From Bacillus sp. ISL-45 (GTDB lineage: Bacteria > Bacillota > Bacilli > Bacillales > Cytobacillaceae), in NCBI RefSeq assembly GCF_018613195.1, contig NZ_JAGGQQ010000019.1, forward strand, positions 1 through 64,000: DNA of 64,000 bases, given 5' to 3'. Position 1 is the first letter of the stretch. Each line of letters begins with the position of its first letter. The translations under genes and the position numbers were made by a program. Shown piece after piece: positions 1 to 64,000 of the stretch. The notes beneath the pieces were generated by a model, which was given only the letters and a program-made list of their open reading frames with translations, searched no databases and was not told the DNA's origin.

Positions 1-530
1 ATTAATATGGACTTGACTCAACTTCGGACAAAATCGGAGCAAGTCAAAGGGAATTTGTCCGAACCCAAGGCAACTTCGGACAAAATCAACGGAAGCCGCC
101 GGACTTTTGTCCGAACCCGTGGCAACTTCGGACAAAATCGGAGGAAACCGCCGGACTTTTGTCTGAACCCAGAGCAACTTCGGACAAAATCAGCCGAAGC
201 CGCCGGACTTTTGTCCGAACTCCAGGCAACTTCGGACAAAATCAGAGGAAACCGCCGGACTTTTGTCTGAACCCGTGGCAACTTCGGACAAAATCGGAGG
301 AAACCGCCGGACTTTTGTCTGAACCCCGGGCAACTTCGGACAAAATCAGAGGAAACCGCCGGACTTTTGTCCGAACTCCAGGCAACTTCGGACAAAATCA
401 GAGGAAACCGCCGGACTTTTGTCTGAACCCAAGGCAACTTCAGACAAAATCGGGGGAAACCGCCGGACTTTTGTCTGAACCCAAGGCAACTTCGGACAAA
501 ATCGGAAGTTTCCAGCAACAAGTTGTCTAA
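1..530. repeat. Tandem array 1, about ten 52-bp units
   Basis: The block starting caacttcgg recurs at 19, 71, 123, 175, 227, 279, 331, 383, 435 and 487, an exact 52-base step. Each unit carries an inverted repeat (TTCGGACAAAA facing TTTTGTCCGAA) around a roughly 19-base centre rich in ccgccgg. Differences between units sit mostly in 3-4 base patches just after the left arm and before the next unit. Both strands stay open over long stretches, but 52 is not a multiple of three, so the frame changes every unit and the open frames are a composition effect. The array may extend left of the window. Confidence 0.93.
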
Positions 531-569
531 ATCAAGCTTGAGCTTCGAACACTTTACTTCTTTCTAAAT

Positions 570-989
570 CTAAAAAAACTCCATATGTCCTTTTTCTTGT
601 TTGTAATAATCAATTCTATCTTGTAACGTCCCCGTATGGAACTCGAATTTATGGCCATCTGGGTCCGTAAAATAAATAGACATTTTATCTTTTTCATCTC
701 TAAGGCGGCCTGGTAAAATATTCACTTCTAATTCTTTCAACCTGTTATACATGGGTTCAAACTCTGCTTCATCAATTGAAAAAGCTATATGTGTATAAGA
801 TTGGTTTATTTCTTGACGAGGTATGTCTTTCTCCATATTCAGGGCTAGCCATATACCATTAAGATCGAAGTAAGCGGTAGTTTTGCCTTTTACTAACAAT
901 TTTACCTCAAATACGTTTTTGTAAAAAGCAATTGATCTTTCCAAATCAGAAACAGAAAATAATAAATGGTTAATCCCCTTGATCGCCAC
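570..989 (-). CDS. fosB: Metallothiol transferase FosB-like (fosfomycin resistance)
   Basis: This is a 139-residue vicinal-oxygen-chelate protein closely resembling FosB, which adds bacillithiol or cysteine to the epoxide of fosfomycin using a divalent metal in the cytoplasm. The expected metal ligands are in place: His8 (GINH), His67 (SYTHIAF) and Glu116 (KFEFH), and the family signature [10 protein letters not shown] is intact. I chose the GTG at 989 because a GAGGTG ribosome site lies six bases upstream; the GTG at 998 is part of that site. It stands alone between tandem array 1 and the Nudix gene. Family membership is clear; resistance itself is inferred. Confidence 0.9.
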
Positions 990-1170
990 TTGTCTCACCT
1001 CAAAAATAATTTTACCTGCAGGGAAATCTATTCCTATAAATAAAATATCAGAATAACCAAGTCCCGTGATGTTTCTTTTAAAAATTTCTAAAAAACCGTT
1101 CGGTACTTTAAAAAAAAAGGATTTTCATCATCGATGTGGAAATTAAAGGAAGAGAAAGGGGAGCTGGATA

Positions 1171-1965
1171 ATGATTTTTATGAGAAATACATACAGTATA
1201 CAGCCTGAAAGATTGAATGAAATGAATCATTTCTTTCATTCATATGTTTACCCAATCCATATTAAAAATGGAGCTAAATTAATTGGGCGCTGGGTGAATG
1301 ATACAAAAGAAGAAATTCTGGTTATTTGGGAATATAGCAGCATGGAGCTTTATGAAAGAATCAATAGTTTAATTGAAAATAGTGAAGAGTACCAGTCAGC
1401 GATGGAGGAGTTAGGCGAAATTCAAATAGAAGCAGAAAAAGATTTCTTGTCTTCAACTGCTTCCTATCATCCGCCTAAACATATATTGTCTGTTAGCGGA
1501 TATATCACAAACAAAGATGGCGATGTACTCCTAGTCAGGAATTTTCACCGGTCCGATACAATGGAAATGCCTGGCGGCCAGGTAGAAGAAGGTGAAACAT
1601 TGGAAGAGGCCATTCACCGCGAGATATTTGAAGAGACTGGAATTAAGGTGATCTTAAATGGTATAACAGGCATTTACCAAAACGTGACGAGCGGAGTTAC
1701 GTGTGTAGTTTTCGGAGGTGAGTATCAGTCTGGTGAAACCAGGACAGCTGAGGGTGAAACTTCAGAAGTCTTTTTTACAAAAATAACGAAAGAAAATATT
1801 GAACAAATTATTACGAGGGAACAATTTAGAAACAGGGTTCTGGACGCAATGGATGCTAACTACATCCCATATGAAGCATTTAAAGCAAGACCTTACGAAT
1901 TAGTCAAAAGATTTGATGTGAAAAAAGAGTATAACGTGGAACCTTCCAATACAGGGACATATTAG
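1171..1965 (+). CDS. NIPSNAP-like domain fused to Nudix hydrolase
   Basis: The 264-residue protein has two parts. Residues 1-95 look like a NIPSNAP or antibiotic-monooxygenase-type ferredoxin fold (MRNTYSIQPERLNEMNHFF and a WEYSSMELYE core). Residues 105-240 are a Nudix hydrolase with a complete Nudix box at about 135-158 (GGQVEEGETLEEA followed by HREIFEETGI), which hydrolyses nucleoside diphosphates linked to another moiety. The substrate cannot be told from sequence. The ATG lies after a GGGGAGCTGGATA stretch. The next gene begins about 20 bases after the stop, so the two may be co-transcribed. Confidence 0.85.
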   Translation: MIFMRNTYSIQPERLNEMNHFFHSYVYPIHIKNGAKLIGRWVNDTKEEILVIWEYSSMELYERINSLIENSEEYQSAMEELGEIQIEAEKDFLSSTASYHPPKHILSVSGYITNKDGDVLLVRNFHRSDTMEMPGGQVEEGETLEEAIHREIFEETGIKVILNGITGIYQNVTSGVTCVVFGGEYQSGETRTAEGETSEVFFTKITKENIEQIITREQFRNRVLDAMDANYIPYEAFKARPYELVKRFDVKKEYNVEPSNTGTY

Positions 1966-1983
1966 TGGTCGGAGGGATAAGAA

Positions 1984-2598
1984 ATAAAAACCAAAGCCAC
2001 TCTGTACATATTGACCCTAATATTTACTGGTTATTTAATTAATAACCTCTCAAAAATAAACACTGACTTAAGTGAGTTTGAAACTGTATTCTGGCTATCC
2101 ACATTTTTATCTGTGACATTCTGTTTTGGTGTAACAAGACAAATCATTGTTTCATTAATAAACCTCAGTGTCATGAAAAACCTATCAACATATTTTTATA
2201 TCCTGGTTACGTTAATTTTACCTTATATGATTCTTATGTTGAGTTTTCAATATGAAGTATTATTGGACAAGCGGCTAATCTTTTACTATAAAAACGGACT
2301 TTTAGAAGGAAAGACTTCCATTGGTCTATTAAATGCAGTTTTACTTACTCCGATATGGGAAGAGATGTTCTTCAGAGGTGTTTTGCTATTCACTTTACTA
2401 AAGTTCACCAAACCAGTCTTGGCAATTTCATTATCTGGAGTTGTTTTTGCATTATTTCATCCTATGTATTGGATTGTTACCCTAGCTACAGGCGTGCTTT
2501 TATCCTTGACAGCTTATAAAACTAAATCTTTGATTCCATCGTTTATTTCCCATTCACTATGGAATTTGTATAGTGCAAAATTCTTTCTATATTTTTAA
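1984..2598 (+). CDS. CPBP-family intramembrane metalloprotease
   Basis: A multi-pass membrane protein with the three CPBP/Abi motifs: EEMFFRG, then FALFHPMYW, then ISHSLWN, which supply the glutamates and histidines of the intramembrane protease active site. Members process or protect against peptides, including bacteriocins; the role here is unknown. The start is odd. A GGAGGG site at 1971-1976 points to the ATA codon at 1984 (reading IKTKATLYIL), and no ATG or GTG exists in the right place. The first standard alternative is TTG at 2011, which has no ribosome site. Either a rare ATA start or a mutated ATG is likely. Confidence 0.78.
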   Translation: MKTKATLYILTLIFTGYLINNLSKINTDLSEFETVFWLSTFLSVTFCFGVTRQIIVSLINLSVMKNLSTYFYILVTLILPYMILMLSFQYEVLLDKRLIFYYKNGLLEGKTSIGLLNAVLLTPIWEEMFFRGVLLFTLLKFTKPVLAISLSGVVFALFHPMYWIVTLATGVLLSLTAYKTKSLIPSFISHSLWNLYSAKFFLYF

Positions 2599-2816
2599 CA
2601 AACCAGATTTGCTAAGTCTGTAATTCAATAATGTAGATAAATAATTTATACTTCATACCTTAAGTACGAAACCCGTATCTTTGACAAGCGTAAGATTATA
2701 TTTAAACCGAGTTTCGGGGTATATTAGAATGGTCGATGGCTTTTTAATTTTAGAGCGATTGGTTGAGAGATTTCTTATTACTGGTTAAGTTAATACTAAA
2801 TTTAGAGGAGATTATA

Positions 2817-3314
2817 ATGTCTGTTAAAATCACACCTAAGGGAGAGCAGCTGGTTCTTCAACAAATAGCAAATTTGGAACAAGAGCTGAAGCAAGTGCGA
2901 TTGGATAAAAATATTGCCTTTAATGCTTGCGGGGACGATAAGATTGCTAATCCTAATTTTCATAAATTAGAGCAGGATGAACGTGTATTGGTTGAACGCA
3001 TTCAAGAGATCCAACATGTATATAAGACAGCTGAATTGATTACGGTTGATGAGCGTAATACTGAAACAGTAGAGATTGGCTCAATCGTGAAGTGCTCATT
3101 TGAATACACAGATTTTACGGAAGAAGAAGTATATGAAATTGTCGGTTACGGCGAGTCGGATATAGACGAGAACAAGATATTCTATGATACACCAGTTGCG
3201 AAGAAGCTGATAGGCTTAAAGATTGGTGACGAAACGGTGTTATCAGTTCCTTCTGGAAAAGTGAAATGCAAGGTTTTGCAAATGTACAGCGGATGGGAAA
3301 AAGCAGAGGGATAA
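2817..3314 (+). CDS. GreA/GreB-family transcription elongation factor-like protein
   Basis: A 165-residue protein with the Gre layout: an N-terminal coiled coil (about residues 8-70, heptad-rich, ending HKLEQDERVLVERIQEIQ) and a C-terminal FKBP-like domain with IGSIVKC and PVAKKLIGLKIGDE. Gre factors enter the RNA polymerase secondary channel and stimulate transcript cleavage. The start at 2817 follows AGAGGAGATTATA. The acidic coil tip typical of GreA is not obvious (CGDDKIANPN region), so this may be a Gre-like paralogue rather than GreA itself. Confidence 0.8.
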   Translation: MSVKITPKGEQLVLQQIANLEQELKQVRLDKNIAFNACGDDKIANPNFHKLEQDERVLVERIQEIQHVYKTAELITVDERNTETVEIGSIVKCSFEYTDFTEEEVYEIVGYGESDIDENKIFYDTPVAKKLIGLKIGDETVLSVPSGKVKCKVLQMYSGWEKAEG

Positions 3315-3355
3315 ATTGTAAGGGGAAAGTGAAAATCGAAGGAGGCGAAAACTGT

Positions 3356-3739
3356 ATGAAAATCATTGTTACGAGTATATTTGTTCAAGACCAAGAGAAA
3401 GCATTGAAATTTTATTCGGAAACACTGGGATTTGTAAAAAAACATGATGTTCCCGCAGGAGAATTTAGATGGATTACGCTTGTTTCGCCCGAGGAGCAAG
3501 ATGGTACTGAGCTTTTGCTCGAACCGAACAACCACCCAGCTGCTAAAGAGTATCAAGAGAAGTTATTTGCTGAAGGTATTCCAGTAACAATGTTCGGCGT
3601 TGCGGATATACATAAAGAGTACCAGCGATTAGTGAAAAACGGTGTGAGGTTTACGATGGAGCCGACAAAAATGGGCGAACTTACAATTGCGGTTTTCGAT
3701 GATACATGCGGCAACCTTATTCAAATAATGCAGAATTAA
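3356..3739 (+). CDS. VOC-family (glyoxalase/bleomycin resistance-like) protein
   Basis: A 127-residue protein of the vicinal oxygen chelate fold with the paired beta-alpha-beta-beta-beta modules: SIFVQDQEKALKFYSETLGF at the start and FDDTCGNLIQIMQN at the end, where the conserved GN-L metal-side glutamate position is replaced by Gln. Such proteins bind or modify small electrophiles. The ATG at 3356 follows GGAGGCGAAAACTGT. It begins 41 bases after the Gre-like gene and probably shares its transcript, which ends at the hairpin near 3792. Confidence 0.82.
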   Translation: MKIIVTSIFVQDQEKALKFYSETLGFVKKHDVPAGEFRWITLVSPEEQDGTELLLEPNNHPAAKEYQEKLFAEGIPVTMFGVADIHKEYQRLVKNGVRFTMEPTKMGELTIAVFDDTCGNLIQIMQN

Positions 3740-3791
3740 CTATTTGACGAATTTAAATGTTCCCTATCAAATAGATATTTAATATAAACGA

Positions 3792-3825
3792 GCGTTGATC
3801 CATCATCTGGGATTAACGCTTTTAT
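3792..3825 (+). terminator. Rho-independent terminator after VOC gene
   Basis: GCGTTGATCC and GGATTAACGC pair with one mismatch around a short loop, followed by TTTTAT. Confidence 0.75.
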
Positions 3826-3882
3826 TGTGAGTAATTACGTTTTTTAGAGAAGAGTTGGATTTGTGTAAGCGAAATTGATTAA

Positions 3883-3912
3883 GAAAAAAACTGCCCAAGG
3901 ATTGAGCAGATT
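3883..3912 (-). terminator. Terminator of the small membrane protein gene
   Basis: On the minus strand CTGCTC and a facing GGGCAG flank a short loop and are followed by a run of seven T. Confidence 0.65.
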
Positions 3913-3924
3913 AATCGGATTAGT

Positions 3925-4197
3925 CTATTGAAAAAAGTGGAATAGAAGCATAACGAGAAGACCGGCTACACTGGAGACTCTTTTTATTTTTTTGTTTGCT
4001 GCGGGCTTGATAAAAAGTGAAATAATAAAGCCCAGAGGTATCAGAAGTCCATTGACTTTGAGATTGAAAATTCCAAGGGTATAGTATCCTATCAGTTTCA
4101 AAGGTAAACCCTGTTCATCCACGTCTCTATTTTGGTTGAGGTAGATGAAAAATAGAGTTAGAAGAATCAGTCCTAATATAGTTATGAAAGCATCCAC
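3925..4197 (-). CDS. Small hypothetical membrane protein
   Basis: A 90-residue protein with three predicted membrane segments (about residues 4-20, 48-66 and 75-88) and a short charged loop after the first (NQNRDVDEQG). I do not recognise a family. The GTG start at 4197 is preceded by AAAGGAGAATTTGA, a good ribosome site. It is a single gene between convergent and divergent neighbours with its own terminator. Confidence 0.65.
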   Translation of the reverse strand: MDAFITILGLILLTLFFIYLNQNRDVDEQGLPLKLIGYYTLGIFNLKVNGLLIPLGFIISLFIKPAANKKIKRVSSVAGLLVMLLFHFFQ

Positions 4198-4363
4198 TCA
4201 AATTCTCCTTTATATATAATGTTTTTATACTACCATAATTTTACACTTGTTGTGTGTTTTAACATAAATTTTAAAATGCTTCTGTAAAATGACAGCCAGC
4301 ACTCTTTTTCGTCTCTTAGGAATACTCTGGATAAAAACGTACAGTAGAAATATAGACGACTGT

Positions 4364-5209
4364 TTATTTAGTTTTCACTAAATGATAATACTCACGGTCG
4401 AAGATTCGATAATAAATCCAAGATGGAACTTTGTCATGATATGGCTGCACACTTGCTACGGTTTTCCATTGTGTTTCATGTGCAAGCAGTACTTGTTTGC
4501 GTGATGATGCCTCGGATGCCATTGGGAAGGCGATGGTTGGCTCTGGCAAACCCTTATCCCGTGGGTATCTCTCTTTAAAAGTAGGAGAAAGCTTGAGAAC
4601 AAGATTAATCATTGGTTTGGGAAGGGTGGCGAAATAAAGCCGCTTCACAGGAGAATCCTCTTTTTTCATTTCCGCTGTAACGACTTCTTTTGTCAATTTG
4701 CTCATTACTACATGATCAGGATGTCCGTACAAACCGACTACATCATCGTAGGTAATGACAGTTGTAGGCTTATATTGATCAATTAATTCAGTAATTGTTT
4801 CCTTGATGTCCTCATGATTCGCATCAGCCAGGCCGCTGTCAGGGTAATCATAGACTTCAAGATGGTCAATATTGAGGATTTCCGCTGATTTCTCCAATTC
4901 CTTTGTCCGTGTTTCCCCCAGCTTCTCTTTAGGCACAAGTCCACCAGTTCCGCCGGCCTCCCCTCTGGTAAAAGTAGCGAGGACAGAGGTAACATCTTTA
5001 TCTTTATTCAACTTATGGAACGTTCCGGCTATCATGATTTCATCATCTGGATGAGCAAAGATGGCCATGATTCTTTGAGGCGCTCCATCAGGCAAAAGCT
5101 CCTCCGAAACCCGGATATTCTCATCATTCACATAAAAGTTAGCATACAGTACCGCTCCAGCAACCAGCAGCACCAGCAGACCTGCAGTTGAAAGCAGGAT
5201 AACGATCAA
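4364..5209 (-). CDS. PIG-L family N-acetylglucosaminyl deacetylase
   Basis: The protein has an N-terminal membrane anchor (about residues 1-24) and then a PIG-L/LmbE deacetylase domain. The zinc motif AHPDDE is at residues 52-57 and the second histidine motif GHPDH follows about 110 residues later. Relatives remove acetyl groups from GlcNAc conjugates; in Bacillus BshB acts in bacillithiol synthesis, but this anchored form faces outside. The good ribosome site AAGGAGG and ATG lie at 5230, yet codon 4 of that frame is TGA, so translation must start at TTG 5209 or the gene carries a nonsense mutation in its signal region. Confidence 0.82.
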   Translation of the reverse strand: MIVILLSTAGLLVLLVAGAVLYANFYVNDENIRVSEELLPDGAPQRIMAIFAHPDDEIMIAGTFHKLNKDKDVTSVLATFTRGEAGGTGGLVPKEKLGETRTKELEKSAEILNIDHLEVYDYPDSGLADANHEDIKETITELIDQYKPTTVITYDDVVGLYGHPDHVVMSKLTKEVVTAEMKKEDSPVKRLYFATLPKPMINLVLKLSPTFKERYPRDKGLPEPTIAFPMASEASSRKQVLLAHETQWKTVASVQPYHDKVPSWIYYRIFDREYYHLVKTK

Positions 5210-5547
5210 AGGTTTTTTTCAATTTTTCATCAGTTTCCTCCTTAGGAAAGACTATTAATCTAGTATATGAGCTAACTGATGATTCATTACGACTATGTTT
5301 TATTAAAATGATAAAGTTAAATATAAAATTATTATGTAAACAACTAAAAAGTCTTCATTTGCTATATAAATTTATAAAGAGTATTTAACTCAATAACTTG
5401 ATGCCCACACTGGGTCTTCCACCCCAGTACCAATGTAACCTTTTTCTTCCTTTTTATTATCGAAAACACTTCTTTCGCCCAATTACATAATCATGCAACA
5501 GTTTTTATAATTAAACTGTACATATTCGAGATTCGAAGGAGGATGTT

Positions 5548-6885
5548 ATGAAAAAGGTTCTATTGCTTTTAACTGTTTTCCTGCTAGCTTTGGGGACAGG
5601 CCAGTTTCCGGCGACCGCACAGGAATCGGCCGGGAAGGATTACATTGTAGTATTAAAATCGGGTCAAACTGACAATGCCTCTCTGCAATTACTAAAGGAT
5701 TCTGGTGCTGAAATTCTTATGGACGCTTTGCAAATTGGCGTTGTTAACGTAAGGTCCTATGATCCGGGGTTTCTTGAAAAGCTGGAAGGAAACTCACATA
5801 TCCTCGCTGTTTCCGAAGATTTAGATATCCGTGTTAACGAAGAAGAAGGGTCAGTTTTAAGCCTTCATGAGAGTGGAACGGAATCCCATGAAAGAGCTGA
5901 TCTGTATGAACAATATCAATGGGATGTTAAACGAGTGACTGAAAATGGAAAGTCTTGGTCGATCAACGCTGGGAACAAGGAAACACTAGTTGCGGTTATC
6001 GATACGGGTGTGGATTTTAGCCATCCTGATTTGAAAGAGAACCTTGTATTCGGCAAGGCTTTCTTCCCTGGAGCACAGCCTGAAGATGCATTTAAAGATG
6101 CAGGATCTCACGGCACGCACGTAGCTGGAACAATTGCGGCTAACGGAAGAGTGATGGGGGTCGGACCCGAGCTTGCGATTGCTTCCTATCGTGTATCTAA
6201 TAATCAGGGTCGAATGAACTGGACGGGAATCTTAACGGCGATCACGACTGCTGCTGATGATGGTGCCGTTTCAGCGAATTTAAGCCTCGGAACTTACAGC
6301 CTTATGAATGATAAGCAGGACCGCGCGCTTCACCTGTCCTCTCAACGGGCTGTGCAGTATGCTCTGAAAAAGGGTATGCTGATTATTGGGGCGAATGGCA
6401 ACAATGGAATGGATTTAGGGAAAAGAATGGAAACGGATAAAAAGACTGGCAAAGTATATGACGGTCCATTGTTTGATACTTTTACCAGTATCCCAGGTGT
6501 GATTGGTGTATCTTCATCAACAAACCGTGACACTTTAGCTTATTATTCGAATTATGGATCATCAAACGTGAACCTTGCCTCACCAGGGGGAGATTATGGA
6601 CCTAACTGGCCGAATGAAGCCGGAGATACAACCCAGAGGGATTTAGAGGCGCGGACTTTATCAACCATACCGGTTTCCCAGGGTTCGTACGGTTGGAAAA
6701 TCGGAACTAGTATGGCTGCCCCTAAAGTAGCTGCTGCTGCTGCTCTTGTTAAATCACAGTTTCCTCATTTGTCAGCTCAGCAGATTTCAACTCACCTGCA
6801 AAGAACTGCTGAAGATTTAGGGGAGCCGGGTCATGACGAGTATTTTGGCCATGGATTGGTGAACGTTTTTAATGCATTACAATAA
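5548..6885 (+). CDS. Secreted S8 subtilisin-like serine protease
   Basis: A 445-residue preproprotease. Residues 1-25 are a Sec signal peptide ending near ATA/Q, residues 30-95 resemble an I9 propeptide inhibitor (DYIVVLKSG), and the catalytic domain carries Asp152 (VIDTGVD), His188 (SHGTHVAGT), oxyanion Asn283 (GANGNNG) and Ser388 (GTSMAAP). It is expected to be exported and self-processed. The ATG follows GAAGGAGGATGTT. A hairpin terminator follows the stop at once, so it is a single-gene unit. An inserted acidic stretch around residues 100-125 separates pro and mature parts. Confidence 0.93.
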   Translation: MKKVLLLLTVFLLALGTGQFPATAQESAGKDYIVVLKSGQTDNASLQLLKDSGAEILMDALQIGVVNVRSYDPGFLEKLEGNSHILAVSEDLDIRVNEEEGSVLSLHESGTESHERADLYEQYQWDVKRVTENGKSWSINAGNKETLVAVIDTGVDFSHPDLKENLVFGKAFFPGAQPEDAFKDAGSHGTHVAGTIAANGRVMGVGPELAIASYRVSNNQGRMNWTGILTAITTAADDGAVSANLSLGTYSLMNDKQDRALHLSSQRAVQYALKKGMLIIGANGNNGMDLGKRMETDKKTGKVYDGPLFDTFTSIPGVIGVSSSTNRDTLAYYSNYGSSNVNLASPGGDYGPNWPNEAGDTTQRDLEARTLSTIPVSQGSYGWKIGTSMAAPKVAAAAALVKSQFPHLSAQQISTHLQRTAEDLGEPGHDEYFGHGLVNVFNALQ

Positions 6886-6891
6886 TGAAGA

Positions 6892-6922
6892 AAGCTGAAG
6901 AGTAACTGCTTCAGCTTTTTTT
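6892..6922 (+). terminator. Terminator after subtilase
   Basis: AAGCTGAAG pairs with CTTCAGCTT, followed by a T run. Confidence 0.85.
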
Positions 6923-7042
6923 ATATCATTTTCCGAACAACATAGATTTCTTATAAATAATTTAATTCGAGTTGAGGAAAATACAAGAGAGGGTAAAAGT
7001 TTCTCTATTATTTCAAATCGTCCAGCTTATACGAAATAGTTT

Positions 7043-7171
7043 TTAGAATTCGTTTCTCTCCTTTTGAATTTTGAGGAATTTGAGCAGGAACCAAACTAAA
7101 AATACAACTGGAGCCAGAGAAAAGAACAGTGTTACGATCGGCAGAAAGGAAAATAGATTCTCAGTTACCAT
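7043..7171 (-). CDS. Small single-pass membrane protein (42 aa)
   Basis: A 42-residue reading frame on the minus strand starts at an ATG preceded by CCAGGAGGTTTAAC, a near-perfect ribosome site. The product has one long hydrophobic helix (about residues 6-31, FSFLPIVTLFFSLAPVVFL) and a basic tail (KFLKIQKERNEF), so an inner-membrane miniprotein with the tail in the cytoplasm is likely. No family was recognised. Confidence 0.62.
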   Translation of the reverse strand: MVTENLFSFLPIVTLFFSLAPVVFLVWFLLKFLKIQKERNEF

Positions 7172-7234
7172 GTTAAACCTCCTGGATTTGGGGTATTTTT
7201 TTAGTAACAAAACATCTTGCAAAGGAGTTTTCCT

Positions 7235-7462
7235 ATGAAGCCCTATTCAATCAAAGAAATGTACAGTGATCAGGAATCATATGGTGAAGAGCATGTAACC
7301 ACTGAAATCACCTTTGAGGAAAAAGACTATATGTTAACCTTTCAGAAATCGGATCTTGAATTAATGAATGCATGGGTTCTCGAAAATGGTACATCCCTTC
7401 CTGCAAACCTTTCCGAAGACCTAATCGAGTTAATTAAAGAAGATATAAGTAGGAAAATCTAG
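7235..7462 (+). CDS. Small acidic hypothetical protein
   Basis: A 75-residue soluble acidic protein (begins MKPYSIKEMYSDQES, ends EDISRKI) with no recognised domain. The ATG at 7235 follows AAAGGAGTTTTCCT; the TTG at 7217 is upstream of that site and was rejected. Its last bases overlap the 3-prime end of the convergent dioxygenase gene by four bases. Confidence 0.7.
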   Translation: MKPYSIKEMYSDQESYGEEHVTTEITFEEKDYMLTFQKSDLELMNAWVLENGTSLPANLSEDLIELIKEDISRKI

Positions 7463-8292
7463 TTAACAATACTAGGTTTTTCTTTTTGCAAAATCCCTGC
7501 ACAGATCAAACCGAAGTATGTTGGTGCTTCATAAGATAGGAATTCTATATGCCTTTCCTCGAGAGGTATTGCACCAGCAAGGATAAGGGTTTGCCATATT
7601 CCATCAGGTTTGGCGGCTTCAATGAAATCTGCATTGAAGTCTGCCATTTTTTCAAGTTGATTGGTCTTGATCAGCTCAACAGTTTGTTTATCGAACTCTT
7701 CGGCTGCCGGATCAAACCCATATGGTCCTTGTTCATCATGAGCATGAGCCCAATCGCAGCTGGCAATCAAACCAACTCTTCTATCGTATTGAGCGACTGC
7801 TGAACGAAGAGATTCACCCAATACAACATGATCCTGGAAGGAGAGGTCTCTTGATGGTGTAATCACAATGACTGGAACATCTGGCATGAAACGGAGAGGG
7901 ACAATTGCACCCCAATCCAGCGGCAGGCATGAGATTGGGCCTGCTGAAGTCCCAAAATTTATGGTAGAAGCAGGGAGTCCGTTTCTTATAGCTTCCTCGT
8001 TAATTTTTCGCGCTAAGTGCCGTTCTACTCTTTTTTTCATCGTAAAAGCTGCCTCGTTCTCAGTCCAGCTTCCTTCAAGACGTTCTGAATCGGTTATGGA
8101 AAACCGGCCATTGATCCTTGTTCCGTGTGGACTAAGAACAACGATACAATCAGGTTTGGCAGCTGCCATTTGCTGTCCTAGCTTCTCCATGCTTTTTCTG
8201 GTGACAGCCATCCGCTCGGGGTTGGACCCTTGCAGTTCAGTGATAATCTCACCGCCGTGGGGAGCAATACAAGCATAAACAAATGGATTCAA
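7459..8292 (-). CDS. Class III extradiol dioxygenase (LigB-type) family protein
   Basis: A 277-residue protein of the LigB/DODA/AmmeMemo B-like superfamily. These enzymes use a non-heme iron to open catechol rings, or act on related substrates. Candidate metal ligands are the early histidine in APHGGE (residue 13) and the later VLSPHGTR and CDWAHAHDEQG histidines, all typical of the superfamily. No aromatic-degradation neighbours are present, so the substrate is unknown. An AGGAGG-like site precedes the ATG at 8292. Confidence 0.78.
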   Translation of the reverse strand: MNPFVYACIAPHGGEIITELQGSNPERMAVTRKSMEKLGQQMAAAKPDCIVVLSPHGTRINGRFSITDSERLEGSWTENEAAFTMKKRVERHLARKINEEAIRNGLPASTINFGTSAGPISCLPLDWGAIVPLRFMPDVPVIVITPSRDLSFQDHVVLGESLRSAVAQYDRRVGLIASCDWAHAHDEQGPYGFDPAAEEFDKQTVELIKTNQLEKMADFNADFIEAAKPDGIWQTLILAGAIPLEERHIEFLSYEAPTYFGLICAGILQKEKPSIVN

Positions 8293-8434
8293 AGTTACGA
8301 CCTCCTTTTTTAAGTGTAATTAGATAAAGTTTATAAAAATTCCTTCTTACATTCTGATTTTCCAAATTCTTGCTTGTCTAACTGTCCTGATTTATGGGTA
8401 AAGATAGCTAACGAGACACCAAGGAGGAAAACAA

Positions 8435-9856
8435 ATGGGGAAAAGTATTGAAAGGAAAGTGCCATTTGGACTTGCCGTTATCCCATTGTTGGTTATGGTA
8501 GTATCAATGGCAGTAACGATTGTAAAATTTGAAGGAGACCCGCATATTCCGTTGATTATTGGAACGGTTGTGGCAGGTCTTGTTGCCTGGTTTGCAGGCT
8601 TTAAATGGAATTTTATCGAAGAAGGTATATATAAAGGCATTAAAATGGCTTTGCCGGCAATTCTTATTATTATCACAGTTGGAATGATCATCGGTTCATG
8701 GATTGGCGGCGGAATTGTCGCAACGATGGTATATTATGGCCTTAAAATCATGAGTCCGTCCATGTTTCTTGTATCCATCAGTATCATTACGGCATTGATC
8801 ACCCTGGCTATAGGGAGTTCATGGTCGACAATGGGTACGATTGGTGTTGCTGGCATGGGAATCGGCATGAGCATGGGAATTCCTGCACCAATGGTAGCAG
8901 GGGCGATTATATCAGGCTCTTATTTTGGAGATAAAATGTCACCATTATCTGATACGACAAATCTGGCGGCAGGGATTACGGGAACAGATCTGTTCGCGCA
9001 TATTCGCCATATGATTTATACGACAGTTCCTGCATTTTTGATTGCCCTGGGTGTCTACTGGTATCTTGGGAGAGACTTTAGCAATGCAGGAGTCGATAAT
9101 CAGCAGATTCTTGAAATCATGAATGTGATTCAAAAAAATTTCGTGGTATCACCCTGGCTGCTTTTAGTTCCCGCGGCGGTTATTTTACTGGTAGCCTTTA
9201 AGGTGCCAGCACTTCCAGCCCTAATCGTTGGCGTGTTTTTAGGATGGCTTACGCAGTTTACCGTACAAGGTGGAGCGATAGCTGATGCGGTTAATACACT
9301 TCAAAACGGTTTTGCGATTGAAACGGGGAACGCTTCTGTCGACGAGCTATTCAGTCGAGGAGGAATACAGGATATGATGTATACCGTCTCTCTCGCTCTT
9401 ATAGCGATGGCATTTGCAGGTGTGATGGAGCAGACCGGTATGCTGCAATCAATCGTAGAGAAAATACTGAAGCTGGCACGAACAGCACGAAGTTTAGTTG
9501 TGTCGACGGTTGCAACCTCATTTTTAACAAATGTTGCAGCAGGGGAACAGTACCTGTCGATCCTTTTACCAGGACGAATGTATAAAAAAGCGTACGATGA
9601 CAAGGGGCTTCATTCGAAAAACCTATCGCGTGCCGTTGAGGATGGAGGCACGGTGACATCACCGCTTGTTCCATGGAATACTTGCGCCGTGTTCATTATT
9701 TCAGCACTGTCTGTCCATCCATTTGAATACGCGCCGTATGCTGTACTGAATTTCACGGTTCCGATTTTATCGATTATCTTTGCACTATTCGGTTTTAAAT
9801 TGGAATTTGTCAAAAAAGAAAGTTATGAAACAGAATCCGAGAGGAAAGCTTCATAG
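8435..9856 (+). CDS. nhaC: Na+/H+ antiporter NhaC family
   Basis: A 473-residue polytopic protein of the NhaC family, about 12 membrane helices, exchanging sodium or related cations for protons. Family hallmarks are SSWSTMGTIG, the GSYFGDKMSPLSDTTNLA stretch and TSPLVPWNTC near the end. Related proteins also serve malate-lactate or arginine-ornithine exchange, so the substrate is inferred. The ATG follows AAGGAGGAAAACA. A terminator lies directly downstream. Confidence 0.88.
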   Translation: MGKSIERKVPFGLAVIPLLVMVVSMAVTIVKFEGDPHIPLIIGTVVAGLVAWFAGFKWNFIEEGIYKGIKMALPAILIIITVGMIIGSWIGGGIVATMVYYGLKIMSPSMFLVSISIITALITLAIGSSWSTMGTIGVAGMGIGMSMGIPAPMVAGAIISGSYFGDKMSPLSDTTNLAAGITGTDLFAHIRHMIYTTVPAFLIALGVYWYLGRDFSNAGVDNQQILEIMNVIQKNFVVSPWLLLVPAAVILLVAFKVPALPALIVGVFLGWLTQFTVQGGAIADAVNTLQNGFAIETGNASVDELFSRGGIQDMMYTVSLALIAMAFAGVMEQTGMLQSIVEKILKLARTARSLVVSTVATSFLTNVAAGEQYLSILLPGRMYKKAYDDKGLHSKNLSRAVEDGGTVTSPLVPWNTCAVFIISALSVHPFEYAPYAVLNFTVPILSIIFALFGFKLEFVKKESYETESERKAS

Positions 9857-9861
9857 TTTCA

Positions 9862-9894
9862 AGGGCAGTGCCTAGAGGGTACTGTCCTTTTTTA
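9862..9894 (+). terminator. Terminator after nhaC
   Basis: AGGGCAGT-GCC faces GGT-ACTGTCCT and is followed by six T. Confidence 0.75.
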
Positions 9895-9961
9895 TGCTGC
9901 ATATTTTTGTTCTTGATAACAAATGTTAACCATGTATGTTAAAAAGTTTGGAGGTTAGCAG

Positions 9962-10804
9962 ATGTTCTATCATGTTAAAAAATTGCAGTATAATGCCAAG
10001 CCGGACAGGCCGGATCCTGTATATGCTAAGAAGCTTCAGGAAATCCTCGGCGGACAATATGGAGAAATGAGCGTCATGATTCAATACCTTTTTCAGGGGT
10101 GGAATTGCCGCGGCGAAAAGAAATATCGGGATATGCTGCTGGATATCGGTACGGAGGAAATTGCTCATGTTGAGATGCTAGCGACGATGATTGCCCAGCT
10201 CCTCGATGGTGCACCAGTAGAGGAACAGGAAGCAGCTGCAAAAGATCCAATTATTCTCGCAGCAATGGGTGGAATGAATCCGCAGCATGCGATAGTCGGA
10301 GGGCTTGGCTCGAAGCCGGATGACAGTCAGGGATATCCATGGAATGCAAGATATACAATCGCAAGCGGCAATTTGCTGGCCGATTTTCGTGCCAATTTGA
10401 ATGCAGAGTCACAGGGCAGACTTCAAGCGGTAAGATTGTATGAAATGACAGATGATCCGGGTGTCAGGGACATGCTATCATTCCTGATTGCGAGAGACCA
10501 CATGCATCAGCTCCAATGGATCGCCGCGATTTCAGAGCTTGAGGAAAAAGAAGGGCTTGTCGTTCCAAGCACCTTTAACCCGCAGTATGAAAAGCAGGAA
10601 GTGAGCTACTCCTTCATGAACTGCTCAAAAGGAACGGAAAGTGCTGAAGGAAAATGGGCTTCTGGCGCCACCCCAGATGGAAAAGCGCAATTCGAATATA
10701 TTGAAAATCCTGAACCGATGGGACAAATCCCGGAATTGGCTCCGGCACCAACTCATATGCACGGGACACCTCCACAAGGTAAAATGCCACCGAACAAAAT
10801 GTAA
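9962..10804 (+). CDS. Manganese (non-heme) catalase
   Basis: A 280-residue dimanganese catalase that dismutates hydrogen peroxide in the cytoplasm. The ferritin-like four-helix core has the five expected ligands: Glu35 (QYGEMS), Glu66 and His69 (EEIAHVEM), Glu149 (LNAES) and His182 (ARDHMHQ). The C-terminal tail is Pro/Met/His-rich, as is common in spore-associated relatives. ATG at 9962 follows TTGGAGGTTAGCAG. It is a single gene closed by a hairpin at 10837. Confidence 0.93.
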   Translation: MFYHVKKLQYNAKPDRPDPVYAKKLQEILGGQYGEMSVMIQYLFQGWNCRGEKKYRDMLLDIGTEEIAHVEMLATMIAQLLDGAPVEEQEAAAKDPIILAAMGGMNPQHAIVGGLGSKPDDSQGYPWNARYTIASGNLLADFRANLNAESQGRLQAVRLYEMTDDPGVRDMLSFLIARDHMHQLQWIAAISELEEKEGLVVPSTFNPQYEKQEVSYSFMNCSKGTESAEGKWASGATPDGKAQFEYIENPEPMGQIPELAPAPTHMHGTPPQGKMPPNKM

Positions 10805-10836
10805 GATATTTGGAAAAGAGAAATTAGTTTTGCAGG

Positions 10837-10866
10837 CCAAATCCCACATGATTTGGTCTATTTTTG
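10837..10866 (+). terminator. Terminator after manganese catalase
   Basis: CCAAATC pairs with GATTTGG across a six-base loop, then a T-rich run. Confidence 0.7.
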
Positions 10867-10884
10867 ATTTTTTAAACAAGAATT

Positions 10885-10993
10885 TTTTCGTAAACTTTGT
10901 TGCTTTCACATCCGAAGTGAAAATCGGCTTCTAGGTTTTTACGACTCTACTTAGCATTTAAAGTTCTGAACTCTCCTCGAAAAGAGCCCCGAT
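10885..10993. repeat. Diverged copy (C) of a dispersed intergenic repeat
   Basis: This stretch shares blocks with the element near 31258-31426 (aaactttgttgct, aaaatcggctt, taggtttttacga) and, in reverse orientation, with 35836-35922 (cttctgggtttta, cctcgaaaagagc). The copies are eroded and carry no credible gene; the 60-codon open frame from 10992 lacks any family resemblance. Confidence 0.5.
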
Positions 10994-11229
10994 GCCTTTC
11001 AAAATGCGTGTGCAGGATCAAGTACGAAATGCAAAGGGAAAACAGCCTATAATAATCAATGAACATGCTGATTTTATGTCAAAACTCCTCGGAGGAACTA
11101 CTTCATCTTGTTGTTGTCAACGTATTAATGATTTTTCTGGAGGATTCTTGTTAACTATGTTGAAATTTAAATAGAGGATATGCTGTGCATTTTAATAAAT
11201 AAGTAAAGTGACTTCAGGAGGATCACCGA

Positions 11230-11799
11230 ATGAAAATGGAGATGAAATTTAATAATGAAGAGGAGCAAGAAAAACAAAAGGTATGGAAGGATCAAAGAAC
11301 CTCACTATATTGGCTGCTAGGAATTATTTATATTACTTTTTTAAGTATGCAGCTTGGCAGGGTACAGGCTATTAGTGATTTCAATTATTCATTGCATGAG
11401 ATGTTATATATACCCGCAACTTTATCTTTTTTCCTTGTTCCTATAGCGCTTTTAATTTATATATATTTCGTTATAAAATACTTGCGGAAATGGGGAGTAC
11501 ACAAGCCGAATATAATGACTAGTGTTAAAGCAGTTTTCGTTATAGTCTCCCTTATAACAATATTTTCAATCATAACATCTCAATCTAACGAAATTTCTAC
11601 AGGTGGGATCCTTATCATTGAACAGAAAATACAAGAAGAAAACAAATATTTTTTTGTACTGAATGGTAAAAAAATCAGAGTATCAAGGAATGAGTTTCAT
11701 TTAGTCGAAGTGAACAGAGAATATTTTGGGTCATATGTCTGGAATTCACAAACGGACAGGGGAAAGCTTGAAACCATTGAACCAATTTTGGAAAAATAA
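11230..11799 (+). CDS. Hypothetical membrane protein
   Basis: A 189-residue protein with a charged N-terminus, three membrane segments (about residues 26-42, 60-80 and 95-112) and a soluble C-terminal domain that begins after ISTGGILIIEQK and looks beta-rich. I do not recognise the family. The ATG follows CAGGAGGATCACCG. Base composition is AT-richer than the metabolic genes around it. It lies between the repeat copy at 10885 and the VOC-like gene. Confidence 0.65.
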   Translation: MKMEMKFNNEEEQEKQKVWKDQRTSLYWLLGIIYITFLSMQLGRVQAISDFNYSLHEMLYIPATLSFFLVPIALLIYIYFVIKYLRKWGVHKPNIMTSVKAVFVIVSLITIFSIITSQSNEISTGGILIIEQKIQEENKYFFVLNGKKIRVSRNEFHLVEVNREYFGSYVWNSQTDRGKLETIEPILEK

Positions 11800-11917
11800 A
11801 GCATGGTTTCGCGTCAGTCATTAAATAGTGTAATGCTTCATCTGAATAAAAAGCCAACTTGGCTAACCAAGCAGGATTTTTAAATATTTTATATACTTCT
11901 TAGATGAGGTGAGTTTT

Positions 11918-12523
11918 ATGCTTTTTCATTATCATTTTTGGACCCCATATGTTGAAGAAACTGAGAGTTTTTATGTTAGTAATGGCTTTCGGGTATCCCA
12001 GCGTATAGGAAAATACCAGGGAGATTTTTTGAATTTTGATCCACCCTTAATGTGGGATGATTTTCGGGAGAAGAAAGTACTTTTTCGTATTATCGAAGTA
12101 AGGAAAGGAAACGTCAATATTACTTTCGGATATGGAAAAAAGGTGATTTTCGACCATATTGGCTTTTTAGTATCAAACAATGAACATGACAACATATGTG
12201 AAAATGTAAATAAACTGAATTGGAAAGTTGAAAAAGGTGAGCGAAGAACTTTTATTACAACACCTTATAATTTCAGAATCGAACTTCAAACAAATATTGA
12301 CATAGTAGATTCTGATGCCAAAGACATCAAAATACAAGAATTAAGGTTAGAAACGAAGATAAAAGGACTGGAAAATGACTTACATATTCTATTCGGTAAA
12401 ACTGTGGACACAATTAAAACAGTAGTCGGTGATAAAGTGACCATTAAAGAAGCTATTATCAAGGATGATTCAGCTAAACAAATACAGGACCCTAATGGGG
12501 TAAAGATTATAACTAAAACATAG
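11918..12523 (+). CDS. VOC-like protein with extended C-terminal region
   Basis: A 201-residue protein. Residues 1-125 resemble a VOC/glyoxalase module (FHYHFWTPYVEETESFYVSN, FDHIGFLVSN, and an FRIELQT terminal strand). The rest (about 130-201) is a charged helix followed by a GDKVTIKEAIIKDDS segment of unknown function. ATG at 11918 follows GAGGTGAGTTTT; the GTG at 11909 is inside that site. A strong terminator follows. Confidence 0.65.
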   Translation: MLFHYHFWTPYVEETESFYVSNGFRVSQRIGKYQGDFLNFDPPLMWDDFREKKVLFRIIEVRKGNVNITFGYGKKVIFDHIGFLVSNNEHDNICENVNKLNWKVEKGERRTFITTPYNFRIELQTNIDIVDSDAKDIKIQELRLETKIKGLENDLHILFGKTVDTIKTVVGDKVTIKEAIIKDDSAKQIQDPNGVKIITKT

Positions 12524-12542
12524 TCAAATGAATATTTAAAAC

Positions 12543-12580
12543 GCCGCTTGGATCTTTTCAAATCCGAGCGGCACTTTTTA
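12543..12580 (+). terminator. Strong terminator after VOC-like gene
   Basis: GCCGCTTGGAT faces ATCCGAGCGGC (one wobble pair), then CTTTTTATT; probably bidirectional. Confidence 0.85.
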
Positions 12581-12660
12581 TTGTCTTTTTATATAGTATT
12601 TGAGTTCATTTTCTTAAAATTAAAATGCTAACTTTTGATTTCTTTGTCATGATTAACCTT

Positions 12661-13179
12661 TTAATTCCTGCCTGCACCTCTCTGAAAGGCTCTCAGGTGG
12701 TTTTTTGAAGCATTTCCTAGCTGGGTGAATACGGCTTTTACATCCTCTGGCAGGGAAGGGATGGTTTTTAACTTATCGTACATTGCAATGTTGTCGATTT
12801 CGCCCTGAACTCCTTCATTAAATGCTTCCTTCAAAGTACCAGGTACTGAAGCATATTGTTTTGCATTGTCCTCAGGAATTTGTTTATTGTATTTTTGGAA
12901 CAAAGTAACGAGAGCACTGATATGCTGCTGTTCTGCTGCCTTAATATTTCTGAATGGCCTGATGCTGCCGTATTTCCCAATCACGGCATCGTATCTGGCC
13001 TGTGCGAGGTATTCGTCCTGGATGGCATATACTAATGCTTCATCCATTGTAACAGAGGTATCCTGAAGAGCCCCCTTTGCACCAAAATCAGCAGGCACCT
13101 CAGTTAGAGCATGGACAGCACCGGAAAAACTGATGAATAAAAACAAGCAGGCTGCTACTTGAACTAATTTTGCATTCAT
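12661..13179 (-). CDS. Secreted ferritin-like DUF2202-type protein
   Basis: A 172-residue exported protein: a signal peptide (about residues 1-24, ending VHAL), then a four-helix ferritin-like region with the DEYLAQARYDAVIGKYG and AAEQQHISAL motifs that provide Glu/His metal-ligand pairs. DUF2202 proteins are of unknown function, possibly diiron. The ATG at 13179 follows AAGGGGTGTTTAAAA; the longer frame upstream lacks a ribosome site. Confidence 0.78.
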   Translation of the reverse strand: MNAKLVQVAACLFLFISFSGAVHALTEVPADFGAKGALQDTSVTMDEALVYAIQDEYLAQARYDAVIGKYGSIRPFRNIKAAEQQHISALVTLFQKYNKQIPEDNAKQYASVPGTLKEAFNEGVQGEIDNIAMYDKLKTIPSLPEDVKAVFTQLGNASKNHLRAFQRGAGRN

Positions 13180-13315
13180 TTTTAAACACCCCTTATAAAA
13201 TATGATCAACCTTATTGTTTTCATAGCGGGGAATTTGATACGTAATAGGCTATGGGTTTAATTTACGAGAATGATTCGATATAATAGACGTAACTTTTTC
13301 AATAGGAGAGATACA

Positions 13316-13510
13316 ATGTTCTCAAATATAGGATTTCCAGGATTAATCCTGATTCTCGTAATCGCCCTGATCATCTTTGGGCCAAACAAACTGCCAGAGA
13401 TCGGCCGAGCGGTCGGCAAGTCGATGAAAGAGTTCAAGAATGCGACGAGTGGACTCACTGATGACATCAAGAAAGAAATGAGAGAAGACGAAAAAGATAA
13501 AAAGAGTTGA
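13316..13510 (+). CDS. tatA: Twin-arginine translocase subunit TatA/TatE family
   Basis: A 64-residue TatA-type protein: N-terminal membrane helix (about 5-20), the hinge [14 protein letters not shown] and an amphipathic helix ([12 protein letters not shown]), then a charged tail. It forms the protein-conducting assembly of the Tat pathway with TatC. No tatC is adjacent, so it is a stand-alone copy like tatAc. ATG at 13316 follows AGGAGAGATACA. A terminator follows directly. Confidence 0.9.
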
Positions 13511-13517
13511 TGATTAA

Positions 13518-13541
13518 AAGCTGCCATTGGCAGCTTTTTTG
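13518..13541 (+). terminator. Terminator after tatA
   Basis: AAGCTGCC pairs with GGCAGCTT around a short loop, followed by TTTT. Confidence 0.88.
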
Positions 13542-13592
13542 ATTTTTTTTCCAAAAAAACTGTTCGGCAGATTATGACCGAACAGAGTTGAA

Positions 13593-13886
13593 TCATTTCC
13601 TGAAATAAATATGAATGGCGGACAACAGCAGGATCAGACCATTCAGTAGATACAAACCGGTAAAAATGACAGTCAGTATTCCGGCACCCCAGCCGCTGTC
13701 GTTCCATATAACGCTGAAATAAAGGGTACTGAAAAAGATTACGGGAGTGCAAAGGAGGAAAATGATCCCTGCAATGATTCGTTTTTTTATATTCCTGATA
13801 GAGTGCTTCACCGCAAAAAAATTCGCCAAGCCAAAAAGGGCAATATTCATCAAAAGGGTCAAGACTGTTCCAACAGATTCGGACAT
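13593..13886 (-). CDS. Small membrane protein coupled to upstream gene
   Basis: A 97-residue protein with three hydrophobic helices (about 8-26, 38-58 and 68-90) ending in a basic tail (IHIYFRK). No family was recognised. The ATG at 13886 has an AAAGGAGTAAAGAAAT site and overlaps, as TAATG, the stop of the intact version of the preceding gene, which supports translational coupling and a joint membrane function. Confidence 0.7.
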   Translation of the reverse strand: MSESVGTVLTLLMNIALFGLANFFAVKHSIRNIKKRIIAGIIFLLCTPVIFFSTLYFSVIWNDSGWGAGILTVIFTGLYLLNGLILLLSAIHIYFRK

Positions 13887-13914
13887 TATTTCTTTACTCC
13901 TTTTCGGAAAAATT

Positions 13915-15180
13915 TTAGGGCCAAGGCGAAGAGAAATACAAAAGCCGTGCAGACCAACACCCCAAATGCCAGCATGCCCACACCGATTCCTCCCCACACT
14001 GATCGATCGTGGCAGCAACAACAATGCTGGCAGCTATCGTGAGCATGCTGTTGGACAGGCTGATGAATGAAGGCAAAAACACCTTCCCAGGGAAAAGGTA
14101 AACTGTGAGCAACATGAAAAGCACCGTATACAACAGGCCAACCGTCCAGCTATTCACCGAATAATCGATGGCTTTCATGACAAAGTTACTGGTTTGCAGG
14201 TCCGGCATTTCAAGTGTAATCTCTTTTAATTTTTTGGTTTCGAGGTGCACGGTCCTCAATTTGTACTCCTCTGGCTCTGCTGGCCAATTGAAATACTCAA
14301 GAAAGAGAATCTCATTTCTTGTGTTAAAAAACACCGGAGAAACGACAGATGAATTCAAGTCTGTAAGCCTCTTTGTCTTCCCATTTTCCAAATCCTTGTG
14401 ATATAAATCATATTCAAACAAGGAAGTGTTCCTCGATTCATCAGCAACAGTCGTATAAACAACTGCATTTTTCTCAGGAGATAAAGTTAAGTGGAAAATA
14501 TCTGCGGGCATTCCCACGTTAATATCCGCTGTATACACCCGTTGGTCTTCAAGGTCAAAGGCATTCGTATCATTAAAATCCTTGAAGATGATTTCCTTTT
14601 TATCAGCCGAAAAGAAAAGGCTTTCCATTGTATAAAAGTCACGATCAGTTAACTGCTGCATACCAGTGCCATCAACCTTTACAGAAAATAGGTCAAAACC
14701 TTCCTGAGTTTCCCCTTCAGACTTAAGAGATTCTTCAGCCGGCATGCTCGAAAAGAAAATCGTTTCACTGTCATCTGAAAAGACAGCGTTAGAAATATGC
14801 TGTGAGTCTTCTGAAAGTTTCTTAGGGTTGGTTCCATCGACATTGGCGGTGTAAAGGGACTGAATACGGTCTTTATTGCGTGACAAATATAAAATCTTGC
14901 TGCCATCAGGTGAAAACTGTGGATTAGAGTGATAAACCTGGTCAGGATTGCTCACTCTTTTCACATCTGATCCATCTTGCCTGGCTGTATAAATCGCAGA
15001 GCTGCCATTATTGAAATACGAAACAGCAATGTGCTGATCATCCTCAGAGATAGCCAGTCCGCTCCCAAGCCCTGTATAATATTTGTAAGTATCTCGATCA
15101 CCCAATAGTAGATAGGTGATACTCGATATCAACAACAAAGCAACAATTGCCATGGTTCCCACTAAAGCCTTCTTTTTCAC
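13915..15180 (-). CDS. Membrane-anchored TolB/WD40-like beta-propeller protein, C-terminus frameshifted
   Basis: A 421-residue protein with an N-terminal anchor (1-26), a run of TolB-type propeller blades (for example PQFSPDGSKILYLSRNKD, AVFSDDSETIFFSS) and C-terminal membrane helices from about residue 340. In the present frame the tail reads CWHLGCWSARLLYFSS, but one frame over the DNA encodes GIGVGMLAFGVLVCTAF ending KFFRKGVKK and a stop at 13886-13888 that overlaps the next ATG. The break maps to GATCGATC at 14001-14008; a third GATC copy would restore the frame. A GTGTAA palindrome lies about 40 bases upstream of the start. Confidence 0.75.
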   Translation of the reverse strand: MKKKALVGTMAIVALLLISSITYLLLGDRDTYKYYTGLGSGLAISEDDQHIAVSYFNNGSSAIYTARQDGSDVKRVSNPDQVYHSNPQFSPDGSKILYLSRNKDRIQSLYTANVDGTNPKKLSEDSQHISNAVFSDDSETIFFSSMPAEESLKSEGETQEGFDLFSVKVDGTGMQQLTDRDFYTMESLFFSADKKEIIFKDFNDTNAFDLEDQRVYTADINVGMPADIFHLTLSPEKNAVVYTTVADESRNTSLFEYDLYHKDLENGKTKRLTDLNSSVVSPVFFNTRNEILFLEYFNWPAEPEEYKLRTVHLETKKLKEITLEMPDLQTSNFVMKAIDYSVNSWTVGLLYTVLFMLLTVYLFPGKVFLPSFISLSNSMLTIAASIVVAATIDQCGEESVWACWHLGCWSARLLYFSSPWP

Positions 15181-15217
15181 TGGTCATCCCCCTTATGTTT
15201 ACCATACATACAATATA

Positions 15218-15231
15218 GTGTAAATTTACAC
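15218..15231. promoter_or_regulatory. Palindromic operator-like site upstream of the propeller gene
   Basis: GTGTAAATTTACAC is a perfect 14-base palindrome in the upstream region of the minus-strand gene starting at 15180. A near-identical site occurs at 40606-40619 ahead of another gene, suggesting a common repressor. Confidence 0.5.
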
Positions 15232-15409
15232 CAAATAAAAGGGTTTTCTAGGAAAAATATATATAAAAATTTCTTAGTCAGGTGATAATTCATTGGCGTG
15301 AAAAGGCCCTATACTTCTTTTGAAAAAATTCTTAGATGTTCAATAATAGGACAATTACAATCATGATAAAATAATAAGGAAGGAACAGTTGTAATCAGGG
15401 GGTGCAGAG

Positions 15410-15526
15410 ATGGATTCAAGGGGTCATTCAGGTAAAAGGCATCCATCAAAACGTGTGGTCACTGCCAGAAGACTAGCGCGGTCTGCGCCAAATGGAGAAA
15501 AGCTGTCAAGAAACCGGAGGAATTAA
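15410..15526 (+). CDS. Possible 38-aa basic peptide running into array 2
   Basis: An ATG preceded by GGGGGTGCAGAG opens a 38-codon frame coding a basic peptide (begins MDSRGHSGKRHPSKRVV). Its last third is encoded by the first 52-bp unit of array 2, so it may be the stub of a gene truncated by the array. No homologue was recognised. Confidence 0.3.
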   Translation: MDSRGHSGKRHPSKRVVTARRLARSAPNGEKLSRNRRN

Positions 15527-15790
15527 GACATGTTTGAGTGTAAACGAGGAAAAGTTGTCAAGAAAACGAGGGAATTAAGACAGGTTAGGGTGCAAATGGA
15601 GAAAAGCTGTCAAGAAAACGAGGGAATTAAGCCAGGTTTGGGTGCAAATGAAGAAAAGCTGTCAAGAATCCACAGGAATTAAGCCAGCTTTGGGTACAAA
15701 ACGAAGAAAAGCTGTCATGAATCCGAAGGAATTAAGCCAGCTTTTGATGCCACCGAAGAAAAGCTGCCAAGAAACCAAAGAGATTTTGTA
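15489..15790. repeat. Tandem array 2, six 52-bp units
   Basis: The block agctgtcaag recurs at 15501, 15553, 15605, 15657, 15710 and 15762, with steps of 52 except one of 53. The units share gaaaagctgtcaagaa and ggaattaagccagg and drift in the middle. The sequence is unrelated to arrays 1 and 3, yet the period is the same. Units carry only a short inverted repeat (CTGTC with GACAG in two copies). The rest of the intergenic stretch 15791-16034 holds no recognisable gene. Confidence 0.9.
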
Positions 15791-16034
15791 CAGCAGACTA
15801 TGTTCATAAAGGACACCATCGCCATTATTAGCCATAAAGTGTCCAGGAAGTTCTATCGTCAAACACATTAGATACTTTAAAATTAGATGAAGGTTAAAAA
15901 AGTGAATTTGTATTTTGGTCTCCTTTCGGATTAATTCAAGCTGCCAGGTTTGGCATTTTTTTATTTCACTATCGGAAAAAAGTGGTATAATTGGAAAGTG
16001 TGAAAAAGCTAGCATGAAAAAGGGAGGGCTACCT

Positions 16035-16286
16035 ATGCAGCTTACGCTGTCTGCAATTGCCTTTATAGCTATTGTTTCCCTTACCATTTTCATCCTTAAA
16101 ACCAGGGCCGAGGGGCAAAGGAGAGCGATTGTTGGGTTAATCTTCTTATCAACTTCATCTGTGGCGATTGCTTTAGCGTTGAATTCGATGTTTTCTTTGA
16201 TATTTTTCGCTTCGCAATTAATATTATTGTTGATGGCGATAAGCTTGGCGTTAAGGGAACATAAAGAACAAAGGAAAAAAGGATAA
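16035..16286 (+). CDS. Small two-helix membrane protein
   Basis: An 83-residue protein with two or three hydrophobic helices (about 3-20, 33-52 and 55-72) and a basic C-terminus (REHKEQRKKG). No family was recognised. The ATG at 16035 follows AGGGAGGGCTACCT; earlier in-frame codons precede that site and were rejected. Confidence 0.62.
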   Translation: MQLTLSAIAFIAIVSLTIFILKTRAEGQRRAIVGLIFLSTSSVAIALALNSMFSLIFFASQLILLLMAISLALREHKEQRKKG

Positions 16287-16618
16287 CGCAGAAAGATTCC
16301 GGTATTCTCCATTGGTTGCCAGGTATTCGGGCCATTATCCAAACGGACAAGCTGTCTGTTTATTTTTTGTTTCTGAAAAACAAAAATGTTGAATATTTTC
16401 TTGAAAAAATATAGAGTATTATAGTCTCAACCATTATTCTGTTGGTAAGTTTATCTATTGCTTTTAAAAGGTATATGGATATAGGGAAATAAGGAAGACA
16501 TAGAATAACGCTCAGTAAACTAAGCAATATTCGTGAGGATTTTGCAAGGCTTAATGGGTAATTCTATTGTTAATGAGACATCTACATATGAATTGTGGAA
16601 AAGGAAGGAGAGAGTTTG
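16287..16618. other. Intergenic region ahead of terC
   Basis: This stretch holds the terminator at 16341 and otherwise nothing I can name. I looked for the yybP-ykoY manganese riboswitch that often precedes terC-type genes and did not find its conserved GGGGAGTAG block. Confidence 0.5.
16341..16370 (+). terminator. Terminator after small membrane protein
   Basis: AAACGGACA and TGTCTGTTT pair with one wobble around three bases, then ATTTTTTG. Confidence 0.7.
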
Positions 16619-17395
16619 ATGGAAGGAATTTGGCTTGAATATGCCTGGGCATTATTGATATTGATCGGTCTTGAAGGTTTGCTATCGGCTGACAATGCTC
16701 TTGTACTGGCAATCATAGCAAAACATTTACCTGATGATCAGAAGAAAAAGGCGATAAGTTACGGAATCATGATGGCATTTATTTTCAGGTTTGGGGCTCT
16801 ATTTGCGATATCATTCATTGCAAACGTCTGGCAGGTACAGGCAATCGGTGCAGCTTACCTGCTTTACCTGGGACTGAAGCATGTCATCCAGGCTAAATTT
16901 GGTAAGGAAAATGAAAATATTCGTAAGGAAGAGGAGAAGGAAGCAAGAGGAATGGGCTTCTGGCCGACTGTTGGTAAAATTGGTTTAGCAGACCTTGCGT
17001 TTGCGATTGATTCCATTCTTGCAGCGGTAGCTCTTGCGCTCGGGCTTCCAGATTCACCGCTAGGAGATTTTGGCGGAATGGATGGCGGAAAGTTCCTTGT
17101 AGTTGTTCTTGGAGGAATCGCAGGCCTGATCTTGATTAAATACGCAGCTACCTGGTTCGTTAAGCTGCTTGATCAGCGTCCAGCATTGGAAACAACCGCA
17201 TATGCAATCGTGGCATGGGTTGGTGTGAAACTAGCAGTCATTACTCTTGCACATGAAGACATTGCGGTATTGCATCATGATTTCCCTCATAGCACACTTT
17301 GGACAACCATCTTCTATGGTGTATTAATAGCAATAGCCCTTCTAGGTTGGTTTGCTCCAGCCAAAAAAACTAAGGGTGAAGGCAACTCTTTATAA
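16619..17395 (+). CDS. TerC/YkoY-family membrane protein
   Basis: A 258-residue protein with about seven membrane helices and the TerC signatures EGLLSADNALVLA (residues about 20-32) and DLAFAIDSILAAVAL, whose acidic residues lie in the membrane. TerC proteins are implicated in manganese efflux and loading of exported metalloproteins. The ATG at 16619 follows AAGGAAGGAGAGAGTTTG; the GTG at 16595 overlaps the ribosome site. It is a single gene closed by a terminator. Confidence 0.88.
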   Translation: MEGIWLEYAWALLILIGLEGLLSADNALVLAIIAKHLPDDQKKKAISYGIMMAFIFRFGALFAISFIANVWQVQAIGAAYLLYLGLKHVIQAKFGKENENIRKEEEKEARGMGFWPTVGKIGLADLAFAIDSILAAVALALGLPDSPLGDFGGMDGGKFLVVVLGGIAGLILIKYAATWFVKLLDQRPALETTAYAIVAWVGVKLAVITLAHEDIAVLHHDFPHSTLWTTIFYGVLIAIALLGWFAPAKKTKGEGNSL

Positions 17396-17406
17396 TGAAT
17401 GAAGCA

Positions 17407-17449
17407 AAAAGTGCGTGTAATCCAGAATGGATTTTCCGCACTTTTTTTT
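17407..17449 (+). terminator. Terminator after terC
   Basis: AAAAGTGCG pairs with CGCACTTTT across a longer loop, followed by a T run. Confidence 0.8.
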
Positions 17450-17554
17450 GTTGCTCTTGAGCCTCCGGAATCTCCTGAAAGTTTAACAGTACTCCCGCGT
17501 GGAATAGTCCTTTATAAGAACTCAATTATCTATTCCAAGTAAAGGAGTGTTGGT

Positions 17555-19186
17555 ATGAACGCAGCAGAGTTAATGATTAAATGTTTGGAACGTGAGGGAG
17601 TGGAATATATATTCGGTGTTCCCGGTGAGGAAAACCTTGACATTATGGACGCTCTCCTCGATTCGAGTATTGAATTCATAGTTACTAGGCATGAAACGAA
17701 TGCCGCTTTTATGGCTGGGACATACGGAAGATTAACGGGTAAGCCGGGTGTTTGCCTTGCGACTCTTGGACCAGGCGCGACGAATCTTTTAACAGGAGTG
17801 GCCAATTCAAATATGGATCACAGTCCCATTGTGGCAATTACAGGACAGGCAGGGCTGGACCGCCAGCATAAGATTTCCCACCAATATTATGACCTGGTTT
17901 CGATTTTCGAGCCGGTGACGAAGTGGAATACACAGGTGAAAAAGGCTGAAATCATTCCTGAGGTTGTCCGGAAAGCATTTGATGTGGCACAGGGTGAAAA
18001 GCCAGGAGCCACCCATATAGACTTGCCGGAGGATATTGCCGCAATGGAAGTTGAAGGAAATCCTCTGGAAATAAGTGAACCGACAATGATGGAAGCAGGA
18101 GAGCGAGTCATCAAGGATGCTGCTAAGCTAATGGAACAGGCTAAGCATCCACTGATCCTTGCTGGAATGGGTGTTGAAAGGGGACAGGCTGAGAATAGCC
18201 TTAGAGGTTTCGCTGAAAAAGCGGATATTCCGGTCGTTCATACGTTCATGGGGAAAGGAGCGATTTCCTGGAAAAATGATTTAAGTCTGCTGACGGCAGG
18301 CATTGCTGGCAAAGACTACATTACCTGTGGATTCGAACAAGCTGATTTAATCATTGCGATCGGTTTTGATATGGCTGAATATCCGCCGAAAAACTGGAAC
18401 CCCCATGGAGAAAGCCCTATTTTACACATCGATACAATAGAAGCCGAAACAGATGCTAATTATCCTGTAAAGCATAGCGTGATTGGAGATATAAAGGAAA
18501 ACCTCTTGCAGCTGGAAAATGTCATCTCATCCATGGAAAGAGATAATAAGTGGGTTTCCCATGTAAGAGAGAAAACACTTGATGAATTCCAGTCCTATGC
18601 AGAGGACACTGGGTTTCCTGTCAAACCACAGAAAATCATCTCAGATCTCAGGTCCGTCATGAATGATGAAGACATTGTCATCTCGGATGTCGGGGCCCAT
18701 AAAATGTGGATGGCGAGAATGTACCATACATTTGAACCGAATACTTGCCTGATCTCAAATGGTCTTGCATCCATGGGAATAGCCGTCCCGGCCGCCATCG
18801 CTGCAAAAATGGTCCATCCGGAACGTAATGTTGTCGCCGTCGTTGGTGACGGTGCTTTTCAAATGTCGAGTGCCGAACTTGAAACGGCAAAGAGATTGAA
18901 TCTGCCCATTATCATCCTCTTATGGCGAGATGGCGGCTATGGCCTGATAGAATGGAAGCAGATGAAGGAGTTTAACAGACCGTCGAATATCAAGTTCGGC
19001 AACCCTGATTTTATCCAGCTTGCAAAATCATACGGTTTCGAAGCGATTGGGATAGAAGAAGGGGGAGAACTGAAGGATGCCATCAAGAAAGCGGCCGAGA
19101 TGAATAAGCCAGTGTTAATCGATTGCCCTGTTGACTATAGCGAGAATATGAAGCTAACCGAGAAACTAGGTGAAATTTTATGCTAG
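17555..19186 (+). CDS. Acetolactate synthase large subunit-like ThDP enzyme
   Basis: A 543-residue thiamine-diphosphate enzyme of the acetolactate synthase family, which condenses pyruvate units. The catalytic glutamate is Glu47 (RHETNAAF), the central FAD/nucleotide-fold domain is intact and the ThDP-Mg motif is GDGAFQMSS near residue 430. No small regulatory subunit gene follows, which fits a catabolic AlsS-like or a 2-oxoacid decarboxylating relative. The downstream aldehyde dehydrogenase starts 17 bases after its stop, indicating an operon; together they could turn a ThDP-generated aldehyde into an acid, which is inference. Confidence 0.85.
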   Translation: MNAAELMIKCLEREGVEYIFGVPGEENLDIMDALLDSSIEFIVTRHETNAAFMAGTYGRLTGKPGVCLATLGPGATNLLTGVANSNMDHSPIVAITGQAGLDRQHKISHQYYDLVSIFEPVTKWNTQVKKAEIIPEVVRKAFDVAQGEKPGATHIDLPEDIAAMEVEGNPLEISEPTMMEAGERVIKDAAKLMEQAKHPLILAGMGVERGQAENSLRGFAEKADIPVVHTFMGKGAISWKNDLSLLTAGIAGKDYITCGFEQADLIIAIGFDMAEYPPKNWNPHGESPILHIDTIEAETDANYPVKHSVIGDIKENLLQLENVISSMERDNKWVSHVREKTLDEFQSYAEDTGFPVKPQKIISDLRSVMNDEDIVISDVGAHKMWMARMYHTFEPNTCLISNGLASMGIAVPAAIAAKMVHPERNVVAVVGDGAFQMSSAELETAKRLNLPIIILLWRDGGYGLIEWKQMKEFNRPSNIKFGNPDFIQLAKSYGFEAIGIEEGGELKDAIKKAAEMNKPVLIDCPVDYSENMKLTEKLGEILC

Positions 19187-19203
19187 AAACAGGAGGGAAT
19201 GTC

Positions 19204-20631
19204 ATGAAAATTGCGTCGATCATCGATGGTGCTGAAAGGATTGATAGCAGCAGTGAGACGATGGAAGTGAGGAATCCCTACAGCGGCGAGTTGGTTGCCG
19301 AGATGACCCTTGCGAATGAAAAGCTTATGGAAGAAGCGATCGAGAACAGCCGTCAGGCATTCCAGCGAACAATGAAAAAGATGCCTGCTCATGAAAGATC
19401 GGATATTCTGCGCAGGGCATCGGATCTGCTAGAGGAAAAGCAGGAAGAGTTTGCCGAAATTATCGCTATGGAAGCCGGCAAGCCAATCAAGCATAGCCGG
19501 GCGGAAATCAAACGCTCGATTCAAGTTATCCGTTTCTCAAGTGAACTGTCCAAGCATATGGAGGGAGAGGTGTTGCCCATGGATGCAGCTCTCCGCGGGG
19601 ATAACCGTATGGGCATGGTTAAACGCGTGGCCATGGGTGTTATAGGCGCGATTACTCCTTTTAATTTCCCGCTTAATCTTTCGCTGCATAAGATTGCCCC
19701 GGCTATTGCTGCCGGCAATACGGTCATTTTTAAGCCGGCTGAAAAAACACCTGTATCAGCGTATATGCTTGCGAAGCTTTTCAAGGAGGCAGGCCTTCCA
19801 GACGGGGTATTGAATCTTGTGCTTAGTACCGGTAAGGTAGCAGGATCCACCCTTGTTCCCCACAAGGATGTCCCGAAAATTACCTTTACAGGAAGCCTGA
19901 CAGTCGGAAAAATCATCCGCGATACAGCCGGTTTCAAAAAGGTCACAATGGAGCTTGGTTCCAATTCACCAAACATCGTTTTTGAAGATGCCGATATTGA
20001 TGATGCGGTCGAACGCCTTGTGAATGCTGCGTTCGGTTACTCAGGCCAGGTTTGTGTATCGGCCCAAAGAATTTATGTCCAGGAAAGTGTCTATGACGAG
20101 TTCCTCAAAAAGTATGTTGAGGCAACGAAAAATTTAAAAATCGGTGATCCGCTTGGGGAAGAAACCGATTTTGGTCCGATGATTGATGAAAACGCCGCGA
20201 AAAGAATCCAGGATTGGGTTGAAGAAGCTAGGAGTGAAGGAGCAACAATCGAAACTGGCGGAGACAGAAAGGGCACATTGATGTACCCGACAATCATTAC
20301 CAACGTCAAAAAAGACATGAAGGTCGTCAAAGAAGAAGCGTTCGCGCCGATTGTGACCGTGATACCATTTAAAACGGAAGAAGAAGCGATTGAAAATACA
20401 AATGACTCGATCTATGGACTACAGGCTGGCGTATTCACGAAAGATATCAGCCGTGCTTACCGGGTCGCAGACAGCCTGGAAATGGGCGGCGTCTGGATCA
20501 ATGAATCCTCCGTCTTCCGCCAGGATAATTATCCATACGGAGGAGTGAAATTGAGCGGACTTGGAAGAGAAGGCGTTAAGTATGCAATGGAAGAGATGAC
20601 TGAATTGAAGTTTATAGGGGTTCGTCTGTAA
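19204..20631 (+). CDS. NAD(P)-dependent aldehyde dehydrogenase
   Basis: A 475-residue aldehyde dehydrogenase with catalytic Cys284 (SGQVCVSAQR), general base Glu250 (MELGSNSPN) and Asn154 (ITPFNFPLN) for the oxyanion. The FTGSLTVG cofactor loop is present. The family oxidises aldehydes to acids, including lactaldehyde and glyceraldehyde phosphate types; the substrate is not evident. The ATG at 19204 follows AGGAGGGAATGTC. It forms a two-gene operon with the ThDP enzyme upstream and ends at a clear terminator. Confidence 0.9.
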   Translation: MKIASIIDGAERIDSSSETMEVRNPYSGELVAEMTLANEKLMEEAIENSRQAFQRTMKKMPAHERSDILRRASDLLEEKQEEFAEIIAMEAGKPIKHSRAEIKRSIQVIRFSSELSKHMEGEVLPMDAALRGDNRMGMVKRVAMGVIGAITPFNFPLNLSLHKIAPAIAAGNTVIFKPAEKTPVSAYMLAKLFKEAGLPDGVLNLVLSTGKVAGSTLVPHKDVPKITFTGSLTVGKIIRDTAGFKKVTMELGSNSPNIVFEDADIDDAVERLVNAAFGYSGQVCVSAQRIYVQESVYDEFLKKYVEATKNLKIGDPLGEETDFGPMIDENAAKRIQDWVEEARSEGATIETGGDRKGTLMYPTIITNVKKDMKVVKEEAFAPIVTVIPFKTEEEAIENTNDSIYGLQAGVFTKDISRAYRVADSLEMGGVWINESSVFRQDNYPYGGVKLSGLGREGVKYAMEEMTELKFIGVRL

Positions 20632-20635
20632 AAAG

Positions 20636-20661
20636 AAGGAAGCTTAAAGGCTTCCTTTTTT
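20636..20661 (+). terminator. Terminator after aldehyde dehydrogenase
   Basis: AGGAAGC pairs with GCTTCCT, followed by TTTT; likely serves the convergent gene too. Confidence 0.85.
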
Positions 20662-20679
20662 GGTTAGCTATTTTTCGTA

Positions 20680-21138
20680 TTATTTCACTTTTGCAACTCC
20701 TAGTGCAAAGTGCCCAAATAATATATTTTCAACCATCTCGGCTTGAGAATCCTCACAATCGACAATAACAATCAATTCGGATTGAAACCCTTTTAACAAT
20801 CTTCGCTTCTTTTTAATGATTATTTCAGTAAACAGGCGAATGGCAAATCCGATCAGTGCTCCGATAGCTGCACCGATCAACCCCCAATAAATAGGTCCCC
20901 ACGCCAGCTTGAACCCGATACTGGCACCAATGACTGAAAATGCAGTAGCCAGTGCTGCCCCAATATCGATTAGTGATGTTCCATCTGAACGATGGATATT
21001 ATCAAAAAGTTTGCGCTCCTCCATACGGTTATCAAGAGGGACTACAAAAATATCCTCCTTTTTAATTCCCTTTTTTTCAAGAGTGGCCATAGCCATTTCA
21101 ATATGCACACTGTGTTCAAAGGTTGAAAATAGCTGCAT
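20680..21138 (-). CDS. Hypothetical membrane protein with glycine-rich helical hairpin
   Basis: A 152-residue protein: soluble N-terminus (about 1-55, FEHSVHIEMAMATLEKKGIKKED resembles a small ACT/flavodoxin-like sensor), then two glycine-zipper membrane helices (about 58-105) and a basic loop KKKRR before a soluble tail with IVIVDCEDSQAEMVENILF. I do not recognise the family. It starts directly after the stop of the upstream gene and both probably form one operon. Confidence 0.62.
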   Translation of the reverse strand: MQLFSTFEHSVHIEMAMATLEKKGIKKEDIFVVPLDNRMEERKLFDNIHRSDGTSLIDIGAALATAFSVIGASIGFKLAWGPIYWGLIGAAIGALIGFAIRLFTEIIIKKKRRLLKGFQSELIVIVDCEDSQAEMVENILFGHFALGVAKVK

Positions 21139-21140
21139 TG

Positions 21141-21929
21141 TTAGTCCACCTTTTGTCCTTTCAGCACACGAAAGGAAGGAGATTGGTATTTTTCCTGGAA
21201 ATAGGCGCGCTGCTCTTTCTCGTATAACTTGTTATTTTCAACAGTATTTATATAAGCGTCAAAAACTGCAAAGCCATAATGAGAAGGGAAGAATAAGAGC
21301 CACTCAGGATTGACAACTGAAGTTGCCTTTGCTATTTCTCCTAAAAATAAAAGTGAAATAGCTTCCAGAGCGTGGGAGTAATAAAAAAAGACAACGCACC
21401 AAAGGATGACAAAAAAAGCAGTCACGATTCGGTGAATATAAAGTTGACCTAAGCCGGGTACAAATAAGGACCAAATTACAGCCATGAAAGGATTTCTTTT
21501 ATCCAAATAATTAATTTCCATTGCGCCTATACTGAAGGAGTTAAATCTGTGCTCCTCACGTTCTGCCATTAAGTATATTTTATTTAAATCTACGGTTGTC
21601 CGGTAACTATCCCAGATTCCGAATATATAAACCGGGATATATAGTAATAACCACCTTGTATCCAATATGTCCTTTGCCATATCAATCTCACCTTGAAAAG
21701 AATAAATCATTGCTAGATTAACATTAGCTTTTATATTTACCACGACTTCCCAGATAAATAAAACAAAACCCCGCAAATACTTTGATAACATCAGATGTCC
21801 AAATCCAGGAAAGGCAGCACTCCACCAAGCGATGATATAAGGGTTTCTAAGATGAATCTGGGTGGTCCCCAGTGTGCTGACATGTGCGATGTACCTTCTT
21901 GCAGTGTTGTCGTTAGTATAATTGTCCAT
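21141..21929 (-). CDS. Hypothetical membrane protein with two TM2-like repeats
   Basis: A 262-residue protein made of two similar halves, each with the pattern NP(Y/F)xxxxWSxxxPGxGxL followed by membrane helices: IIAWWSAAFPGFGHLML near residue 33 and MAVIWSLFVPGLGQLYI near residue 150. This looks like an internal duplication of a TM2-type hairpin. The function is unknown. The gene precedes the 152-residue membrane protein with a two-base gap. Confidence 0.66.
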   Translation of the reverse strand: MDNYTNDNTARRYIAHVSTLGTTQIHLRNPYIIAWWSAAFPGFGHLMLSKYLRGFVLFIWEVVVNIKANVNLAMIYSFQGEIDMAKDILDTRWLLLYIPVYIFGIWDSYRTTVDLNKIYLMAEREEHRFNSFSIGAMEINYLDKRNPFMAVIWSLFVPGLGQLYIHRIVTAFFVILWCVVFFYYSHALEAISLLFLGEIAKATSVVNPEWLLFFPSHYGFAVFDAYINTVENNKLYEKEQRAYFQEKYQSPSFRVLKGQKVD

Positions 21930-22228
21930 TAGTTCCCCCGTGCGAAGTTCTTTTTATCATCTTTTCCTGATAAAGCTATTTCATTCACCTCCAAGAACAT
22001 CATGTGACCCACGGGGGAGGAAACTTAAAATTAAAGCATATACCAAGCAAGATGTGTGACCATAATGAAGAACCGAGAATTTAGTGCACAAACAAGGTTT
22101 GGTAGTGAGATTAACGGAATTGTATTAATTAATTGGAGGGTTTAGCCTTCAAGTTGAATTTGGAAAGTTTAAGTGAGGGGGATCAGGAACCTGCCAGACT
22201 TTCATGGAAGGCTCCGATCAATACCGAG
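21930..22228. other. Intergenic region, nothing recognised
   Basis: About 300 bases between the TM2-like gene and the nucleotidyltransferase. I saw no convincing gene, RNA or terminator. Confidence 0.4.
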
Positions 22229-22990
22229 CTAATTCGAGATTACCTTGTCCCATAATGGTTTAATTTTCTCAGGGTTAGGCAGTTCTCTAAACATCCAGTC
22301 TCCTTCACGATTCAAAAAATCAAGAAGATAAACTGCAGCGTTTTGATGTTTTTGCGGAGTGATGTTTTCTTGGATTCCAAGCAATTTTTTAATGACGGCA
22401 TCAGGGAGTGAGGTTTTCACTGTTTTCATTCCTAACTGAGCCCGTTCTGGTTTGTATCTGTAGAGCAGGACTCTGGCTAGATGTGTCATAACATGATTGA
22501 GCAGGTTAACTGACCATAAATCATTCCCTCGTGCCGCAGATTTTTTATATTGATAGAGAAACCAGGCAATGTCATCCACTGCATCCTGGTACTCCCCGGG
22601 AGATAAGCTGAGGCTCTGCGATGCCTTGTATTTTTCCATTCGATGGTGCGGGTCGTGTATGATCTTGAAAAAGTCTTTCTCAATGAAAGTTGTCTCTGTC
22701 ACAGTAAACAAATCTACATGAAGCATATCTTCATATACGGCTAGTATTTGCGGCGCAACGATGAAAATGTCATCGAGAAAAAGTAATTTTCCATATGACT
22801 CAAGATGGCTTATGCGACTCTGCAGGAAACCATTCAAATCTTTTTCATCAACAAGGCAATACAAATCTAAATCAGAAAATTCGTCCTGCTCACCGCGCCC
22901 GACTGATCCTTTCACAAAAATAGCTTGAACTCTTGGGTCATGTTTAAGGCTGCTCGCTAAAACTTCAAGTGCATCTTTTAACGTCATCAT
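22229..22990 (-). CDS. Nucleotidyltransferase-domain protein
   Basis: A 253-residue protein whose first 110 residues form a minimal nucleotidyltransferase fold: the motif GSVGRGEQDEFSDLDLY (residues about 26-42) supplies the GS and the two catalytic aspartates, and HVDLF near residue 92 the third. The C-terminal half is helical. This resembles aminoglycoside nucleotidyltransferase-like proteins, but a resistance role cannot be claimed. Its start overlaps the stop of the patatin gene by four bases (ATGA type), so the two are translationally coupled. Confidence 0.78.
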   Translation of the reverse strand: MMTLKDALEVLASSLKHDPRVQAIFVKGSVGRGEQDEFSDLDLYCLVDEKDLNGFLQSRISHLESYGKLLFLDDIFIVAPQILAVYEDMLHVDLFTVTETTFIEKDFFKIIHDPHHRMEKYKASQSLSLSPGEYQDAVDDIAWFLYQYKKSAARGNDLWSVNLLNHVMTHLARVLLYRYKPERAQLGMKTVKTSLPDAVIKKLLGIQENITPQKHQNAAVYLLDFLNREGDWMFRELPNPEKIKPLWDKVISN

Positions 22991-23841
22991 TTCTCTCCCA
23001 GCCAGTCTGTCAACACATCAACACTTTCCTTAGCATCTTCATATCCGACTTCATACAATTGAGTCAGCTTATCAGGATTGCGCTCAACTCGTCCTACCTT
23101 AAGATCTTTTGAGGGCCTAATAACGAATATCTCTTTTTTGGCTTCAAGTTCTTCAATGTAGTCAAGCGTTTCATTATACATCTTATAGCGCGTCTCAAGG
23201 GCAGTGTGCAGCCCTTTATATTCCTTATACACATAACGGGTCATCCGGGACAACGACGATTTTTTCTTGCGATACCCTTTTGGTTTCGTCAGGACAATGA
23301 CTTTTTTTAGTACACCATCAGCCATTGCTTTCCTTACAGGGATTGGGTCAGCAATGCCGCCATCCATAAGCGTTCTTCCCTCGAACTCGATGGCCGGGGC
23401 CATGAATGGCAGTGTACTGGATGCTCTGATGATTTTTAGGAAATCGTCAGGTATATCATTTTTATCAAAATAAACGGGTTCGCCGGTAACGCAATCAGTT
23501 GTGCCGACAAGAAAGGTTTCCGCAGCACTGTTGAAGGATTCAAAATCAAACGGAACGAGCTCATTTGGAAGCTTATCAAAAATAAAGTCCATTCCGAATA
23601 ATTCCTTTTTGAAAAGCAAATTCCGATAGGAAATATAATCACGATGTTGAACATAATCAATCGTTACTTGCCTGTTTCGCCCCGGCTGCCTGGCAACATA
23701 GGAAGACCCCTGGCAAGCACCTGCAGAAACCCCGATCACATACGGGAAAAACAACTCATTCTCCAAAAAATACTCCAATACCCCCGCAGTGTAGACACCT
23801 CTCATGCCTCCACCCTCAAGAATCAGACCACTGCTAAACAC
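22987..23841 (-). CDS. Patatin-like phospholipase
   Basis: A 284-residue patatin-family acyl hydrolase. The oxyanion loop is EGGGMRGVYTAG (residues 9-20), the nucleophile Ser39 sits in GVSAGA and the catalytic Asp160 in MDGGIADP, a complete Ser-Asp dyad. Such enzymes release fatty acids from phospholipids. The GTG start at 23841 follows AAGGGGGAGTAAGC. It is the first gene of a two-gene operon with the nucleotidyltransferase. Confidence 0.88.
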   Translation of the reverse strand: MFSSGLILEGGGMRGVYTAGVLEYFLENELFFPYVIGVSAGACQGSSYVARQPGRNRQVTIDYVQHRDYISYRNLLFKKELFGMDFIFDKLPNELVPFDFESFNSAAETFLVGTTDCVTGEPVYFDKNDIPDDFLKIIRASSTLPFMAPAIEFEGRTLMDGGIADPIPVRKAMADGVLKKVIVLTKPKGYRKKKSSLSRMTRYVYKEYKGLHTALETRYKMYNETLDYIEELEAKKEIFVIRPSKDLKVGRVERNPDKLTQLYEVGYEDAKESVDVLTDWLGEK

Positions 23842-24179
23842 GCTTACTCCCCCTTAAACCTATTTCTATCAGTCTCATGTTGTTTTTTATAAAAATAGTC
23901 TATCACAGCATATTAGGATTTGTTCAATTTATGTTTGAGAAAATAAAATCCCATAAGCTACCCTATATAGGTCAGGGACCAAGATGCAACAGTGTTTTAG
24001 CCGTAAAGTATTCAGGGCTATGGTGGACGGGCTTTCAAATTCAAAGAGGAATTCAAAAGTGTGCATTTAAAGGATCTGGTAACAAGATGTTAGAGAACCG
24101 AGCGTTATGACTTCGTTTACTCCCTAGTTTGGCGGGTATAGGCGAATATAGGATGTTTTGTCGGAGGGAGATTGGTATT
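23842..24179. other. Intergenic region between divergent genes
   Basis: About 340 bases. It contains short open frames on the plus strand but none with a ribosome site or a recognisable product. Promoters for both flanking genes must lie here. Confidence 0.4.
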
Positions 24180-25361
24180 GTGAGGGTTTTACGGTTAGTA
24201 GGTTTATTATTCATTTGGATGAGAGTGGACTTTATGCTGGGAAAAAAGTTAAGGTCCCGGCAGCTTCGTGAATATCCAGTGCGGCGCGGTGAGACAGAGT
24301 TTTTCGGGAATGGAACTTATTATTTCGATAAACTCTTTCATGATATTACGGAAGCGGAATCCACGATTCATCTATCATTTTATCGATTTAAACACGATTC
24401 TTTCGGCATGAAATTGCTTGAGTTGTTAGAGAAAAAGGCAAAGGAGGGAGTAAAGGTCCGGCTTCTGCTAGACTTAGTCGGAAGCATCCATTTCCCCAGG
24501 AAAGCAGTCAACGATTTAAAGAGAATTGGGATAGAGTTCGCTTATTCCCATAAACCTTCATTTCCCTTATTCTTCACTACTCTTAACAGGAGAAATCATC
24601 ATAAAATTATCGTTTTGGATGGACAGATTGGGTATTTGGGCGGTTTTAATGTTGGCGATAACTATGCAGAAAAGGATTCGGAAATCGGATTCTGGCGTGA
24701 TTACATGGTTAGGATTAATGGAAGCGGTACGGAGGATTTACAAAAAGAATTTTTGGAGGATTGGGTAAAGGCTGGAATGGAGTGTAATGAAAGCGACTCG
24801 CTTTATCCTCAAAAGGAAGACGGAGATTCATACTTCAGGATGATTTCTTCATGTGGAGGATTTCTCGATGAGAAATTATTACCGCTGATTCATTCTGCAG
24901 ACAAGAGTATAATCTTGGGTTCTCCTTATTTTGTTCCAACTCCAGAGGTGAAGACGGCCCTGGTGAATGCAAAAGAACGCGGAGTGGAGATTAAGATTGT
25001 CTTACCAGAAAAGTCAGACCATCTTTTGGTCAAGGAGAGAGCATTTGAAGAATTTTCAGACCTCATTCCTAAAGGAATCAAGTTGTACCTCTACAAAAAA
25101 GGATTTTACCATGCCAAAATCATGCTTTTAGATGATAATGCTGCTTATGTTGGAACTTCCAACTTCGATGTCCGCAGTTTCCGCACAAATGATGAAATGA
25201 TCCTTTTTACGAGGGATAAGAAAATGCTGGAAGAAATCGCTGATAATCTTCAAGCTGACTTTGAAAATAGTGAGAAGCAAGAGCTCCATAATGTGCAGGG
25301 GAGAGGGGCTCCCTCAAGAGTGAAGAGGACGCTGGCAAAATTATTCCAAAACTTTTTATAG
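24180..25361 (+). CDS. Phospholipase D-family cardiolipin synthase-like protein
   Basis: A 393-residue membrane-anchored protein with two HKD motifs, NHHKIIVLDGQIGYLGG (about residues 138-154) and YHAKIMLLDDNAAYVGTSN (about 303-321), the paired catalytic sites of cardiolipin synthases that join two phosphatidylglycerols. The N-terminal LVGLLFIWMRVDF segment is one short membrane helix, rather than the two of ClsA, as in YwjE-type proteins. GTG at 24180 follows CGGAGGGAGATTGGTATT. The next two genes, a PAP2 phosphatase and a metallophosphoesterase, follow on the same strand. Confidence 0.85.
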   Translation: MRVLRLVGLLFIWMRVDFMLGKKLRSRQLREYPVRRGETEFFGNGTYYFDKLFHDITEAESTIHLSFYRFKHDSFGMKLLELLEKKAKEGVKVRLLLDLVGSIHFPRKAVNDLKRIGIEFAYSHKPSFPLFFTTLNRRNHHKIIVLDGQIGYLGGFNVGDNYAEKDSEIGFWRDYMVRINGSGTEDLQKEFLEDWVKAGMECNESDSLYPQKEDGDSYFRMISSCGGFLDEKLLPLIHSADKSIILGSPYFVPTPEVKTALVNAKERGVEIKIVLPEKSDHLLVKERAFEEFSDLIPKGIKLYLYKKGFYHAKIMLLDDNAAYVGTSNFDVRSFRTNDEMILFTRDKKMLEEIADNLQADFENSEKQELHNVQGRGAPSRVKRTLAKLFQNFL

Positions 25362-25446
25362 AGTTTCGAATTTTTTCCTGGGCCGTTAATGCTTGTAAAA
25401 GCAAAACTAAAACAAAAATAACGGTTTAGCAGAAAGGAGTGTCGCC

Positions 25447-26181
25447 TTGGAAACGAACAAACAAAAAGCAAAGAAGGTCGGATTTCCGTTCCTGTTGATG
25501 ATTGCAGGGATTGCGTTTTCTGTCCTTTTTATTATTCTATTTGCCAATTTGGCGGAGGAAATGCTGGAAAAAGAGGTTGACGCCTTTGATGAGGCAATTA
25601 TCAACTGGTTTAAATCGATAGAAAACGGCACATTGGACCAAATTATGATTTTTGGTACGGAGCTTGGCTCTGTTTGGTTTTTAACAGTATGTACAATTGC
25701 GGCCATCATCGGATTATGGGTAACAGCAAGGGATAAATGGGGGATTCTTTTCCTCGTGGTCGGAATCGGTGGTGGAGGTCTGCTGACAACCTTGTTAAAA
25801 CACCTATATGAACGGGGACGTCCATCAATCAATCCGGAAATCGATGCGATTGGCTATAGCTTTCCCAGCGGGCATTCGATGGGTTCGCTGATCTTTTATG
25901 GATTTATCGCCTATTTCATTGTCCGGTCTATCCAAAAGAGAGCATTCAAGTGGCTGGTGATTCTGGCTGCAGGGTTTCTCATACTTTGGATTGGGTCGAC
26001 ACGGATTTATTTGGGTGCTCATTACCCAAGTGATGTCTTGGCTGGTCATTTAGCTGGAGCTATTTGGTTGATTCTGACCATTCTTGCACTGGAATGGGTA
26101 GAGTGGCAAAGCGCCAACTCCATAAGCCCAACACAAGTTTTTAAGAGATTCATAGGGAAACATTTGAATTTTTTAAGTTAG
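25447..26181 (+). CDS. PAP2-family membrane phosphatase
   Basis: A 244-residue protein with about six membrane helices and all three phosphatidic acid phosphatase motifs: KHLYERGRP, PSGHS and STRIYLGAHYPSDV. It probably dephosphorylates a lipid phosphate such as phosphatidylglycerol phosphate, undecaprenyl pyrophosphate or phosphatidic acid on the outer face of the membrane. TTG start follows AGAAAGGAGTGTCGCC. The cardiolipin-synthase-like gene just upstream suggests phospholipid metabolism. Confidence 0.88.
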   Translation: METNKQKAKKVGFPFLLMIAGIAFSVLFIILFANLAEEMLEKEVDAFDEAIINWFKSIENGTLDQIMIFGTELGSVWFLTVCTIAAIIGLWVTARDKWGILFLVVGIGGGGLLTTLLKHLYERGRPSINPEIDAIGYSFPSGHSMGSLIFYGFIAYFIVRSIQKRAFKWLVILAAGFLILWIGSTRIYLGAHYPSDVLAGHLAGAIWLILTILALEWVEWQSANSISPTQVFKRFIGKHLNFLS

Positions 26182-26197
26182 AAGGGAGACGGTCAAA

Positions 26198-27112
26198 ATT
26201 TTTAAAAAAAATAAACTAGGAAAAATCGTAGGGCTGATTCTCGTCGGCATCCTGATTTGGGGATTAGTGGAACCTTATTTTTTAGATATTGAGAATGAGA
26301 AGGCAGCTATTCCGAACCTTCCACAAGAATGGGAAGGGAAGGAAGTGGCGGTGTTTGGAGATTTTCAGGTCGGTATGTGGATGGATAACACAAAAACTGT
26401 AGAGGATGCTGCTGAAAAAATCGCCGAAATGCAGCCTGATGTAGTCCTGATTATCGGAGATTTTATCTACCATTCGCTTGAGGATCCAGATGCAGAAATG
26501 CAAAAGGTTGAAAAGCTGATCAACCCTCTGGTAAAAACGGATATTCCTATATTCGCTGTGCTCGGGAATCATGATTACAATATGCATAACAAAAAGGACG
26601 ATCCCAAGAAAGAATCTGCCCAACATGTAAAGGCCTCACTTGAAGAGATGGGAATCACAGTGCTGCACAACCGCTCTGTTCCTTTAAATTTGACAAAGGA
26701 AAATGAAGTAGTAATCGGAAAGCCCCAAGAAAGTAGTTTTTATTTAGCCGGATTAGGGGCACGCTGGCCTGATAATGCAAAACCAGCGAAGGCAGTGAGT
26801 GATATTCCATATGCTGCTCCCCGAATGATTATGATGCATAACCCAGAAACATTTGCGAAGCTTCCGGCAAATTCTGCACCAATTGCAGTCGCCGGACATA
26901 CGCACGGAGGGCAATTTAGAATTCCGTTTGCACCGGAGTGGTCCTATAAAAGTCTGGTGGCTGAAGACAGGGCTACGGTAGATGGATGGATCGACGATTT
27001 TGGAGCCAAGGGAAACCATCTGTATGTAAACAGGGGAATCGGTTTTAGTGATCTTCCGCTGAGAATCAATACACCCCCGGAGATTACCGTATTTACACTG
27101 ACAGAAGCCTAG
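26198..27112 (+). CDS. Membrane-anchored metallophosphoesterase
   Basis: A calcineurin-like phosphoesterase of about 304 residues with an N-terminal anchor (KKNKLGKIVGLILVGILIW) and the metal motifs GDFQVGMW, GDFIYH, GNHDYN and GHTHGGQ. The reading frame reaches back to an ATT at 26198 sitting eight bases after a GGGAGA site; no ATG, GTG or TTG exists between the site and the anchor, and GTG at 26267 would delete the anchor. I therefore prefer an unusual ATT start. It follows the PAP2 gene by 16 bases, so the two are probably co-transcribed. Confidence 0.82.
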   Translation: MFKKNKLGKIVGLILVGILIWGLVEPYFLDIENEKAAIPNLPQEWEGKEVAVFGDFQVGMWMDNTKTVEDAAEKIAEMQPDVVLIIGDFIYHSLEDPDAEMQKVEKLINPLVKTDIPIFAVLGNHDYNMHNKKDDPKKESAQHVKASLEEMGITVLHNRSVPLNLTKENEVVIGKPQESSFYLAGLGARWPDNAKPAKAVSDIPYAAPRMIMMHNPETFAKLPANSAPIAVAGHTHGGQFRIPFAPEWSYKSLVAEDRATVDGWIDDFGAKGNHLYVNRGIGFSDLPLRINTPPEITVFTLTEA

Positions 27113-27211
27113 GATTAAAGAAGACGTTTATCGCATTTTGTGTCGGGTAACAGATTAATATAAGGCTAAAGCATTAGTTTGCTAATCAAATTAAAAGGAG
27201 TGAAGTCATCT

Positions 27212-27514
27212 ATGAAAAAAAGAAATCTACTACTAGCTTTACCTTTAGGAGCAGGTTTGGTTTTGGGAGGCTGCGCAGAAGGTGCGCAGGAGGATACAGA
27301 GGAACCGAATACTGAAGAGGTTGAAGTAGAACACAATAAACTAGAATCAGAATCAAATGGGACGGAATCGAATGGAGAAGAAGGCAATACAGGAATGGAT
27401 GAAGAGGAACCAGATTTGGATGAAGAACCATCTGAAGAAGAAGGGAACGCTGGAATGGACGAAGAAGAGCCTGATCTGGATGAGGAACCTTCTGAAGAAG
27501 CAAACGGAAACTAA
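27212..27514 (+). CDS. Acidic lipoprotein with duplicated 20-residue repeat
   Basis: A 100-residue lipoprotein: signal peptide with lipobox LVLGGC (Cys at about residue 21), then an almost wholly acidic chain containing two copies of a GNxGMDEEEPDLDEEPSE unit. It should be anchored on the outer face of the membrane. ATG at 27212 follows AAAGGAGTGAAGTCATCT. It lies just upstream of the sortase island and resembles the small lipoprotein downstream of the sortase (same leader, acidic body), so the two are probably paralogues. Confidence 0.75.
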   Translation: MKKRNLLLALPLGAGLVLGGCAEGAQEDTEEPNTEEVEVEHNKLESESNGTESNGEEGNTGMDEEEPDLDEEPSEEEGNAGMDEEEPDLDEEPSEEANGN

Positions 27515-27538
27515 AGTTTGGTCATTTAAAATAAAAAA

Positions 27539-27576
27539 CCAGCGCCTATTGAATCTATAGGCGCTGTAATTTTTTA
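27539..27576 (+). terminator. Terminator after acidic lipoprotein
   Basis: GCGCCTAT pairs perfectly with ATAGGCGC over a seven-base loop, then ATTTTTT. Confidence 0.85.
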
Positions 27577-27625
27577 GGAACCTGGACAACTGATAACTGA
27601 TAACAGAAATGAAGGAGGCAAAATC

Positions 27626-28651
27626 ATGAAAAAAAAGGTTATTCCCTTTGCAGTAGTATCAACCTTAGTTTTTGCACCGCTAACTACGGGAGCAGTTGAA
27701 TATAATGACGTAAAAGAGCAATATCCAGCTACGACGTCATGGACAGAGGTGGACTGGAACAATTATCTTGAGGATAATTTTGGGTCACAATTAGATGATT
27801 ATGACACCATGAATGAATTGGAAGCTGATATTGGTGAACCAATAGATGTCAATCAACTAGCTGACGGTAATCTAGATCAGAATGTACTGGACATCATTGA
27901 AAGGTACAACATGGATGCCAGTGAACTTGCAGCATTCTTAGAGGAATACGACAACAAGGACAATATCCACTTTGCTGGCGATTTGGCAAAGGCCTTGGAT
28001 GAAGGTGGATTCGTTGACGAAAATGGTACAGACGATAGCAATGGGGGTGCTGGATCAGATAATAATGAGGACCTAGTTTCAGATAATGACAATGAAGGTA
28101 CTGATTCAAATCAAAACAGTGATGCTGCAGTTACAGATAATAACAATGAAGACAATACCACTAATGAAACTGATGCTAATAGCCAAAACGAAGATACAAC
28201 AACAGATACACTGGATGAAGCCCAGCTAGAGGAAACCTACCTGGTACCTCTGGGATGGACGGTTGATGAATTCAACCAATATTTAAGTGACAATTACGAA
28301 ACAGACCTGAATGATTACACTTTGTTTAAGGACCTGGAAGCTGAGGTTGGCCCGCTAATTACCGACGAGAACGAATTAGAACTAATTGAAGAATACGGGT
28401 TAACACCTGAAGAGTACGAAATCTTGTTGGCGGAATACGGGGAAAGTCCGGATGATTATTATTTCCTCAATGATCTGCGAGAGTCTCTAGACTATTATAC
28501 AAGCGATCAGCCTGAGGAAGCAGGGACAGAAAAGGGCGGTGACATGCCTGATACGGCCACAAATTCCCTTGCCTATGTTTTGCTAGGAGCCGGACTCATA
28601 ACGCTTGGCGGGATTACATTGAGAGCGCGTAAACGTTTCGGTGATAACTAA
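27626..28651 (+). CDS. Processed acidic surface protein, class D sortase substrate
   Basis: A 341-residue exported protein with a signal peptide (1-22), two copies of a domain of the type WTEVDWNNYLEDNFGSQLDDY...LEADIG (about 35-130 and 205-290), separated by an Asn/Asp-rich linker, and a C-terminal sorting signal: MPDTAT, a hydrophobic helix and the basic end RARKRF. This matches the acidic LPXTA-type surface protein family that travels with a dedicated sortase. The motif begins with Met instead of Leu. Its stop overlaps the sortase ATG, and the RBS of the sortase lies in its coding tail. Confidence 0.85.
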   Translation: MKKKVIPFAVVSTLVFAPLTTGAVEYNDVKEQYPATTSWTEVDWNNYLEDNFGSQLDDYDTMNELEADIGEPIDVNQLADGNLDQNVLDIIERYNMDASELAAFLEEYDNKDNIHFAGDLAKALDEGGFVDENGTDDSNGGAGSDNNEDLVSDNDNEGTDSNQNSDAAVTDNNNEDNTTNETDANSQNEDTTTDTLDEAQLEETYLVPLGWTVDEFNQYLSDNYETDLNDYTLFKDLEAEVGPLITDENELELIEEYGLTPEEYEILLAEYGESPDDYYFLNDLRESLDYYTSDQPEEAGTEKGGDMPDTATNSLAYVLLGAGLITLGGITLRARKRFGDN

Positions 28652-29271
28652 TGAGCAAAGGTAAAAAGAATGGTAAGCGGGAATGGATTGTTCCCGCTAT
28701 TGCCTTCTTCCTGATCATATCAGGTATGTATTTGGCAGGAACCCACGCATATAGCTGGGCAAAAGGTTTCATGGCCGTGGAGAAGGATAGTGATGGAGTA
28801 AGCATCAGGAATATGGAAAAACAAATGGATGGAAAATCAGGAAGTTCAAATCCCGAAAGACCTGAACAAGGTGAAAAGATTGGGGAAATTTCCATTCCAA
28901 AGCTGGGCATGTCCGTTCCGATCTACGAAGGAACCAATGAGGAAGAGCTTGGTAAAGGAGCCGGACATTACTCGAACAGTGTCATGCCAGGTGAAGAGAA
29001 TAACACCGTCATTTCAGGACATCGGGATACCGTCTTCCGCAGTCTGGAGAATGTCGGAGAAAATGATTTAGTTGAAGTCGAAACAGCCGAAGGAAAATAT
29101 ACCTATCGAATCGAAAAGGTCAGGATTGTCGATGCGGAAGATCCAACTGTTATCGTCCCGAAGCCTGAGGCAACCTTAACTTTAACAACCTGCTATCCAT
29201 TCACCTACATCGGTGATGCCCCTGAACGTTATGTACTAGTTGGAAACCTGATAGACTCATCGGAAAAATAA
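28651..29271 (+). CDS. Class D sortase
   Basis: A 206-residue sortase with an N-terminal membrane helix (12-35) and catalytic His124 (VISGHRDTV), Cys181 (TLTTCYPF) and Arg193 (ERYVLVG). The TLTTCYPFTYIG signature fits class D. It should cleave the MPDTA signal of the acidic protein encoded immediately upstream and attach it to the cell wall or process it. The genes overlap by one base, a strong sign of a substrate-enzyme pair. Confidence 0.9.
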   Translation: MSKGKKNGKREWIVPAIAFFLIISGMYLAGTHAYSWAKGFMAVEKDSDGVSIRNMEKQMDGKSGSSNPERPEQGEKIGEISIPKLGMSVPIYEGTNEEELGKGAGHYSNSVMPGEENNTVISGHRDTVFRSLENVGENDLVEVETAEGKYTYRIEKVRIVDAEDPTVIVPKPEATLTLTTCYPFTYIGDAPERYVLVGNLIDSSEK

Positions 29272-29291
29272 CTGATCATGGAGGGATTACC

Positions 29292-29492
29292 TTGAAAAAG
29301 AACTTACTGATCGCGGTCCCGCTTGGACTATCCCTTGTTCTTGGAGGATGTTCCGAAGGGCAGGACGAAAGAGTCCATGAAGAAGAACCAGCCGAAGACA
29401 GGCCAGTTGAAGATACTGATTCGGAATTTAATAATGATGATTATAAACTGGATGAAGAAGAAACAGCTAGTGACGAGGACGAGGAGTTGTAA
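29292..29492 (+). CDS. Small acidic lipoprotein
   Basis: A 66-residue lipoprotein with lipobox LVLGGC (Cys about 19) and a body of Glu/Asp-rich sequence ending DEDEEL. The TTG start follows GGAGGGATTACC. It lies 20 bases after the sortase stop and is the last gene of that operon, ending at the hairpin at 29537. Its leader closely resembles that of the acidic lipoprotein at 27212. Confidence 0.7.
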   Translation: MKKNLLIAVPLGLSLVLGGCSEGQDERVHEEEPAEDRPVEDTDSEFNNDDYKLDEEETASDEDEEL

Positions 29493-29536
29493 CCTGGCAT
29501 GCAAAGCAGTCTGTTGGTAAATCATTAAGCCAAGTT

Positions 29537-29571
29537 GGTCACCAATTATTCGGAATTGGTGACCTTTTTTT
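29537..29571 (+). terminator. Terminator of the sortase operon
   Basis: GGTCACCAATT pairs perfectly with AATTGGTGACC, followed by seven T. Confidence 0.92.
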
Positions 29572-29615
29572 ACTGGAGCATAGCGGTTTAGCTGCTTCGT
29601 GTCCTTTAAAGACGG

Positions 29616-30362
29616 TTAGTCTTCCAATAAATGATGAATCATCCTTGGTGTATTTTCGAAAAATTGTTTCATGATGCGATAATGATTCGTATCTTCGAGC
29701 TTTCTTTTAAAAATGCCTTCTTCACTGAACTCATAGATTGCTGCATCTGGATAGGCCATGATGATGGGAGAATGCGTGGCTATGATCAGCTGGGAGTTTT
29801 CATTGATAAGATCGTGAATTCTTGTCAGCATCGACATCTGCCGTAACGGAGAGAGAGCAGCTTCAGGTTCATCCAAAATATAAATGCCATTCCCGCGGAA
29901 ACGGTGAAGAAAGGTTGAGAAGAAAGCTTCTCCGTGTGACTGTTTGTGTAAGGACTCTCCGCCAAATGAATCAATAACCTTTGGGCCGATACCCTCACGA
30001 TCCAACTCTTCTATATTTGAAGCCACATTATAAAAGCTCTCGGCACGGAGGAAAAATCCATCCTGCGGTCTTTCTATTCCTTTCACAATCCGTAAATAAT
30101 CCCCCAAATCTGAATGGGAGTCATAGGTGGAAAAATTGAAATTATATGAACCGCCTTCAGGATTAAAACCAAGACCAACTGCAATAGCTTCAAGTAAAGT
30201 CGATTTTCCCATCCCATTCTCACCAATCAGAAAGGTGACCTTTGGGTGGAGTATCAGTTCGTCCAATGCTTTGAAGCTCGGGAGATTGAACGGATATTCC
30301 TGAAAAGAGGGCACATCATCTCTTTTGAGGCTGACACTTCTGACATATTGCCAATTCAACAT
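29616..30362 (-). CDS. AAA/ABC-type ATPase, predicted ATP-binding protein
   Basis: A 248-residue ATPase of the AAA_21/RecF-like type. Walker A is GENGMGKST (about 47-55), the signature-like region is SHGEAFF (about 149), Walker B is YILDEPEAAL (about 163-172) and the switch histidine follows in IIATHSPIIM. Single-gene relatives are annotated only as ATP-binding proteins and some OLD-like ones act in defence, but no nuclease partner is adjacent. The ATG at 30362 has only a weak upstream site. Confidence 0.82.
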   Translation of the reverse strand: MLNWQYVRSVSLKRDDVPSFQEYPFNLPSFKALDELILHPKVTFLIGENGMGKSTLLEAIAVGLGFNPEGGSYNFNFSTYDSHSDLGDYLRIVKGIERPQDGFFLRAESFYNVASNIEELDREGIGPKVIDSFGGESLHKQSHGEAFFSTFLHRFRGNGIYILDEPEAALSPLRQMSMLTRIHDLINENSQLIIATHSPIIMAYPDAAIYEFSEEGIFKRKLEDTNHYRIMKQFFENTPRMIHHLLED

Positions 30363-30445
30363 GGATTTACCGCCTGACGTTTCTTTTTTCTTTATTTTAT
30401 CATGAGCAAAATTGAAAATGGAAAAAATACTTGAAAATTACCAAT

Positions 30446-30495
30446 TCGCTATAAAAAAGGGAAACTCGCTATAAAAAAGATAAACTCGCTATAAA
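30446..30495. repeat. Three copies of a 20-bp direct repeat
   Basis: TCGCTATAAA recurs at 30446, 30466 and 30486 with near-identical spacers, an exact 20-base step (two helical turns). It lies in the intergenic region upstream of the minus-strand ATPase gene. Confidence 0.7.
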
Positions 30496-30573
30496 ACTGT
30501 CTTGCAGCATGATTAAGTTCTAAATCTAGATCGTAAAATTACGTTAGAAAGCAAGTACAAACCATTTTAGGAA

Positions 30574-30687
30574 GTGATTTTCATTTTTAGCGCGATAATA
30601 TTATTCATTTTGGCAGGATTAGCCGAAATTGGCGGAGGCTAAGGAGGAAAACCGTTTTATTGGCGAATAGGAGGGGGGCTGGCAACA
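30574..30687 (+). pseudogene. YnfA-family membrane protein remnant
   Basis: From the GTG at 30574 the frame reads a segment matching the N-terminal helix of YnfA/UPF0060 proteins (IILFILAGLAEIGGG), then TAA, then GGKPFYW and RIGGGLATM, which match the following conserved part. About nine residues and the rest of the family (normally some 108 residues) are missing, so this is a broken remnant. Confidence 0.6.
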
Positions 30688-30783
30688 ATGAACGAATTTA
30701 AGCACGTACATATATTGTTCGCGTTCACTTTAATCGTGCTTGGTGTCCAGGACCTGATAGTGAAAAGATCATTTTTTTCGTAA
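30688..30783 (+). CDS. Possible 31-aa membrane peptide
   Basis: An ATG preceded by AGGAGGGGGGCTGGCAACA opens a 31-residue frame with one hydrophobic helix (HILFAFTLIVLGVQDLIV) and a basic end. It is in frame with the YnfA remnant and could be part of it, or a separate small protein. Confidence 0.35.
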   Translation: MNEFKHVHILFAFTLIVLGVQDLIVKRSFFS

Positions 30784-30970
30784 TGCATCATCGAACTTGC
30801 CGCTTTGATTATAGTCCTTTCTCTCTCTTAGCTGGATACCTCCTATCCTGTTTTTTTTTCGTGAAATAGGGAAAAACATAGGTATCCCGATGCTTCTTTT
30901 TTGCATAATTTTAGCATTTCTGGGAAAATACAATATAGGGTATTTGAAAATAATGAAGGAGGCATACACA

Positions 30971-31204
30971 ATGAACGATATTACTGTTTACACTACAAAC
31001 ACTTGACCTTACTGCACAATGATGAAACAATTCCTTGAGGGTCAAGGATTAAACTACAAAGAAGTAAATGTCCAATACGATCAAGAGGCTGCGCAAAAAC
31101 TGGTTGAAGAAACCGGCCAGATGGGTGTGCCGCAAACAAAGGTGAATGGCAACTGGGTTCTCGGTTTTGACCCGGATACACTAATGCAGTATGTAAAAAA
31201 ATAA
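30971..31204 (+). CDS. Selenocysteine-containing glutaredoxin-like protein
   Basis: From the ATG at 30971 (after AATGAAGGAGGCATACACA) the frame encodes a 77-residue glutaredoxin/NrdH-type protein interrupted only by TGA at 31004-31006. The TGA replaces the first active-site cysteine: TNT-U12-P-Y-C15, where relatives have CPYC. The rest of the fold is intact, including the cis-proline motif MGVPQTKVNG and a terminal GFDPDTLMQYVKK. A hairpin CCTTGA/TCAAGG with loop GGG lies 26 bases downstream of the TGA and can serve as a bacterial SECIS. Conventional gene callers would report only the last 61 residues. The gene is monocistronic with a terminator at 31215. Confidence 0.88.
31033..31047 (+). 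promoter_or_regulatory. Candidate SECIS hairpin of the glutaredoxin
   Basis: CCTTGA, loop GGG, TCAAGG form a six-base-pair stem. The loop starts 33 bases after the UGA and has G in its first positions, within the usual spacing for bacterial SECIS elements. Confidence 0.6.
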
Positions 31205-31214
31205 TCTTAACCAG

Positions 31215-31241
31215 AAAAGGGGCTTACGCCTCTTTTTTTGT
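31215..31241 (+). terminator. Terminator after selenoglutaredoxin
   Basis: AAGGGGC and GCCTCTT pair around TTAC with one mismatch, then a T run. Confidence 0.75.
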
Positions 31242-31322
31242 TTTTGGCTCTATTCTCAAACTTTGTTGCTATTGACTACAAAAAAGGATTGAATGACCTA
31301 TTTTTATTCGAAAAGTTTCCTC

Positions 31323-31426
31323 TTTTGTGAGAAAAGAGCATGCAAACTTAATACCGACCTGCAAAATGGCTTACATTACATTAAAATCGGCTTTTAGGAT
31401 ATTATCAACAATCTTTACGAACAGTC
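31323..31426. repeat. Dispersed repeat copy A
   Basis: About 104 bases that are nearly identical to the reverse complement of 53084-53189 (shared blocks include ttttgtgagaaaagagcatg, caaacttaataccgacctgc and aaaatggcttacatta). No gene is contained. The adjoining 31258-31322 shares aaactttgttgct with copy C at 10885. The element fills the gap between the selenoglutaredoxin and the signal peptidase gene. Confidence 0.88.
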
Positions 31427-31528
31427 TTGTTTTTTCAGGAGCCTGCGAAAATTTAATCGAGAGGAAGGAATTCCAATGACGAATGTGGAATAAAATCCCA
31501 TAGAGACATTAGGAAAGGATGACGGGAT

Positions 31529-32074
31529 ATGGCAAAAGAGCGGAATGAGATTTGGGAATGGGTGAAGGCAATTCTAATTGCGATAATACTGGCTTTTGTT
31601 GTTCGAGCCTTTTTGATGACTCCGATTGAAGTAAAAGGGGCCTCTATGGAGCCAACTTTGCACAGCCAGGAAAGGATGTTCGTAACGAAAATCGGCGAAC
31701 CGAAACGATTTGATATAGTTGTTTTCCATGCAACCGAGGACACGGATTATATCAAGCGGGTCATTGGACTTCCTGGAGATCGGGTGGAATACAAAGATGA
31801 TGTACTTTATATAAATGGAAAGTCGTATGCTGAGCCCTATTTGGATGAAAACAAAAAGCAGGTTAATCATGGGCCACTAACCGGTTCGTTCACACTAAGC
31901 GAAACACCAGTTGGGAGTGATGTAGTTCCAGAAGGGCATATTTTTGTGCTGGGCGATAACAGAAGAGATAGCAGAGACAGCCGGCATATTGGAGCTGTTC
32001 CGATTGATAGTATAGTTGGAACAACAAAGTTTGTTTATTATCCTTTAAAAGAAATGAAGATAATTGGTGAGTAA
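31529..32074 (+). CDS. Type I signal peptidase (SipS/SipT-like)
   Basis: A 181-residue membrane signal peptidase that removes Sec/Tat signal peptides on the outer face. One N-terminal membrane helix (about 13-31), nucleophile Ser39 in GASMEPTL, general base Lys76 in YIKRVIGLPGD, and the box E motif VLGDNRRDSRDSR are all present. The ATG follows AAAGGATGACGGGAT. A terminator follows seven bases after the stop. Confidence 0.93.
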   Translation: MAKERNEIWEWVKAILIAIILAFVVRAFLMTPIEVKGASMEPTLHSQERMFVTKIGEPKRFDIVVFHATEDTDYIKRVIGLPGDRVEYKDDVLYINGKSYAEPYLDENKKQVNHGPLTGSFTLSETPVGSDVVPEGHIFVLGDNRRDSRDSRHIGAVPIDSIVGTTKFVYYPLKEMKIIGE

Positions 32075-32080
32075 CTAATT

Positions 32081-32110
32081 GCGTTGATCCACTGGATCAG
32101 CGCTTTTTTT
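32081..32110 (+). terminator. Terminator after signal peptidase gene
   Basis: GCGTTGATCC pairs with GGATCAGCGC (one wobble) around three bases, followed by seven T; it faces the broken gene on the other strand as well. Confidence 0.88.
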
Positions 32111-32117
32111 ATTCCTT

Positions 32118-32323
32118 TTGCTTATAAACATAGACTTTCTCCGCACTAAAACCATTTGAAAGGAATGGCTGACCCGCGAGAAATAAAGAAACCCTCCACT
32201 TCCGCAGTATGTTCGTAATAAAGCTTCAACCAGGGAATTGTAAAAATTTGTCCGATTAAGTGGAGGAAACCAGTTGTAAAAAGGAGGGAACCAAGAGCCA
32301 CTGCCCAGGCTTTTGAATGTCAT
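32118..32323 (-). pseudogene. Frameshifted small membrane protein gene
   Basis: After GCAGGAGGTGATTGA and ATG at 32311-32313 the annotated-looking frame is Trp/Pro-rich nonsense, but the next frame reads a plausible membrane protein (HSKAWAVALGSLLFTTGFLH, then LIGQIFTIPWLKLYYEHTAE, ending SAIPFKWF) and a third frame completes it with SAEKVYVYKQKE and a stop. One missing base after the start and one extra T in a TTTT run would restore a single frame of about 70 residues. The family was not recognised. Confidence 0.5.
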
Positions 32324-32685
32324 TCAATCACCTCCTGCTTTGTATATGTCTTACTTCGGAAAGATTGCAACCTTCTCTGCTTTGAGCAGAATGCCCTAAA
32401 GTGTTTAGCAGATAACCCTAGGTGTGAATAGTAAGATTTGGTATAATGAAAAAAAAACGGACGATAGGCAGGTAAAAGTGAACGCGCTCGATCGCATAAA
32501 TCTAAATAAATTCTTCAACAGGTAACCTAGTGGCTCCTTCCAAAGATTAATAGAAGAATCTCATTACAGACACTTTTATCAACAGGAAAAAGAGCTCTGC
32601 AGAACTGATACAGGATGGCTGGCTTCATTTTTTTGTCGAAAATCAAGGCGGCGGAAAAAAGACAGACAAATACGGGGGAAATATA
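32324..32685. other. Intergenic region with possible gene debris
   Basis: Short peptide-like stretches occur (NALDRINLNKFF near 32480 and IEESHYRHFYQQEKELC near 32550) separated by stops in several frames, which suggests a decayed gene, but I cannot name it. The STAS gene begins at the end of this region. Confidence 0.35.
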
Positions 32686-33426
32686 ATGTCTAGTGTAGTT
32701 CAATCAGAAATCTTTCTTTCTACAATGTTAAACTCGGTAACTGAGGCAGCAATGGCCCTTGACCCTCAATATAATGTGATATTTATTAATGATTTGGCAA
32801 AGGAAATTCTAGGTGTAAAGAATGATAATGTAAAAGGCAGAAACGTTTATGATGTTTGGCCGGATGCCCCAGACGATGTCCGTTTTGTAGAGAAAACAGT
32901 CAGGGATAAAGAAGAATATTATGTAAAGGCAATGCCTTATAAATGGGGAAAGTATGATAAATATTTGGATATCCGAACCTCCATTTTAGAACATAAATCA
33001 AAATTTATGGGTGCAGCGGTGTATTTCATGGACGTTACAGATACGATTTCCATCCAAAAGGAATTAAATGAACGAATTGATGAATTATCTGCTACGCTTA
33101 TTCCGCTAAAAAATAAGGTCGCCCTACTTCCAATTTATTGGGCTCCAGGGCAGTCAGGATTGAAACTCGAACGGACACTGAAACAAGTGACTGAAAAAAC
33201 AGTTAAATCGTTGATCATTGATTTATCAACTGTCAGAGAACCTGATGCAGAGTTTATAGAATCACTAAAAAAAGCCAAACAAGCCCTTGGATTGCTAGGA
33301 GTAGAAGTTTTAATTAGCGGTGTACGTCCAGAAATGGCAAGAAAATGGGTGGAAACCGAAACAGCTTTAGACGACTTAAAGTTTATAAACAATGTCATCA
33401 CAGGATTGAATAGATACATAGATTAA
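32686..33426 (+). CDS. PAS-STAS protein, RsbR-like
   Basis: A 246-residue protein with a PAS domain (about 10-120; FINDLAKEILGVKNDNVKGRN) followed by a STAS domain (about 140-246). The STAS part closely parallels RsbR: SLIIDLSTVREPDAEF and LLGVEVLISGVRPEMARKWVE. RsbR paralogues build stressosomes that control sigma-B through RsbS and RsbT. A serine sits at the usual phosphorylation position (DLS). ATG follows GGGGGAAATATA. It is a single gene with its own terminator, just upstream of a catalase that has a sigma-B-like promoter. Confidence 0.82.
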   Translation: MSSVVQSEIFLSTMLNSVTEAAMALDPQYNVIFINDLAKEILGVKNDNVKGRNVYDVWPDAPDDVRFVEKTVRDKEEYYVKAMPYKWGKYDKYLDIRTSILEHKSKFMGAAVYFMDVTDTISIQKELNERIDELSATLIPLKNKVALLPIYWAPGQSGLKLERTLKQVTEKTVKSLIIDLSTVREPDAEFIESLKKAKQALGLLGVEVLISGVRPEMARKWVETETALDDLKFINNVITGLNRYID

Positions 33427-33458
33427 AAGCGCAGGGAGTGAATCCGGCGCTTTTTTTC
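33425..33458 (+). terminator. Terminator after PAS-STAS gene
   Basis: AAAGCGC pairs with GCGCTTT over a 14-base loop, then a T run. Confidence 0.65.
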
Positions 33459-33507
33459 TCGAATTTTTTGGCCTGAGTGCAATATTCACAACTTGTTAAA
33501 AGAGCTC

Positions 33508-33533
33508 GTTTAGTTAATAGTTTATTAGGGTAT
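33508..33533 (+). promoter_or_regulatory. Sigma-B-type promoter ahead of the catalase
   Basis: GTTTAG, a 14-base spacer and GGGTAT match the Bacillus sigma-B consensus (GTTTAA-N13-15-GGGTAT) at all but one position. It lies about 240 bases upstream of the catalase start, leaving a long leader that contains an inverted repeat at 33658-33718. Confidence 0.6.
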
Positions 33534-33657
33534 AAACTGGGTGAAATGGAATTTTTTTATGAAGACTATATGGTTCCTTCTTAAAAGATGCCTTACATAC
33601 TGAAGAAAACAAAAATATATGGATTGTGAACCTGGGGAATCCGTTCACAAAGGTACA

Positions 33658-33718
33658 ACAATGTATCAACTTAATTATCCATATAGGTTGTAATGCATAT
33701 GGAATCCTGATACATTGT
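33658..33718. promoter_or_regulatory. Long inverted repeat in the catalase leader
   Basis: ACAATGTATCA and TGATACATTGT form perfect 11-base outer arms and ATCCATAT with ATATGGA form inner arms, so the region could fold into a hairpin of about 60 bases or be bound by a dimeric regulator. No T run follows, so it is not an ordinary terminator. Confidence 0.5.
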
Positions 33719-33776
33719 ATAAATTTCCCACACGGAGATATGATATGGTGGAAGAATTTAAGGAGGTTTTTTCAAA

Positions 33777-35435
33777 TTGGCTGAGAACATGGATAAATAC
33801 TCTTCAAGCGGAGATGACATGAAACGAGAGAAGCTGACGACACGCCAGGGGCATCCGGTTAGGGATAATCAAAATATCCGCACTGTTGGCAATCGAGGTC
33901 CGGCAACTCTTGAGAATTATCACTTTATCGAAAAAATTTCCCACTTCGACCGTGAAGAGGTACCTGAACGGGTGGTACACGCCCGTGGATCTGGTGCGTT
34001 CGGTTATTTTGAAACATACGGAAAAGTAGGCGATGAGCCTGTCGAGAAGTATACTCGTGCAAAAGTCTTTTCAGGTGCAGGAAAGAAAACACCTCTAATG
34101 GTCCGTTTCTCGACGGTTGCTGGAGCGAAGGATTCACCGGAAACGGCACGTGATCCTCGCGGCTTTGCGGTTAAAATGTATACAGAAGATGGCAACTGGG
34201 ATCTAGTCGGCAATAACCTGAAGATTTTCTTTATCCGAGATGCAATGAAGTTTCCTGATATGATTCATGCATTCAAAGCTGACCCGGCTTCTAATGTGCC
34301 AAATCCAGAGCGCATGTTTGACTTCGTCTCAAGAACACCTGAGGCTACACATATGATTACATTCCTATTCTCACCATGGGGTATTCCGGCTACATATCGC
34401 CACATGCAGGGTTCTGGTGTTAATACTTATAAATGGGTAAATGAAAAAGGTGAGGCAGTGCTGGTGAAATATCACTGGGAGCCGAAGCAAGGAATCCGCA
34501 ACCTGACACAAGAGGAAGCTAATGAAATTCAGGCGAAAAATGTAGGACATGCAACCCAGGATCTATATGAAGCGATTGAGCGTGGAGACTATCCAGAATG
34601 GGAGCTCTTTGTCCAGATCATGGAGGATGACTACCATCCAGAACTCGATTTTGATCCGCTCGATGATACAAAGCTTTGGCCAGAAGATCAATTCCCATGG
34701 CTGCCGGTAGGACGTATGGTTCTTGATCGCAATCCAGTTGATTTCCATTCTGAAATTGAGCAGGCTGCATTCGGTACTGGAGTTTTAGTTGATGGTATGG
34801 ACTTCTCGGATGATAAAATGCTGCAAGGACGCACTTTCTCATACTCTGATACACAGCGCTATCGTATTGGTGCTAATTACCTGAAGCTGCCGGTCAATGC
34901 CCCGAAAGCGCCAGTTCGCACTAACCAGCATCGAGGCCAGATGGATGTGCGTGATCCGAAAGAGTCAGGAGACAATCCACATATCAATTATGAGCCATCG
35001 ATGTTGGGAGGCTTTAAGGAAACGGGTAATGAAGGCCACCCGCCACATCAGCCATCCTATAATGCAGCGGTGATGAGCGCGCCAATTGACCGTCCGAATA
35101 ACTACGGACAAGCTGGACACACATATCGCAGCTTTGATGACTGGGAGCGCGATGAGTTGATCAATAACCTTTCAGACGCCCTTGCTGCATGCAACAAAAA
35201 GATCCAGGATGCGATGATTGAACACTTCACACAAGCTGATGAAGACTATGGCCGCCGCGTGAAGGAAGGAATCGAAATGCGCATGAAGGTACTAGGAGCA
35301 ATGGCTAAGGAAGACAAAGTTCCAGGCCGTGAATCTGGTAACTCTAAATATGGCCAGGGTGGACAAGGTTCATTAGCTGCCAATGAAGCAACAAAAGATG
35401 CTGTGAAGAAAAGTCACGAAACAGGTCCATATTAA
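33777..35435 (+). CDS. Heme catalase (small-subunit type)
   Basis: A 552-residue monofunctional catalase breaking down hydrogen peroxide. Catalytic His68 ([11 protein letters not shown]) and Asn146 (WDLVGNN) are present, and the distal-heme Tyr lies in [11 protein letters not shown]. The length and the C-terminal [20 protein letters not shown] tail suggest the KatX/KatE-like group of Bacillus rather than vegetative KatA. The TTG at 33777 follows AAGGAGG at ten bases. The sigma-B-like promoter upstream and the flanking RsbR-like genes suggest general-stress control, which is inference. Confidence 0.93.
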
Positions 35436-35522
35436 TGTTAATTGGAAATTGGCTGCATGGAGTTTTGTCTCTTTGCAGCCTTTTCATTTTATTCAGTTTC
35501 TTAGAGAATGGAGTATTCCCCA

Positions 35523-35633
35523 TTAAATAATCGGGTAATACTGCTCATAGCGCGGGTAGGTGTAATAAGGCTGGACACCGCTCATTCCATCGAGTTTTTC
35601 GGGAGACCAGGTAGCTTTGGCTGGAAATCCCAT
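35523..35633 (-). CDS. Possible 36-aa Tyr/Pro-rich peptide or gene remnant
   Basis: The minus strand encodes a 36-residue frame beginning MGFPAKATWSPEKLDGMSG and ending PRYEQYYPII. The reading stays protein-like a further 12 codons upstream of the ATG (NSWPCRS), with no ribosome site, so this looks like the C-terminal remnant of a longer gene or a small tyrosine-rich coat-type peptide. Confidence 0.3.
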   Translation of the reverse strand: MGFPAKATWSPEKLDGMSGVQPYYTYPRYEQYYPII

Positions 35634-35758
35634 GGACCGGCAAGGCCAGCTATTTGAGATAGCACCAACCTTTGTTTACCTGGAATCAGGCGATTAACGT
35701 TTCGTAACAGGGCAAACCCTCCACGTGAACGGCGGCCAGGTAACAGGGTCTTGAAGTA

Positions 35759-35790
35759 AGCATGGGATTCCTCTCATGCTTTTTTTTTAA
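35759..35790 (+). terminator. Orphan terminator
   Basis: AGCATG-GGA and TC-CATGCT pair around a short loop, followed by nine T. No gene ends upstream within 300 bases on this strand, so it may terminate the catalase transcript late or an unannotated RNA. Confidence 0.75.
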
Positions 35791-35835
35791 TAAAAGGCTA
35801 GTTTTAATTGGTTGTTGCACTTCGTACATGGATGG

Positions 35836-35922
35836 AGCTCTTTTCGAGGTGACTTCTGAGTAACTTGTAAAACCCAGAAGCCGGTTTTTAGAAAGTATCA
35901 AAATTTACGAAAAGAGCTTAGA
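35836..35922. repeat. Diverged dispersed repeat copy D
   Basis: In reverse complement this shares ctcttttcgtaaa, ccggcttctgggtttta and cctcgaaaagagc with copy C at 10885-10993. Confidence 0.5.
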
Positions 35923-35945
35923 AAAGGAGAAGGATCGTGACTAAA

Positions 35946-36086
35946 TCACGAATCCTTTCTGATTTCATCCAGCTTACTCTGAACTTTAGCATTATGGTAA
36001 ATGGTCAAACCTAAAATAATCGTACTCATGACACCGGATATAATAGAACTTCCGACTAGTAAACGATCCTTTTGAGTGTTTTTCAT
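35946..36086 (-). CDS. Small single-pass membrane protein (46 aa)
   Basis: A 46-residue frame on the minus strand with one membrane helix (LLVGSSIISGVMSTIILGLT) between a basic N-terminus (MKNTQKDR) and a charged tail (QSKLDEIRKDS). The site GTGGTGAAAATA precedes the ATG. A hairpin with arms AAGGATTCGTGA and TCACGATCCTT overlaps the stop codon and can end transcription. No family was recognised. Confidence 0.5.
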   Translation of the reverse strand: MKNTQKDRLLVGSSIISGVMSTIILGLTIYHNAKVQSKLDEIRKDS

Positions 36087-36422
36087 TATTTTCACCACAC
36101 TTTCATTACTGGAAAAATTATTCTCTTAAAAGCGCTTATTAATTGAGCAAAGATTGGAGACAATCTCCCGAAAATGATGGTTAATTTCCTGTTAAAAACC
36201 GTTAATCTCTCGAACATAGCTCTGAATCAAGCCATTTACCTTATTTTGTAAAATAGAGTTATGCAGTTCTATATTAATTTACCCTTGGAGTATGAATATA
36301 AGCTATCTTCATACACTGATTAAATTGTCATTTTTGGCAGGAAATGAAAGAGAGTGAGTCGAAATTATATTGATAATAAATCTCGATTTTTTTTACATAA
36401 TTTATTACTAGTAGGTGGATGA

Positions 36423-37439
36423 ATGGAGATGCAAAAGAGTCTTGTTGTTGGCGGCGTTGATTTGAAGTGGGATTTGGCGACTGGAAAGGTATTGTTTGAG
36501 GGAGGGGACGTCGTTTTTTTCTGGGTTTCTGCCATGAAAACCTTCTTCGACACCATTAATGAAATCTCAGGTGAAGAGGCAACGAATCTCGTGCTTGAAA
36601 CTACAGGTTACCGTCAGGGAATCATAGTGGGCGAAGGGTTCAAGGAAATGAAAAATATTGATACCTCCAATGTAGTCGATTGGCTGTCCAATACGTATGT
36701 TCCGGCAGGATGGGGATATGTGAAAGTTAATGAGATAGATCAGGAAAATAATATATTTACTTTATATATCAAGGATGACTGGGAATATAAAATGAATAAC
36801 CTGAATGAACAGCAAAAAGATGGAATATTTGTGCCTGCACACTATGCTGGTGTATTTACCGGTCTATTTGGGATGAATTTTTGGTATAAGATTATCCAGC
36901 ATCAAAGTGAAAAGAATGAATATACAATTGTAAAATACTTCCCTTCCGAGATCGATATACAGCAAAATATCCGTAACATGGCGAGGAAAAAAGAGGCCGA
37001 AGAAATCATGCAGCTTGAAGCGATGGTGGAAGAAAAAACGAGAGCACTTCAAGTTCTGGTAAAAGAGCTTTCTTCCCCGCTAATTCCTGTACTTGATGGT
37101 ATTGTGGTGGTTCCTTTGATTGGGAGATATGATGAGGATCGTGCGGATGACCTGATTCAGAACACATTAAACAACCTGCCGAAATACCGGGCAAGATATG
37201 TTCTTCTCGATTTAACAGGGTTGAATAAAGACATCTCCATTTACACAGCAGAATTGATTGATAAACTAGGATCGGCTGCGCGTCTCCTCGGTGTGGAAGT
37301 CATCCTGGTAGGAATATCTGCGGAATTGGCGATAGAGATATCACATACACTGACTGGCCTAAAAAAATATGAATGCATGCAAACCCTTCAGCACGGGATT
37401 TACTACGCCCTTGGTAAAAGCGGCCGCAGGATTGTTTAA
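36423..37439 (+). CDS. RsbR-like protein: V4R-like sensor plus STAS domain
   Basis: A 338-residue protein with an N-terminal sensor of V4R/heme-NO-like flavour (about 1-190, including ATNLVLETTGYRQGIIVGEG and VPAHYAGVFTGLFGMNFWYK), a short coiled coil (about 195-220) and a C-terminal STAS domain (about 225-338: YVLLDLTGLNKD, LLGVEVILVGISAELAIEI). The layout is that of an RsbR paralogue with a swapped sensor module. It is the second STAS protein within 4 kb. ATG follows GTAGGTGGATGA. Confidence 0.8.
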   Translation: MEMQKSLVVGGVDLKWDLATGKVLFEGGDVVFFWVSAMKTFFDTINEISGEEATNLVLETTGYRQGIIVGEGFKEMKNIDTSNVVDWLSNTYVPAGWGYVKVNEIDQENNIFTLYIKDDWEYKMNNLNEQQKDGIFVPAHYAGVFTGLFGMNFWYKIIQHQSEKNEYTIVKYFPSEIDIQQNIRNMARKKEAEEIMQLEAMVEEKTRALQVLVKELSSPLIPVLDGIVVVPLIGRYDEDRADDLIQNTLNNLPKYRARYVLLDLTGLNKDISIYTAELIDKLGSAARLLGVEVILVGISAELAIEISHTLTGLKKYECMQTLQHGIYYALGKSGRRIV

Positions 37440-37674
37440 AATATCGAAGAGCAAATCAATTCCTTTGGTTACTATAAAAAATCAGTCGTTCTCAGTCGTT
37501 AAAGGTTAGAGTATAATTTGAAAAAGTTATGAAGAATAGCAGTTTCTCCATTCGCTAATGAATCTGACTGCTTCATTATGATGTTGTGGATAGAAAGAAG
37601 GGCAATTACAAAGATTAGATTTATAAGTTAAATTAGGGAATTCTGCGTAATGAAAGTAATTAGGGTGGATGTAA

Positions 37675-38007
37675 ATGAACAAACATAAAGAATTTTATAG
37701 GAGTATGTTGTTCAGGCTATTTAAAATAAAACCTAAAAATGCAGGATGGACATCATTTGCTCCATTAAAGATTGTACCTGAATATATAGTTGATGTGAAT
37801 AAAGGTCAAGTTACTGGAATTGTAAAACATGCGGAGAGAGTCTATTTGACTGTCATCGTTCACGTTCCTAATAATAGGATAATAACAAAAGGGAGTCTTA
37901 GAGGAATTCTTAAGCACACTAAGCCCTTTAAAAAGCACCATTACATAGAAATGATAAAAGGCGAGGCGGAATTTTTACTGCAGAATAAAAAATATCCAAA
38001 CCGCTGA
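37675..38007 (+). CDS. Hypothetical basic protein
   Basis: A 110-residue lysine-rich protein (begins MNKHKEFYRSMLFRLF) with a central beta-rich stretch (IVPEYIVDVNKGQVTGIV, VYLTVIVHVPN). No family was recognised. The ATG follows AGGGTGGATGTAA. It ends at a strong terminator shared with the convergent histidine kinase. Confidence 0.6.
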   Translation: MNKHKEFYRSMLFRLFKIKPKNAGWTSFAPLKIVPEYIVDVNKGQVTGIVKHAERVYLTVIVHVPNNRIITKGSLRGILKHTKPFKKHHYIEMIKGEAEFLLQNKKYPNR

Positions 38008-38023
38008 CTCCATGTCAGTAAAA

Positions 38024-38063
38024 AATGCCGAACCCGTTTCTCACACACGGGTTCGGCATTCAT
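38024..38063. terminator. Bidirectional terminator
   Basis: AATGCCGAACCCGT pairs perfectly with ACGGGTTCGGCATT; A-rich and T-rich flanks allow it to serve both convergent genes. Confidence 0.9.
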
Positions 38064-38075
38064 TTTGCCAATTTA

Positions 38076-39530
38076 TTATAAGTCATGACTGTGATCTTCC
38101 TGGCTGGAGGGGATATCATTTAAGGGTAGTGTAATTGTAACAGTGGTCCCTTCATCAACAATGCTTGAAAAATCAATTTTCCCCCCATGGTTTTTAATGA
38201 TTTTTTGGCAAATCATCAATCCTAGTCCGGTTCCTTTTTCCTTTGTGCTATAGAAGGGTTCTCCCAATTTAGTCAGCCGGTCTTCTGGAATACCGGAGCC
38301 CTGGTCAATAACCTGGATTGAAGCAAGGCCAGTGTCTTTTGATATGGCAACGAGAATTTCGCCGCCTTTTGCCATTGCCTCAAGCGAATTTTGGATGAGA
38401 TTGATTAATACCTGTTTTATTTTATCTGGCTCACAATTGATATATAAATTAGGTGTATCAGTTTTGACCTTTATGAAGGCATCTGATAAGGTTGCCTGGG
38501 GATTAAGCAAATTAACAATGCCGTTTACAAGGGAAATTAAGTCTACATGAGACAGATTGGAAGCTTGAGGCTTTGCAAGGACCAGCAAGTCTCCTACGAT
38601 AGACTCTATACGAGCTAGTTCATCAAGGATGATTTCTGCATAATCTTCTGCTTCTTCTGCAGGATGCTCACTCAAAAGCTGGGTAAAGCCTTTTATTGCA
38701 GTCAATGGATTCCTGATTTCATGCGCGATCCCGGCTGCCATTTGGCCGATCACAGAAAGTTTTTCAGCTACCTGCAACTGGTCCTCTGTTTTCCTTTGTT
38801 CTGTAATATCCTTGATGATGACAAGGGAAACATCCCTATTCTTGAAGACCGTTGGAATGAGCTGCACCTCAGCCCTCTTCGAATCATTATCTTTACGGAT
38901 TAAACTGATTTCAAGGTCACTGGAGTCTCTTGAATCCAGGCTTTCTTTAAGCAGCTTATAGTCCTGGGGGTCAGTATAGTCATACAATGACGTGCCAATT
39001 ATTTCTTCAAAACTGGTTGCGCCCATTAATTTTTTACCTTGTTCATTAATGTAAGTCCACACTCCGTTTTTTGTGATAATGCCCATGGTATCCTTGGAAT
39101 GCTCAAGGAACAATCGATCTCTCCTTTGATGTTCTTTTAATTTTTCCTCCCGATTTACGCGATTCGTAACATTTCTAGAAATAAGCACGATTTCAGTCTG
39201 AGAAAGACCCTTCGTGCTGCTTGATTCCAGCCACAGATAATCGCCTTCTTTCCGTCTGAAACGAAACAGGATCTCTCCATAACGAAATGTAGAGAAATAT
39301 TGCTCTAAATTTTCCTGGTCCAATGGATGGCAAAAACTGAAAATGGATTGATCATTAAGCTCTGCCGATGTGTAACCAAAAAGAGTTTCACAGGAAGGCG
39401 ATGAATATGTAAATCTTCCATCCAGGGAATGACAGGAGAGAAAATCTCTTGCGTTGATCAGTGCAAAGCTTAAATCACGGATATCTTTTATAACTGGGGC
39501 ATAGGCTTGTTGAGTTTCTGCTTTCATCAT
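38076..39530 (-). CDS. PAS-containing sensor histidine kinase
   Basis: A 484-residue cytoplasmic kinase: two PAS domains (about 20-130 and 138-250), dimerisation/phosphoacceptor domain with His270 in AAGIAHEIRNPLTAIKGF, and an HATPase domain with N box (INLIQNSLEA), G1 (IDQGSGIP), F box and G2 (TKEKGTGLGL). No membrane helix and no adjacent response regulator, so it is an orphan kinase like KinA/KinE that feed the sporulation phosphorelay. The specific role is inferred. Confidence 0.88.
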   Translation of the reverse strand: MMKAETQQAYAPVIKDIRDLSFALINARDFLSCHSLDGRFTYSSPSCETLFGYTSAELNDQSIFSFCHPLDQENLEQYFSTFRYGEILFRFRRKEGDYLWLESSSTKGLSQTEIVLISRNVTNRVNREEKLKEHQRRDRLFLEHSKDTMGIITKNGVWTYINEQGKKLMGATSFEEIIGTSLYDYTDPQDYKLLKESLDSRDSSDLEISLIRKDNDSKRAEVQLIPTVFKNRDVSLVIIKDITEQRKTEDQLQVAEKLSVIGQMAAGIAHEIRNPLTAIKGFTQLLSEHPAEEAEDYAEIILDELARIESIVGDLLVLAKPQASNLSHVDLISLVNGIVNLLNPQATLSDAFIKVKTDTPNLYINCEPDKIKQVLINLIQNSLEAMAKGGEILVAISKDTGLASIQVIDQGSGIPEDRLTKLGEPFYSTKEKGTGLGLMICQKIIKNHGGKIDFSSIVDEGTTVTITLPLNDIPSSQEDHSHDL

Positions 39531-39724
39531 TAAAAAGCCTCCCTAACAATTTATTTCTGAATAATATGTTAATGCGATTGAAATCCTCTTTCTATTTTAC
39601 TAGACGAAAGAGAAATAGGACGAATATTATTTAAAATTTTTAAAAATTAGAACTTTTATCCTGTTTTGAATCACTAAAAATTTTTTGAAAAGTGCGTCGT
39701 CTATAACTATGAAGGGGAACGGTT

Positions 39725-40263
39725 GTGGATGAAATAACAGCAGAGATTAAAGAAATCGAGAATGCTGCAGAGGCTATAGATGAAATCCTGAACAAATCTG
39801 GGAGAGAAATTCTGCAGCTCGCGTTTTCGTATATAAAAAATAAGCAAATCGCCGAGGATTTGACTCTGGAAATTTTCGTAAAATGCTATAAATCACTTCA
39901 TACATACAGCGGTAATCAAAGTTTCGGACCTGGCAGTGGAGAATTGCTTCCAATCACTGCAAGGATTATTTAAAAAGGTGGTATAACAAGAATGTCTTTA
40001 CGACCGATTACCAGCCTATTTATGATTCAATCCAAAGTGAAAGTGTCGAGCAAACGGTGATCCAGGGCGAAGAAGATGGGCAACTGGCATCAGCCGTCAT
40101 GGAGCTGCCGGTTAACTATCGGGAAGCAATTTATCTTTTCTATTTTGAGGAGATGTCGATCAAGGAAATTTCCCTCGTGAAAGAGATAAAAGAGAACACA
40201 ATCACCAATAGAGTTCATTGGTGCCCTGATTTCTCAAAATCTGGATATTTAGGTGACCAATAG
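39725..40263 (+). pseudogene. Broken sigma-70 family (ECF-type) factor, truncated by array 3
   Basis: The GTG frame at 39725 encodes sigma region 2 (YIKNKQIAEDLTLEIFVKCY). It breaks at about 39914; two bases over, the sequence continues SKFRTWQWRIASNHCKDYL and then region 4 (SAVMELPVNYREAIYLFYFE, EMSIKEISLVKEIKENTI). At 40200 the family sequence stops, where a C-terminal KTRLRRAKE-like helix is expected, and 52-bp repeat units begin (reading TNRVHWCPD). So the gene has one frameshift and has lost its DNA-binding end to the array. Confidence 0.8.
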
Positions 40264-40566
40264 GGTTCATTGGTGCCCTGTATTCTCAAAATCTGGATAT
40301 TTAGATCACCAATAGGGCTAATTGGTGCCCTGTATTCTCAAAATCTGGATATTTACATCACCAATAGGGCTAATTGGTGCCCTGTATTCTCGAAATCTGG
40401 ATATTTAGGTCACCAATAGGGTTTATTGGTGCCATGTTATCTCAAAATCTGGATATTTAGATCATCAATTGTGTTCATTGGTGCCCCGTTTACTCAAAAT
40501 CTAGTTTTTTATATCACCAATAGATTTCAATGTCGACTCCATTCATTTAGTTTCCAAAATTTATGG
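40203..40566. repeat. Tandem array 3, seven 52-bp units
   Basis: The block caccaatag (with small changes) recurs at 40203, 40255, 40307, 40359, 40411, 40463 and 40515, an exact 52-base step. Each unit carries the inverted repeat CACCAAT facing ATTGGTG around about seven bases, then the common stretch ctcaaaatctggatattta. The last unit is degenerate. The array begins inside the sigma-factor pseudogene and is unrelated in sequence to arrays 1 and 2. Confidence 0.93.
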
Positions 40567-40605
40567 TTGCTTTCACAATAACATATTTACTAAAATATTC
40601 ATTTA

Positions 40606-40619
40606 GTGTAAAATTACAC
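40606..40619. promoter_or_regulatory. Palindromic operator-like site
   Basis: GTGTAA-AA-TTACAC, extended to 11-base arms ATTTAGTGTAA and TTACACTAAAT, sits just upstream of the start at 40651. The same GTGTAA-N2-TTACAC core occurs at 15218-15231. Confidence 0.55.
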
Positions 40620-40650
40620 TAAATAATATATGTTACTGGGGGTCTTCGAA

Positions 40651-42123
40651 ATGAAGAAGGATGCCGGGTTTTTAATTATTTACTTAATACTTATGCCTCT
40701 TTTTCTATCATTTTTAGGGATGGCGGTTTTAGCAATTGAGAGTTATGGGCCGCCCATTATGGTATTGATCATCTCGATTCTTGCTCTGATTATAGGGTAC
40801 CGTTTTGGAAAAAGGCCACAGGCTGTCTCGTTTCATGGTCGGTATCTTCCGGTTTATGCTCCACTTTTACTGACGGTGTTGCTTGCTTCCATTGGGATGC
40901 TTATTTCCAAAGGGTTTTTCGGTCATCAGGTTTGGGGAATCTTCGTATTCGGGCTGTTCCCGTTTTTGCCGAATTCTTTTATTTCAGCATTGATGGGAGA
41001 ATTTATTCTTACATTTGCTGTGCCGTTCTCTTATTATTTATTCTTTTTGATCGGCTTTTTCGCTTCTGAACGGAGGAGCCAGACGAAAGTCAGCATCAAG
41101 AAGGGAAATCTGATCGCAGGCGTCGGTATTATTGCGCTGCTCTTGACTGTGATTGGGTCAATCTATATTGAGCGGAGCAAGCATATCCTCCCGCCGTCAT
41201 ATGGGTTTGATTATGGCAATGGCTTCTCGAGTGTTGACTTAGAACCGTACTATGTGACGAATCCAAATAATAAATTACCTAAGCTGGGAGGCCCGGCAAG
41301 TTTTAGTGTGGAAACTCAAAGTGATATGCCGATTTTGGATGGGGCAGAGGCAGCTTATCCAGTATATGCAGCATTCGCAAACGCGACATATAAGGAGATA
41401 AGAAGTAACAACACGCTTCCGACTGGTGAAGAGGTCGTTAGTTTTACGAATACGATCTATGCCTTTGAAAGACTAGTATCAGGTGAAGTAGACATATTTT
41501 TCGGTGCCCAGCCCTCGGCTTCGCAACAAAGCCTGGCAGAGAGTAAGGGGAAGGAACTCGTCCTCACTCCAGTTGGGAAGGAAGCATTTGTGTTTTTTGT
41601 AAATGAAAAAAATCCAGTTAAAAGTCTGACTTCAGATGATGTTAAATCAATCTACTCTGGTAAAATTGCCAACTGGAATGATGTTGGCGGTGAAAATAAC
41701 AAGATTTTAGCTTTCCAGCGGCCAGCAGACTCTGGCAGCCAGACAATCATGGAAAACTTCATGGGTGATACGCCACTAATGCCCGCGCTGAAAGAAGAAG
41801 TGGCAGGAATGGGCGATTTGATGGAGGAGGTTGCCAACTATCGCAATTATAAGAACTCCCTCGGGTACTCATTCCGCTTTTTCACAACCGGCATGAACCC
41901 GAATGAAAAAATCAAACTGATCTCACTGGATGGAATAGAGCCATCACCAGAGAATATCGCGTCTGGTAAATATCCTTATGTGGTCAACTTATATGCTATC
42001 ACGATAAAAGACAATCCGAAAAAATCGGTGCAGCCGATGCTTGAATGGATGCAGGGTCCCGAAGGCCAGAAGCTGATTGAGGAAATTGGTTATATACCGT
42101 TGCAAGGTGAGGGTACAAATTAG
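40651..42123 (+). CDS. Membrane protein with phosphate-binding-protein-like extracellular domain
   Basis: A 490-residue protein. The first 165 residues hold five or six membrane helices; residues about 200-490 form a PstS-like solute-binding domain (LDGAEAAYPVYAAFANATY, DIFFGAQPSASQQ, SIYSGKIANWNDVGGENN, ADSGSQTIMENFMG). Most PstS proteins are secreted or lipid-anchored, so the polytopic N-terminus is unusual and suggests a sensor or a transporter-associated binding protein. No pst permease genes follow. ATG at 40651 follows CTGGGGGTCTTCGAA. A palindromic operator-like site lies upstream. Confidence 0.75.
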   Translation: MKKDAGFLIIYLILMPLFLSFLGMAVLAIESYGPPIMVLIISILALIIGYRFGKRPQAVSFHGRYLPVYAPLLLTVLLASIGMLISKGFFGHQVWGIFVFGLFPFLPNSFISALMGEFILTFAVPFSYYLFFLIGFFASERRSQTKVSIKKGNLIAGVGIIALLLTVIGSIYIERSKHILPPSYGFDYGNGFSSVDLEPYYVTNPNNKLPKLGGPASFSVETQSDMPILDGAEAAYPVYAAFANATYKEIRSNNTLPTGEEVVSFTNTIYAFERLVSGEVDIFFGAQPSASQQSLAESKGKELVLTPVGKEAFVFFVNEKNPVKSLTSDDVKSIYSGKIANWNDVGGENNKILAFQRPADSGSQTIMENFMGDTPLMPALKEEVAGMGDLMEEVANYRNYKNSLGYSFRFFTTGMNPNEKIKLISLDGIEPSPENIASGKYPYVVNLYAITIKDNPKKSVQPMLEWMQGPEGQKLIEEIGYIPLQGEGTN

Positions 42124-42245
42124 AAATTGCCGCTGCATTGCCCGAAAAAGTGCCCAGAAGATGAAAACGGTAAAAGCAGAGAGCCCTGCAATACTAACTT
42201 GATGCTTCCCGCTGCAGAGCCTTTGCGTAACACAATATTAATGTA

Positions 42246-42286
42246 AAAAAGGATGGTTCCGATATTTCAGGAACCATCCTTTTTTG
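42246..42286. terminator. Bidirectional terminator
   Basis: AAAAGGATGGTTCC pairs with GGAACCATCCTTTT, followed by T; it lies between two convergent genes. Confidence 0.9.
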
Positions 42287-42292
42287 TATACA

Positions 42293-42829
42293 TTATTCGC
42301 CATCTATCATTCTGAAGACTCCGCCAAGGGCACTGCCTTCGCCTTTGTTTTGTCCTCCAGCTTGTGAAGCGGCCGCAAATACTCTGCTGGCAAGGCGGCT
42401 GAATGCAAGTGATTGGATCCAAACAGTGCCTGGTCATCTGAGTGTTGCAAAGAAAAGACCTTCTCCGCCAAATAGTGCTGTCTTTTTACCATATGATCTT
42501 GCCGCCATTTTGGCTTAAATCCATTGGAATAATCTTGCCAGGGTAAGGTGATGCGAAGGATATATGCTTCGCATCACGTCCAGTGTTCGTAAATGTGGTC
42601 ATGAATAGGTTCTCACCAGTCAATAACCGTTTTCCGGCACCAAACAGTTTGCCAACCAAGCAGCCGCCACTACCGGAGCCTCGCCAAAAATCGTCTCCAT
42701 TTCAATTTGCTGATTCATCATCATCAAACTGCCTGCTTCAGCTACAACCGTTTCATTCGGATCGAGCTCAACCTCTACAAACTGCATGCCATCGCCGTAA
42801 ATTTTATAATCAATTTCATGGTTTCTCAA
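42293..42829 (-). pseudogene. AIM24/TIGR00266-family protein, broken
   Basis: Starting at TTG 42829 the minus strand encodes the family N-terminus (RNHEIDYKIYGDGMQFVEVE). A frameshift near 42690 moves the match to another frame (LVGKLFGAGKRLLTGENLFM, then ASPYPGKIIPMDLSQNGGKI). A middle segment is missing and the C-terminal part (ALFGGEGLFFATLR, then [14 protein letters not shown]) carries a TGA where relatives have Gly. Frameshift, deletion and nonsense codon together show a dead gene. Confidence 0.78.
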
Positions 42830-43218
42830 TGCTTTTCCCTCAAGAAACATCAACTTTACATTGGAAGTTGCAGAATTTTTGAAAGGGTATTACTTCGGGA
42901 ATCATGAATAATTTTGGCTGTTATGCGTCAAGAATTTCATTTTAATGGTAAGCACTTGCTTTCCCTGTCTCAGCACTAGTTTAAAGGCCGAAACAGTTAG
43001 GATTTTCGCCTTAAGAAGATCATCCGATTCATTTTAGAGATCCTCACAACTCAAAATAGGCTCTTGCATATGTGACAATGCCCACTTAGTCTACATAAAT
43101 TGTTGAAGAGTATTCTTATTAATTAGTGTATTAACCTTATATACAGAAATATTTGCATATTGCTCAACGTTGTTTCTGGTTAAGTGGAGCCCTGTGAATT
43201 TATCGAGGAGGTAAATAA
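42830..43218. other. Upstream region of the TOMM locus
   Basis: About 390 AT-rich bases without a credible gene. The promoter of the precursor gene must lie here; I could not assign one with certainty. Confidence 0.4.
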
Positions 43219-43488
43219 ATGATGAATAACTTTCAAAATGAACTGCAAATGCTGAATGTTGGTGATTTCCAGGCAACTCAGCCGGTTAGCTGGGATCAAA
43301 ACCAGTACCAATCAGGGGATGAGCGGATTTTTCTAGGATTGGGTGGTTTTGGCAGTTGCTTCGGTTTTTCTTGCTTCTTTAGCTGCTTTGGCTGCTTTAG
43401 CTGCTTTAGCTGTTTCCGCTGTGGAAGATGCGGACGCTGCGGTGGTTGCGGACGCTGTGGTGGTTGTGGCCGCTGCCATCGTGGATAA
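43219..43488 (+). CDS. Heterocycloanthracin-type TOMM precursor peptide
   Basis: An 89-residue precursor. The leader (about 1-45: FQNELQMLNVGDFQATQPVS then WDQNQYQSGDER) matches the heterocycloanthracin/sonorensin leader style. The core from about residue 52 has 13 cysteines: a first half of Phe/Ser-Cys steps (SCFFSC, GCFSCFSCF) and a second half of Arg/Gly-Cys steps (CGRCGRCGGCGRC), ending CHRG. The cyclodehydratase and dehydrogenase encoded downstream should turn Cys (and perhaps Ser) into thiazoles or oxazoles. ATG follows GAGGAGGTAAATAA. A hairpin separates it from the enzymes. Confidence 0.93.
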   Translation: MMNNFQNELQMLNVGDFQATQPVSWDQNQYQSGDERIFLGLGGFGSCFGFSCFFSCFGCFSCFSCFRCGRCGRCGGCGRCGGCGRCHRG

Positions 43489-43508
43489 GTTAACCAATCC
43501 AGAATTTT

Positions 43509-43542
43509 GCCCCTGTGGAAGTTCTTGCAGGGGTTTTTCTTA
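43509..43542 (+). terminator. Attenuator-like terminator inside the TOMM operon
   Basis: CCCCTG pairs with CAGGGG over a 12-base loop, followed by five T. It lies between the precursor and the modification genes and would keep precursor mRNA in excess. Confidence 0.78.
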
Positions 43543-43637
43543 TTTCATCCCGAGACATAAGGGACAAATTGCGCTACATACGATGATAATGGAGTCAATG
43601 AAGTGAATAAAGGCATTTGCGCCTGAGGAGGAGTGAA

Positions 43638-45548
43638 ATGGTGAAGCTGGACCCTTCTATGATATTGAAGGTGAAAAGAGATACGTTTTATCTCGCAGAA
43701 CCGAACCGGGGTGTGTATTTAAGGAATAATTCATGTTCATTCCGTCTTGAAGGTAATGGTATTGACCAGTGGGTTGAAAAGCTGCTGCCAATGTTTAACG
43801 GGGAGTATTCGCTTGGGACATTGACCGATGGCCTGCCTGAACCTTATAGGAAGCAAGTTTGTCAAATTGCTGAGGTTCTTCTTGAGAATGGTTTTGTCCG
43901 GGATGTGAGCCAGGATGAACAGCATCATTTATCTGAGCAAGTCCTGAAAAAGTTCGCTTCGCAAATAGAGTTTGTTGACAATTTAGCTGGTTCTGGAGCA
44001 TCAAGATTCCAGTCATTCCGCTACGCTAACGTTTTGGCCGTCGGCTCTGGTCCCATGTTGAATTCGGTCGTTTCCACTTTGCTGGAATCAGGTCTGCAGA
44101 AAGTGAATGTCGCTATTACAGATGAAATCCGGACCAATAGAAATAGGATGGCAGAGCTCGTGAATCAGGCACGAAAAACAGATTTGGAGGTGGAGTACGA
44201 GGAGTTCAATTGTAAGGATGGAGACTGGAACGAGCTGCTGATGTCTTTCGACTCGGTCTTGTATGTTTCACAAAATGGCAATGTTGAAGAATTGAGGCTT
44301 TTGCAATCGATTTGCAAGGAGGAGAGGAAAACATTCATTCCCGCTATCCAGTTCAAACAAACAGGCGTAGCAGGTCCATTGTTTGCTCCTGATTCTGAGC
44401 TCTGCTGGGAGTCGGCGTGGAGGCGATTGCATTTTACTGTTTTGGAAAAAGAGCCTATAGACTCTGCCGTATCCTTGACCACTGGAGCATTGCTGGCTAA
44501 CGTTATGACATTTGAATTATATAAAGAACTTACGGGCGTTACGAAAACTGAACAAAGAAACCGGATCTATTTGCTAGATTTAGAAACTTTTGAGGGAAGA
44601 TGGCATCCTGTTTCCCCACATCCATTAGTGACTGGAGCTTTTTCATCCATAAAAGTAGGAGATCTTGAAGATCGGCTTGACAAGGATTTTAGGAAAGCTG
44701 AACCTGAAAAACTTCTCCAGTATTTTAGTCTATTGACTTCAAAAGAGACTGGGATATTACATGAATGGGAGGAGGGGGACCTTAAGCAGCTTCCGTTGGC
44801 ACAATGCAGGGTCCAGGCAGCCGATCTGCTGTCAGATGGGCCGTCTGAATTACTGGCAGCAAGGATTTGTTCAGGGGTCACACATGAAGAAGCACGTACG
44901 GAGGCGGCGTTGACGGGGATTGAATCATATGCTGCCCGCCTGGCAGAAATGATTGAAAACGGCGGGATTCTGGGTGTCGGTGCCGGTGAAACTTTTGCGG
45001 AAGCTGTTGGGCGAGGTCTGCAAAAGTGTCTCACAAAAGAACTGGATAATCGAATGCTCATTGAAAAAGAGTCGATCTCCCTTGTTGACCTCGAGCCGAT
45101 TGAAGACCAGCGTTGCGCTTTTTATATTAAGGCTCTCACTACGATACAGGGAGCACCTCTAGCAGGGATCGGAAAGGAAGTTCGTGGTTTCCCTGTTATC
45201 TGGATCGGAACAAAGAGAGGCTGGTATGGAAGTGCTGGCCTGAATACGACTTTGGCATTAAGAAACGCTTTGCAGAATGCTTTATTCGATTATCAAAATG
45301 AGCCAGCTGGGGATGGAGCTCAAGCCCTGCAAGAGCCAGAAGTTCATTTTTCAGAAAGAGGTATGCAAAGCTTAAAAATTCCAGAAGATACTGGAAGGAT
45401 CCAGCGTGAAATCCTGCAGGCAGCCATTGAGGTTCTTAAACAAAACAAAACCCAAATGTCAGTGTATGAATTAAGTATTGAACCGATTTTCAATAAGCAA
45501 CTTGAAGGGGTATATGGTGTATCGCTGCGCGGGGAGGGATCGAGTTGA
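43638..45548 (+). CDS. Thiazole-containing bacteriocin maturation protein (ThiF-like, TOMM)
   Basis: A 636-residue protein of the ThiF-like TOMM maturation family. The N-terminus (about 5-90) resembles a leader-recognition winged fold (KLDPSMILKVKRDTFYLAEP), followed by an E1/ThiF-like Rossmann part (about 125-300: ANVLAVGSGPMLNSVVSTLL) and a C-terminal region of unknown fold (about 380-630). It is expected to bind the precursor leader and present it to YcaO. ATG at 43638 follows GAGGAGGAGTGAA. Its stop overlaps the next start by four bases. Confidence 0.88.
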   Translation: MVKLDPSMILKVKRDTFYLAEPNRGVYLRNNSCSFRLEGNGIDQWVEKLLPMFNGEYSLGTLTDGLPEPYRKQVCQIAEVLLENGFVRDVSQDEQHHLSEQVLKKFASQIEFVDNLAGSGASRFQSFRYANVLAVGSGPMLNSVVSTLLESGLQKVNVAITDEIRTNRNRMAELVNQARKTDLEVEYEEFNCKDGDWNELLMSFDSVLYVSQNGNVEELRLLQSICKEERKTFIPAIQFKQTGVAGPLFAPDSELCWESAWRRLHFTVLEKEPIDSAVSLTTGALLANVMTFELYKELTGVTKTEQRNRIYLLDLETFEGRWHPVSPHPLVTGAFSSIKVGDLEDRLDKDFRKAEPEKLLQYFSLLTSKETGILHEWEEGDLKQLPLAQCRVQAADLLSDGPSELLAARICSGVTHEEARTEAALTGIESYAARLAEMIENGGILGVGAGETFAEAVGRGLQKCLTKELDNRMLIEKESISLVDLEPIEDQRCAFYIKALTTIQGAPLAGIGKEVRGFPVIWIGTKRGWYGSAGLNTTLALRNALQNALFDYQNEPAGDGAQALQEPEVHFSERGMQSLKIPEDTGRIQREILQAAIEVLKQNKTQMSVYELSIEPIFNKQLEGVYGVSLRGEGSS

Positions 45549-47494
45549 GTTCCTTCGTAATAATTATAGGAGAAGGCTGGCTGGCTGATTCGGTTGCTGA
45601 GGAATTATCCGCACGCTATCAAGTGTTCAGAAGGATTGATTTTGAGAATGGGCTGCCCGAAAAGTCAGAGTTGATGCTTGTCCTTCATGATTATTGGAAC
45701 CCCATAGCGCATCAAAAAGCTGAAGAAGCTGTAAAACTGACTGGCAGTCCCTGGCTCCGAGCCTTTGTTTCGTTTGGAGAGGGAATCATTGGGCCGCTCG
45801 TCAGGCCTGGCACACCTGGATGTTCGCAATGTGCTGACCTGAGGAAGCTGCTTGGGGGGCAAGAGCGGAGCGAAATGCGTGAGGTGAAGCGAAAGCTGGA
45901 AGCCGAAAAAGAAACACCTTCGGATTCATGGGCATCGAAAAATGGCCTTCTGCATCTCGTTCATTTAATTGTAACCGAAGCAGACCGGGTTCTAGCGGGC
46001 AAGAAGAGCCTTTTGGCAGGACGGATGTATTTTACAGACTTAAAAACATTGAGTGGATCCTGGCATTCCTTCCTGGCAGATTCGCTGTGCCAGGTATGCA
46101 GTACCATTCCAGACGATTCAGCTTCGCTTGCGAAAATCGCATTAAATCCAAGTCCGAAGATCAGTGCCGGCAGCTACCGATGTACACCGCTTGATAAGAT
46201 GAAGGAAGTGCTCGTTGCCGATTATTTTGACAATCGGACAGGGCTGTTAAACAGTAAAATGTACGATTTGGTCACCCCATTCGCCGATGCGAGCGTCAAT
46301 CTGCCAATGATTACTGGCGGCAATGAAGGCACAGCCGGCAGGACACAGTGCTACGCAGAAAGCGAATTGACTGCCATACTGGAAGGACTTGAGCGCCACT
46401 GTGGTCTTCAGCCCCGCGGGAAGCGGACCGTCATCCATGATAGTTACCGAAACCTCGAAAAGCAGGCATTGAACCCATTAGAAGTAGGTATCCATGCAGA
46501 TGAAGAATATGAAAAGCCCGGATTTCCTTTTCAAAAATTCGACCCAGACAGGCCGATGGATTGGGTTTGGGGCTACTCGCTGATAGAAGAGCGGGCGATT
46601 CTCGTTCCAGAGCTGCTTTCCTATTATAGTCTTGGATGCGGGTCAGCCGGATTTGTCTATGAAACGTCAAATGGCTGTGCGCTTGGCGGAAGCAGGGAAG
46701 AGGCGATTTTCTACGGCATCATGGAAGTGGTAGAGCGTGACTCCTTCCTGTTGTCCTGGTATTCAAAATTGAAACTGCCACGCCTCGATCTTCAAACGGC
46801 TGAAGATGAAGAACTGCTATTGATGACGGAGCGGATGCGAGCTGTAGCTGGATATGATTTATATTTATTTAATGCCACCATGGAGCATGGTATTCCAAGT
46901 GTCTGGGCGCTGGCAAAGAACAGGAAGGATACAGGATTGAACATAATATGTGCAGCAGGGGCCCATCTTGATCCGGTTAAGGCTGCCAAAAGTGCTGTTC
47001 AGGAGCTCGCGGGTATGATGCTCAATCTCGATGGGAAATTGGAAGGGAACAAGGAGAAATACTTGCAAATGCTTGATGATGACTCACTAGTGCGGGAAAT
47101 GGATGACCATGGAATGTTATACGGATTGCTGCAGGCAGAGGGTCGTCTAGGGTTCCTGCTCGATGATGACCGGCCATTACAAAGTTTTCAAGGCGCTTTT
47201 CAAAAAGAATCACGTCATGTGGACCTGACGGAGGATCTGAAGGATATCCTCATAGAATTCCGACGGTTGGAGCTCAATGTCATCGTTGTCGACCAGACTC
47301 CTCCCGAATTAAGGAAAAATGGGCTTTATTGTGTGAAAGTATTGATACCGGGGATGCTGCCAATGACCTTTGGGCACCATCTGACTCGCCTCAAAGGGCT
47401 TGAGCGGGTGCTGTACGTCCCGATGAAGCTTGGTTATGTGAATAAACCATTGTCATTTGAAGAACTAAATCACTTTCCGCATCCGTTCCCTTAG
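45545..47494 (+). CDS. TOMM YcaO cyclodehydratase
   Basis: A 649-residue protein with an N-terminal ThiF-like half (about 1-215, including the zinc-type cysteines PGCSQCADL and LCQVCST) and a YcaO ATPase domain (about 220-649). YcaO ATP-binding signatures are ESELTAILEGLERHCG and GGSREEAIFYGIMEVVERDSF; the chain ends in a Pro-rich FPHPFP, typical of azoline-forming YcaO. It uses ATP to cyclise Cys/Ser onto the preceding carbonyl to form azolines. It overlaps the upstream gene by four bases and precedes the dehydrogenase by 11. Confidence 0.93.
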   Translation: MSSFVIIIGEGWLADSVAEELSARYQVFRRIDFENGLPEKSELMLVLHDYWNPIAHQKAEEAVKLTGSPWLRAFVSFGEGIIGPLVRPGTPGCSQCADLRKLLGGQERSEMREVKRKLEAEKETPSDSWASKNGLLHLVHLIVTEADRVLAGKKSLLAGRMYFTDLKTLSGSWHSFLADSLCQVCSTIPDDSASLAKIALNPSPKISAGSYRCTPLDKMKEVLVADYFDNRTGLLNSKMYDLVTPFADASVNLPMITGGNEGTAGRTQCYAESELTAILEGLERHCGLQPRGKRTVIHDSYRNLEKQALNPLEVGIHADEEYEKPGFPFQKFDPDRPMDWVWGYSLIEERAILVPELLSYYSLGCGSAGFVYETSNGCALGGSREEAIFYGIMEVVERDSFLLSWYSKLKLPRLDLQTAEDEELLLMTERMRAVAGYDLYLFNATMEHGIPSVWALAKNRKDTGLNIICAAGAHLDPVKAAKSAVQELAGMMLNLDGKLEGNKEKYLQMLDDDSLVREMDDHGMLYGLLQAEGRLGFLLDDDRPLQSFQGAFQKESRHVDLTEDLKDILIEFRRLELNVIVVDQTPPELRKNGLYCVKVLIPGMLPMTFGHHLTRLKGLERVLYVPMKLGYVNKPLSFEELNHFPHPFP

Positions 47495-47505
47495 GAGGCA
47501 GCAGA

Positions 47506-49062
47506 ATGAATCTTGAACAATTTTTAATGGATCTTCAGTTTAATATAGAACGTGCCAATCAGGAAAACTGGGAACCTAACTGGGAAGACGCTCCACTACC
47601 ATATAAACTTTATCGAGGATTGCCAGTAGTGCCTCTGTCAGGGGAGGTGCCTTTGTCCCTGGCAGAAAACAGCCAGCCAGCAACGCCGGGTATCAAGGAG
47701 ATTGGACATTTCCTCTGGTATGTTTATGGAATTACGCAAGTAAGCGAGTCGCTTTTTTCTGATGAGGTATATCCAGCCCATACCTATAGGAGGCATGCTC
47801 CTTCGGGCGGGGGCCTTTATCCTAACGAACTTTATCTATATTTAAAGCTAGAGGATCTGCCTGAAGGGATCTACCATTATGACCCAGCCCATCACCGCCT
47901 TGTTTTGCTTCGGGCTGGAAACTTCGATTCCTATATTGCTTCCGCTCTTGGAGACCGTTGCGATATCTCTTCCTGCTTTGGGACTGCATTCGTTTCTACG
48001 ATGTTTTGGAAAAACTTCTTTAAATACAATAACTTTTCCTACCGGCTGCAAGGACTGGATGCTGGGGTACTTATGGGGCAGCTTCTGGCAACGGCAAAAC
48101 GTTTTGGTTTCGCTTCTGGTGTTTACTTTCAGTATCTGGATTCGGCAATCAATCATCTTCTCGGATTATGTGAGCAGGAGGAGAGTGTATATTCAATTAT
48201 TCCCCTATCAGTGAAAACGACCAACTGGTCTGCAAATGGAGCAGCTTCACGCAATAACATAATGTCTGAGGATTTGAAAAGGGAACTGAAACCGGTTGTA
48301 TTTAAGAGATATGAAAGGTCGAGGAAAGTTTTAGAGTTTCCGAAATTAATAGCATTGAAAGAGGCCTCAAAACTGGAGTCGACCGAGTCGTTTAACAGGC
48401 TATGTAACCCGCCTTGTGAAGTAGAGGGAAATCGAAAGATCACACTCCCGCAAACTGAGTCATTACCATTCGATTTGGCAGAGGCAAGCAAAAAACGTTC
48501 TTCTCCAGAAATGGATTTTGTTTTAACCAGGATTAGTCAGCAGAAGCTGGCATCCCTACTGCAAGAGTCAATGGCAGCTTTTTCATACAGGAATGATTTG
48601 GACGAAATTTATTGCAGTCAGGATCCCAGAGTTTCAATATACGGCTGTTTCTATAATACAGATGGTATCCCCAATGGAGCCTACTACTACAACTTTGCAG
48701 AACATGCTTTACAAGAAATTCAGCAAGGGGACCATCGTTTGGGTTTACAAACAGGGTTGTCAATTGATAACGTCAACCTGATGCAGGTACCAATTTGCCT
48801 GCATGTCGCTGGCAATAAGGAATTTTTTCAAGGAGAATTAGGATACAGAGGCTACCGGATCTTACAAATGGAAGCAGGAATGCTTGTTCAAAATTTACTT
48901 TTAACAGCATCTGCACTTGGGTTAGGAGGCCATCCCCTGCTAGGGTTCGATGCAAGCAGGGCCGACGAGCTTTATCGAATGAAAGGAAAAACCAGCCTAA
49001 TCCAGATACCAATCGGCTCATATCGACCACGTCAATGGTTAAAAGGGAGTTTGCATAGCTAG
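47506..49062 (+). CDS. SagB-type TOMM azoline dehydrogenase
   Basis: A 518-residue protein with two nitroreductase-like FMN domains (about 60-260 and 315-515). The first holds RRHAPSGGGLYPNELYLYL and GLDAGVLMGQLLATAKRFGF, the second QMEAGMLVQNLLLTASALGLGG, a tandem layout common in this family. It oxidises azolines to thiazoles or oxazoles. ATG follows AGGAGGCAGCAGA. It closes the four-gene locus; a strong terminator follows. No dedicated exporter or immunity gene is visible next to it. Confidence 0.9.
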   Translation: MNLEQFLMDLQFNIERANQENWEPNWEDAPLPYKLYRGLPVVPLSGEVPLSLAENSQPATPGIKEIGHFLWYVYGITQVSESLFSDEVYPAHTYRRHAPSGGGLYPNELYLYLKLEDLPEGIYHYDPAHHRLVLLRAGNFDSYIASALGDRCDISSCFGTAFVSTMFWKNFFKYNNFSYRLQGLDAGVLMGQLLATAKRFGFASGVYFQYLDSAINHLLGLCEQEESVYSIIPLSVKTTNWSANGAASRNNIMSEDLKRELKPVVFKRYERSRKVLEFPKLIALKEASKLESTESFNRLCNPPCEVEGNRKITLPQTESLPFDLAEASKKRSSPEMDFVLTRISQQKLASLLQESMAAFSYRNDLDEIYCSQDPRVSIYGCFYNTDGIPNGAYYYNFAEHALQEIQQGDHRLGLQTGLSIDNVNLMQVPICLHVAGNKEFFQGELGYRGYRILQMEAGMLVQNLLLTASALGLGGHPLLGFDASRADELYRMKGKTSLIQIPIGSYRPRQWLKGSLHS

Positions 49063-49080
49063 GAAAGCAGGTTGATAATG

Positions 49081-49115
49081 AAAGGCAAGGGAGACATTCC
49101 CTTGCCTTTCTTTCG
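49081..49115 (+). terminator. Terminator of the TOMM operon
   Basis: AAAGGCAAGGGA pairs perfectly with TCCCTTGCCTTT, then CTTTC. Confidence 0.92.
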
Positions 49116-49240
49116 TTGGACGGATCTCGTTTGCAGCGAGAGGTGACCATGCAAAATGCTTTTTGTGCAACTTTTTCTAGTATGGACTCCAATGATACGG
49201 TAAAATATCCTTCAATTTAATAGGAAAGTATGTGTAAGAA

Positions 49241-49390
49241 ATGATTAAAAGTTTTCCAGTGTCATTGTTTGGAGAAGAAAGAAAAATTAGAGTGTATGTA
49301 CCTTCTGGTTCTGTCGAAAAAAGGTATCCTGTTCTATACATGCATGATCGGCCATCAAGCTTCTGCAAAAATGAAGTACCTAGAAAATAA
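49241..49390 (+). pseudogene. N-terminal remnant of a putative esterase
   Basis: A 49-codon frame reads SLFGEERKIRVYVPSGSVEK and RYPVLYMHDRPSSF, which match the first strands of PF00756-type esterases where the fold normally continues for some 200 more residues. Everything after the first alpha/beta strand is missing, so this is a truncated fragment. Confidence 0.6.
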
Positions 49391-49392
49391 TG

Positions 49393-49428
49393 AATCAGGC
49401 TCACCCGATAGGTGAGCCTGATTTCTTT
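49393..49428. terminator. Bidirectional terminator
   Basis: AATCAGGCTCACC pairs perfectly with GGTGAGCCTGATT, followed by TCTTTC. It ends the minus-strand MEDS gene. Confidence 0.88.
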
Positions 49429-49967
49429 CATCCTTCATCATTAATAATAAAGTTATGGCAATTTATAAGGCCTTCTATTAATTCTTGGCTAACCCTTTCA
49501 GAATCGTAGGCACAAACAGCTAGAAATTTTGCTTCGGTCACAATGGTATCGGCTTCTTGTTCAGAAGCGATTAATTTTCTGTTGATCTGCTGCTCATCCC
49601 GCCATTCTACATGAGCCCAGCTACGAATGACTACATCGAGCTTTGAATAACCTTCGATCAGGTTCGGAAGGAAATCAAATATGGAATTTACGCTAAAGTC
49701 TCCCTTGGCATAATAAAAGTCAAAGTTATTGATGAACTTTACTTTTTCCAAACTGCTTTCATCCACTGACTCCATGAGTTTTCTGATAATCAAGGGTATC
49801 ATCCGGTCATTTTCTACAATGATGGAATATTCACCACGTTCCAGACCCGAAATGACGAAGTCAACCACTCGAGTAACATACCGTTCTTGGTTTCCAAAGA
49901 AATATAGTCCGTGTCCCTTGGTAAGGCCTGCAAGTTCATTAACTTTCATTAACTGCGTACTTTCCAA
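49428..49967 (-). CDS. MEDS-domain protein
   Basis: A 179-residue protein of the MEDS (DcmR-type sensory) fold, a RecA-like domain without full ATPase motifs: GHGLYFFGNQERYVTRVVDF at the start, SIIVENDRMIPLI, and a late DSERVSQELIEGLINCHNF. Related domains accompany sigma-factor regulators and sensor kinases. TTG at 49967 has a GGGGTG site six bases upstream; the longer frame lacks one. No partner gene is adjacent. Confidence 0.68.
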   Translation of the reverse strand: MESTQLMKVNELAGLTKGHGLYFFGNQERYVTRVVDFVISGLERGEYSIIVENDRMIPLIIRKLMESVDESSLEKVKFINNFDFYYAKGDFSVNSIFDFLPNLIEGYSKLDVVIRSWAHVEWRDEQQINRKLIASEQEADTIVTEAKFLAVCAYDSERVSQELIEGLINCHNFIINDEG

Positions 49968-50147
49968 ATTAGCACCCCATCGAATAAAACAGATTATCAA
50001 TAAAGTGTATCATACTTGGTTGTTAATATGTATTTACTTTCAAACTCTTTGTATTGGAACATTTTTTGTTTCTAGTTAGTTTTAATTACAGTAAAAGCTC
50101 AGGGCCTTTTAGAAGGCTCCCGAGCTTTTGTGTGCACTGCTGGTTTA

Positions 50148-50909
50148 TTAAAATCTATATGACTCACCGTCATTTGGGACGATAACACTTGAGGAGATCC
50201 CATTTTCATCAACAAAACTTTTCAATTCTTCCCTTGAAAGTGTCCAGTGGTTGACAGCTTCCATATGGCTGGCGATGATTATTGCAGAGGGAGCGGCTTT
50301 TTGCACTTCATACACGTCGTCTTTACCCATGACGAGTGATCCACCTTCAAGGAATTGATTATCTCCTGCATTTACAACAATGATTTCTGGCGTGTGGGTA
50401 TCGATGGCTTCTTGTACACCTTCATACCAGACAGTGTCTCCAGCGACATATAAGGTTTTCTCGGTATCGTGTTTAAATATAACACCACACACGAGGCCGG
50501 CAAGTTTTAATATTTCCCCTCTGCCATGCTCGCCTTTTGTTTTAATTAATTGAATGGCTTCGAAAACTGTATCTTCCTGTAAAACCTCAACATTTTTAAA
50601 ACCGTCATTTTGGACTGCATTGGCATCTTCCTCATTTTGTACGAACATTTTTAGATTCTTCGGAAGCGCCTCTTTGGCAGCCTCATCATAGTGGTCGAGG
50701 TGTAAATGAGTTACAATGACAGCATCTATATCATCGATCATTTCATCAATGGACACCGGTAAGCTGACTAAAGGATTATTCTGGTCTTGCCTTAATGAAT
50801 TGGGAAAGGGAGGATATGCTCCTTTTTCTGCCAAAAATGGATCGATTAAAAACTTCTTCCCAGCATATTGCACAACCAAAGTTGCATTTCGAATTTGTTG
50901 TAAATTCAT
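50148..50909 (-). CDS. MBL-fold metal-dependent hydrolase
   Basis: A 253-residue metallo-beta-lactamase-fold hydrolase (UlaG/UPF0173-like). Metal ligands are in THLHLDH (about residues 70-76), GDTVWYEG supplies the bridging Asp and ASHMEAVNHW the last histidine. Substrate unknown. ATG at 50909 follows AAAGGAGCTAATGAAT. It is transcribed divergently from the AsnC/Lrp-type regulator, whose target it may be. Confidence 0.85.
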   Translation of the reverse strand: MNLQQIRNATLVVQYAGKKFLIDPFLAEKGAYPPFPNSLRQDQNNPLVSLPVSIDEMIDDIDAVIVTHLHLDHYDEAAKEALPKNLKMFVQNEEDANAVQNDGFKNVEVLQEDTVFEAIQLIKTKGEHGRGEILKLAGLVCGVIFKHDTEKTLYVAGDTVWYEGVQEAIDTHTPEIIVVNAGDNQFLEGGSLVMGKDDVYEVQKAAPSAIIIASHMEAVNHWTLSREELKSFVDENGISSSVIVPNDGESYRF

Positions 50910-51027
50910 ATTCATTAGCTCCTTTTCTATAATGTATATATAGTTTATAATAAGACCGCTTTTGACTTACATAGTGAAAATCAAGTCTTTTTCTTCTTTT
51001 ACTTGATTATTGAAAGGATTTGAGACA

Positions 51028-51441
51028 ATGTTGGATTCCACCGATATGAGAATTATAGAAGAGCTTACCATGAACAGCCGGATCACCATGAAGGAACTTG
51101 GTGAAAAGGTCCATTTGACTGGCCAGGCTGCTTCAGCGAGGGTCGCCAAGTTAGAGGATCACGGAATCATTGAAGGGTATACCATTAAAGTGAACCAAAT
51201 AAAAATGGGGTATCCAATTTATGCAATCATACATATTTTTACGAAAACGACGAATCATCAGCCTTACCTCACGTTCTTGACAGAAAAAAAAACATACGTG
51301 ATGAACAATTATAAAGTCAGTGGGGAAAGCTGTTACCTTTTAGAATGCAAATTTCCATCCAATGAAATTTTGGATGAATTTCTGACAGACTTGAGCAATT
51401 ATGTGAGCTATAAGCTATCGATTGTAATTAATAAGCAGTGA
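51028..51441 (+). CDS. Lrp/AsnC-family transcriptional regulator
   Basis: A 137-residue regulator with an N-terminal helix-turn-helix (about 3-50: ELTMNSRITMKELGEKVHLT then GQAASARVAKLEDHGIIEGY) and a C-terminal RAM-like ligand domain. Such proteins sense amino acids. ATG at 51028 follows AAAGGATTTGAGACA. It faces the MBL hydrolase gene with about 100 bases between the starts, a common regulator-target layout. Confidence 0.88.
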   Translation: MLDSTDMRIIEELTMNSRITMKELGEKVHLTGQAASARVAKLEDHGIIEGYTIKVNQIKMGYPIYAIIHIFTKTTNHQPYLTFLTEKKTYVMNNYKVSGESCYLLECKFPSNEILDEFLTDLSNYVSYKLSIVINKQ

Positions 51442-51530
51442 TGGAGAGCGCCTAATTCCTTCATTCAAGACCGAACATCCATACCCTTGCCTCCCTCCAT
51501 GAATACCTTTGGTAATATGGGGGTGAGAGG

Positions 51531-51641
51531 ATGGATAGAAAAGAGGATGATTTAGCTGATTTCTTTTGCGTCCATGAAGTGAATAGCGTTCCATTTATTC
51601 CTAAGATTAAGGATCATTCCTGTTCGAGAAGAAGCAGATGA
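51531..51641 (+). CDS. Possible 36-aa peptide
   Basis: An ATG after GGGGGTGAGAGG opens a 36-codon frame (begins MDRKEDDLADFFCVHEV, ends CSRRSR). The ribosome site is good, but the product resembles nothing known and the tail looks out of frame, so it may be debris. Confidence 0.3.
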   Translation: MDRKEDDLADFFCVHEVNSVPFIPKIKDHSCSRRSR

Positions 51642-51752
51642 GGAGCCGTTGTTTATGGTTCCTCTTTCGTTTGTCGAAAGATTAAACTGAAATTATTAGA
51701 AAATTATGACATAATTATGTTGATATCAGTTTGGCAGAAGGAGTGATGGGGG

Positions 51753-53000
51753 TTGGCTAATTTATTTCCAATTGAACAGGTGAGGGAAAGATTCCCGGCA
51801 TTAAATCGAAAAGACGATGGAAAACAAGTGATTTACTTTGACGGGCCGGGCGGTACACAAATGGTCGATTTTGCAATGGAGTCTATGTATCGGTACATAA
51901 GGAATGGCATGGCAAATCTTCATGGGACCTTCAACACCAGTGCTGACACAGATAGTATGCTGGACAAAGCCAGGGAGGCTGTTGCGGATTTGCTTGGATG
52001 CCAGGCGAATGAAGTGGCGTTTGGTGCCAATATGACGACACATGCTTTTGCGATTGCACGGAGTCTGGCTGGTTTTATCAATGAGGGTGATGAGATTGTG
52101 GTCACAGAGCTAGACCATCGTGCGAATGTTGATCCATGGATTACCCTTGCGAGGGACTGTGGAGCAACGGTAAAATTCATCGAACTGGATCATGAAACTT
52201 TTACTTTGAAATTAGATGATTTAGACGGAATCATTACAGATAAAACAAAGCTGGTGGCCGCTGGAATGTCATCGAATGTGACAGGGACTGTAACGGATTT
52301 AAAGCCAATAATTGAACGTGCGAGGGAAGTTGGCGCCCTGGCGGTTGTTGATGCTGTACATGGAGTGCCGCATTTATCAATGGATGTTCAAAAGTTTGGG
52401 TGTGACATCCTGCTATGTTCAGCTTATAAATTTTTCGGGCCGCATGTCGGCATCGCTGTGGTGAGGGAGAGTTTATTTGAAAAACTTCAGGTCTACAAGC
52501 TGAAGCCTGCACCTGCCCAAATACCTTACAAGCTTGAAACAGGAACTCAGAATCATGAAGGCATCGCCGGGGTGATGGGAGCTATTCAGTTTATCGAAGA
52601 GCTGGGATATGGTGAAACGAGAAGGGAACGATTGGTGTCCGGAATGCAAGCAATCGATGAATATGAAAGTGGACTTGCATTAGAAGTGGAAAGCTTTTTG
52701 CACAGCCTCCCGGAAGTGACACTATATCGCGCAGCTTCTGGGCGGAGGACACCAACATTTGCTTTTACTATTGAAGGTCACAACTCCCACGAGGTCACGG
52801 CATGGCTTTCGGAAAAATACAATATGTGTGTCGCAGATGGGGACTTCTATGCCTCCACGATGGCTGAGGTACTCGATGTCTATCCAACAGGCGGATGGGT
52901 GCGGATCGGGTTGGCTCCATATAATACCATGGAAGAAATCCAGCAATTTAAAGAAGCATTAGCAGCTTTCATCGAACAGCATCAGCAGAATGTGGTTTGA
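51753..53000 (+). CDS. Class V aminotransferase, cysteine desulfurase-like
   Basis: A 415-residue PLP enzyme of the cysteine-desulfurase-like subfamily. The Schiff-base lysine is in CSAYKFFGPHVG, preceded by the cofactor Asp/His pair VVDAVHGVPH, and the N-terminal YFDGPGGTQM motif is typical. The mobile-loop cysteine of true desulfurases is not evident in the C-terminal NMCVADGDFYAS segment, so sulfur transfer is uncertain. TTG start follows AGAAGGAGTGATGGGGG. It is a single gene. Confidence 0.82.
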   Translation: MANLFPIEQVRERFPALNRKDDGKQVIYFDGPGGTQMVDFAMESMYRYIRNGMANLHGTFNTSADTDSMLDKAREAVADLLGCQANEVAFGANMTTHAFAIARSLAGFINEGDEIVVTELDHRANVDPWITLARDCGATVKFIELDHETFTLKLDDLDGIITDKTKLVAAGMSSNVTGTVTDLKPIIERAREVGALAVVDAVHGVPHLSMDVQKFGCDILLCSAYKFFGPHVGIAVVRESLFEKLQVYKLKPAPAQIPYKLETGTQNHEGIAGVMGAIQFIEELGYGETRRERLVSGMQAIDEYESGLALEVESFLHSLPEVTLYRAASGRRTPTFAFTIEGHNSHEVTAWLSEKYNMCVADGDFYASTMAEVLDVYPTGGWVRIGLAPYNTMEEIQQFKEALAAFIEQHQQNVV

Positions 53001-53083
53001 TTGAACGTTATTTTGCAGTAGGGGAATGAAAGATGTTCGGCATGGGACAGTCTGATGAAGACCGAAGCTGCTTGTTAAATAAA

Positions 53084-53189
53084 GGCTGTTTTCGTAAAGA
53101 TTGTTGTTAAAATCCTAAAGCCGATTTTAACGTAATGTAAGCCATTTTGCAGGTCGGTATTAAGTTTGCATGCTCTTTTCTCACAAAAG
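53084..53189. repeat. Dispersed repeat copy B (inverted relative to A)
   Basis: The reverse complement matches 31323-31426 over about 104 bases with only a handful of differences. It lies between the aminotransferase and ykvA-like genes and contains no gene. Confidence 0.88.
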
Positions 53190-53271
53190 CTTGAGGAGTC
53201 TGGCCATTGTGCCAGGCTCTGTTTATTTATATAGTAATAGATAATTAGAATAGAAAGCCGGAGGGAATATT

Positions 53272-53661
53272 ATGGGGAAAGCTAGGCAAACATTTAAAAA
53301 GCGGATGAGCAAAATCAAAGAAGACATCTTTATTGTAGCTGAGGCATACAAACATCCCGATACACCTTTTTATACAAAACTAATCGCAATAATAGTTGTC
53401 GCCTATGCCTTCAGTCCCATCGATTTAATTCCTGACTTTATCCCGTTCCTTGGGTATCTGGACGATTTGATCCTAATCCCCTTAGGAATTGCCATTCTTT
53501 TAAAACTACTGCCAGATCAGGTTATACAGGATTCACGTGAAAAAGTGGCTGCTGCAGGGAAGGTAAAACAGAAGAATTGGATAGCAGGTGCGGTGATCAT
53601 CCTGCTGTGGGCTCTTTTGTTATATTGGCTTGTTAATTTTATTGTTATTAAGTTGATATAG
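53272..53661 (+). CDS. YkvA-family (DUF1232) membrane protein
   Basis: A 129-residue protein with the DUF1232 signature AYAFSPIDLIPDFIPFLGYLDD (about residues 44-65) and a C-terminal membrane helix (about 105-127). The function of the family is unknown. ATG follows CCGGAGGGAATATT. Confidence 0.85.
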   Translation: MGKARQTFKKRMSKIKEDIFIVAEAYKHPDTPFYTKLIAIIVVAYAFSPIDLIPDFIPFLGYLDDLILIPLGIAILLKLLPDQVIQDSREKVAAAGKVKQKNWIAGAVIILLWALLLYWLVNFIVIKLI

Positions 53662-54041
53662 AAACCTTTTATCATCTTATACATAGAGATTATTATTGAA
53701 TTTATTGTAGGTGATGGCATGATAGGCTTAGAAAAAAACCTTTACAGAATACAAATAATAATAGATACACAATACTTTACTGAGTATTCATTTCTTGTAA
53801 TGAGGAATTTAACTCCATTTAGCAGGTCAAAAAAGGAATTACTGGAACTGTCTTCATGAAGTGGGGGCGGAAATATTTCACTCCCGATATAAACCAATCA
53901 GGAATTGAAGATTTTACAGCTCCAGATCAGCCACATATTCTGATCCCGTACAAAAAAGTTGGTAAACCGGTATAAAATTATAGGCTGAGTTGAACATCAT
54001 TTAAGAAATACAAATAATACAGAATAAATTTACCCTATTAT
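53662..54041. other. Intergenic region with a short protein-like remnant
   Basis: The plus-strand frame 53856-53975 reads a protein-like 39-residue stretch (MKWGRKYFTPDINQSGIEDF, ending IPYKKVGKPV) with no ribosome site, probably the C-terminal remnant of a lost gene. The rest holds nothing recognisable. Confidence 0.35.
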
Positions 54042-54350
54042 TTAGTAACTTTTATATCTTACATACTCATAGTTTGAAGTGGGGATCTGTTTTAGGATCT
54101 TGCCTTCCTGGTCACGGTGAATTTCATATTCCCTGTAGGTTTCAACGATATATCCGTCTACCTCCTTGTCGAGAGACTCTATGTGCAGGTACTCAAATTC
54201 AGGTAAGATAGTCTCTAAAATGTCATTGTGGACACTGGCGTCGGTCTCCAAATATTCGAGCTCAGCGTTTTTTTGGACATTTGGGGGATAGGCAAAAACC
54301 AGGTATATACAGAATAGCAAGAGAGCGGATAATCCTAATATTCGCATCAA
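54042..54350 (-). CDS. Hypothetical exported or membrane-anchored protein
   Basis: A 102-residue protein with an N-terminal hydrophobic helix (about 4-20) and an acidic outer domain (ETILPEFEYLHIESLDKEVD). No family recognised. AAGGAGCCATTAAA precedes a TTG-ATG pair; the exact start is uncertain by one codon. Confidence 0.62.
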   Translation of the reverse strand: MMRILGLSALLLFCIYLVFAYPPNVQKNAELEYLETDASVHNDILETILPEFEYLHIESLDKEVDGYIVETYREYEIHRDQEGKILKQIPTSNYEYVRYKSY

Positions 54351-54542
54351 TTTAATGGCTCCTTTTATTCAAGTTACATTAAACCTTATGCCTGTCCAGG
54401 GAGGATTATAACCCGGTGATATTTGTAGATGATTTTCTATGGGCCAGTTTGATGCAAATTCAGTGAAGGGTTATTTACTTTAATGAACTTAAAAACTTAA
54501 ATTTCGATGAACTAGAAAGGATGGACGCTTGGGGGTGTAAAA

Positions 54543-55089
54543 TTAATTTGCTGTCCATTTCTGAATAATGAACCTAGCTGCAATACCAGTGACTATGTAA
54601 AAAGCAAATGAATATATGTATTTCCATTTTAAATATGTAACTGTTCCAAGCATAACTGAAATAGGTTCACCAATAAATGCAAAAATGGCAGCTTGAAAAA
54701 CAAGGGCGATACTAAATGTTTTCCATGTATGAAAATATTGATATATCAACATGCATGACACTGGTATAATGGAAAAGTCGAATGGTAATGCAAGAAGACC
54801 AACTGGAACAAATTTAGTCGGGTAAATCCAAGCACATAATTCACTGCCTAGATCATCAATAAAGGCTGTAAATAATGACAATTAGACCAAAACTCCAAAC
54901 CTTAAGGGTATGCTCTCTATCAAGAAGTTTTACGAATATCATCCATGGTACAACAAAAATAAAGACAAGGAACCACCAACCCCAAGTAAACAAGGAGTGT
55001 TCCAACCAATTTTCAATAGCTAAATTTGAGTATTCTTGTTGATAAAAGAGTAACTCTTTTACTGCGTCATCCAAATAAGCCATCTCCAT
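54543..55089 (-). pseudogene. CBO0543-like membrane protein, frameshifted
   Basis: Two overlapping frames (54856-55089 and 54543-54881) together give one protein: the first ends VIIYSLY and the second begins SLFTAFIDDLGSELCAWIYP, both matching consecutive parts of the roughly 180-residue CBO0543 family (WWFLVFIFVVPWMIF, then PFDFSIIPVSCMLIYQYFHT). A one-base slip near 54870 splits it. Everything else is intact, so this is either a recent mutation or a sequencing indel. Confidence 0.75.
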
Positions 55090-55273
55090 TTTTTTCTTAT
55101 TAGTGTTACATTTTATTTATTAATAATTCAATTTTGCTTTTTAAAATGATGACCGGTCAAACGCTTTATAAGTAAGTAACTCAATATCATTAGCAAGTTA
55201 TAGCTAGTATCATACACAAAGATTGTGAAAATCTTCATTTATAAAAGGCCCAAAAGGTAAGACGCTGCCAATA

Positions 55274-55299
55274 AAAAACTGCCATAAGGCAGTTTTTTT
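55274..55299. terminator. Terminator of the following minus-strand gene
   Basis: AAACTGCC pairs with GGCAGTTT over ATAA, with A and T runs on both sides. Confidence 0.85.
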
Positions 55300-55305
55300 A
55301 AATGT

Positions 55306-55998
55306 TTAATGAAGTCTGTTATTCGCAATATTGTTATCTGCTATATCATTCATTTTTTCCACAGCTTGTTCCGCCATTTCATCGACAATCATGACTACGT
55401 CTGTATCATACTTTTCGATATTCGATACGTTGAATTGAAGTTTCTCTGCATAAGGGGCTGGTCTATTCATCATAAAGGCGGAAGTTTCCTCACAATATTT
55501 ATCACGGGCTTCTTCTGCACTTAATTTGCCTGTTACAATATCATTCATTAAATTAAGAGCAAGAATATTGGCTGCCTCCATATCACAACGGGAAGATACT
55601 TCTCCTCTTGTTCTCTCAACGATGACACTGCCATCAAATTTCGCAAGTTCACTGAACATCTCAGGCGGAACGGTGTAGTTGATATAATTTTCAATTACAT
55701 CGGTGTGAGGCTGTGGAAAGTCGTGTGGAATTTCATCACGATAAACAATGGTGCGCTTCCATGGTCCATTGTTATACCAGATCAGCCTGCTCTGGGTTGC
55801 CTCGTTAGGCGGACCATATTGTTGGATTGTATGATTTGCTTGGTTTTTAGACATAGCGTTCCAATCATTTATAATACTTTCGACCATGTTTATCCCGACT
55901 ACAGTATCGGTCGTCTTTTCAGCACCTCCGAAGGTTTGTACCTTTAAATCACTTCCCATTGCTGTTACCGCAGTTTTTAATTTTTCTTCTTGTTCCAA
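55306..55998 (-). CDS. Hypothetical cytoplasmic protein
   Basis: A 230-residue soluble protein without signal or membrane segments. Distinct blocks are INMVESIINDWNAMSKNQ, a YGPPNEAT turn followed by WYNNGPWKRTIVYRDE, and a helical C-terminus. I do not recognise the family. TTG at 55998 follows AGAGGGATATATT. It stands alone with a terminator. Confidence 0.65.
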   Translation of the reverse strand: MEQEEKLKTAVTAMGSDLKVQTFGGAEKTTDTVVGINMVESIINDWNAMSKNQANHTIQQYGPPNEATQSRLIWYNNGPWKRTIVYRDEIPHDFPQPHTDVIENYINYTVPPEMFSELAKFDGSVIVERTRGEVSSRCDMEAANILALNLMNDIVTGKLSAEEARDKYCEETSAFMMNRPAPYAEKLQFNVSNIEKYDTDVVMIVDEMAEQAVEKMNDIADNNIANNRLH

Positions 55999-56240
55999 AA
56001 TATATCCCTCTTCTCATATATAGTTTTTTTATTTTTTGATAGGTATGCACGATATATACCGTTTCTTTTTTTAATTCAGCTTAAGGGTGCAGTGAAATTA
56101 AAAATACGTCCAAGAAATGAAGGTATTTGACTATCTACGGGAAAGAACATGGAGCTTCAAGAATTCTTAGGTAACATCAAAGCAGAGTTTAGTAAGAATC
56201 TAGCAAAGAGAGAATTGGCCTTTTTCTACGACAGTACTAG

Positions 56241-56274
56241 AGTGAAAAGACCAATTAGTCTTTTCACTTTTTTA
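56241..56274 (+). terminator. Isolated terminator
   Basis: AGTGAAAAGAC pairs perfectly with GTCTTTTCACT, followed by a T run; no convincing gene precedes it. Confidence 0.75.
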
Positions 56275-56379
56275 TGTACTGGGAATATTGGCAGTAGGCA
56301 GTAAATCTGGACAAAAACGAGCATTGCCAGAGTTTTGCAAAACAATAAAAGGATAAAACGAAATTAAACAAACAATCGT

Positions 56380-56430
56380 TTGACCGTTTGTCGATTTTTA
56401 ACATATACTTATAATCAAACGAATATTTGA
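56380..56430 (+). promoter_or_regulatory. cadCA promoter and CadC operator
   Basis: TTGACC, 18 bases and TATACT form a promoter. Directly downstream, TCAAACGAATATTTGA (56415-56430) is a dyad very like the known cad operator of staphylococcal CadC (TCAAATAAATATTTGA type). This fits autorepression by the ArsR-family regulator, released by Cd, Zn or Pb. Confidence 0.7.
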
Positions 56431-56449
56431 ATAAAGGGTGGTGAATGAG

Positions 56450-56821
56450 TTGAAGCAAATCAAAGATATGTGTGAGATCACCTGTGTGGATGAGGGAAAA
56501 GTATCTCGAGTAAAAAATTCTCTTTCTCAGCAAAATACAATGGCTGTAGCTCAGATATTTAAAGCATTGGCCGATGATACAAGAATTAAAATTGCCTTCT
56601 CATTAAGTGAGGAAGATGAGCTTTGTGTCTGTGATGTTGCCAATATCGTCGGCTGCTCCACAGCAACTGCCTCGCACCATCTAAGGCTTTTGCGGAATTT
56701 AGGCCTGGCTAAATATCGCAAAGAGGGCAAGCTGGTGTTCTATTCACTCGACGATGAGCATGTAAAGCAATTGATCCAGGTTGCTTTTGCCCACCAGAAG
56801 GAGGTTCAATCACATGAGTAA
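56450..56821 (+). CDS. cadC: CadC-type ArsR-family metal-sensing repressor
   Basis: A 123-residue winged-helix repressor. It keeps the CadC cadmium/lead site cysteines: Cys8 and Cys12 near the N-terminus (MCEITC) and Cys59/Cys61 in ELCVCD, plus the C-terminal DDEH...H helix used for the zinc site. The DNA-recognition helix is ATASHHLRLL. TTG at 56450 follows GGGTGGTGAATGAG. Its stop overlaps the ATG of the ATPase gene, so the two are coupled. Confidence 0.92.
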   Translation: MKQIKDMCEITCVDEGKVSRVKNSLSQQNTMAVAQIFKALADDTRIKIAFSLSEEDELCVCDVANIVGCSTATASHHLRLLRNLGLAKYRKEGKLVFYSLDDEHVKQLIQVAFAHQKEVQSHE

Positions 56822-58946
56822 TGCTATGACAGAAAAAGATGTGCAAAAAAGTGTATACCGTGTCCAGGGTTTTACCTGAGCAGGCTGTGCCACAAAGTTC
56901 GAAACGAACGTAAAACACCTGGATGGTGTTTCTGATGCAAGTGTAAATTTCGGCGCCTCGAAGCTGACGGTATATGGAAATACAACGATAGAAGAGCTTG
57001 AAAAAGCTGGGGCTTTTGAAAATATAAAGGTCATTCCCGAGAAACAGCGATTCGAAGAAAAGAAAGAGCCTTTCTTACAAAAACATAGTCCGGTCATTGG
57101 ATCTCTGATCTTTCTGATTATAGGCTGGATGGCAGGAGAATTGAACGGAGAAGGCAGCGTTCCATCTGTTTTGGCTTACGCAGCCTCCATGCTGATTGGC
57201 GGGTCCCGCCTGTTTCTGACTGGATTGAAGAACCTTGGCCGGCTTGAGTTTGATATGAAAACACTGATGACCATTGCTGTGATTGGTGCTGCGGCCATTG
57301 GCGAATGGGGGGAAGGGGCCATGGTAGTCATCCTTTTTGCAATCAGTGAGGCGCTTGAAACGTATTCAATGGATAAAGCAAGACAGTCCATTCGGTCACT
57401 GATGAATATCGCTCCTAAAGAAGCATTGATCCGCAGAGGAAATCAAGAACAACTGGTGAAAGTGGATGATATTGAAATCGGAGATATCATGATCGTCAAG
57501 CCAGGGAAAAAAATTGCTATGGATGGAATGGTGGTAAAAGGAATTTCATCTGTCAATCAGGCGGCAATAACCGGTGAATCAATACCTGTAGCAAAAGAAA
57601 GCGAGGATGAAGTATTTGCCGGAACCTTGAATGAGGAAGGCGTCCTTGAAGTCAGAGTGACAAAGCGAGTGGATGATACAACTATTGCTAAAATCATTCA
57701 CCTTGTCGAGGAAGCGCAGGCAGAACGTGCTCCTTCCCAGGCATTTGTTGACCGGTTCGCAAAATATTATACTCCGTTAATTATGTTGATTGCATTAGGG
57801 GTTGCGATAGTTCCTCCTTTGTTATCAGGAGCAGATTGGAGCTCATGGATTTATCAAGGTCTGGCAGTATTGGTTGTTGGCTGCCCATGCGCCCTGATCA
57901 TTTCTACACCTGTTTCGATTGTGACTGCCATCGGAAATGCAGCGCGAAACGGGGTGCTGATCAAAGGTGGAATCCATCTGGAAGAAATGGGTGCAATCAA
58001 AGCAATCGCTTTTGATAAGACCGGCACTTTGACAAAAGGCGTTCCTGTTGTCACAGATTATCTGCCGCAAAAAGCCGAAGATTCTAATGAATTATTAAAG
58101 ATTATTGCTGCCCTAGAAAACAATTCCCAGCATCCATTGGCCTCCTCCATCATGAGGAAAGCCGAGGAAGAGAACCTATCCTACCAAGGTATGGCGGTAG
58201 AAGGATTTAACTCTATAACAGGCAAAGGCATTAAAGGAGAGGTCAATGGAACAGCCTATTATGTGGGCAGCCCTAATTTATTTGAAGAGCTGAACGGCAT
58301 TCCTTCCAGCATAAAAGAACAGATATCAAGTTTGCAAAACGAAGGCAAAACAGTAATGGTTGCCGGAACATCCCAATCTGTTCTGGCTTTAATTGCAGTG
58401 GCTGACAAAATGAGGGAGAACACTCATAAAGTGATCAAGAGTCTACATGATTTGGGCATTCAAAAGACCATCATGCTGACTGGAGATAACGAAGGTACAG
58501 CACGCGCGATTGGAAAAGAAGCCGGGGTTACGGATGTTAAAGCAGACCTGCTTCCTCAAGATAAATTGAGTTATATAAAAGAATTTAGAAGTCAGTATGA
58601 TCGGGTTGCAATGGTGGGGGATGGTGTGAATGATGCACCTGCACTTGCGGCTTCCACGGTTGGAGTTGCCATGGGAGGAGCCGGAACAGACACAGCGCTG
58701 GAAATTGCTGATATTGCCCTAATGGCAGATGACCTAGGCAAACTTCCTTTCACGGTGAAATTAAGCAGAAGAGCGTTAAATATCATTAAACAAAACATTA
58801 CCTTTTCATTAGGGATTAAACTGGTTGCTCTGTTGCTTGTCATTCCTGGCTGGCTAACGCTATGGATCGCGATTTTTGCCGATATGGGGGCGACTCTGAT
58901 TGTAACACTCAATGCATTGCGGCTTCTTGGAGTAAAAGATAAGTAA
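56814..58946 (+). CDS. cadA: CadA/ZntA-type P1B ATPase with selenocysteine in the HMA domain
   Basis: From the ATG at 56814 (overlapping cadC) the frame encodes 710 residues interrupted only by TGA at 56877-56879. That codon falls on the first cysteine of the heavy-metal-associated motif: GFT-U22-A-G-C25-A-T, where relatives have GxTCxxCA. The ATPase is otherwise complete: CPC transport motif (GCPCAL, about 357), DKTGTLTK phosphorylation site (about 402), the conserved HP (QHPLASS) and GDGVNDAP. It exports Cd2+, Zn2+ or Pb2+. If TGA were a stop, translation would restart only at 57129 and lose the HMA domain. Hairpin candidates for a SECIS lie at 56897 and 56913. Confidence 0.88.
56897..56931 (+). 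promoter_or_regulatory. Candidate SECIS hairpins of cadA
   Basis: Two stems follow the UGA. GTTC/GAAC with loop GAAAC begins 18 bases after it and has G first in the loop. AAACACC/GGTGTTT with loop TGGAT begins 34 bases after it. The first fits the usual bacterial spacing better; the second is the stronger stem. Confidence 0.5.
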
Positions 58947-58972
58947 GGCTTCCTACACTGGGAAGCCTTTCC
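58946..58972 (+). terminator. Hairpin after cadA
   Basis: AGGCTTCC pairs with GGAAGCCT over a short loop; the T run is short, so readthrough into the methyltransferase is possible. Confidence 0.6.
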
Positions 58973-58988
58973 TGTAGGAGGAGAATAT

Positions 58989-59621
58989 ATGAACAACACA
59001 TGGAACCGGTTTATATATAAATGCGCGGCACCGTTTTATGACAGACTTTTCAATTCGGGGATATTTTTAAAAGCAAGAAAGCAAATATTTAAAGATATTG
59101 ACGTGAAATCTGGAAGTAAGATACTATTTGTAGGCGTTGGAACGGGGGCTGACTTGCCCTATTTATTGAATAATGGGCATGAAATAACGGCAATCGATTA
59201 TTCAGAGGATATGTTGAGAATGGCGCAAGAGACCTATCGGGACTCTTCGATTACATTTCTACGGATGGATGCCCAACATCTCGATTTTGAAAAAGAATCC
59301 TTTGATTTTGTCATTGGCAGCTTGATATTAAGCGTAGTCCCCGATCCTCAGCAAGCTTTCAGGGAAATCATTAGGGTATTAAAAAGCAATGGTAGATTTT
59401 TAATCTTCGATAAGTTCGTCCCTGCCAATAAAAAAGTCCCCGTTCGGCAACGGCTGCTTCGGCCTTTGGTAAAACTGTTCGGAACCGATATTGGACTGGA
59501 TTTTAATTTAATCCACGCCCCTGTTTCGGATGAATCAATAATCTTACAAGATGAGGAAGTAATGCTAAACGGACTATACCGGAGAATCACAGGAGTTAAG
59601 AGGAGAGAGAAAGGAATTTAA
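58989..59621 (+). CDS. Class I SAM-dependent methyltransferase
   Basis: A 210-residue methyltransferase of the UbiE/type-11 group. Motif I is LFVGVGTGADLPYL (about 39-52), the acidic loop is AIDYSEDML and motif IV is DFVIGSLILSVVPDP. The N-terminal FIYKCAAPFYDRLF helix resembles phospholipid or quinone methyltransferases. Substrate unknown. ATG follows TAGGAGGAGAATAT. It sits 42 bases after cadA, so a link to metal resistance is possible but unproved. Confidence 0.85.
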   Translation: MNNTWNRFIYKCAAPFYDRLFNSGIFLKARKQIFKDIDVKSGSKILFVGVGTGADLPYLLNNGHEITAIDYSEDMLRMAQETYRDSSITFLRMDAQHLDFEKESFDFVIGSLILSVVPDPQQAFREIIRVLKSNGRFLIFDKFVPANKKVPVRQRLLRPLVKLFGTDIGLDFNLIHAPVSDESIILQDEEVMLNGLYRRITGVKRREKGI

Positions 59622-59722
59622 ATCCTTGTATTTCTATGGATTTATAATAGTATAATATAAAAATTGAGTAATCTTAAAATCTTGCTTTGCAAACAATCTA
59701 AATAACATGTCAGGAGCACCTA

Positions 59723-60265
59723 ATGTCAAAAACCTTTTTTTTACTCGTTCTTTTGTTAACAATACCTTTTTCCGCATATGCACATTCTGAACTCAAATCT
59801 TCGATGCCGGAGGCGAACCAGATTCTGACCGAAGATCTACATGAAGTGAGTCTGACCTTTGCAGGGAAAATTGAATCATTAAGCACGATGACGTTAACTA
59901 AGGATAACAGGGAGCAATCTTTCAAGAATATTAGTATACAAGGCAATCAAATGAAAGGGTTCTTGGAAACACCTCTTGAATCAGGAACTTATATCATTAA
60001 TTGGGAAATTGCTGGGGAGGATGGCCATCCAATCACTGGTAAAATTCCTTTCACTGTCCAAAAGAAACAGGGGGCGGCGGTTGACTCAGATATTGAGAAA
60101 CCAGGCGGAGGACAGGAAATAGATACAGAGAAAGTGAAAGAGGGTATAGAACATCCTTTAACTAAGCCTAACTTGCCAATGACATCCGCTGGATACATTA
60201 TCCCGATTGTCGCACTTGGGTTGTTGGGACTAGGGCTGTTCTTCCTGTTTGGAAGGAATAGATAA
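59723..60265 (+). CDS. copC: CopC-domain copper resistance protein
   Basis: A 180-residue exported protein: signal peptide ending SAYA, then a CopC beta-sandwich beginning with the copper-binding HSELKSSMPEANQ and containing the EDGHPITGKIPFTV signature, a charged linker (GGGQEIDTEKVKEG) and a C-terminal membrane helix. It binds copper outside the membrane and hands it to CopD. ATG follows AGGAGCACCTA. copD starts directly after it. Confidence 0.9.
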   Translation: MSKTFFLLVLLLTIPFSAYAHSELKSSMPEANQILTEDLHEVSLTFAGKIESLSTMTLTKDNREQSFKNISIQGNQMKGFLETPLESGTYIINWEIAGEDGHPITGKIPFTVQKKQGAAVDSDIEKPGGGQEIDTEKVKEGIEHPLTKPNLPMTSAGYIIPIVALGLLGLGLFFLFGRNR

Positions 60266-60266
60266 A

Positions 60267-61343
60267 ATGATTGCTTTGACCCCGCTCTCAGAATTAGGCT
60301 CTTATCTTGTCTTTTCTATTTTAGCTGGACATGTGGCTTTGCAATTTGTGCCATTATCAAAGAAGCCGGCAATTCATATACCTAAAAAAGTTTTACTGCT
60401 ATCCTGTTTAGGCATTTATTTATTTACTTTTGGACCAGTCGCCCAAGTGATATCCTATTTCAGCGGCAGTGTTGGGTTTACACTCGCAGTATATTCTGTT
60501 TTGACGGATTTTGAAGTGGGAAAGGCATGGCTGTTTATTGGATTGATGTCTGTTCTTTTATGGTTTTCCCTTTTATTTAATGCATCTAAATATATACAGG
60601 CAGCCATACTGCTGTTAATGATTCTGGCGGTTGGATACGCAAGCCATGTCGCTTCGCTTTCGGGTTGGGCAGGCTTCTCATCCCATTCCATCCACTTTCT
60701 GGCGGTTACTCTCTGGATAGGGATATTATTTCATGTTGCCTGGTTTGCCAAAGATCAATCCAATTGGTCAAGTTTCTTAAGCTGGTTTACTCCTTTTGCA
60801 ATCACTAGCTTTTTGATTATCTTAATAAGCGGCCTGACTCTTATGTCCTATGTAGTTAAGCCCGAAGACTATGTCAGTTCCTGGGCTGTGCCGTATGGCC
60901 ACACCTTGCTATTAAAACATATAAGCATTATTCCGATCTTATTTTTCGCATTTTTGAACGGCCTGCTGGCGAGAAAATCCAGATTCAGTGATTACTTTGA
61001 TCCGAGTCCCTGGCTGAAAATTGAAAGTATTATGATCTTGATGGCGTTCTATTTTACTTCCATATTGGGAACATTGTCTCCGCCACATGAGGTGGACTTT
61101 ACAATCAAGACAGAGGGTGCATTTCCTTGGGTTGAGTGGATCCTGGGGATTAATATACTTTCAACACAGACACTTGAATTTATCCCAATGCTGCCATCCA
61201 TACTGCTATTCATTATTTCAATCTTGTTTTTAACCCTTATTTTCATTAGTTTCAAAAAGGTAAAACCATTGGTTGCCCTTTTCTTTGGACTAAGTTTTAT
61301 TTTTGCCATGTATTTTGGCTTATTGCTGTCTCTATCTTTTTGA
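60267..61343 (+). CDS. copD: CopD-family copper import membrane protein
   Basis: A 358-residue polytopic protein of the CopD family (about nine helices) with the conserved histidine/tryptophan region SHSIHFLAVTLWIGILFHVAWF in the middle and GTLSPPHEVDF later. CopD is thought to move copper inward with CopC. ATG at 60267 follows TGGAAGGAATAGATAAA, one base after the copC stop, so translation is coupled. It ends at a strong terminator. Confidence 0.88.
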   Translation: MIALTPLSELGSYLVFSILAGHVALQFVPLSKKPAIHIPKKVLLLSCLGIYLFTFGPVAQVISYFSGSVGFTLAVYSVLTDFEVGKAWLFIGLMSVLLWFSLLFNASKYIQAAILLLMILAVGYASHVASLSGWAGFSSHSIHFLAVTLWIGILFHVAWFAKDQSNWSSFLSWFTPFAITSFLIILISGLTLMSYVVKPEDYVSSWAVPYGHTLLLKHISIIPILFFAFLNGLLARKSRFSDYFDPSPWLKIESIMILMAFYFTSILGTLSPPHEVDFTIKTEGAFPWVEWILGINILSTQTLEFIPMLPSILLFIISILFLTLIFISFKKVKPLVALFFGLSFIFAMYFGLLLSLSF

Positions 61344-61372
61344 TTTTTAGGATGGGTTCCTTAAAGCCAGGG

Positions 61373-61404
61373 AAAAGCAAGCCGGCTTTTGCGGCTTGCT
61401 TTTA
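61373..61404 (+). terminator. Terminator of copCD
   Basis: AAAAGCAAGCCG pairs perfectly with CGGCTTGCTTTT. Confidence 0.88.
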
Positions 61405-61604
61405 AAGGGAGTTTCTATTCTGTTAAGGCATAAATCCGAGTCAATCTCCGTCTTGTTTTTTGCTGACTGGCATCATGAAGATTATTTTCAAAATTTAATC
61501 GGGGCTGTAGAAGCCAAAAATTGACCAGGAGTTAAGCAACAAATTATTGTTCTTTTTATTTGAAAAGTGATACTATTACGGAAATTGAAGAAAGGAGTAT
61601 ACCA

Positions 61605-61895
61605 ATGTCACTCCCTTATTTAAAAGAAGCTATAAAGAATGGCGATAATGAAAAGTTGATTCGTTATGTAAGGCTGCACTTTGGTGATGGAAATGAAGAT
61701 GCTGGGCGGAAAGAGATTGATAAGTCTTGGATTGAGGCCCTTAAACTATTGCTGGAATCACCCGAGACAGACCGGGAATTTATTTATGATACACTTGAAA
61801 ATAAAGATGCTGAAACTTTAGCGCATTTATATTTTAGTCTGCATTTTTATCTGCTAAAAAGATCGGGGGAATGGATACATGACGGAAACCTCTAA
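61605..61895 (+). CDS. Small partner protein of the selenoprotein gene
   Basis: A 96-residue acidic, helical protein (begins MSLPYLKEAIKNGDNEKLIR, ends KRSGEWIHDGNL). I do not recognise a family. ATG at 61605 follows AAAGGAGTATACCA. The next gene, a GrdB/PrdB-like selenoprotein, starts 17 bases before this stop, so the two are translationally coupled and the proteins probably work together. Confidence 0.68.
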   Translation: MSLPYLKEAIKNGDNEKLIRYVRLHFGDGNEDAGRKEIDKSWIEALKLLLESPETDREFIYDTLENKDAETLAHLYFSLHFYLLKRSGEWIHDGNL

Positions 61896-62688
61896 AAAAG
61901 GGCAACTGCGTCCCGGCGTGTGGAATACAGTTAACGAGCGTTATCCTGGATCGATGATAACAAAAGATGATTTTGTCCCGTTAGCCTTTTTGGATAAGCC
62001 ATTATCAGAATCTAAATTAACATTCGTAAGTTCAGCTGGTGTACAGCCCGTGGGCACAATGCCTTTTGACACTGTTCATCCTATAGGAGATTATACATAT
62101 CGAAAGGTTCCAACCCATTTAAAACCTGACCAGCTGGAAATTCATCAATTAAAGTACCCCACAATAGGTGCAAATCAGGATATAAATGTGATTTTTCCCA
62201 TTGAACGGTTACAGGAATTAGCTGAAGAAGGAGTCATAGGAGGACTCACGGAAAACTTTTTTTCTTTTATTGGATATAATATGGACCCTGAACAACTTGA
62301 ACGAAAATTAGCGGAAGATATCGCTGAAGCGGTAGTGAAAGATAATGCGGATATAGCTTTATTAAGCCCTGCGTGACCGATTTGACATCAATCTGTCGCG
62401 CTCGTGCAGCGCGCTTTAGAACGAAGGGGAATTCCAACTGTTTCACTATCTGTAGCCCTGGATATAACAGAGCATGCTAAGCCCCCAAGAGCAGTGTTTT
62501 TACCTTTCATGATGGGACACCATTTTGGAGTGCCATATCACAAAGAACTTCAGCGAAAAATTATTATTGAGTCTCTAGAACATTTAGTGCAGGCAAAGAA
62601 AAGTGGAGAGATTAAATTTCCTCCTTTTACCTGGGCAGAAGCAAGAAAAGAAGGTATTAAAATTAAGAAATCAATGGGATTAAAATAA
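61879..62688 (+). CDS. GrdB/PrdB-family selenoprotein with two in-frame UGA codons
   Basis: The frame from 61879 runs 269 codons with TGA at 62374-62376 and 62383-62385. These sit in LLSPA-U166-P-I-U169-HQSV, where cysteine homologues of the glycine/sarcosine/betaine/proline reductase B family have a CPxC-type motif. Both sides match the family: FVSSAGVQPVGTMPFDTVHP before, and ALVQRALERRGIPTVSLSVA then FLPFMMGHHFGVPYHKELQ after. Read as stops, the gene would be cut in two exactly at the redox motif. A GC-rich hairpin at 62397-62413 can serve both UGAs. The role in an aerobic Bacillaceae is unknown; no GrdA, GrdC or PrdA is nearby. Confidence 0.9.
62397..62413 (+). promoter_or_regulatory. Candidate SECIS hairpin of the GrdB/PrdB-like gene
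   Basis: CGCGCT, loop CGTGC, AGCGCG form a strong six-base-pair stem. The loop starts 27 bases after the first UGA and 18 after the second, and has G in second position, all within bacterial SECIS rules. Confidence 0.7.
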
Positions 62689-62699
62689 ATAAACTGTTC

Positions 62700-62746
62700 C
62701 CTGTGCAGCAGGCTTTTTAAATAAGTCAACTGCGCAGGTTTTTTAA
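62700..62746 (+). terminator. Terminator after the selenoprotein operon
   Basis: CCTGTGCAG faces CTGCGCAGG (one wobble) and is followed by six T; the loop is long. Confidence 0.65.
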
Positions 62747-62941
62747 TTTACTATAACTTACAATATGAAAAGATAACCCATGATGATTAAGAGGCTCTCC
62801 AGACGCCGGCACTTGTAAAAACTAATGGAAGTATACTTAACAAAAAAATCAGTAACCAAATATGGATAATGGTTTTTCCTAGAAGGTAAATTCAAGCTTT
62901 CAACAATGAGGTTTAGCAGGCTGCAGTACCGATGTGAAGTA

Positions 62942-62966
62942 ACAAAAAAACCGCCCAATGGCGGCC
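62942..62966 (-). terminator. Terminator of the LysM-SPOR gene
   Basis: On the minus strand CCGCC and GGCGG flank a short loop and are followed by seven T. Confidence 0.8.
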
Positions 62967-62972
62967 TTTCCT

Positions 62973-63848
62973 CTAATTATCTAATCTGCTTAAGTCATAA
63001 TATTGAACGGACTTCCCATCCCGGTCGAATTGGATGGTCAGCTTGTTCTTGTTAAATTGGTAGATGAATTGTGCGCAAGCCGCGCTTTCGTAGCAAGTGA
63101 CGTTATGCACTTGGCTTGGATAGCCGTACTCATTAATTACTTGACTCTTCTGGGTCGGAAGGGTACTGAGTTTTAAAAATTCTGGGTAAACTTGCAGCCC
63201 GAATACAGAACCATTCTCCATGTTGAACTTCACGCGTACTCCGGCACCTTCACCAGTGTAATACAACGATCTGATATTCAACTGGTCCTCTATTTTAGCT
63301 GGCTTCCCGAATTGCTGCAAAAGCTGGCTGTAGTTGGAACCAATGTAAACACCATGAACTTGAAGGCTCTTATTCGTGTCGATGTAGGCATCTTTAATAC
63401 CGGTTTTACGTAACAGCTCTTTTTGCTTCTCAGCATTTGCTTTTTCCGAAAAAACTCCAGCCTGAATGCGGTAAAAGGTTTTATCGTTAATGGTCTTTGT
63501 AATGACTGTTGCTTCAATTCCTTTCTTTTTAAGATAAGCGATCTGCTTTGTTGCATTGACTTTCTTGGTAAAAGAACCACCCACAACAGCATACATTAGC
63601 TCCGATTCGGTAAAGCTAGGGAGCAGCAATTTTTGGCCAATATAAATCGTATTGTTCTTCAAGCCGTTGAAACCCTTTAACTCCTCGACAGTCAGGTTGT
63701 ATTTCTTAGAAAGGCTGTATAACGTATCGCCTTTTTTAACAGTGACTGCATGATCATCTGCATAGCCAGAACCGTTGGTAAAAAAGAGTAAGGAACCGAT
63801 CAACAAAAGACTCAAACCGAATTGCATAAAACGTTTTATTTTCTTCAT
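62973..63848 (-). CDS. Secreted LysM and SPOR-domain protein
   Basis: A 291-residue exported protein: signal peptide (about 1-30), a LysM peptidoglycan-binding module (about 34-78: VKKGDTLYSLSKKYNLTVEE), a SPOR-like repeat (about 86-160: YAVVGGSFTKKVNATKQIAY and YRIQAGVFSEKANAEKQKEL) and a C-terminal domain (about 165-291) that resembles outer-face stalk-like or DUF-type folds with one Cys pair (CYESAACAQF). It should bind cell-wall glycan. ATG follows GAGGTGATAAAAA. Confidence 0.82.
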   Translation of the reverse strand: MKKIKRFMQFGLSLLLIGSLLFFTNGSGYADDHAVTVKKGDTLYSLSKKYNLTVEELKGFNGLKNNTIYIGQKLLLPSFTESELMYAVVGGSFTKKVNATKQIAYLKKKGIEATVITKTINDKTFYRIQAGVFSEKANAEKQKELLRKTGIKDAYIDTNKSLQVHGVYIGSNYSQLLQQFGKPAKIEDQLNIRSLYYTGEGAGVRVKFNMENGSVFGLQVYPEFLKLSTLPTQKSQVINEYGYPSQVHNVTCYESAACAQFIYQFNKNKLTIQFDRDGKSVQYYDLSRLDN

Positions 63849-63963
63849 TTTTTATCACCTCAAATAGTTTGACGAGTGGATTCCGACAGAGTTTCGAACG
63901 AATAAGCCTATTTTTAATGAGATAAAAAATTGTGTCATAATGGGAGGGGGAAAGAAACGACTA

Positions 63964-63998
63964 TTGACTTTTTTAACTGTAAAGTTTAATATTACAGT
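63964..63998 (+). promoter_or_regulatory. Promoter with overlapping operator at the window edge
   Basis: TTGACT, 17 bases and TAATAT form a near-consensus sigma-A promoter pointing right. ACTGTAA (63976) and TTACAGT (63992) form a perfect inverted repeat across the -10 region, suggesting a repressor for a gene just outside the window. Confidence 0.6.
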
Positions 63999-64000
63999 AT

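Follow-up and report, generated by a model that had tools for sequence, protein, structure and literature searches.

A predicted selenocysteine-containing CadA/ZntA-type heavy-metal ATPase in Bacillus sp. ISL-45 and its relatives

The cadC-cadA locus

The window analysed here is the whole 64-kb stretch of Bacillus sp. ISL-45 DNA, and the locus of interest within it contains a cadC-like regulatory gene and a gene predicted to encode a heavy-metal P-type ATPase with selenocysteine (Sec). The features of the locus are listed in Table 1. The reading frame of the ATPase extends from ATG 56814 to TAA 58944-58946 and is interrupted solely by TGA 56877-56879. Its ATG lies in the last 8 bases of cadC, whose ORF ends at 56821. 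An earlier note on this DNA had placed the TGA at the first Cys of the HMA motif, in an otherwise open frame whose ATG overlaps cadC, and the sequence confirms this description. When the TGA is read as Sec, the HMA motif becomes GFT-U-A-G-C (residues 19-25), giving a UxxC motif, and the Pfam domains found in the protein are HMA (residues 14-64), E1-E2_ATPase, and Hydrolase. ORF calling with translation table 11 halts at the TGA, and the pump core is retained in a 605-residue ORF that starts from the in-frame ATG 57129.

Table 1. Features of the cadC-cadA locus in window coordinates.
Feature	Position	Strand	Remarks
Palindrome TCAAACGAATATTTGA 5' of cadC	56415..56430	.	pattern TCAAA-N6-TTTGA
cadC-like ArsR-family regulator	56438..56821	+	HTH_5 52.3 bits; start codon uncertain
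Ribosome-binding site GGAGG	56800..56804	+	9 nt 5' of the ATG; by eye
CadA/ZntA-type heavy-metal P-type ATPase selenoprotein (predicted)	56814..58946	+	710 residues; assigned from profile scores
TGA read as selenocysteine	56877..56879	+	residue 22, first ligand position of the HMA motif
SECIS hairpin 1 (predicted)	56897..56909	+	GUUC/GAAC stem with one additional pair in the window
SECIS hairpin 2 (predicted)	56913..56931	+	AAACACC-UGGAU-GGUGUUU; probable SelB-binding hairpin; loop begins 40 nt past the UGA
Class I methyltransferase, directly 3' of the ATPase	58989..59621	+	

The ATPase passes the cut-offs of TIGR01525 (heavy-metal P-type ATPase core; 613.6 bits versus 346.25) and TIGR01512 (Cd family; 530.1 bits versus 313.5), and these scores together with the adjoining ArsR-family regulator support its predicted identity as a metal pump. 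The cut-off of TIGR01511 (Cu family) is also barely passed (406 bits versus 397), which counts against regarding the metal as settled; Cd, Zn, or Pb is most likely. The ZntA models NF033775 and NF008262 are not reached by the ATPase (571.4 versus 1240 bits and 650.5 versus 1005 bits, respectively).

The ArsR-family neighbor contains ELCVCD and a Cys pair at its N-terminus, which we take to be marks of CadC, and the palindrome upstream of it is presumably the CadC operator. The gene context was compared in named loci (the best 80 of 566 relatives); 55 of these include a TGA copy, and the other 25 have Cys copies only. In this set, 65 of the 80 loci have the TCAAA-N6-TTTGA pattern no more than 700 nt upstream of the HMA codon, and a tblastn match to the cadC-like gene is present at 49/55 Sec and 22/25 Cys loci. 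Apart from cadC, the gene neighbors vary. The methyltransferase is at most an occasional partner, because a relative of it lies close to only 7/55 Sec and 1/25 Cys loci. CopC-like and CopD-like genes are found 3' of the methyltransferase (window 59723-61343), and their relatives are near 8 to 9 of the 55 Sec loci and 4 of the 25 Cys loci.

Distribution of TGA and Cys copies

The survey of relatives covers the family to which the window belongs. A match at threshold was found in 181 of the 193 family genomes, and 120 of the 150 matches listed hold TGA, in at least 106 of the 193 genomes. The 120 are matches with TGA anywhere inside them, the exact codon being confirmed in the fetched loci, and three of them have a further stop (two TGAs each in G124:C1 and G008, TGA and TAA in G041). 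Within the genus there are 28 matches in 21 genomes; 26 have TGA inside the match and one (L044) has TGT in its place. The match in L043 (genome G001) begins only at residue 137 with a TGA-bearing HMA domain upstream, and the frame of this copy seems to be broken between the two parts.

The HMA domains were then counted in loci L023-L158, and 108 of the 136 have TGA at exactly the first-ligand codon while 28 have TGC or TGT. The 108 include the window's own copy, and both counts contain species repeats from named and unnamed sources; 91 of the TGA copies and 20 of the Cys copies are distinct over 230 nt. An alignment with homologues had been proposed in the earlier note, and it is in these 108 loci that TGA is found at the same codon. 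The counts derive from 155 motif hits (108 TGA, 24 TGC, and 23 TGT), from which 19 Cys hits belonging to outer HMA domains or CopA domains were excluded because of how far they lie from the DKTGT motif. Since the motif search demanded Cys as the second ligand, a TGA at that position would have escaped detection. TGA copies are present in records named Neobacillus, Cytobacillus, Mesobacillus, Peribacillus, Robertmurraya, Rossellomorea, Litchfieldia, and Fictibacillus. In L084 and L058, TGA-type and TGT-type cadA genes adjoin one another, approximately 2.7 kb apart.

The SECIS element

Codon usage downstream of the TGA is constrained in the TGA copies. Among the 91 distinct TGA copies, the mean probability that a residue shared by two sequences is encoded by the same codon in both is 0.90 for codons +6 to +17 versus 0.46 for codons +18 to +199, and the corresponding values among the 20 distinct Cys copies are 0.50 and 0.56; pairwise counts for codons 81-680, which were spoiled by unequal lengths, are excluded from this comparison. 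The leucine at +14 is encoded by CTG in 91/91 TGA copies and in 3/20 Cys copies.

The consensus fold of this region (RNAalifold, 79 distinct TGA sequences) consists of two tandem hairpins 3' of the UGA. The loop of hairpin 1 is 21 nt from the UGA and starts with G followed by A. All four pairs of hairpin 1 are formed in 79/79 sequences, with changes from G-C to A-U (2) and from C-G to U-A (3), and an extra outer pair is formed in 18/79 only. In hairpin 2 the five inner pairs are formed in 79/79 sequences, with changes from A-U to G-C (2), and the outer two pairs in 76/79 and 74/79, the outermost changing from A-U to C-G (10) or G-C (1). The hairpin 2 loop is UG[G/U]A[U/G] in all 79 sequences. 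The mean folding energy of the 40-nt element is -13.0 kcal/mol in the TGA copies versus -3.8 kcal/mol in the Cys copies. On comparative grounds, the codon freezing specific to TGA copies at +6 to +17 and the two hairpins with compensatory changes identify the region as a predicted SECIS element.

The published model of the bacterial SECIS has an apical loop of 3-9 nt with G in the first two positions, a stem of 4-16 bp, a distance of 16-37 nt from the UGA to the apical loop, and a minimum free energy of -7.5 kcal/mol or lower. The loop and stem of hairpin 2 (7 bp in the window) fit this model, whereas the spacing of 40 nt is beyond its range. The mean energy of hairpin 2 alone is -8.5 kcal/mol (range -11.2 to -6.6 in the 79 sequences), compared with the -7.5 kcal/mol or lower that the model asks for. 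Hairpin 1 lies between the UGA and hairpin 2 and may shorten the path to the latter. The window sequence folded alone is unremarkable (z -1.18 and -0.83), the element being clear only from the alignment, and no Rfam family matches the 64-kb window at gathering thresholds. A long pairing across the UGA that appeared in the single-sequence fold was dropped, and the alignment consensus was computed from the UGA onward only.

Two other selenoproteins were used for comparison. The SelD element in the genus also has two tandem hairpins in its consensus (17 distinct sequences; L019 and L167-L186), with matching CAA/TTG and CAG/CTG forms. The SelD motif was recovered in 21 of 23 SelD loci, the two others being extra copies in G008 (L187 and L188). 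For FdhA the best fold is a single hairpin with the loop GGUCU in 7 of 8 sites, the set being limited to 8 sites with the NNID-CNRT-U-HAPS context, since a wider motif search mixed in chance matches. It is possible that CadA and the SelD of the genus, and not FdhA, share a distinct Bacillaceae class of two-hairpin SECIS in which hairpin 1 folds away part of the spacer and thereby lets the more distant hairpin 2 reach SelB, and that Sec is kept in CadA for better selenolate binding of Cd, Pb, or Hg, but we hold this combined proposal tentatively and consider the odds to be against it.

Selenocysteine machinery of the host

The host genome (4.6 Mb in 27 contigs) contains all four of the selA, selB, selC, and selD genes for which the earlier note had suggested a search. 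The tRNA-Sec gene selC has the anticodon TCA and scores 58.3 bits, and selB (365.6 bits), selA (560.4 bits), and selD (394.9 bits) are, like selC, above their cut-offs. The selD gene itself has one in-frame TGA, and the genome further contains two formate dehydrogenase genes with TGA and, at C24:422951-425062, a second CadA that likewise has a TGA. Elsewhere in the window, 61879-62688 encodes another candidate selenoprotein, whose frame includes two TGAs (62374-62376 and 62383-62385; motif SPA-U-PI-U-HQS). Its product is related to the GrdB/PrdB reductase subunits (PF07355, 39.1 bits with a cut-off of 22) and scores 138.2 bits with the PrdB model TIGR04483, under the cut-off of 300.

The occurrence of TGA follows that of selA. 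Among the 150 matches listed, TGA is present in 118/130 with selA versus 2/20 without selA (Fisher p 1.7e-13), and by genome in 104/107 with selA versus 2/11 without (Fisher p 1.3e-9); these values treat kindred rows as independent and are not true probabilities. Twenty-one family genomes are without selA, and one of them, taken to be G192, has no row among the 150 matches listed.

We regard the ATPase as a selenoprotein because selABCD are present in the genome, TGA is found in 108/136 counted HMA domains, a predicted SECIS lies 3' of the UGA, and TGA tracks selA. By this comparison it is nearly certain that the UGA is decoded as Sec at residue 22, and the earlier note's proposal to that effect is thereby upheld. 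One objection would be that the TGA genuinely terminates translation, or that it arose through a sequencing error or a recent nonsense mutation, which would leave a pseudogene or a pump that lacks the HMA domain. Termination under table 11 at 56877-56879 and the absence of an evident SECIS in the window sequence alone are what such a reading could draw on. It is hardly credible given that TGA recurs in 91 distinct related sequences with synonymous freezing and two-sided hairpin changes, that the HMA domain is preserved on either side of the TGA, and that the host has the full sel set. In addition, two copies on Cytobacillus plasmids have RefSeq coding sequences that span the TGA.

Copies in hosts without the Sec system and Sec-to-Cys replacement

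The two exceptions without selA are G169 (L164) and G171 (L163), which have a TGA-type cadA but no selA and no selB above cut-off; the element is still well folded in both copies. These copies count against the best explanation as given below. By eye, the G169 copy has a transposase-like ORF as well as other metal genes in its vicinity, and it scores equal to copies from three other genera. Both observations point to interhost transfer, and transfer of TGA-type cadA between hosts is likely as judged from such comparisons. A double-HMA Cys copy is also present in G171, approximately 6 kb upstream of L163.

When the ATPase core is placed on a tree with the HMA domain left out, a quick tree with several long branches, seven changes between Sec and Cys are required, and some Cys rows are nested in Sec clades. 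Of the 20 distinct Cys copies, the majority are without a SECIS-like fold. Among the nested rows, L066 carries TGT while its element is intact (-12.1 kcal/mol), L117 retains hairpin 1 with hairpin 2 gone, L106 has only a weaker hairpin 1 left, and L105 has neither hairpin. The simplest reading of this series would be repeated replacement of Sec by Cys followed by decay of the SECIS.

These data also bear on whether the UGA could serve as a selenium-dependent switch, in which Sec gives the full pump and termination with downstream re-initiation gives a pump without the HMA domain, the choice between them being the function. The ATG at 57129 with its pump-core ORF and the persistence of TGA copies in the two genomes above would be in keeping with a switch. 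We consider it very unlikely, as the seven Sec/Cys changes on the tree suggest that it is the residue itself that is retained.

Comparison with known systems

The window ATPase is a member of a family that has already been predicted, the UxxC ATPase selenoproteins. A UxxC cation-transporting ATPase is listed in published selenoprotein tables (PMC13188914), and three other papers list a COG2217 (ZntA) selenoprotein with UxxC (PMC9312934), 32 UxxC ATPase selenoproteins in 25 organisms (PMC5029168), and one UxxC ATPase selenoprotein in ocean metagenomes (PMC2398784). The suggestion in the earlier note that such a protein is rare or undescribed is not sustained, given these sources and the number of family genomes with TGA. 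The window protein shares with the published family a P1B-type heavy-metal ATPase, a single Sec in UxxC, and a Sec-equipped host; the likeness is one of description, and a Sec at the same HMA position or a common origin with the Bacillaceae form would be conjecture. In the texts examined we did not find the spread through Bacillaceae, a two-hairpin element with 40-nt spacing, decaying Cys reversions, or TGA copies whose hosts lack selA and selB. ATPase, P-type, and heavy metal were looked for in PMC12013277 and no passage was found. In the literature searched, which leaves most subscription papers outside, we found no experimental study of a metal ATPase that contains Sec, and the phrase for a SECIS with two hairpins was not found among the papers retrieved.

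The Cys-type CadA proteins (CadA/ZntA, exporters of Zn, Cd, and Pb), of which 28 relatives were read, share the core, the HMA domain, and the adjoining cadC-like gene with the window ATPase and differ in having TGC or TGT in place of TGA. The UxxU metal-binding (seleno)protein NF041115 and the MerT/CopZ fusion-like selenoprotein NF045683 share an HMA-like domain with Sec but differ in architecture. The window protein does not reach the cut-off of NF041115 (26.3 versus 95 bits), and its first 100 residues do not reach that of NF045683 (11.9 versus 375 bits).

Proposed mechanism

We place the probability of the best explanation as a whole, that the gene product is a CadA/ZntA-type P1B ATPase selenoprotein in which Sec22 takes part in metal binding, at about 0.78. 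By analogy with its family, the CadC-like repressor would be freed upon metal binding. The two-hairpin SECIS just 3' of the UGA would then recruit SelB with Sec-tRNA, and Sec would be inserted at residue 22, producing an HMA domain in which a selenol-thiol pair, Sec22 and Cys25, replaces the two thiols. The metal bound by this pair would be soft and divalent, with Cd, Zn, or Pb the likeliest candidates, and it would be passed to the CPC transport site or the pair would regulate that site. In the earlier note such a site was proposed to alter the affinity for Cd, Hg, or Pb and to make metal export depend on selenium; both effects are hypothetical. In a cell without the Sec system or without enough selenium, most ribosomes would be expected to stop after 21 residues.

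Alternatively, the inserted Sec might serve redox chemistry and not metal binding, in that a selenylsulfide between Sec22 and Cys25 would switch the HMA domain, or protect it, during oxidative or metal stress. In pumps of this type the HMA domain is generally regarded as regulatory and not essential, which would suit a role of this kind. Among selenoproteins, UxxC is a common redox motif (PMC13188914, section 7). We nevertheless consider redox use unlikely, since Sec occupies a metal-ligand position in the HMA domain of a metal pump with a metal-type regulator alongside, and since related HMA selenoproteins are tied to metals by name.

Implications

In the metal-binding explanation that we prefer, Sec would be a putative metal ligand in a transporter, as opposed to a residue of a catalytic site. 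Named Bacillaceae strains offer many natural pairs of Sec and Cys forms, in some of which the SECIS is half decayed, so the benefit of Sec to a metal-binding site is directly testable. Mechanical ORF calling shortens the Sec-type metal-resistance gene. If the two-hairpin and selenolate reading is true, this would be a mobile metal-resistance gene that works fully only in hosts with a Sec system. A Sec-type cadA may fail once it is transferred to a host without one.
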